This document shows, piece after piece, positions 1 to 23,136 of a stretch of 23,136 nt of DNA. How positions within the stretch are numbered: position 1 is the first letter of the stretch; each line of letters begins with the position of its first letter. Made by a program: the position numbers and the translations under genes. Source of the stretch: a virus. The stretch is from positions 1-23,136 of the IMG/VR virus record IMGVR_UViG_3300027759_000442; one strand, written 5' to 3'. The notes below the pieces were generated by a model that ran no database searches, was not told the DNA's origin, and saw only the letters and a list, made by a program, of their open reading frames with translations.

Positions 1-327
1 AATACTAAAATTTGGAATAGACAATCTTATGATAGTTCTGAAACAGTATTTTATGGTCAAGCAGAAGAATTTTTAACTGTGGATAGTAATTACGTTCAAC
101 AAAATGATAGTATTATTATTGAAGAGTTATTGATGTCCCCATATGTTTATATTATTGAAGACAACTGGTTGCCAGCAACAAATCAAGAATACATCTATCC
201 ATACTTAATACCATGCACCGTTCAAAATAAAGAAGTAAAAGTATTGGAACAAAAATATCAAAGACTATTTCAATACACAATAGAACTTAAACAAGTTCCT
301 TATCGCGACTTTGAATTCCCTGTTTAA
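1..327 (+). CDS. C-terminal end of a probable baseplate/tail structural protein (5' truncated)
   Basis: The frame is open from base 1 to a TAA at 325-327 and encodes 108 residues. A GTG at 79 could be read as a start, but coding continues upstream without a stop, so this is more likely the tail of a longer protein cut by the window edge. The visible part is rich in Tyr, Glu and Asn and ends YRDFEFPV; no catalytic motif, membrane segment or signal peptide is visible. The next gene starts 2 bases after the stop (TAA-TT-ATG), so the two are probably co-transcribed. The large tail protein and tape measure downstream suggest a tail or baseplate component. That role is inferred from context and the exact family is not recognised. 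Confidence 0.6.
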   Translation, partial: NTKIWNRQSYDSSETVFYGQAEEFLTVDSNYVQQNDSIIIEELLMSPYVYIIEDNWLPATNQEYIYPYLIPCTVQNKEVKVLEQKYQRLFQYTIELKQVPYRDFEFPV

Positions 328-329
328 TT

Positions 330-3300
330 ATGCTACAAATTAGAACCACGGTTGACGGAAAAAATATCTTTCTGGATTTATATCAAAATGAACCAGTATT
401 ACTTAATATGTCATTTGCTGAATTGCAAGACATAACAAAGAAGAATAGTAATTTTTCTCAAACCTTTACATTACCTGGTTCAAAAAAAAATAACATAGTC
501 TTTAATTTCTTTTATGAATTGAATGCAATACCAACAGACTTTAATCCAAACAATAAGTTTGAAGCAAGTTTGTTATGGGATGGTTATGAAATCATGCATG
601 GCAATATTAGATTAAATTCAGTGTCAGTTGAAAAAGGAGAGATAATTTATTCAGTATCTTTTTATAATCAAATTGGAGACTTAATGTCAAACATTGGTGA
701 TAAGTTTTTATTTGATTTAGATTTGAATTATTTAAATCATCCTTATTCACAAGATGTAATATTATATTCAAACCTTGACCCCAATTTATTTTCATTAACA
801 GGAACAACAGATTATTCATATCAGAACGGTAAGACGATGTGGGGATTATACAATATTGGTTATGAATATATTTCAGGTAATACTGTTAATTCAGGAACCA
901 CACCATTAGTTCAATTTACTCAAGCCAACGCAACCACATTACAATATACACCTCAAGCACCAAACTTTGATTTTACTGGAAGCCCAGTGCATGATTATTA
1001 TTTTAAACCTTCAATACAGATTAAAGAATTATATTCAGCGATAGTTAATGAGGCGGGATATGAAATAGAAAGTTCATTTTTTGATACATCTTATTTCAAA
1101 AGATTTTACATGCCACTAAAATTTGTTGATGAAAGTATTTATTCAAGAAATGCAATTGCGGCATGTTATACTTATAATAATGAAAATATTCCAGTTGATT
1201 ATGGATATAACACTTATACTAATCCTTCAAGCGGGATTACATGTAATAGTTTAGGATGGACAGCAACAACAAGTTCATTTAATATACCAGCAGAGTTTGC
1301 GGCGTCATATCAATTTAGATTTACGTTTACGGTAATACCAAGAGTGCAGTGCGACCCAGATGCAGGGATATTACCTTATTTATATTTCTTTTTTGCGGAT
1401 GGAACAACAACTGAAACATTATATCCAGGAACAAATTTTTGTGATACAACACCACAACCGGTTTCAATAGAGAGAACATTTAATATATCAGGGGATAGTC
1501 AATTAGAGTTTTATTTTCAAGGTGATTATATTGATATTAGTGGTTTTACATCACAGATAATTAATCCACCAAGATTTATTCCTAATGGTTCAATTATTAA
1601 TTATGATATTGAATTCCCACCAAATGATTATTCTCAAATTGATTTTATAACATCGGTCAATAAATATTTTAATTTAATTGTAGTTCCAAATCCCGACTAT
1701 CCGAAGAAATTAATTATTGAACCTATCGTAGATTATGTTGGAAGTGGGGTAGTATTAGATTGGACAACTAAGGTTGATGCCAATTCAATACAAAGTTTAT
1801 ATCCAACAAGTTCATTATTAAATGGAACACTACACTTTGAATTTAAGTTAGACCAAGATTACGCCAACCAAGATTTTAAAGGGCAAACTAATAGAATATT
1901 TGGAACAGATAAGTTTCAATTAAATTTAGATTATAAAGATACAATTACTAAATTTGATTTTTTATTTTCATCTCCAATTGATATTACAGTTTCAAACTCT
2001 TTTGTTCCATTGATTACATTATCTTCAATGTCAAAAGTTAAGACAATTGATAATGCGGGTAAATCATTACAAACATTTGTTCCATTTAAGATATTACCAA
2101 AAATGGTATTCAGAGGTTTAACATTACCAAATGATAACTATGGTTTTATTGCGGGGTCAGGAACAACCGCATCAACAACTTGCACATCAGGAATTACTTA
2201 TACAACAAATTTAGCGGGAAGACCATTATTTTATAATGACTGTAATGGAGTGCAACAAGTTTATTATGGAAGCACTGTTGGTTCGAATACATTACCAGGT
2301 TGTGCAAATCCGTATACCTTATATTATCCTTTAGTTTTATTTCCATATCCAACATTAACTATAACAAGTAATGGAACATCATGTAATACAGCACCACCAA
2401 GTCAATATCAGTATTGGTATATGAACCAATTACAACAAGATAGATGGACAAACATTAATAGATTTACAACATACCCATTCAACTATAATAACTTTTCACA
2501 CTACACAAACTTTAGAGGAGAAGATAAAACTAATATTACTCCATCTGAATTCACATTTATTAATGATGATTTGTATAACATATACTATCAAGATTATATT
2601 GATGATATAATTAGTGAAGAAAATAAAATCTATTCAACTAAGATTTATTTATATCCAAATGATATTCAGTCTTTAACTTGGAAAGAAAAAATTTTAATCA
2701 ACAATACTTATTTTAGAATTAATAAGATAACAAATTGGAATGCCTTAGAACCTGCGGTATGTGATATTGAATTAGTTAAGTTAACAAAAGATTATCAGTC
2801 TCATCCTATATTGTATTATGATTTAATACCTTGTAGTTCAGGAGCAACATTACATTCAAACTCTGATTTGAATTATAATCTATATGCCTACGCAGGAACT
2901 TATGTTAAATTATATGATGATGCATTAAGTTATCTTGGTTGTTATTCTGTTTCAATTGGAGAGTATGACCCATTAGATACTTATAATCATTATTATATTG
3001 GAAGTGGTTATACATCAACAAATGTCGGAGCATATCCTGATTGTGGTTGCACAGGAAGAACGCCATTTAATATAGTTCAAGAAGAACCAAACGAAGATAG
3101 AGTATTTTATTTTAGAGGGATAGAGTGTAATGGAAGTGATGAATATAATTTCACAGCAAATACAACATCATTAAATACCGCATTAATCTATAAAGTTAAA
3201 AATCCAACAACAGATATAACATATTGTATATCAGGAATATCAATTACAAGTGCATCATTAATTAATTATGACTTTGTTAATACTTATGCAAATTGTGTTG

Positions 3301-4100
3301 ATTGTAATTATGTTCCACCTACTCCAACACCAACACCAACAAACACATCTACACCAACTAATACCCCATCACCAACTCCAACAACACCTCCTGTAGACCA
3401 ATGTTTCTGTTATGATATTATAGTATCCGCAACAACATCAGAAGAAGGAGGATTTATTGCGAGCATTACTTATAATAATTGTTTTGGTGTATTAACAGGA
3501 AGAGCGTTTACAACGGGACCAGGAACATATAAACAATGTATTCAAAGAAGTGGTGGTGTAGTTCAATATTTTACTTCAGATGGTATTGATACAAGTTCAT
3601 TAATAGGAGTTGGAAATGGTAATTGTAATACAGGTTATGTCTGCACAGGATATGTTCCAGCAGGAATAACTCCAACCCCAACAATGACTAATACAATGAC
3701 ACCAACTCCAAGTGCAACAATTGGATTAACACCAACGGCAACACCAGTTCCATCGGCAACTCCAACACAAACACAAACTCCTACTGCAACAATTGGATTA
3801 ACTCCAACACCAACAGGAACACCAGCAATAACTCCTACTCCAACTGAAAGTCCAGCGGTTAGTTATACTTTTTATTTAGCGGATGAATATGAATGTTTAA
3901 ATCCAGGTTGTGCATTTGTTCAATCAAATGTATTAGTTGCATTACCAAGTTCAGTATCACCAAATTATGGTAATTTCTATCCAGCATTATATCCAAATGG
4001 TTATACTTATACATTAATAACAACAACGGTTGGGACTGGTGGATTATTATTAGATACAATAAATTTTAAATCATGTAATACAGCATGTTCTGTATTATAA
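330..4100 (+). CDS. Large tail/baseplate structural protein with Pro/Thr-linked C-terminal modules
   Basis: This 1256-residue protein starts at ATG 330, immediately after the upstream stop. Residues 1 to about 990 form a long beta-rich region. Its N-terminus (SFAELQDITKKNSNFSQTF, then SFYNQIGDLMSNIGDKFL) resembles baseplate or minor tail proteins of uncultured Bacteroidetes phages. Two Pro/Thr tracts follow (residues 996-1021 and 1114-1175), separating a Cys-containing module of about 90 residues and a Cys-containing C-terminal module of about 80 residues (ending CNTACSVL). The arrangement suggests a virion-anchored body with flexible stalks carrying small surface modules, possibly for host binding. 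No enzyme motif was seen. The same linker type recurs in the next gene and in the gene at 14372. Structural role is moderately sure; the exact position in the tail is not. Confidence 0.65.
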   Translation: MLQIRTTVDGKNIFLDLYQNEPVLLNMSFAELQDITKKNSNFSQTFTLPGSKKNNIVFNFFYELNAIPTDFNPNNKFEASLLWDGYEIMHGNIRLNSVSVEKGEIIYSVSFYNQIGDLMSNIGDKFLFDLDLNYLNHPYSQDVILYSNLDPNLFSLTGTTDYSYQNGKTMWGLYNIGYEYISGNTVNSGTTPLVQFTQANATTLQYTPQAPNFDFTGSPVHDYYFKPSIQIKELYSAIVNEAGYEIESSFFDTSYFKRFYMPLKFVDESIYSRNAIAACYTYNNENIPVDYGYNTYTNPSSGITCNSLGWTATTSSFNIPAEFAASYQFRFTFTVIPRVQCDPDAGILPYLYFFFADGTTTETLYPGTNFCDTTPQPVSIERTFNISGDSQLEFYFQGDYIDISGFTSQIINPPRFIPNGSIINYDIEFPPNDYSQIDFITSVNKYFNLIVVPNPDYPKKLIIEPIVDYVGSGVVLDWTTKVDANSIQSLYPTSSLLNGTLHFEFKLDQDYANQDFKGQTNRIFGTDKFQLNLDYKDTITKFDFLFSSPIDITVSNSFVPLITLSSMSKVKTIDNAGKSLQTFVPFKILPKMVFRGLTLPNDNYGFIAGSGTTASTTCTSGITYTTNLAGRPLFYNDCNGVQQVYYGSTVGSNTLPGCANPYTLYYPLVLFPYPTLTITSNGTSCNTAPPSQYQYWYMNQLQQDRWTNINRFTTYPFNYNNFSHYTNFRGEDKTNITPSEFTFINDDLYNIYYQDYIDDIISEENKIYSTKIYLYPNDIQSLTWKEKILINNTYFRINKITNWNALEPAVCDIELVKLTKDYQSHPILYYDLIPCSSGATLHSNSDLNYNLYAYAGTYVKLYDDALSYLGCYSVSIGEYDPLDTYNHYYIGSGYTSTNVGAYPDCGCTGRTPFNIVQEEPNEDRVFYFRGIECNGSDEYNFTANTTSLNTALIYKVKNPTTDITYCISGISITSASLINYDFVNTYANCVDCNYVPPTPTPTPTNTSTPTNTPSPTPTTPPVDQCFCYDIIVSATTSEEGGFIASITYNNCFGVLTGRAFTTGPGTYKQCIQRSGGVVQYFTSDGIDTSSLIGVGNGNCNTGYVCTGYVPAGITPTPTMTNTMTPTPSATIGLTPTATPVPSATPTQTQTPTATIGLTPTPTGTPAITPTPTESPAVSYTFYLADEYECLNPGCAFVQSNVLVALPSSVSPNYGNFYPALYPNGYTYTLITTTVGTGGLLLDTINFKSCNTACSVL
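3315..3392 (+). repeat. Pro/Thr-rich coding repeat (first tract of the large tail protein)
   Basis: Twenty-six codons, almost all Pro, Thr, Ser or Asn in alternating TP/TN order. The tract links the body of the large tail protein to a Cys-containing module. It likely forms an extended, unfolded stalk. Confidence 0.85.
3669..3854 (+). repeat. Pro/Thr-rich coding repeat (second tract of the large tail protein)
   Basis: Sixty-two codons dominated by Thr and Pro. The block ATIGLTPT occurs twice (near 3715 and 3787). It separates the two C-terminal Cys-containing modules of the large tail protein. Confidence 0.85.
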
Positions 4101-4118
4101 AAAAAGATATTTAATATT

Positions 4119-6653
4119 ATGAGTTGTAATTTTTATGTTCATCAAGACCCATCAGGTGGTGCAAAATATGTATCAGGAACAACATGTTCTGGCACCGAAG
4201 CATATTATTATTTAACTTATGGACAAAGTGTTTGTATGGATAATAATAAACCATTGGTTAATCTTAATGGATTAATTATTAGTGGTTCATGTTTACCAAT
4301 TACACCAACACCATCAACAACTCCACTTGAATATTGTTTTGTATCTGGATTAACTTATACAACCGTTCCTTATCAATGTCCAAATGATGGACTAATTTAT
4401 TATGATGTTTATGGTTCATTAAAAATAACAGCAACAATTGGAGGAAGAATTGAAGATACAAATCCGGCAATTCCAGTTAGTATTTCAAATGGTATTCAAA
4501 CACAAATTATAACAATTCCTCAAGGACAAACATTTACTGAATTTGTTTATCCAAAAGTTAATTTTAGATATACTGATACTGGTTGTATTTCAACAAATTA
4601 TCCTGATTGGTATATTATTGGTTCTCCATCAATAACTCAATGTTTATTCTTTACCCCAACTCCAACAACAACTCCAAGCCAAACACCAACACAAACCCCA
4701 ACTAATACCCAGACCCCAACCCAAACAAGTAGTGAAACACCAACTCCTACTCAGACCCCAACTAATACTGGAACACCAACTCAAACGCCAACTAATACTG
4801 AAACATCTACTCCAACACAAACGCAAACACAAACACAGACACAAACGCAAACACAAACACAGACACAAACTCCTACAAATACTAATACACAGACGCCAAC
4901 TAATACACAAACGCCTACTAACACACAAACACAAACTCCTACAGCAACATCAAATCCTATTTGTCCAGAACAAATAATTGTATCAAATTCAAATCCGGTT
5001 TATTCTGGAGCAGTTGGAACTTATACAAGAACTTACACTTATTCAGGAGGCTCATTTAATTATGGATACTTCTCAGCAAATACAGGTGGTGCAACATTTA
5101 TGACTGGTCTTGATGGAACAGGTAATGGAGCAATTGTATATCAATATTATAACTCAATATTGAACCAATATTGGCAATTAGTTGGATTTAGTAATCCTAC
5201 TCCAAATCAAATAATAAACTTTGATTTATTTGATACTGTTGGTGGATTTTTAAGTATGGGTTATCAACCATTATTACCATTAGGAACAGGAACATTAGAC
5301 ATAATGGGAGTTATAAATAATGGTGGTGTTTTATATCCACAAAAAGGACAAACAGCATTTAATAATTTTTATATTTCATATCCTGCAAGTTGTCCAACTC
5401 CTACTCCTACACAAACCCCAACTCAAACACAAACTCCTACTAATACTACAACTCAAACCAATACACCAAGTCCAACACCACCACCAAGTGGAGCAACTGA
5501 AGCATACGCATATCTTAATGCTGTTGTTAGTGCAGGAGGACTTATAACTCCAACAATAAGTGCTTGCACAATAACATTATTCCAACAATTATTTACTAAT
5601 GGTCTTTGGAATAAAATACAAGCATTCTATCCATTCTTAGGCCGCAATGTTGCAGGTGCTAAATTTAATGGTAAAAATCCTGTTGATAGTGATGCAGCAT
5701 ATAGATTACAATTTAATGGAGGGTGGAGTTTTGGAGTATTTGGGGCAACATCAAATGGAACAAATGCTTATGCCGATACATTCTTGTCAGCAACCACTAT
5801 TGGTTCATTAAATAATCACATGGGTGTTTATATGCAAAATGCTACTTATCCAACAAGTAGAACTTATATTGGAACGGCCTATCCAAGCACTTATGGTTCT
5901 TATTTTTCTTTAGGATATGATAGTTTTGGTAAATTTGTTTATGGTGCAAAATCATACGGTATTACTACTTCATCAGCAGCAACAATACCAAATGGATTTA
6001 ATTTAATAACAGGAACTCAAGCACCAAATTTACAAAAACATTTTTATAATGGAGTTTTAAAATATACTGCATCATTAACAAATGTTGATAATATTACTTC
6101 TTCAATTACTATTGCAGCATTAAATAATAATGGGACTATTCAACAATATTATGCAAACAATTATTACTTTGCAACAATTGGTTCTGGTTTAACTGATACT
6201 GAAGCAATTAATTATACAAATATTGTTAATACATATTTGGCATGTATTGGAAGAAATACTTATCCTGCAATTACTCAAACCCCAACACCAACACCTGGAT
6301 TAAGTCCTACCCCTACTCCTACACCATCTTATGTAGCACCAACACCATCACCAACTAAAACTCAAACCCCTACACCAAATCCAACAACAACACCAACCTC
6401 AACTCCGGCTGGACCAACATATTATTATTATGAAATGCATCAATTTGCAACATCAGCTTGTCTTAGTTATACAACAACTAATGTTAGAAGCACATCTTTA
6501 TTATCAACAGGTATATCTGCATTTTATTGTAATACAAGCACAGGTGTAAAATATAGATTATTTCAAACTATTGCGCCTGGTTCTTATTCAATTATTAATA
6601 CAAGTGCTTGGCTAGGACCATATTCAAGTTGTTCATCAATGCCATGCCCTTAA
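4119..6653 (+). CDS. Multi-module Pro/Thr-linked adhesin with a lectin-like domain
   Basis: This 844-residue protein starts at ATG 4119, 18 bases after the previous stop. It reads as beads on a string: a Cys-containing N-terminal module (about 1-60), a beta module (70-178), a Pro/Thr/Gln tract (179-278), a second beta module (280-425), a short tract (426-457), a ConA/LamG-like sandwich (about 460-718), another tract (719-763) and a Cys-containing end module (767-844). The lectin-like call rests on the pattern of the module, which ends GLTDTEAINYTNIVNTYL, as seen in many Bacteroidetes phage tail proteins. No signal peptide is visible, as expected for a virion protein. Likely role: tail fibre or receptor-binding protein. 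Nothing enzymatic is visible. Adhesin role is likely; the receptor is unknown. Confidence 0.65.
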   Translation: MSCNFYVHQDPSGGAKYVSGTTCSGTEAYYYLTYGQSVCMDNNKPLVNLNGLIISGSCLPITPTPSTTPLEYCFVSGLTYTTVPYQCPNDGLIYYDVYGSLKITATIGGRIEDTNPAIPVSISNGIQTQIITIPQGQTFTEFVYPKVNFRYTDTGCISTNYPDWYIIGSPSITQCLFFTPTPTTTPSQTPTQTPTNTQTPTQTSSETPTPTQTPTNTGTPTQTPTNTETSTPTQTQTQTQTQTQTQTQTQTPTNTNTQTPTNTQTPTNTQTQTPTATSNPICPEQIIVSNSNPVYSGAVGTYTRTYTYSGGSFNYGYFSANTGGATFMTGLDGTGNGAIVYQYYNSILNQYWQLVGFSNPTPNQIINFDLFDTVGGFLSMGYQPLLPLGTGTLDIMGVINNGGVLYPQKGQTAFNNFYISYPASCPTPTPTQTPTQTQTPTNTTTQTNTPSPTPPPSGATEAYAYLNAVVSAGGLITPTISACTITLFQQLFTNGLWNKIQAFYPFLGRNVAGAKFNGKNPVDSDAAYRLQFNGGWSFGVFGATSNGTNAYADTFLSATTIGSLNNHMGVYMQNATYPTSRTYIGTAYPSTYGSYFSLGYDSFGKFVYGAKSYGITTSSAATIPNGFNLITGTQAPNLQKHFYNGVLKYTASLTNVDNITSSITIAALNNNGTIQQYYANNYYFATIGSGLTDTEAINYTNIVNTYLACIGRNTYPAITQTPTPTPGLSPTPTPTPSYVAPTPSPTKTQTPTPNPTTTPTSTPAGPTYYYYEMHQFATSACLSYTTTNVRSTSLLSTGISAFYCNTSTGVKYRLFQTIAPGSYSIINTSAWLGPYSSCSSMPCP
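4653..4952 (+). repeat. Pro/Thr/Gln-rich coding repeat with a long QT run
   Basis: One hundred codons built from TP, TN and TQ dipeptides, including a run of alternating Gln-Thr. At DNA level it is a degenerate 6-base repeat (ACN CAR) with a perfect longer-period duplication inside it. It links two folded modules of the adhesin. Confidence 0.9.
4815..4870 (+). repeat. Perfect 24-bp tandem duplication plus partial third copy
   Basis: Bases 4815-4838 and 4839-4862 are identical 24-mers, beginning ACACAAACGC and ending ACACAG. The next 8 bases (4863-4870) start a third copy. Each copy encodes four Thr-Gln dipeptides. Identity at synonymous positions points to recent duplication by slippage or unequal recombination. 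Confidence 0.9.
5394..5489 (+). repeat. Pro/Thr-rich coding repeat (third linker of the adhesin)
   Basis: Thirty-two codons of mostly Thr, Pro, Gln and Asn, ending in a Pro triplet. It lies directly before the ConA/LamG-like module. Confidence 0.85.
6273..6407 (+). repeat. Pro/Thr-rich coding repeat (last linker of the adhesin)
   Basis: Forty-five codons, Thr and Pro rich, between the ConA/LamG-like module and the Cys-containing C-terminal module. Confidence 0.85.
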
Positions 6654-6665
6654 AAAAATTTACTT

Positions 6666-6827
6666 ATGACAAACTTTATATTTAATGATGAGGGAATAGA
6701 TGAATTCCCAGATAGAATAAACGATTACATGGATGACCTTCAACCACAGTTAAAAACTTTGATTGATAATATGAAAATATTAGGTTTCCTTCAAATAACA
6801 AACCCAGATGGCAAAACAGAAAGTTGA
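6666..6827 (+). CDS. Small 53-aa protein overlapping the tape measure start
   Basis: ATG at 6666 opens a 53-codon frame ending in TGA at 6825-6827. It begins MTNFIFNDEGIDEF and ends NPDGKTES. The product is small and acidic at its N-terminus, with a probable helix in the middle (about residues 16-40) and no membrane segment. It starts 12 bases after the adhesin stop and overlaps the tape-measure start (6808) by 20 bases in another frame, which suggests translational coupling. The position directly before the tape measure is where tail-assembly chaperones are usually encoded, but sequence similarity to them is not evident and no programmed frameshift was found. Role unknown; coding is supported mainly by the tight fit between neighbours. 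Confidence 0.55.
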   Translation: MTNFIFNDEGIDEFPDRINDYMDDLQPQLKTLIDNMKILGFLQITNPDGKTES

Positions 6828-9800
6828 ATTAGTATTTGATTTTAATACCCAAGATGTCAAGATAGCGACAGACCAAACATTATCGCTAACACAACAACTA
6901 AGGATATTAAAAAAAGAATTATTAAAGACAGAAGAAGGAACTCAAGAATTTGATATCTTAAAAAATAAAGTTAATGAAACTACAGATAGTGTTAGTAGAG
7001 TTAATACCAAATCAAGAGAATTCTTTTCAACCTTACAATTAATACCTGGTCCTATTGGGGATATAGCGGGAAGGGTGGATAATGCAATTAGTTTATTAAA
7101 AACATTTTCATCTTTCAGTCTTAAAGATATTCAAAGCCAGTTCAAAGCATTAGGTTCTGATTTATCTAATATAGTTAGTAATTTCTTAGGTTTAAAAGAT
7201 AAACAAAAAGAAATTATTGATAGTAATGGACAATTAACAACATCAAATAATAATGTTAGTTCATCAATACAAAATGTTGATGGCAGTTCAATTAATGCAG
7301 CAAAAAGTATTAATGATACAATTGTAGCAAATGAAAAATCATTAGGTGTAAATGATGAAGTAATTAAAGGTCTTAAAGATAAACTTGATACTGAAAAACA
7401 ATTACAATCAGCCTTAAAAGCGTCTATTAGTCAAGAACAAGAAAAACTTTTTACTTTAAAAAAAGGTAGCACTGAATATAAAGCATCAGTTCAATCAATT
7501 GAAACTTATAATGGTGAATTACAAAATTCAATTAAATACGAAAAAAGATATTCAACTGAATTAGATATTGCCACAGCAAAATTACAGGCAACAACAACAG
7601 CAACAAATACCACAACAACCTCAACTGAAACATTAACAAAAGCAGTTAATGGAGAAACTGTTGCGGCTGAAGTAAATACTGTTGCAACAACAGAACAAAC
7701 TTTTGCAATGAGAGCGTTAGCAGTTGCAGAAAATGCGGCAGCAACAGCAGGAACAATATTAAAAGCAGTATTAGCAGGTTTAGGTATTGGATTAGTTATT
7801 GCGGGTATTACAACTTTAATTGGATATATCTCAACATGGGTTTCTTCAACTGGGGATGCGGATGCAGCAAATAAAAGATTAAATGAAACTCTTAAGGAAC
7901 AACAAAGAATATTAGATAATGATTTAAAGGCAGTTGATAATGCAACTAAGTTAAATGTATTAAGAGCAAAGATTGCGGGTAAGACTGAGGAAGAAATTTA
8001 TAATATTCAAAAACAAGGTGGACAAGATAGACTTGCATTATTAAGAGGTGCTGATAATCAATTATTTGAAGAACAAAGAAAGTTATCAAAGAAACAAGGA
8101 GATTATGCAAAGTTAACTGATGAACAAAGAACAGCATTAGCGGTAGAGTTTAGAGATAAGTCTTTAAAATTTGGTCAAGATATTACAGCACAAATTGTTG
8201 CAAATGAAGAAGCAAGATTAAGTGAACAATTAAGAATAGTTGAGAAGGGTAGAGATAAAAATAAGAAGACAGCAGAAGAAATTGCAAAAGAAAGACTTGA
8301 AGCACTTAAAGCAAATCTTGATGCACAAATTCAATTAGAAATTGATGCAGAGAAAAGGGGTGGGATTACAAAAGAAAATGTTCTTAGAGAATTATTAAAT
8401 AAAAGACTTCAACTTGAATTAGATGATACCAAGAAATCTCAAGCAGAAAAAGATGTTTTAAGACAACAATATGCAGATAAATTAACATCAGCATTAGAAG
8501 ATGATGCAAAAGTCATTAGAGATAAGCGTATTGCTGAATTAGATGCCCTTATTCAAATAGAAAAGGATAAAGGGATTGAAGGTCTAGACACATCAAGAGA
8601 AGGTCTACAAACGCTCCTAAATCAAAGAATGGAGTTTGAACTTTTGGCGGTTAATGGTGTTGAAAAATCAGAAGCGGAGAAGACAGCAATTAGACAAAAG
8701 TATGCAAGACTACTTGAAGAAGAACTTAAGAAAGATAATGATAAAAGAAATCAAATTAGATTTCAACAATTAGACAGAGAACTTCAAGACCTTGATGGAA
8801 ATTATGAAGCACAAGTTGGAAAGTTTGTTGAGATACAAACAGAGATAACAAATAATACAACTCTTGAAGAAGAAAAAAGATTTCAATTAAGAAAAAATTA
8901 TCATGACCAATATCTTCAATTATTAGACCAAGGTAATAAAAATGAAATTGATGCAATTGATAAAAAATATGGAAAGTTTGCGCAATATGATAGTGAATAT
9001 TATGATGCGTTAAGAGAAAAATATAAAAATGATGTTGCTCAATTAGAAGAAGCAAAAACTAAAAAATTAATTACTCAAGAAGAGTATGACCAAAGAATTG
9101 CTGGAAGTAGTAAGGCACAGATTGAATTAGATAAACAACAAGCAGCATCCAAAGAAGAATTAGCGGGTGTTGTAAGTAATGCATTAGGTCAAGTTGCAGA
9201 ATTAGTTGGTAAAGATACTGTTGCAGGAAAGGCATTAGCAATCGCACAAGCAACAATTGATACTTATGCGGGAGCGTCAAAAGCATTAGCAGCATATCCT
9301 CCTCCATTCAACTTTATTGCAGCAGGTGCTGTTGTAGTTGCAGGTTTATTAAATGTAAAGAAAATCTTATCAGTTAAAGTTCCAGGAGCAGGTTCAAGTG
9401 ATACATCAGCAGGAGCAGCAACAGCAAAACCTTCAGTTGCACCAATCAATGTTAATGCAATCAAAAGAGCAAAAGGTGGAATAGTTAAAAGAGCGGAAGG
9501 TGGTGATGTTGCAGGTGAAGGAAGTGAAACAAGTGATAGTATTCCAGCAATGTTAAGTGATGGAGAATATGTGGTGAATGCAAGGTCAACAAAATTATTT
9601 AGACCACTATTATCAGCAATTAATAATTATAGTGGTATACCAGGATTTGCAGCAGGAGGAACAGTAATGGGTAGTAATATAAAACCAGGTGGAACAAGTA
9701 ATGAAACCTTAATTGAAAAATTAACAGATAGTATTTCCAATAGACCAATTCAAACCTATGTTGTATCAAACACAATGTCTAATCAACAACAGTTTGATAG

Positions 9801-9828
9801 AACAATTAAATCCCGTTCTTTAATATAA
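6808..9828 (+). CDS. Tail tape measure protein
   Basis: This 1006-residue protein sets tail length and sits in the tail lumen. Residues 1 to about 300 and 355-800 are long Gln/Glu/Lys-rich helical, coiled-coil sequence. A strongly hydrophobic segment lies near 309-344 (LAGLGIGLVIAGITTLIGYI). A second hydrophobic part near 814-854 (ATIDTYAGASKALAAYPPPF, then an AAGAVVVAGL stretch) is followed by a Gly-rich end with SDSIPAMLSDGEYVVNARS near 910-927, a C-terminal motif typical of tape measures. At about 0.15 nm per residue the expected tail is near 150 nm, which suits a siphovirus-like particle; no sheath gene is visible nearby. The gene overlaps the small upstream ORF by 20 bases. Confidence 0.92.
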   Translation: MAKQKVELVFDFNTQDVKIATDQTLSLTQQLRILKKELLKTEEGTQEFDILKNKVNETTDSVSRVNTKSREFFSTLQLIPGPIGDIAGRVDNAISLLKTFSSFSLKDIQSQFKALGSDLSNIVSNFLGLKDKQKEIIDSNGQLTTSNNNVSSSIQNVDGSSINAAKSINDTIVANEKSLGVNDEVIKGLKDKLDTEKQLQSALKASISQEQEKLFTLKKGSTEYKASVQSIETYNGELQNSIKYEKRYSTELDIATAKLQATTTATNTTTTSTETLTKAVNGETVAAEVNTVATTEQTFAMRALAVAENAAATAGTILKAVLAGLGIGLVIAGITTLIGYISTWVSSTGDADAANKRLNETLKEQQRILDNDLKAVDNATKLNVLRAKIAGKTEEEIYNIQKQGGQDRLALLRGADNQLFEEQRKLSKKQGDYAKLTDEQRTALAVEFRDKSLKFGQDITAQIVANEEARLSEQLRIVEKGRDKNKKTAEEIAKERLEALKANLDAQIQLEIDAEKRGGITKENVLRELLNKRLQLELDDTKKSQAEKDVLRQQYADKLTSALEDDAKVIRDKRIAELDALIQIEKDKGIEGLDTSREGLQTLLNQRMEFELLAVNGVEKSEAEKTAIRQKYARLLEEELKKDNDKRNQIRFQQLDRELQDLDGNYEAQVGKFVEIQTEITNNTTLEEEKRFQLRKNYHDQYLQLLDQGNKNEIDAIDKKYGKFAQYDSEYYDALREKYKNDVAQLEEAKTKKLITQEEYDQRIAGSSKAQIELDKQQAASKEELAGVVSNALGQVAELVGKDTVAGKALAIAQATIDTYAGASKALAAYPPPFNFIAAGAVVVAGLLNVKKILSVKVPGAGSSDTSAGAATAKPSVAPINVNAIKRAKGGIVKRAEGGDVAGEGSETSDSIPAMLSDGEYVVNARSTKLFRPLLSAINNYSGIPGFAAGGTVMGSNIKPGGTSNETLIEKLTDSISNRPIQTYVVSNTMSNQQQFDRTIKSRSLI

Positions 9829-9865
9829 AAACGGTAATAATAAACTTTTTAGATATTTAATAATA

Positions 9866-11065
9866 ATGAACGGAACAAAAATAATTGAATTATTTATTGA
9901 TGATGATTATGAAGAAGCTGGCATTGAAGCAATTTCTTTAGTATCTCGTCCCGCCCATGAAGAAAATTGGCAAGCATTTAATTCCCAATTAGAAGAGGTT
10001 GAAACCTTAAACCCCTACACAATAATTGAAGATGATTTTTGTTCCAATCATACCTCTCTATTTAATTCAGGAGAACCATATTCAAGACTTATTAATGATG
10101 GTTGGGATATTGTTAAAGTTGAAAAGATAACTCCTCAGGACGTCTATAAGATGCAACAGGAAAAGTTTTCAGCGCCTAATGACCCATCTCAATTAGATAC
10201 AGATAATTTAAGAATTAGATATAAGTATATTGGTCCAAGAGACCCAGATAATAGAGCATTCTGTGCATCTATGTTAGCCAATGATTTAGTTTATAGAATT
10301 GAAGATATTGAAAAGTTATCAAATCCAGAATTTGGCTCTTACAATATATTTTTATTTCGTGGTTCGTATAACTGTCGTCATGCGTGGGTTAGATTATTAT
10401 ACAAGAAACAAGGACAAATTAGAAATGATGGTTCTTCAACAAGAAACAGAATTGAAGGTGGAGAAGATATAGTAGTAGGACCAGATACAAGACCAGGACC
10501 AACAATTGCAAATGCAAGTAATCCTGATGCAAAACAATGGAAGAAAGGAACTGAAAGAAACGGATTAGAAGATAGACAATATCTTATGAGTGAAGAGATG
10601 GATATAGAACCAAACCCATGTTGGGATGGTTATGAACCAATAGGATTAAAAGATGATGGTTCTCCAAACTGTGTTCCAGTTAAAATGACAAAAGATGACT
10701 TTGCTGAAAGCATTACTGATTATCCAGAAGGAGTTAAAGGTGCAGCACAAAGAGCATTGAACTATGCTGAGAAAAACGGTTGGGGTTCATGTGGAACTGG
10801 TGTTGGAAAACAAAGAGCAAATCAACTTGCAAAAGGTGAAGCAATATCTGTTGACACTGTTAAAAGAATGTATTCATATTTATCAAGACATAAAGTTGAT
10901 TTACAATCAAGTAAAGGATATGAAGATGGATGTGGAAAACTTATGTATGACGCATGGGGTGGTGCAGCAGGATTATCATGGTCAGAAAGAAAGATAAATC
11001 AACTTGAAAAAGAAAAGATGAGTGCAGCAATTTTTAAGTTAGCAGATAGAAAATTATTTAATTAA
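9866..11065 (+). CDS. MuF-like minor head protein with a C-terminal helical phage domain
   Basis: This 399-residue protein starts at ATG 9866. The N-terminus (IEAISLVSRPAHEENW) matches an opening seen in many phage head-module proteins. Residues about 121-179 carry GPRDPDNRAFC followed by YNCRHAWVRL, the Cys/His arrangement seen at the end of Mu gpF-type minor head proteins. Around 248-272 a Cys pair sits in a CWDGYEPIGLK...PNCVP motif that recurs in phage proteins. Residues about 284-375 (GVKGAAQRALNYAEKNGWGS, AISVDTVKRMYSYLSRH) form a helical domain common in phage prohead proteins. The gene precedes the Dps-like, protease and scaffold genes, consistent with a head morphogenesis or portal-vertex role. 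Fusion of these parts is read directly from the sequence; function is inferred from families. Confidence 0.7.
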   Translation: MNGTKIIELFIDDDYEEAGIEAISLVSRPAHEENWQAFNSQLEEVETLNPYTIIEDDFCSNHTSLFNSGEPYSRLINDGWDIVKVEKITPQDVYKMQQEKFSAPNDPSQLDTDNLRIRYKYIGPRDPDNRAFCASMLANDLVYRIEDIEKLSNPEFGSYNIFLFRGSYNCRHAWVRLLYKKQGQIRNDGSSTRNRIEGGEDIVVGPDTRPGPTIANASNPDAKQWKKGTERNGLEDRQYLMSEEMDIEPNPCWDGYEPIGLKDDGSPNCVPVKMTKDDFAESITDYPEGVKGAAQRALNYAEKNGWGSCGTGVGKQRANQLAKGEAISVDTVKRMYSYLSRHKVDLQSSKGYEDGCGKLMYDAWGGAAGLSWSERKINQLEKEKMSAAIFKLADRKLFN

Positions 11066-11066
11066 C

Positions 11067-11435
11067 ATGGCAACATTTGTAGAATTCATATCAAGTTTAA
11101 ATAGTTGTAAACAACAAGCCGTATTCTGGCATAATCAAACAACGTCTTATTCAACACATAAAACTTTAAATGGTTTTTATGAAGAAATAGAAGATTTGTT
11201 AGATGGATTAGTTGAAAGCACAGCAGGAATTTATGGAAGACCTGTTGATTATACAACACATGACCCAGAAGATTATGTATCAGTAGAACAAGTTATTGAA
11301 TACTTTAAAAAAGTGTATGACTACGTTCAAACTGAAAGAAAAAATTTATATCAAGAAAGTTGGATACAAAATCAAATTGACGAGATAGCAGCATTAGTTG
11401 CACAAACATTATACCTTTTAACTTTAAATAAGTAA
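11067..11435 (+). CDS. Dps/ferritin-like small protein (DUF5856-like)
   Basis: This 122-residue all-helical protein starts one base after the previous stop (TAA-C-ATG) and its own TAA overlaps the next ATG by one base (TAATG). The region FWHNQTTSYSTHKTLNGFYE and following EDLLDGLVES (residues 20-51) looks like the first helices of Dps-type ferritin-like bundles. His22, His31, Glu39/Glu40, Asp46 and Glu50 are candidate metal ligands. Similar short proteins (DUF5856, from memory) occur among structural genes of large myoviruses. The role could be DNA or metal handling in the infected cell or the virion. The bundle is a reasonable call; iron binding or oxidase activity is unproven. Confidence 0.6.
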   Translation: MATFVEFISSLNSCKQQAVFWHNQTTSYSTHKTLNGFYEEIEDLLDGLVESTAGIYGRPVDYTTHDPEDYVSVEQVIEYFKKVYDYVQTERKNLYQESWIQNQIDEIAALVAQTLYLLTLNK

Positions 11436-11920
11436 TGGATAATATATTAAAGAAGACCTTTGCATTAGACGAAGAAAAGAAAATGATTATTGGGGCAGCA
11501 ATGATACCCAATAAAATGATTATTCGTTATGATGAATTAGGAAATCCTTACTACGTTTATTTTAGTAAACAGAGTATTCAAAAAATGTCCGCCAAATTTT
11601 TAAGAGAAAAGCGCACGGATGAAGCCAGTGTAGAACATGATGGTAAAAAATTAGGTTCTGAAAAAGTATTTATAACAGAGAGTTGGGTTAGTGATGACCC
11701 AGTTTACGATAAATCACACAAATATGGATTTAATCTTCCATCGGGAACATGGTTTGTTTCAATGAAGATTAATGATAATAGCGTGTGGAAAATGATTAAA
11801 GAGAAATCTTTAAATGGATTTTCAGTTGAAGGGTTATTTGCTGAAAAATCTATGTTCTCAAAAGAGGACAAACAAATAAACCAAATTACTCAAATACTTA
11901 AATCAATTACAGATGAATAG
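11435..11920 (+). CDS. Prohead serine protease, XkdF-like
   Basis: This 161-residue protein matches the length and pattern of XkdF-type phage proteases, which cleave scaffold and capsid precursors during head maturation. The predicted catalytic His68 lies in ASVEHDGK and the predicted nucleophile Ser130 in LNGFSVEG, the two signature motifs of the family; ESWVSDDPVYDK (82-93) also fits. ATG 11435 overlaps the upstream TAA by one base, and the gene's end overlaps the scaffold start by 8 bases, so the protease and its presumed substrate are probably translationally coupled. The place between the minor head protein and scaffold/capsid genes is standard for a head protease. Confidence 0.85.
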   Translation: MDNILKKTFALDEEKKMIIGAAMIPNKMIIRYDELGNPYYVYFSKQSIQKMSAKFLREKRTDEASVEHDGKKLGSEKVFITESWVSDDPVYDKSHKYGFNLPSGTWFVSMKINDNSVWKMIKEKSLNGFSVEGLFAEKSMFSKEDKQINQITQILKSITDE

Positions 11921-12707
11921 TAAACAAGCAATTAACAAGATTATGACAATCCTTAATCTAACTCCTCAAAAATTTTATGAGTGCAAAACCGACCAAGGTG
12001 TGCAACTTAAGATGGAAGGTGATTTAGAAGTAGGCGGTCCAATCTATGTTGCAACCGATGAAGGCATGATACCAGCTCCAGATGGAGTTCATAAAATTGA
12101 AGATGGTTCAGAACTTGAAGTAATGGATGGTAAAGTTTCCAAGATTAAAATGGGAAATGATACTGAAATTACGGATGACGCTAAGGTTGAAGACGCAAAA
12201 GAAAAAGTAGAAATTGCTGATGAGACAATGTCAGAAATTGAAATGGAATTTGGTGATGTAAAACTTAAAAGTGGCGAAGTATTAAGACTTGGCAATGACG
12301 AACCAGGAGTGGATGTCATGGTTAGAAAAGTCGGATATGACGGAACTTTAAGTGCAATTGCTGATGGTGAATATGAAACTGAAGGTGGAAAGATGATTTC
12401 TATTACAGGTGGAGTTATTGACGGTTATCAAGATGCATCTTCCAAAGAACAAAAAATTGAAAAGACAGAAGACATGTCAGCGGTTGAAATTGCACAAATA
12501 TTTGCTCAAGCCTTAAAAAAGTTTGAAGATAAATTAGATGCAATGGAACAAAAATTTACTGGTCTTGAAACAAAATTTACAAAATTTGCTAAAGAACCAG
12601 CGGGTGAAAAAGTATACAATCAAAAAACTGTAAACTTTGAAGATAATGCTCCACATACAAAATTGGACAGCTTCAGAAAAATGAGAGAATTACTCTCAAA
12701 CAAATAA
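11913..12707 (+). CDS. Scaffold-like prohead core protein
   Basis: This 264-residue, very acidic protein starts at ATG 11913 inside the last codons of the protease gene. The first about 180 residues hold repeated Gly/Asp turns (PDGVHKIEDGSELEVMDGKV and a similar block near 150), typical of prohead core proteins of Bacteroidetes phages. Residues about 187-225 (SAVEIAQIFAQALKKFEDKL, then MEQKFTGLETKFTKF) form a coiled coil. The C-terminus (KLDSFRKMRELLSNK) is basic and could touch the capsid shell. Position between protease and major capsid supports a scaffolding role; no direct motif proves it. Confidence 0.65.
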   Translation: MNSKQAINKIMTILNLTPQKFYECKTDQGVQLKMEGDLEVGGPIYVATDEGMIPAPDGVHKIEDGSELEVMDGKVSKIKMGNDTEITDDAKVEDAKEKVEIADETMSEIEMEFGDVKLKSGEVLRLGNDEPGVDVMVRKVGYDGTLSAIADGEYETEGGKMISITGGVIDGYQDASSKEQKIEKTEDMSAVEIAQIFAQALKKFEDKLDAMEQKFTGLETKFTKFAKEPAGEKVYNQKTVNFEDNAPHTKLDSFRKMRELLSNK

Positions 12708-12732
12708 ATTAAAAAAATAAAAATTTTAAAAA

Positions 12733-13701
12733 ATGAATTACAAAAAATCATTAAAAAAATTAGACTTTTCATATGACTTAGCTGGTCTTAGTAATTACGT
12801 AGACCAATTAAATACTGATATTATTCAAGAGGCCGTGTTGTCTCCAATTACAATGTCGTATTTAAATGTCATTTTGGGAATTAAAGGCACACAAAATGTC
12901 AATCTATTAAGTGAAACATTAGAAGTGCAAAATGGTAATACTTGTGGATGGGAAAATTCCGGTTCAACAACGTTTACTACAGCACCAATTACAGTTGGAC
13001 AATATAAAGTAAATCAATCTTTATGTTTACAATCTCTAAACGAATTATGGCTTGGCCAGTTTTTAAACGCGGGCTCATATAACGAAAATGCTCCATTTGA
13101 ACAAGCGATAGTAGACCTTCAGACGCGCCAAATCAAGCGTTTTAACGAGGATACGCTATGGCAGGCTACATCAGGTTCAAGTTCGTTCTCTGGTTTCATT
13201 GAATTATTTGCAAATACAGCAGGTGTTTATCAATTAACAGGTGCAACAGCACTTTGTTCAATCACTGGTGCAACAGTTCAAGAAAAAGCAAATAGAGTAT
13301 TAGAGCAAGTTGATAATATTATTGATGCATTAAATAGAAATATTTTCCAAAGAGATGATGTTATTATTTATATGGGTTTACCCGCTTTTAAATGTTATTT
13401 GACGAGTTTGAGAAATGTTAACAATTTTCATATTGATACAAGAAATGAAAAATTAGGTCAAGTGTATGAAGTATACCATCCTCAAACAAACTTTAAAGTT
13501 GTTGGTTGTCCTGGATTAAACACAGATTTAATTGCAGCAGGTCCGATGCAATTCATGCTTGCAGGAACGGATTTAATGTCGGATGAAGATAGCTTCAGAA
13601 GCTGGTTTTCTATGGATTTCCAAGAGGTCAGAATTATGAGTGCTTGGAAATTGGGAACCGCTCTAGCATTCCCAGAATTTTTCGTGACGAACGGATTATA
13701 A
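12733..13701 (+). CDS. Major capsid protein (HK97-fold family)
   Basis: This 322-residue protein forms the icosahedral shell. Length and the C-terminal DEDSFRSWFSMDFQEVRIM, followed by a WKLGTALAFPEFF stretch, fit the major capsid proteins of Bacteroidetes phages. It lies right after the protease and scaffold genes. ATG 12733 sits behind a pure A/T leader (12708-12732, AATTAAAAAAAT-like), as expected for a host that favours A-rich leaders over Shine-Dalgarno sites. A stable hairpin follows the stop (13712-13735). The HK97 fold is inferred from family and context. Confidence 0.87.
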   Translation: MNYKKSLKKLDFSYDLAGLSNYVDQLNTDIIQEAVLSPITMSYLNVILGIKGTQNVNLLSETLEVQNGNTCGWENSGSTTFTTAPITVGQYKVNQSLCLQSLNELWLGQFLNAGSYNENAPFEQAIVDLQTRQIKRFNEDTLWQATSGSSSFSGFIELFANTAGVYQLTGATALCSITGATVQEKANRVLEQVDNIIDALNRNIFQRDDVIIYMGLPAFKCYLTSLRNVNNFHIDTRNEKLGQVYEVYHPQTNFKVVGCPGLNTDLIAAGPMQFMLAGTDLMSDEDSFRSWFSMDFQEVRIMSAWKLGTALAFPEFFVTNGL

Positions 13702-13711
13702 TATTTTTATT

Positions 13712-13735
13712 GAAGGAGGTGAAATATCCTCCTTC
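13712..13735 (+). terminator. Hairpin after the major capsid gene
   Basis: GAAGGAGG (13712-13719) pairs perfectly with CCTCCTTC (13728-13735) across an 8-base loop. Only a short T run follows (TTTAAATAA), so it is a weak terminator or an mRNA-stabilising 3' end. Confidence 0.65.
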
Positions 13736-13779
13736 TTTAAATAAACAAAATAAACTAAAACAATAATAAATTAATTTTT

Positions 13780-14310
13780 ATGGCTTGTAATATAACAGCT
13801 GGCATTCCTTTGGGATGTCGCGATAATGCGGGTGGAGTAGCAACAATGTGGATTACTGATTATGATAACATCACATTCATTGGTTCAACAGGAGCTACAC
13901 CAGACCAAATTACTTCAATAAGCGGTTCAGGTGTTTTTTATACTTATGAACTTATCAGGACTTCTAGTCAATTTACAGAAACTGTGAATGCGAGTTTAGA
14001 AGCGGGAACCGTTTACTATCAAGATGAATTAGCAACATACTTTGCTAAGATGACACAAGAGAAAAGAAACATTCTTAAAGTATTAGCTCAAAATCAAAAA
14101 TTAGCGGTTGTCTATGAAGACAACAACGGAGATTATTGGTTAATGGGACAAAACTACGGAAGTTTCATAAGTGCGGGAACACAAGTTTCCGGAAAGGCCC
14201 TTGGCGATGCCAACGGACTGAACATGACTTTCCAATCTCTTGAACAATTCCCTATCAATTCTTTGAGTGGCACTCTTGCAAGTGTTATCCAAGGTTTTAC
14301 GATAGCATAA
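13780..14310 (+). CDS. Tail tube-like structural protein
   Basis: This 176-residue protein starts at ATG 13780 (MACNITAGIPLGCRDNAGG). The opening with two Cys and Gly-rich turns, the central TVYYQDELATYFAKMTQEKR and the pattern NGDYWLMGQNYG...GKALGDANGLNMTF are familiar from an abundant structural protein encoded beside the capsid gene in Bacteroides and flavobacterial phages, usually regarded as tail tube or a similar virion protein. It has no membrane segment and appears beta-rich. Hairpins flank it on both sides (13712-13735 and 14327-14357), which may give it its own transcript level. Virion role is likely; tube versus another head-tail protein is not settled here. Confidence 0.65.
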   Translation: MACNITAGIPLGCRDNAGGVATMWITDYDNITFIGSTGATPDQITSISGSGVFYTYELIRTSSQFTETVNASLEAGTVYYQDELATYFAKMTQEKRNILKVLAQNQKLAVVYEDNNGDYWLMGQNYGSFISAGTQVSGKALGDANGLNMTFQSLEQFPINSLSGTLASVIQGFTIA

Positions 14311-14326
14311 TCACAAAACAATTTAA

Positions 14327-14366
14327 ACATGGGAGGGTATACATTACTCTCCTGTGTTTTATTTTT
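14327..14366 (+). terminator. Rho-independent terminator after the tail tube-like gene
   Basis: ACATGGGAG (14327-14335) pairs with CTCCTGTGT (14349-14357) as a 9-bp stem with two G-T pairs, followed by TTTTATTTTT. The hairpin lies between the tube-like gene and the adhesin ATG at 14372. Confidence 0.7.
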
Positions 14367-14371
14367 ATATC

Positions 14372-16270
14372 ATGATATTAATAAAGACTAACCAGGAAAA
14401 TACAATTGTAATAACAGTATCACAAAATGCTGAATTACCAAATCCACAATGGTTATTTTCATTTACTCATATCTTTTCAAAAAGAACAGTTAGATTTGTT
14501 TTACCAAATGTGTCAACACATAAAAGTAGATATGATGAATTTGTTTTTGTTGAAGGACAAGGTGCTAATGAAATTGCTTTTCCATTTGAAGGTCAATATA
14601 TTTATAATGTCTATGAACAAGTTGCACAAATTCCTGAAAATCTTAATCCAGCCTTAGCATATAATGTTGTTGAAACTGGTATTGCTACCGTAATTGCAAT
14701 GTCTTCATCTACAACAAATGATTATTATGAAGAATTTATTTCTCCAAATGAATTTAATGCAAACTATATTTTTGCTCCTAATGAATTAAATCCTCCAACA
14801 CAAACTCCTACTGAGACTGCAACCAATACTCCAACTCCATCAATAACACCAACAAACACACCTACAGCCTCCATTACGCCATCCAATACAGCAACCCCTA
14901 CAGAAACACCAGTGATTAGTCCAAGTCCAACCACAACATCTACAATCACTCCTACACCAAGTATTACTGCATCACATACTCCAACCAAAACACCAACACA
15001 AACTCCGACTAATACAAAGACTTCAACGCCTACGCCTACTAATACAAAAACACAAACTCCTACACCAACCACAACAACAACTTTGACGGCTACGCCAACT
15101 CAAACTGCATCTAATACTCCTACCCCAACTCAAACTAAAACCCCTACCCAAACTCCTACTAATACTAAAACTCCTACTCAAACGCCAACTCCAAGTATTA
15201 CTGCATCACAAACTCAAACTCCTAGCCCTACAACAACTTTAACGGCTACACCAACTCAAACACAAACATCTACAAATACTCCTACGCCAAGTATTACTGC
15301 CTCACAAACAATGACGCCTACTCCAAGTATTACGGCAAGCCAAACACAAACTCCTACTAATACTCCTACCCCTACTCAAACCCCTACAAATACTATAACT
15401 CAAACACAAACGCCAACTAACACAGCAAGTCAAACTCAAACCCCTACACCAAGTATTACAGCAAGTCAAACAATGACACCTACTAATACTAATACTCAAA
15501 CAGGAAGTCCTACACCAACTCCTACTGCAACACCATTTAGTCCAGCATCACTTAGTCCAGTTATTTGGGTGGATTTCTCAGATACCGCAACAATGACATT
15601 TAGGGCAGGAACAAATTTCTTAGAAAAAATAACAAATAAAGGAGTTTATGGTGGATTAACAGCATTTACTCAAACTAATGCTGCGGACCAACCAGCAATT
15701 TCATCTTGGACCGGTTCTTCAAGTGTTGTAATATCAGCAACAACAGTTTCTAATGATTGGGTAAATTCAAATATATCAACAACAGGTTCTTCAAATTGGA
15801 CAAGAATAGTTGTTGTTAGTGAAAAAAGCGGCGGTTTCCAACCATATAGATGGTCATTTAATTCAGGAGCCTCTTCAGTATCAACATATAATAATAATGG
15901 TGGAAATTATTTTAAATCTCTTTTTAATGGTTCTAGTTTTTTATATTTCAGAAGAGATTGTGCATTAACAAATAGACCAAATAGTGGTCAAACAATAATT
16001 GATTACATTTCAACATCTGCAGCAACGCCAATAAGTTATTCTGAATGTAATACAAGTGCATTTACAGAAACAACAACAGCAGGTTCAAATGGAGCAACAG
16101 TTCAAAACTTTCCTTCTGCAGGAACACTTTCTTTAATAAATGAAACAGGCACAACTACGGCATTAACTGGTCAAATTGGAGAAGTAATTTTATTTACAAG
16201 AGAATTAACCTCAACTGAAAAAACAAATATTAATAATTATTTAAAAAATAAATGGGGATTAAAATATTAA
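14372..16270 (+). CDS. Pro/Thr-stalked adhesin with C-terminal LamG/ConA-like domain
   Basis: ATG 14372 was chosen over an in-frame GTG at 14354, because the GTG lies inside the terminator stem. The 632-residue product has three parts. Residues 1 to about 135 are a compact virion-anchor domain (MILIKTNQENTIVITVSQNA; LPNVSTHKSRYDEFVFVEGQ), a type seen in Bacteroidetes phage structural proteins. Residues about 141-388 are a 248-residue Pro/Thr/Gln/Asn/Ser stalk. Residues about 392-632 are a LamG/ConA-like lectin sandwich beginning LSPVIWVDFSDTATMTF and ending ELTSTEKTNINNYLKNKWGL, a hallmark end of such modules. Likely a fibre or head/neck decoration that holds a sugar-binding domain away from the particle. 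The ligand cannot be read from the sequence. Confidence 0.7.
   Translation: MILIKTNQENTIVITVSQNAELPNPQWLFSFTHIFSKRTVRFVLPNVSTHKSRYDEFVFVEGQGANEIAFPFEGQYIYNVYEQVAQIPENLNPALAYNVVETGIATVIAMSSSTTNDYYEEFISPNEFNANYIFAPNELNPPTQTPTETATNTPTPSITPTNTPTASITPSNTATPTETPVISPSPTTTSTITPTPSITASHTPTKTPTQTPTNTKTSTPTPTNTKTQTPTPTTTTTLTATPTQTASNTPTPTQTKTPTQTPTNTKTPTQTPTPSITASQTQTPSPTTTLTATPTQTQTSTNTPTPSITASQTMTPTPSITASQTQTPTNTPTPTQTPTNTITQTQTPTNTASQTQTPTPSITASQTMTPTNTNTQTGSPTPTPTATPFSPASLSPVIWVDFSDTATMTFRAGTNFLEKITNKGVYGGLTAFTQTNAADQPAISSWTGSSSVVISATTVSNDWVNSNISTTGSSNWTRIVVVSEKSGGFQPYRWSFNSGASSVSTYNNNGGNYFKSLFNGSSFLYFRRDCALTNRPNSGQTIIDYISTSAATPISYSECNTSAFTETTTAGSNGATVQNFPSAGTLSLINETGTTTALTGQIGEVILFTRELTSTEKTNINNYLKNKWGLKY
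14792..15535 (+). repeat. Long Pro/Thr-rich coding repeat (248-codon stalk)
   Basis: All 248 codons belong to a low-complexity TP/TN/TQ/TS tract. It has a higher-order period: the block PSITAS occurs five times, at 14957-14974, 15191-15208, 15287-15304, 15323-15340 and 15449-15466, the first two identical at DNA level. Another block (TLTATPTQT) occurs twice. Asp is absent and the only charged residues are a few Lys, His and Glu. Confidence 0.9.
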
Positions 16271-16273
16271 AGT

Positions 16274-16543
16274 ATGAAAGGTTGGTTAAAATATAATACA
16301 GAACAAGAAGGAATTAATTTAATTAATTCAATAAATACTTGTTTAGGTTTACCTCAAGGTGAAACAATAACTTGGTATGATGCACCATTGGCAATGTGTT
16401 CTTTAAGTCCATTAAGTGCATCAACAGAATTTTGGGGTTATGTTGTTAAAGTAGACACAGACCAAATGGGACAGTGTTTAACTGAAACAGAACTTAATTC
16501 AATTATTCAAATACCTGATGATATAAATAATTGTCAAATTTAA
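16274..16543 (+). CDS. Small protein downstream of the adhesin, function unknown
   Basis: An 89-residue protein starting at ATG 16274, 3 bases after the adhesin stop. It opens MKGWLKYNTEQEGINLINSI and has three Cys residues and a Trp-rich middle. Similar short proteins follow fibre genes in Bacteroidetes phages, from memory, so a fibre accessory or assembly role is possible, but no family was recognised with confidence. Its TAA (16541-16543) is followed by the next ATG after 2 bases. Confidence 0.6.
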   Translation: MKGWLKYNTEQEGINLINSINTCLGLPQGETITWYDAPLAMCSLSPLSASTEFWGYVVKVDTDQMGQCLTETELNSIIQIPDDINNCQI

Positions 16544-16545
16544 TT

Positions 16546-16809
16546 ATGGAAGAAATACAATACGTAGCCATTTTAACTATCAATCAAAAAGATAGTTTAG
16601 TGGGAGAATTAGTTTGTCCTGATGTTTATTTTAATCCAACCTTAGATGTAAATGAAGAGTGGTTTATATCTGATGATGAAATCAATGCGTCAATATATCC
16701 ACAACATGACTGGATTAAAGATTTAACTTTATCAGTATATCAAGGACCTTATGTTCCACTGCCAACACCATCAGGAGATACAATAACAATATCAGGAACA
16801 ACAATTTGA
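16546..16809 (+). CDS. Small protein of unknown function
   Basis: An 87-residue protein. ATG 16546 (TAA-TT-ATG) is preferred to an upstream in-frame TTG at 16531, because it sits at the same 2-base distance from the previous stop as other genes here. It opens MEEIQYVAILTINQKDSLVG and has an acidic middle (residues 38-52) and a Thr/Ile-rich end (SGDTITISGTTI). It appears beta-rich with no membrane segment. It stops with TGA. Located between an adhesin and the portal; a minor virion or fibre-associated protein is possible. No family recognised. Confidence 0.55.
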   Translation: MEEIQYVAILTINQKDSLVGELVCPDVYFNPTLDVNEEWFISDDEINASIYPQHDWIKDLTLSVYQGPYVPLPTPSGDTITISGTTI

Positions 16810-16839
16810 TTATTGAGATAAAAAACTATATTTATAATT

Positions 16840-18066
16840 ATGAGTGAGAATAAAGAATTTGAATTTAAAGTATTAGATTTTGCAGCAAGTGCTAGAGTTC
16901 CTATCATTGAAGAAAATTTAATAATTAATACAAGAACTCCATGGGTTTATTATGGGCCAGCCAATCTTGCACCACAAGAACTAATCCGTTTATACAATTC
17001 ATCTCCAACACATAGAGCAGCAATTACATCAAAGTGGTATGCTGTAAGAGGAGAAGAAATAACATTAAGGTCTGGTGAAAATTCTAGACTTGAAATGGTT
17101 AATAGTATTGGAGATAAGGTATATGATTTATGGTCAAAGGCTTGTTTAGATTTTATTCTCTATGGAGCGTTTGCAATTAATATAGTTTGGAGACGCGATA
17201 GAGAACAAGGATTTGAAATGTATTATATTGATACATCAAAACTAAGAGCCGAAAAGTCTGACATGAATGATAGAATAAATAATTTTTATTACTCAAGTGA
17301 TTGGGCTTTTCCAAAAAAGTTTGTTCCAAGAAGATTACCAACGTTTAATCCAAATCATGAAGAACCTTCGCAAATTTTTTATTACACAACTCACTCTTGT
17401 GGAAATAATTATTATGCAACTCCTTCATATTGGGGAGGTGCCACGGCAATTTCTACACAAGTTGAGATATTTAATTGGCATTTCAATAATATTTGTAATG
17501 GACTTTCCCCGTCTTTATTTGTCTCATTGAATACAGGCATCCCTGGACCGGAAGAACGTGAGCAGATTTATAATAACTTAAATGCCAAATATGGCGGTTC
17601 AAATCAAAGTGGAAAATTATTTTTAACGTTTAGTGATAGTAAAGATAATGCACCAGAGATTACACCAATTACATCAAATTCTTCAGATAAAATGTGGGTT
17701 GAATTAAATCAAATGGTTCAAGAAACAATTTTAACATCACATCAAATTAGTTCACCTGAATTACTTGGTATACAAGTGCCAGGTGCATTAGGGAGTTCAG
17801 ACCATCTCGAGGCACAAGACCATTTTCAAAATTTGGTGGTCCGTCCTTTACAAACGGAAATTAAATCGGCGTTTGAAAAATTATTATCATTACGCGATGG
17901 TGGTAAACCAACTGAAATTGATATTAAACAATTTGTAATGGTATCACTTCCAGATACTGCTCCAATTAGAATTACTGACGCTAATGTTAATGAAACAAAA
18001 GATATTACAGATAAGGTTAATGAAAACAAAGATGTAGTTGATAATACAAACGAAATAATAAAATAA
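16840..18066 (+). CDS. Phage portal protein
   Basis: This 408-residue protein would form the dodecameric ring at the capsid vertex through which DNA enters and leaves. Length and pattern fit portal proteins of the HK97/PBSX type: an N-terminal TPWVYYGPANLAPQELIRLY (residues 31-50), the LDFILYGAFAINIVW helix-strand region near 103-117, a long middle with VQETILTSHQISSPELLGI (near 292-310), and a C-terminal crown/barrel helix rich in Lys, Asp and Asn. A terminase gene, its usual neighbour, is not in the window; the gene upstream is a small unknown and beyond it an adhesin. The connector begins 2 bases after the stop. Confidence 0.85.
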   Translation: MSENKEFEFKVLDFAASARVPIIEENLIINTRTPWVYYGPANLAPQELIRLYNSSPTHRAAITSKWYAVRGEEITLRSGENSRLEMVNSIGDKVYDLWSKACLDFILYGAFAINIVWRRDREQGFEMYYIDTSKLRAEKSDMNDRINNFYYSSDWAFPKKFVPRRLPTFNPNHEEPSQIFYYTTHSCGNNYYATPSYWGGATAISTQVEIFNWHFNNICNGLSPSLFVSLNTGIPGPEEREQIYNNLNAKYGGSNQSGKLFLTFSDSKDNAPEITPITSNSSDKMWVELNQMVQETILTSHQISSPELLGIQVPGALGSSDHLEAQDHFQNLVVRPLQTEIKSAFEKLLSLRDGGKPTEIDIKQFVMVSLPDTAPIRITDANVNETKDITDKVNENKDVVDNTNEIIK

Positions 18067-18068
18067 TT

Positions 18069-18671
18069 ATGTCATTATTACCAGGTCAAATACCGCAGGA
18101 CGTATTGCTCATTTCGGAACAGAAACTTAAAAATTTTTCCGATATTGACCCTAATATCACTTCTTCCGTGCTACTTCCGTTTATTGGCGTAGCCCAACAA
18201 ACTAAAATTGAATATATTATCGGAGGACGCTATTATCAACAATTATTAAATGGAGTTATTAATAATAATTTATCTCAAGTTGACTATGATTTTTTAGTGT
18301 TTTTTGTTCAACCCTGTCTTATATGGGCGGCGTATGCAGAATGTTTACCATCGGTTTACATGAGACTTAAAAATTCGGGTATTGTTGTTCCAGAACAAAG
18401 TGTTTCTGTTAAAGAAATGCAATATATGCAACAAAGAGCGGATGATAGAAGTGGATTTTTTGAACAAAGAATGATTGACCAAATTATATTTAATTCAAAT
18501 CTTTATCCAAGTGTATTTCAATGGAATACAAGAAGTGGATTACAACCACATTTAGGTAAGAACTACTTTTCCGGAATTCAGTTAAGTAATGGTAATAGAT
18601 ATGCTGATTACGGTATCCCAAGAGGAATGACAGTTTTTGCGGACCCAACATTTTATTGTTGTGGAATTTAA
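18069..18671 (+). CDS. Head-tail connector-like protein (DUF6712-like)
   Basis: A 200-residue protein starting at ATG 18069, 2 bases after the portal stop. The opening (LLISEQKLKNFSDIDPNITS, then IEYIIGGRYYQQLLNGV) matches a pattern seen in Bacteroidetes phage connector proteins (DUF6712, from memory): a helical segment leading to a conserved ILG-like motif, here IIGGRYYQQL. The rest is helical up to about residue 150, followed by a short Gly/Tyr-rich end. Position right after the portal fits an adaptor or head completion protein. Exact family assignment needs a profile search. Confidence 0.6.
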   Translation: MSLLPGQIPQDVLLISEQKLKNFSDIDPNITSSVLLPFIGVAQQTKIEYIIGGRYYQQLLNGVINNNLSQVDYDFLVFFVQPCLIWAAYAECLPSVYMRLKNSGIVVPEQSVSVKEMQYMQQRADDRSGFFEQRMIDQIIFNSNLYPSVFQWNTRSGLQPHLGKNYFSGIQLSNGNRYADYGIPRGMTVFADPTFYCCGI

Positions 18672-18673
18672 TT

Positions 18674-18937
18674 ATGAATGAAAGTTTAATTTTAATAATA
18701 TCAAATGCCTTAACAGGAGTTGCATCTTTTCTTGTATCAAAAAGAATGTCAAATGCACAAACTGATAATCAAATTTTAAAGAATTTGGAATTGGCAATGG
18801 GTGTATATCAAACTTTATGTGAAAACTTAAAAGATGAAATTATTAATTTAAATCTTAAAATACAAGATTTAGAAAAAAAGATTGATGAATTACATGAAGA
18901 AAATAAAATGTTAAAAGGATACGGAAAATCAATATAA
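18674..18937 (+). CDS. Small membrane-anchored coiled-coil protein
   Basis: ATG 18674 (TAA-TT-ATG) is preferred to the in-frame start at 18656 within the upstream gene. The 87-residue product has one N-terminal hydrophobic segment (residues 4-21, LILIISNALTGVASFLV) followed by a long Leu/Lys/Glu heptad region (about 38-82, LNLKIQDLEKKIDELHEENK). One membrane anchor plus a coiled coil is the shape of spanin-like or holin-accessory proteins, and also of some virion proteins. No lysin gene is nearby to help decide. The next gene starts one base after its stop. Confidence 0.6.
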   Translation: MNESLILIISNALTGVASFLVSKRMSNAQTDNQILKNLELAMGVYQTLCENLKDEIINLNLKIQDLEKKIDELHEENKMLKGYGKSI

Positions 18938-18938
18938 T

Positions 18939-19532
18939 ATGCCAATACCTTCACCAGCCAATAATGAAAATGCAGACCAATATATTTCAAGATGTATTGC
19001 CAAGATATACAATGAATACGGTCATGACCAAGCCACGGCTATTTGCAAAAACAAATGGTCAAATAAAAATATGAGTAAGACAGAAGAAGTATTTGTTCTT
19101 AAACCAACAAAGAATGAAAACAGAGGTAAGTATCTTGAAAGATGTTCTAAGAATAATCGTATGAGATTACAACATCCTAATATGAGAGAACGATTAAATG
19201 CTTGTTTGCATGGATTTAATTCATTTTATAAATATTGGAATAAGATGGAAGACTTTGCTGGAATACCTGCTGATAGTGCCTTAGGAGAATGTATTGCAAC
19301 TGAAAAAGCAAAGGGTGCTGATTATAGAACTGCTTATGCAACTTGTTCAACAAAAGTTGTTAGTCCATCAACACCAGTTGTATTAAGTAAAGAAGATGAT
19401 AATTTAATTGAAGAACCTGTATTACTTGCCGATTATTCTTGGGATGAATGTATTGCTGACCAATTAGATAAAGGTCATGATGAAGAAAGTGCAAATAAGA
19501 TATGTGGATATATTAAAGCACAGAATGCCTAA
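18939..19532 (+). CDS. Cys-pair helical repeat protein of the head module
   Basis: A 197-residue protein with four degenerate repeats, each carrying a Cys pair 17-20 residues apart: Cys19-Cys36, Cys69-Cys89, Cys118-Cys136 and Cys171-Cys189. The best copies read CIAKIYNEYGHDQATAIC and CIADQLDKGHDEESANKIC: a helix, a Gly turn with Asp, and a second helix ending in Cys. Copies of this motif occur in other phage structural-region proteins, from memory, without a known function. It could form disulfide- or metal-clamped helical hairpins. It is the last gene of the rightward block, before a terminator. The start ATG 18939 lies one base after the previous stop. Confidence 0.65.
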   Translation: MPIPSPANNENADQYISRCIAKIYNEYGHDQATAICKNKWSNKNMSKTEEVFVLKPTKNENRGKYLERCSKNNRMRLQHPNMRERLNACLHGFNSFYKYWNKMEDFAGIPADSALGECIATEKAKGADYRTAYATCSTKVVSPSTPVVLSKEDDNLIEEPVLLADYSWDECIADQLDKGHDEESANKICGYIKAQNA

Positions 19533-19550
19533 TAAATTACCAAGATAATT

Positions 19551-19605
19551 AAAAACCCTCAACCAAATAGTAAAATGAAAATAAAACTATAAGGAGAGGG
19601 TTTTT
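19551..19605. terminator. Bidirectional terminator between convergent blocks
   Basis: AAAAACCCTC (19551-19560) pairs perfectly with GAGGGTTTTT (19596-19605), a 10-bp stem with a 35-base loop. A T run follows on the + strand (to 19607), and on the - strand the stem is followed by TTTTTAATTATC. It separates the rightward late block and the leftward gene block, so it can serve both. Confidence 0.75.
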
Positions 19606-19634
19606 TTATATGCAAAGGAAAACCAAAACAAAGT

Positions 19635-19952
19635 CTAGAATGGTAGGTCATCAGCTTCTTCAATAAGCTGAGAGGTATTAGTTTCAAGTTCATATTGATT
19701 TTCAACATGTTCCCAATAGTTTTGTTCTTCATCTCTATGACCAAAGATAGCATCTACAACTAATCTTATTTCTTTTTCTTTAATTTTTTCTTTAATCTTA
19801 TTTAAGATTACTACATCCATTGGATATTCAGGATATTCCTCAAGACTTTCAACTAACATGTTATGTAATATTTTAAGTTCATATAACTTAAAGGTTAATG
19901 GACTTGCATCTACATCATCATTTTTCATATTAATCATTTCACGTTTTAACAT
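19635..19952 (-). CDS. Helical protein with SSB-like C-terminal tip (DDLPF)
   Basis: Start ATG at 19952 was chosen because it lies 8-15 bases downstream of the -7 box at 19967-19974; an upstream in-frame start at 19979 would lie within or before the promoter. The 105-residue product is mostly helical, with a Lys/Glu-rich helix (LNKIKEKIKEKEIR, about 49-62), and ends in EEADDLPF, then TAG. The last residues copy the acidic tip of bacterial single-stranded DNA-binding protein (DDDIPF-type), the docking peptide for many replication and repair proteins. The rest does not look like an OB fold, so this is not an ordinary SSB. It may bind or lure SSB partners of the host. It is the last gene of the leftward block. 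Confidence 0.65.
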   Translation of the reverse strand: MLKREMINMKNDDVDASPLTFKLYELKILHNMLVESLEEYPEYPMDVVILNKIKEKIKEKEIRLVVDAIFGHRDEEQNYWEHVENQYELETNTSQLIEEADDLPF

Positions 19953-19963
19953 AATATTTATTT

Positions 19964-20173
19964 TTACAAAGATACACAATTATTGTTATAAAATTCTTTT
20001 CTTACAATTTCTTTTAATTTTTTTTCACCACGTTTTGTTAATGGTTTTAACTTACCATCAACTATTTGATAACTTTCCATTTGGTCAGGCCAAGTCCATA
20101 CACCATTTGTTTTTAACATTGAGATGATTTGTTTGAACCATCTTTCATTTGCTACATACTGATAATTTTCCAT
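19964..20173 (-). CDS. Small protein of unknown function
   Basis: A 69-residue protein starting at ATG 20173, about 29 bases below the -7 box at 20202-20209. It opens MENYQYVANERWFKQIISML and has a central WTWPDQMESYQIVDGK stretch, then a Lys-rich basic helix near the end (residues 46-60). No membrane segment or known motif. Its 3' end reaches the edge of the promoter of the following gene. A small nucleic-acid-binding or regulatory protein is possible because of the basic helix, but no family was recognised. Confidence 0.6.
   Translation of the reverse strand: MENYQYVANERWFKQIISMLKTNGVWTWPDQMESYQIVDGKLKPLTKRGEKKLKEIVRKEFYNNNCVSL
19967..20000 (-). promoter_or_regulatory. Bacteroidetes-type promoter for the SSB-tip protein gene
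   Basis: The - strand reads TATCTTTG at 19974-19967, matching the Bacteroidetes -7 box TAnnTTTG. No clear -33 TTTG is seen in the proper window. The box directly abuts the 3' end of the upstream gene. Confidence 0.55.
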
Positions 20174-20191
20174 AAGATTTATTTTTATTTG

Positions 20192-20232
20192 TTTGTTTAA
20201 ACAAAGATACGTAAATGTTTTTAATTAAAAAA
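20192..20232 (-). promoter_or_regulatory. Promoter with perfect 14-bp palindrome
   Basis: TATCTTTG lies at 20209-20202 on the - strand, merged with the perfect palindrome TTTGTTTAAACAAA (20192-20205). A T run lies 19 bases upstream in place of the usual -33 TTTG. It drives the gene starting at 20173. Confidence 0.7.
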
Positions 20233-20233
20233 A

Positions 20234-20500
20234 TTATTTTTTCTCATTATCCAAAAGTTTTTTAATAATAATACCTAAGACAGTTATACTATCCATGTCG
20301 GTATATTCGGCAATTTCTTCACATATTTGATTTAATTCATGTGAATTTGTTATTTGACATTCAAATAATGTTTCATTTGTTTCATTATTATTAACCTCGC
20401 CCCACATTCTGTCCATGTAGTTATAAAATCTTATTGATACATCTTCATTATGAAATTCAAGATTATCTAAACCTTCAATTATTGATAGTGTTATTAACAT
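20234..20500 (-). CDS. Small acidic protein of unknown function, coupled to the upstream gene
   Basis: An 88-residue protein whose ATG (20500) overlaps the end of the upstream gene by 7 bases (ATGTTAA), a typical coupling arrangement. It opens MLITLSIIEGLDNLEFHNED and is acidic, with a predicted mix of strands and helices (YMDRMWGEVNNNETNE; EIAEYTDMDSITVLGIIIKK). No known motif or membrane segment. It shares the promoter at 20959 with the upstream gene. Confidence 0.6.
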   Translation of the reverse strand: MLITLSIIEGLDNLEFHNEDVSIRFYNYMDRMWGEVNNNETNETLFECQITNSHELNQICEEIAEYTDMDSITVLGIIIKKLLDNEKK

Positions 20501-20943
20501 GATGCTTTTGCTATTATTATTGATTGTAATTCTTGTTCAGTCATCGTTGGTATAATTTTCCATTTATTAGTTATACTTGATTTACCCTTTAAAGATATTA
20601 TTGTATGACTAATAAGTCTTTTATCAAGACTACTAGTATAAAGGTCAAAACGAATACCTTCAATTTTAACTAAAAAGAAATCAATATTGTCATGCACAAT
20701 TTTATCAACAATATATCTATCATTAGTTTTAAAAGGACATAACATTGCTGCTATATCACGTTGGTTATCACGAATTTCTTGACGTATATTATAATATTCG
20801 TTTTCAACATTACCTTTAAATTGTTGAAAGGTTTGTATCATACTATTATAATTTTCAACACGACTTTTATAATCTACTTCAGCTAATTTAAGTCTTTCAA
20901 TTTCTTGTTGTAGTTGTTCTACGGTTTTTATTTGATTTTCCAT
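20494..20943 (-). CDS. Coiled-coil protein of unknown function
   Basis: ATG 20943 was chosen; an in-frame TTG at 20961 lies inside the -7 box and cannot be transcribed as a start. The 149-residue product opens MENQIKTVEQLQQEIERLKL; residues 1 to about 65 are a Gln/Glu-rich coiled coil, followed by a smaller beta-containing region (DRYIVDKIVHDNIDFFLVKI) and a helical end. No catalytic motif was recognised. First gene of a two-gene unit behind its own promoter. Confidence 0.65.
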   Translation of the reverse strand: MENQIKTVEQLQQEIERLKLAEVDYKSRVENYNSMIQTFQQFKGNVENEYYNIRQEIRDNQRDIAAMLCPFKTNDRYIVDKIVHDNIDFFLVKIEGIRFDLYTSSLDKRLISHTIISLKGKSSITNKWKIIPTMTEQELQSIIIAKASC

Positions 20944-20948
20944 TTTGA

Positions 20949-20993
20949 TTTGTTTTAACAAAGATACGTAATACTTTTTTAATTAAAAAATAA
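20949..20993 (-). promoter_or_regulatory. Promoter with near-palindromic operator-like site
   Basis: The - strand has TATCTTTG at 20966-20959, 16 bases above ATG 20943. The box is merged with TTTGTTTTAACAAA (20949-20962 on the + strand), a 6+6 inverted repeat with a 2-base centre. It overlaps the 3' end of the upstream gene. Confidence 0.7.
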
Positions 20994-21350
20994 ATCTGTA
21001 TAAAATTCTGCAACCTCATCACACCACATTTCATCAAGACTTTCGCTTGGGTCATAATCACAACTTATTAAGAATAGTCTTCTCTTATCATGTATTTCAT
21101 GTTGTATGTCTTCATAAAAGCTCATTGCTGACCCCAAATCCTTATTGCTAGCATTTTCTATTATCTCAAAATAATTACTCCTAAAATTGCTAAAAATGTT
21201 ATCTATGCTAATTCCTTTAACTAAATGACGTGCTACAAAATAAACTGTGTCTCTCATTTTTTTATATTTTTTTTTGTTTTGATTTAATAACCATAGTTCA
21301 TATTCATCATTGAACATAAGGTCGTATTCCTCCGAAGATAAGTAATCCAT
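20979..21350 (-). CDS. Acidic helical protein of unknown function
   Basis: A 123-residue protein starting at ATG 21350, 5 bases below the preceding stop. It opens MDYLSSEEYDLMFNDEYELW and is rich in Asp, Glu and Tyr, with one basic stretch near residues 24-33 (NQNKKKYKKMRD). It contains no membrane segment or known motif. The strong negative charge would fit a DNA-mimic or inhibitor protein, as small acidic early phage proteins often are, but nothing specific supports that. Last gene of the operon that begins near 22211. Confidence 0.6.
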   Translation of the reverse strand: MDYLSSEEYDLMFNDEYELWLLNQNKKKYKKMRDTVYFVARHLVKGISIDNIFSNFRSNYFEIIENASNKDLGSAMSFYEDIQHEIHDKRRLFLISCDYDPSESLDEMWCDEVAEFYTDLFFN

Positions 21351-21355
21351 TTGAA

Positions 21356-21613
21356 TTAATCAATATTTGGTGATGTTAATATTTCAGCAAATAATTTTTC
21401 ATGAATTATTTTAATTCCATGTTCAGTAATGGAATGTAAAGATGGATGCCCAATTGTTCTTTTAACTGTTATACAATCCATTGCTTCAAGTTTCCATATT
21501 CTTTCATATAGAGCATTACCTTGCTTCATAATCCTTCTTGTAATCTTTACATCAGTCTTTCCATTATTATTAATATGTAATAATATATCAAGTTCTCTTT
21601 CAGTTAGTTTCAT
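21356..21613 (-). CDS. Winged-helix DNA-binding protein (probable regulator)
   Basis: An 85-residue protein whose ATG (21613) overlaps the upstream TAA by one base. It opens MKLTERELDILLHINNNGKT. The sequence reads as helix (LTERELDILLHI), a likely second helix and recognition helix (ITRRIMKQGNALYERIWKLE) and a beta wing (CITVKRTIGHPSLHSITEHG), as in MarR/PadR-like winged helix-turn-helix proteins with a single domain. No ligand or metal domain is visible. In this block it may bind the repeated TTTGTT-N2-AACAAA sites, though nothing in the sequence shows which DNA it binds. Confidence 0.6.
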   Translation of the reverse strand: MKLTERELDILLHINNNGKTDVKITRRIMKQGNALYERIWKLEAMDCITVKRTIGHPSLHSITEHGIKIIHEKLFAEILTSPNID

Positions 21614-21870
21614 TATTTAATATTTAATAGTTCTGCTAAATTTAATACTTCTTCAACACTCATATTGTCAATTCTATTATGCATATCCTTAATACCTTTT
21701 TCTTTAAGGTCTGCCATATCACTTAACTTTTGTAAAGTATAAAATATCTTATCCCAATCTTTTTGAGATGCATCCCAACTTAATAAGATGCTGCCGTCTT
21801 CGTGATATACTGTGATTACATCATTGTGTAATTGAATGTCAAGTCTTGCTTGTCCGTATTTATTTTTCAT
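21613..21870 (-). CDS. Small protein of unknown function
   Basis: ATG 21870 is preferred to an in-frame start at 21897, which lies inside the upstream gene; 21870 is 4 bases below that gene's stop. The 85-residue product opens MKNKYGQARLDIQLHNDVIT and seems to have an N-terminal beta part (residues 8-33) and a C-terminal helical part (DWDKIFYTLQKLSDMADLKE, then MSVEEVLNLAELLNIK). No family recognised. Co-transcribed with its neighbours. Confidence 0.6.
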   Translation of the reverse strand: MKNKYGQARLDIQLHNDVITVYHEDGSILLSWDASQKDWDKIFYTLQKLSDMADLKEKGIKDMHNRIDNMSVEEVLNLAELLNIK

Positions 21871-21874
21871 TTTA

Positions 21875-22036
21875 TTATTTTTTACAAATTGATACAATAA
21901 TTGTTAAACCACCTGTCTCATTAATATAAGTGTCAGTGATATAATCTTTTACTAAAGGTAGTTGACACGGTGCAATCTCAGTTGCAATTTTAACAACTCC
22001 GTTTTTCTTGAATTCTAAGATAATGTGATTTTTCAT
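21875..22036 (-). CDS. Small beta-rich protein of unknown function
   Basis: ATG 22036 lies one base below the upstream stop (22038-22040), favouring it over an in-frame ATG at 22075 inside the upstream gene. The 53-residue product opens MKNHIILEFKKNGVVKIATE and has the look of a small beta sheet with one helix (CQLPLVKDYITDTYI). No known motif. Confidence 0.55.
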   Translation of the reverse strand: MKNHIILEFKKNGVVKIATEIAPCQLPLVKDYITDTYINETGGLTIIVSICKK

Positions 22037-22037
22037 T

Positions 22038-22211
22038 TTAATTAGTTTTATATTTTTTTTTAATTTCTTCAACATGTTCTTTTAAATAAGATTTAGGAAA
22101 TTTTCTTTCTTTACCATTTTTTAAAAGTAGAATTACTTCATTTCCACATGTAATAGTGCTATCTGCAGAATTTAGATATCTTTGGAATGTTTTTAAACTT
22201 AATTTTTTCAT
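22038..22211 (-). CDS. Small basic protein of unknown function, first gene of the operon
   Basis: ATG 22211 was chosen because an in-frame TTG at 22229 lies in the -7 box. The 57-residue product (MKKLSLKTFQRYLNSADSTI...) is Lys-rich, especially at its end (YLKEHVEEIKKKYKTN), with a short beta hairpin in the middle. It could bind nucleic acid, but no family was recognised. Four further genes follow it closely down to 20979. Confidence 0.55.
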   Translation of the reverse strand: MKKLSLKTFQRYLNSADSTITCGNEVILLLKNGKERKFPKSYLKEHVEEIKKKYKTN

Positions 22212-22216
22212 TTTGA

Positions 22217-22255
22217 TTTGTTTTAACAAAGGTATGTAATTATTTTGATAATAAT
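22217..22255 (-). promoter_or_regulatory. Promoter of the five-gene leftward operon, with near-palindrome
   Basis: The - strand carries TACCTTTG at 22234-22227, 16 bases above ATG 22211. The box is merged with TTTGTTTTAACAAA (22217-22230), the same site as at 20949 and 22651. No clear -33 box. Confidence 0.65.
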
Positions 22256-22437
22256 GAAATAAGTTTAAATTTTATTTCATTAAGATGTTGAATTTGAATT
22301 GAATGAGTTGCATCTAAATTTAAAGTATTTGTAAAATATCTAATAAATCTTTCGGTTGTTTTAATAGCAACTTTTAATTCTTTTTTTGACATTTTGTTAA
22401 TTTCTAATTCTTGATAAAGTTCATTTAAATTTTTCAT
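22240..22437 (-). CDS. Small helical protein of unknown function
   Basis: A 65-residue protein starting at ATG 22437. It opens MKNLNELYQELEINKMSKKE and is helical throughout with many Lys, Leu and Ile (KELKVAIKTTERFIRYF), no membrane segment and no Cys. The leader just before the ATG (AATCAAAACAAACAAA) is shared with the gene at 22624. A small helical bundle is likely; function unknown. Confidence 0.6.
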   Translation of the reverse strand: MKNLNELYQELEINKMSKKELKVAIKTTERFIRYFTNTLNLDATHSIQIQHLNEIKFKLISLLSK

Positions 22438-22460
22438 TTTGTTTGTTTTGATTTGAATTG

Positions 22461-22490
22461 TAAAGATATGTAATTGTTTTGAATTAAAAA
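22461..22490 (-). promoter_or_regulatory. Weak promoter for the gene at 22437
   Basis: The - strand reads TATCTTTA at 22468-22461, one base off TAnnTTTG, 24 bases above ATG 22437. The palindrome half-sites found at other promoters are absent here. Confidence 0.5.
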
Positions 22491-22492
22491 AA

Positions 22493-22624
22493 TTATTTTT
22501 GATTTATTTTTATTTCAACCAACATATTTAAGATTTCTAACATTTGTTCTTCATCACATGTAGTAAATCCAAATTCACCATAAAGTTCTTCCGCTAATTG
22601 ATTACAGATTTCTAAGTTGTTCAT
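22493..22624 (-). CDS. Very small acidic protein (43 aa) of unknown function
   Basis: ATG 22624 opens a 43-codon frame (MNNLEICNQLAEELYGEFGF ... LVEIKINQK) ending in TAA at 22493-22495. It is acidic and helical, with two Cys residues. The A-rich leader AATCAAAACAAACAAA before it is the same as before the gene at 22437. In-frame ATGs at 22645 and 22651 would add 7 or 9 residues; the one at 22645 lies 16 bases from the -7 box, as at other genes, so the longer form is possible. Directly behind the strongest promoter of the block. Confidence 0.55.
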   Translation of the reverse strand: MNNLEICNQLAEELYGEFGFTTCDEEQMLEILNMLVEIKINQK

Positions 22625-22650
22625 TTTGTTTGTTTTGATTTTCATATTCA

Positions 22651-22689
22651 TTTGTTTTAACAAAGATACGTAATAGTAATGATACCAAA
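22651..22689 (-). promoter_or_regulatory. Best-matching Bacteroidetes promoter with near-palindrome
   Basis: The - strand shows TTTG at 22689-22686, a 17-base spacer, and TATCTTTG at 22668-22661. This fits the flavobacterial pattern TTG-N17-23-TAnnTTTG. The box merges with TTTGTTTTAACAAA (22651-22664). It is the most upstream promoter of the leftward block. Confidence 0.75.
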
Positions 22690-23136
22690 AAATCTTTTTT
22701 AAAGTATTTTCATATATTCTTTTATCCTATATGTATAGGAGGTTCTATATCCAAAGAAAACTCACTCTTCTTCAAATACTCAATTACTTTATAAATCAAT
22801 TCGTAATATCAGTGCCCTACCGTATATCCCCATATCCAAAGGGAGTATCAATCTAATTACTAGTTTCTTTGTCGGATGTTGTTAACCTCTTAAACATTCA
22901 TCCACTTTTGTTGATACTATATTTTCTTTTATTGGAACCTCTCAGGATTTTATTCCTTACTTAAACAATAAAAGTTTAATACTTAGAACTTTAAACTTTC
23001 ATTTAACCTATCATTGATATAAGTTGGGGAGTGAAACGCTGTTAAGACCCCATATACAATAAATACCTGGAAAAGAAGAAAAGTTAAATAGTTTAAAAAA
23101 AAAACTTTGGAAATTTTACTTTTTTAATATTTTATC
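22690..23136. other. Gene-free, repeat-rich region; possible structured RNA or control region
   Basis: No frame here is long enough or start-appropriate for a credible gene. Inverted repeats are dense: TCCTATATGTATAGGA palindrome (22725-22740); GAGGTTC (22739-22745) with GAACCTC (22935-22941); TCCC (22827-22830) with GGGA (22841-22844); GTATCAA (22845-22851) with TTGATAC (22911-22917), enclosing GTCGGATG (22871-22878) with CATCCAC (22899-22905); AGGA-TCCT (22944-22957); AAAGTTTAA (22971-22979) with TTAAACTTT (22991-22999); TATCATTGATA (23009-23019); TGGGG (23025-23029) with CCCCA (23048-23052). Some pairings exclude each other. G/C-rich clusters stand out from the A/T flanks. From 23080 on there is only A/T-rich sequence with a ten-base A run. 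Confidence 0.5.
22725..22740. repeat. Perfect 16-bp palindrome
   Basis: TCCTATATGTATAGGA: arms of 7 bases around a TG centre. It lies about 55 bases upstream of the first leftward promoter's -7 box, so it could be an operator or part of the structured region. Confidence 0.6.

Follow-up and report, generated by a model that had tools for sequence, protein, structure and literature searches.

Comparative evidence for a structured, pseudoknotted RNA at a divergent operon junction of uncultured tailed phages

The locus and its phage

The window analysed here is a whole viral record of 23,136 bases (IMGVR_UViG_3300027759_000442) from a tailed phage. Its portal protein matches PHROG portal families, and its nearest named relatives are the Nonlabens phages P12024S/L (29% identity). 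Three large proteins of the structural module (330-4100, 4119-6653, and 14354-16270) carry long Thr-Pro-rich repeats (TPTPTQTPT). The right edge of the record holds the feature under study, a structured RNA gene on the minus strand (22725-23053) that we label RNA-A. A near-identical contig (L078/L005) extends beyond it and provides the right-hand context: leftward small genes form an operon to the left of RNA-A, a rightward operon (p66-p98-thyA) starts to its right, and RNA-A is the sole long gene-free stretch at this divergent junction. Leftward genes are preceded by four copies of a promoter-like repeat reading TGTTTTAACAAAGATACGTAAT, or TATCTTTG on the minus strand (20186-20214, 20938-20973, 22206-22240, and 22640-22675). 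The last copy, on the minus strand, is the promoter-like unit of the leftward operon; it lies downstream of RNA-A and is separate from it.

The original prediction, made from the sequence of the window, described this stretch as gene-free and rich in G/C clusters. The first point holds across the family, since stops occur in all six frames of 13/13 homologues, which have no reading frame in common, and no conserved protein frame runs through them. The second is true only in a modest form: the G+C content is 24-37% per 100 bp, versus 15-34% in the preceding 2 kb.

A Pfam search of the neighbouring genes, made for one carrier (L122), identified a thymidylate synthase, a DUF6378 protein (the p98 homologue), a weak MazG match, and a Terminase_3-type large subunit (Terminase_3 and Terminase_3C) adjacent to a DUF5681 protein. 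Three phages encode a protein of roughly 163 aa (L122:3320-3811, L132:367-858, and L010:14183-14674) whose C-terminus looks like a helix-turn-helix and which is possibly a phage sigma factor; its Pfam helix-turn-helix matches are all below threshold. Another carrier record (G034, the L137 record, 29,593 bp) extends from a gene for the large terminase subunit to one for a protein resembling the small subunit. We looked by eye at ORFs of 150 aa or longer elsewhere in that record and at the ORFs listed around RNA-A, and none resembled a polymerase, primase, or helicase. Together with the position of RNA-A in the sole long gene-free stretch, this would fit an RNA for replication or packaging (a primer, an origin transcript, or a packaging RNA) in a small phage that borrows the replication of its host. 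We regard this as improbable: the terminase large subunit and DUF5681 protein are ordinary, not those of a phi29-type system, many relatives lack RNA-A, and the only skew break between 18000 and 23136 is the change in gene strand.

Homologues and distribution

We gathered homologues by successive protein, DNA-pattern, and profile searches, using nhmmer locally. These iterations resulted in 13 distinct RNA-A sequences with 55-94% identity to the window, all from tailed Bacteroidota phages that are uncultured and have one gene set in common; the carriers examined have the portal and PT-rich structural proteins common to this group of phages. Between the window and L008, 329 bases are 93% identical and either flank is about 70% identical, with the neighbouring proteins at 54-87% identity. 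Three homologues (L134, L136, and L137) were retrieved by a 5' motif alone and later matched the whole of a profile built without them (E 4e-67 to 9e-74; 4e-67 for L134 and 3e-71 for L137). As a negative control, chance matches to the pattern (L124-L126, L133, and L135) gave no significant match to the RNA-A model, R1.

The distribution is patchy, with R1 matching 3/40 records that hold relatives. Blastn searches with four homologues against phage records, and with one against plasmids, gave only two short chance matches. A first DNA pattern found no loci in genome contigs. A second found 9 loci that match the searched motif only, for which R1 gave no confirmation. Locus L144 is an ORF reading like ribosomal protein L36. 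R1 had no match in the 397 genomes scanned, all from one family of bacteria around a Flavobacterium, under stricter filters that could lose weak matches.

Covariation and fold

The final model, built on alignment A4 of the 13 homologues, describes an RNA of about 320-330 nt with 61 base pairs in 11 helices, including a long-range helix, a 7-bp pseudoknot, and a kissing loop between P2 and P7. In the alignment, 97.0% of the paired cells can pair, versus 81.2% after shuffling and 37-44% when partners are slid by 1-3 columns. Two-sided compensatory changes occur in 33/61 pairs (136 cells versus 42.6 in shuffles). The covariation score is 0.506, versus 0.198 in shuffles (0/500 reach the observed value) and 0.06-0.08 with slid partners, a control that flatters those pairs that were picked from the alignment on which they were scored. 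The better measure is thus the count on the tree, which places 61 compensatory events in 32 pairs, versus 2.6 on average and at most 11 across 100 controls with re-dealt 3' columns. Compensatory changes among homologues therefore exceed both the shuffled and the phylogenetic controls. Judged from this comparison of sequences, RNA-A is a structured RNA whose fold has been kept through several dozen matched base changes in relatives.

Folding energies would not have revealed it. The region differs little from shuffled sequences, with z-scores of -1.9 on the plus strand and -0.9 on the minus strand, which the covariation identifies as the true one. The excess of structure over chance thus comes from the comparison of homologues and not from thermodynamics, and single-sequence folding alone would miss RNA-A.

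All the helices that follow are given on the minus strand. The RNA begins with hairpin P1 (23026-23051; 23048-23051 with 23026-23029), whose outer pair varies between GC, AU, and GU and whose loop contains a conserved UCUUAA. P1 covaries and corresponds to a G4/C4 stem of the original prediction; the TATA/TATA extension once drawn onto it is present in the window, but it is not conserved and clashes with the next hairpin, P2 (23005-23025; 23020-23025 with 23005-23010). All P2 pairs are standard in the 10/10 sequences listed, in a register set by hand. The long-range helix P3 (22814-22989; 22985-22989 with 22814-22818 and 22979-22983 with 22821-22825) closes the central domain, with 99.2% of cells paired and two-sided changes in 5 pairs. 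A 9-bp hairpin noted earlier at 22971-22999 exists in the window, but it is lost in homologues and clashes with the covarying P3.

Within the central domain lie the nested repeats of the original prediction, both of which covary strongly. The outer one (22845-22851/22911-22917) is P4 (22844-22918; 22911-22918 with 22844-22851), with 98.9% of cells paired and two-sided changes in 6/7 pairs. The inner one (22871-22878/22899-22905) is P5 (22873-22904; 22899-22904 with 22873-22878), where 100% of cells are paired and 3/6 pairs show two-sided changes. It is continued by P5b (22893-22896 with 22880-22883; 100% paired), and, of the compensatory events on the tree, 12 fall in P5 and 4 in P5b. Hairpin P6 (22828-22843; 22840-22843 with 22828-22831) has 97.9% of cells paired and a conserved GGAUAU loop. 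Towards the 3' end, hairpin P7 (22783-22807; 22803-22807 with 22783-22787) is 100% paired with two-sided changes in 4/5 pairs, and P9 (22734-22749) is the weakest helix (94% of cells paired, one-sided changes only). We observed that the window RNA has two copies of the motif UUUGGAUAU, one in the loop of P6 (about 22832-22841) and one where PK1 meets P9 (about 22746-22756; both on the minus strand), and that GGAUAU is nearly invariant at both places.

Two tertiary contacts emerged from an unbiased scan over all column pairs. The pseudoknot PK1 (22752-22871; 22865-22871 with 22752-22758) has 7/7 pairs in 13/13 sequences and comes in three forms (CAAAGAA/UUCUUUG, CAAGGAA/UUCCUUG, and CAAUCAA/UUGAUUG). 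It replaced a helix P8, dropped with only 63% of its cells paired. The kissing loop PK2 joins the loops of P7 (22797-22800) and P2 (23013-23016), in the forms CAAC/GUUG and CAAU/AUUG, and AUCAC/GUGAU in L132 once an alignment gap is allowed for. A candidate pairing between the P1 and P5 loops was good in L129 and L092 and failed in other homologues. The tertiary contacts, like the choice of strand below, are new relative to the original prediction.

The crossing of P3 by PK1 recalls that of P3 and P7 in group I introns and, with the many invariant unpaired bases, brings to mind a ribozyme or a group I-like relic. The topology differs: in group I introns the 5' strand of P7 lies outside the P4-P6 domain, whereas the 5' strand of PK1 lies inside P4, and on this ground we rejected a group I core. 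There is also neither a host gene nor a splice junction, and even lax filters gave no match to an Rfam intron or ribozyme model. A ribozyme or relic is therefore very unlikely.

Strand and transcription

Helices P1-P7 contain 39 G-U cells and 2 A-C cells, which places the RNA on the minus strand. The same asymmetry bears on the possibility that the locus is a DNA element, i.e., inverted repeats that serve as binding sites or repeats that arose by chance in AT-rich sequence. Folding of single sequences near chance would agree with such an element, but the compensatory changes across 61 pairs and the tolerance of G-U on one strand only do not. We rejected a pure DNA element on this strand asymmetry and give it practically no weight. 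A bare DNA origin likewise fails to explain RNA-A, because the covariation is RNA-specific in strand. Where the original prediction had left the choice between an RNA of either strand, an origin, and a control region, the structured RNA stands and is now assigned to the minus strand.

A promoter-like box, TATTTAT (23059-23065, minus strand), precedes the first G of P1 by 7 nt, and the predicted start of RNA-A is at about 23052. A TATTTA lies within 20 nt of P1 in 6/8 independent homologues (shuffles have a mean of 0.63 and a maximum of 4 in 2,000); in the remaining 2/8 the box is further upstream, ahead of an extra 5' hairpin. No intrinsic terminator follows RNA-A, which leaves its 3' end uncertain. 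A small hairpin RNA-like unit lies immediately upstream of RNA-A in L092 (424-540), and likewise in L131 and L137. It has arms ACCACACC/GGTGTGGT and a terminator-like hairpin (GGAGAAC/GTTCTCC) with a run of T after it.

Modularity of the RNA-A unit

The genes found 3' of RNA-A vary among phages (m56, p66, and several others), and in L122 (240-682) the whole unit, including its promoter flank, has been turned round at its site, so that its orientation to both flanking operons is reversed. At the edges of the unit in the window we noted short AT-rich inverted repeats (about 22692-22712 and 23080-23105).

These observations bear on whether RNA-A is a cis-acting operon leader, which would act on the RNA polymerase making its transcript, or on the ribosome reading it, by put-like antitermination or in the manner of a riboswitch. 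The absence of a terminator makes such a role possible, as do the same-strand ORFs that start within about 20 nt of RNA-A in L092 and L132. RNA-A also starts directly past the promoter box, and a co-directional ORF lies closely 3' of it in L130 and L129 too. However, a cis leader should keep its downstream gene, and we found instead genes from several unrelated small families and, in L122, a unit flipped towards a different operon. In the window and in L137, a new promoter lies between RNA-A and the next gene. Two tertiary interactions in a leader this long would also be unusual. Overall, a leader seems unlikely, although less so than a role in replication or packaging. The differing downstream genes and the inversion in L122 make a self-contained, probably trans-acting RNA the best reading. 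The modularity is no proof of action in trans, because any unit placed at such a junction will face one operon or another.

Other elements in intergenic gaps

Sister phages carry another conserved element between genes, RNA-B, of about 300 nt (L010:12764-13060, plus strand; L085:170-425, minus strand; L105, about 413-620; L106; and L119), with 69% identity between L010 and L085. In L010, it has the p66 homologue on one side and genes of opposite direction on the other, and it points away from p66, like RNA-A. Both arms of its 5' hairpin change together. RNA-B has no Rfam match, blastn gave no link between it and RNA-A among ORF-free gaps, and R1 does not match it. A further group of gaps of 330-450 bp, gap cluster C (L017, L020, L021, L031, L016, L035, L065, and others), was considered as a third large RNA and rejected, since its alignment shows a conserved leader with promoter and terminator hairpin, then a short unlisted ORF (MGQTKRLLEDILEE...).

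A model for RNA-A

Structure, strand, conservation, and modularity come from comparison, to which the model adds action in trans. We consider it probable that RNA-A is a self-contained phage non-coding RNA with its own promoter and a pseudoknotted fold, acting in trans. It would be transcribed from the minus strand off a promoter at about 23060 and fold into a 5' hairpin, P1, followed by P2 docked on P7 through the kissing loop; P3 would close the central domain of P4, P5, and P6, and PK1 would tie this centre to the 3' end. During infection it may act as a stable RNA or as an RNA-protein particle. Its invariant unpaired patches (UCUUAA, GAAAG, and GGAUAU) would most likely bind a host or phage protein or RNA, by which the phage could redirect or block a host machine. 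A bolder and much less probable version is that RNA-A represents an RNA machine of a new class, either catalytic or able to self-assemble in the manner of ROOL and GOLLD, by which a clade of small Bacteroidota phages controls its host. The differently built RNA-B would then occupy the same slot in sister phages, the clade swapping RNA modules for a single job.

Few large RNAs combine pseudoknots with tertiary contacts, and the role of those found in phages is seldom known. RNA-A is carried by small phages that only metagenomes have revealed, and the most nearly complete of their records has no obvious replication enzyme by eye. The family offers an explicit model of 61 pairs, a marked strand, a predicted start, and paired mutations that can be tested directly, and would be a new, tractable system for learning how phages use large RNAs. 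It also illustrates how comparison can reveal RNAs missed by energy-based folding in AT-rich phage genomes.

Comparison with known RNAs

No family of Rfam 15 (including ROOL, GOLLD, OLE, HEARO, RNase P, tmRNA, group I and II introns, and 6S) matches RNA-A at its gathering threshold. The best matches, for the window, L129, and L132 under lax filters, are far below it (E 0.36-10), and full Rfam scans gave nothing relevant. ARAGORN found 0 tRNA or tmRNA genes in the window. These results agree with the original prediction, which had matched the region to no group I or II intron, tmRNA, RNase P, or tRNA. We found no earlier description of RNA-A in the open-access literature.

Among known systems, the put and EAR antitermination leaders would likewise sit after a promoter and before an operon, but they are much smaller, and the RNA-A unit is invertible and lies ahead of unrelated genes. 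The pRNA of phi29 is also an RNA gene of a small phage; it differs in size from RNA-A, and instead of a phi29-type packaging ATPase the RNA-A phages carry a Terminase_3-type terminase (L122). OLE is a bacterial RNA. Like RNA-A it is elaborate and conserved (PMC12286853), and RNA-A has no Rfam match to it.

ROOL and GOLLD are large, pseudoknotted, non-coding RNAs of phages and prophages that were found by comparative analysis and have no described function (PMC12286853). They differ from RNA-A in sequence and fold, and neither Rfam model matches it; GOLLD members are often longer than 800 nt (PMC12286853), compared with about 330 nt for RNA-A. Both frequently lie near tRNA islands, whereas the window has no tRNA. 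RNA-A is nevertheless also phage-encoded, pseudoknotted, non-coding, and found by comparison, and, as a member of neither family, it would by analogy work most like these two orphan phage RNAs.
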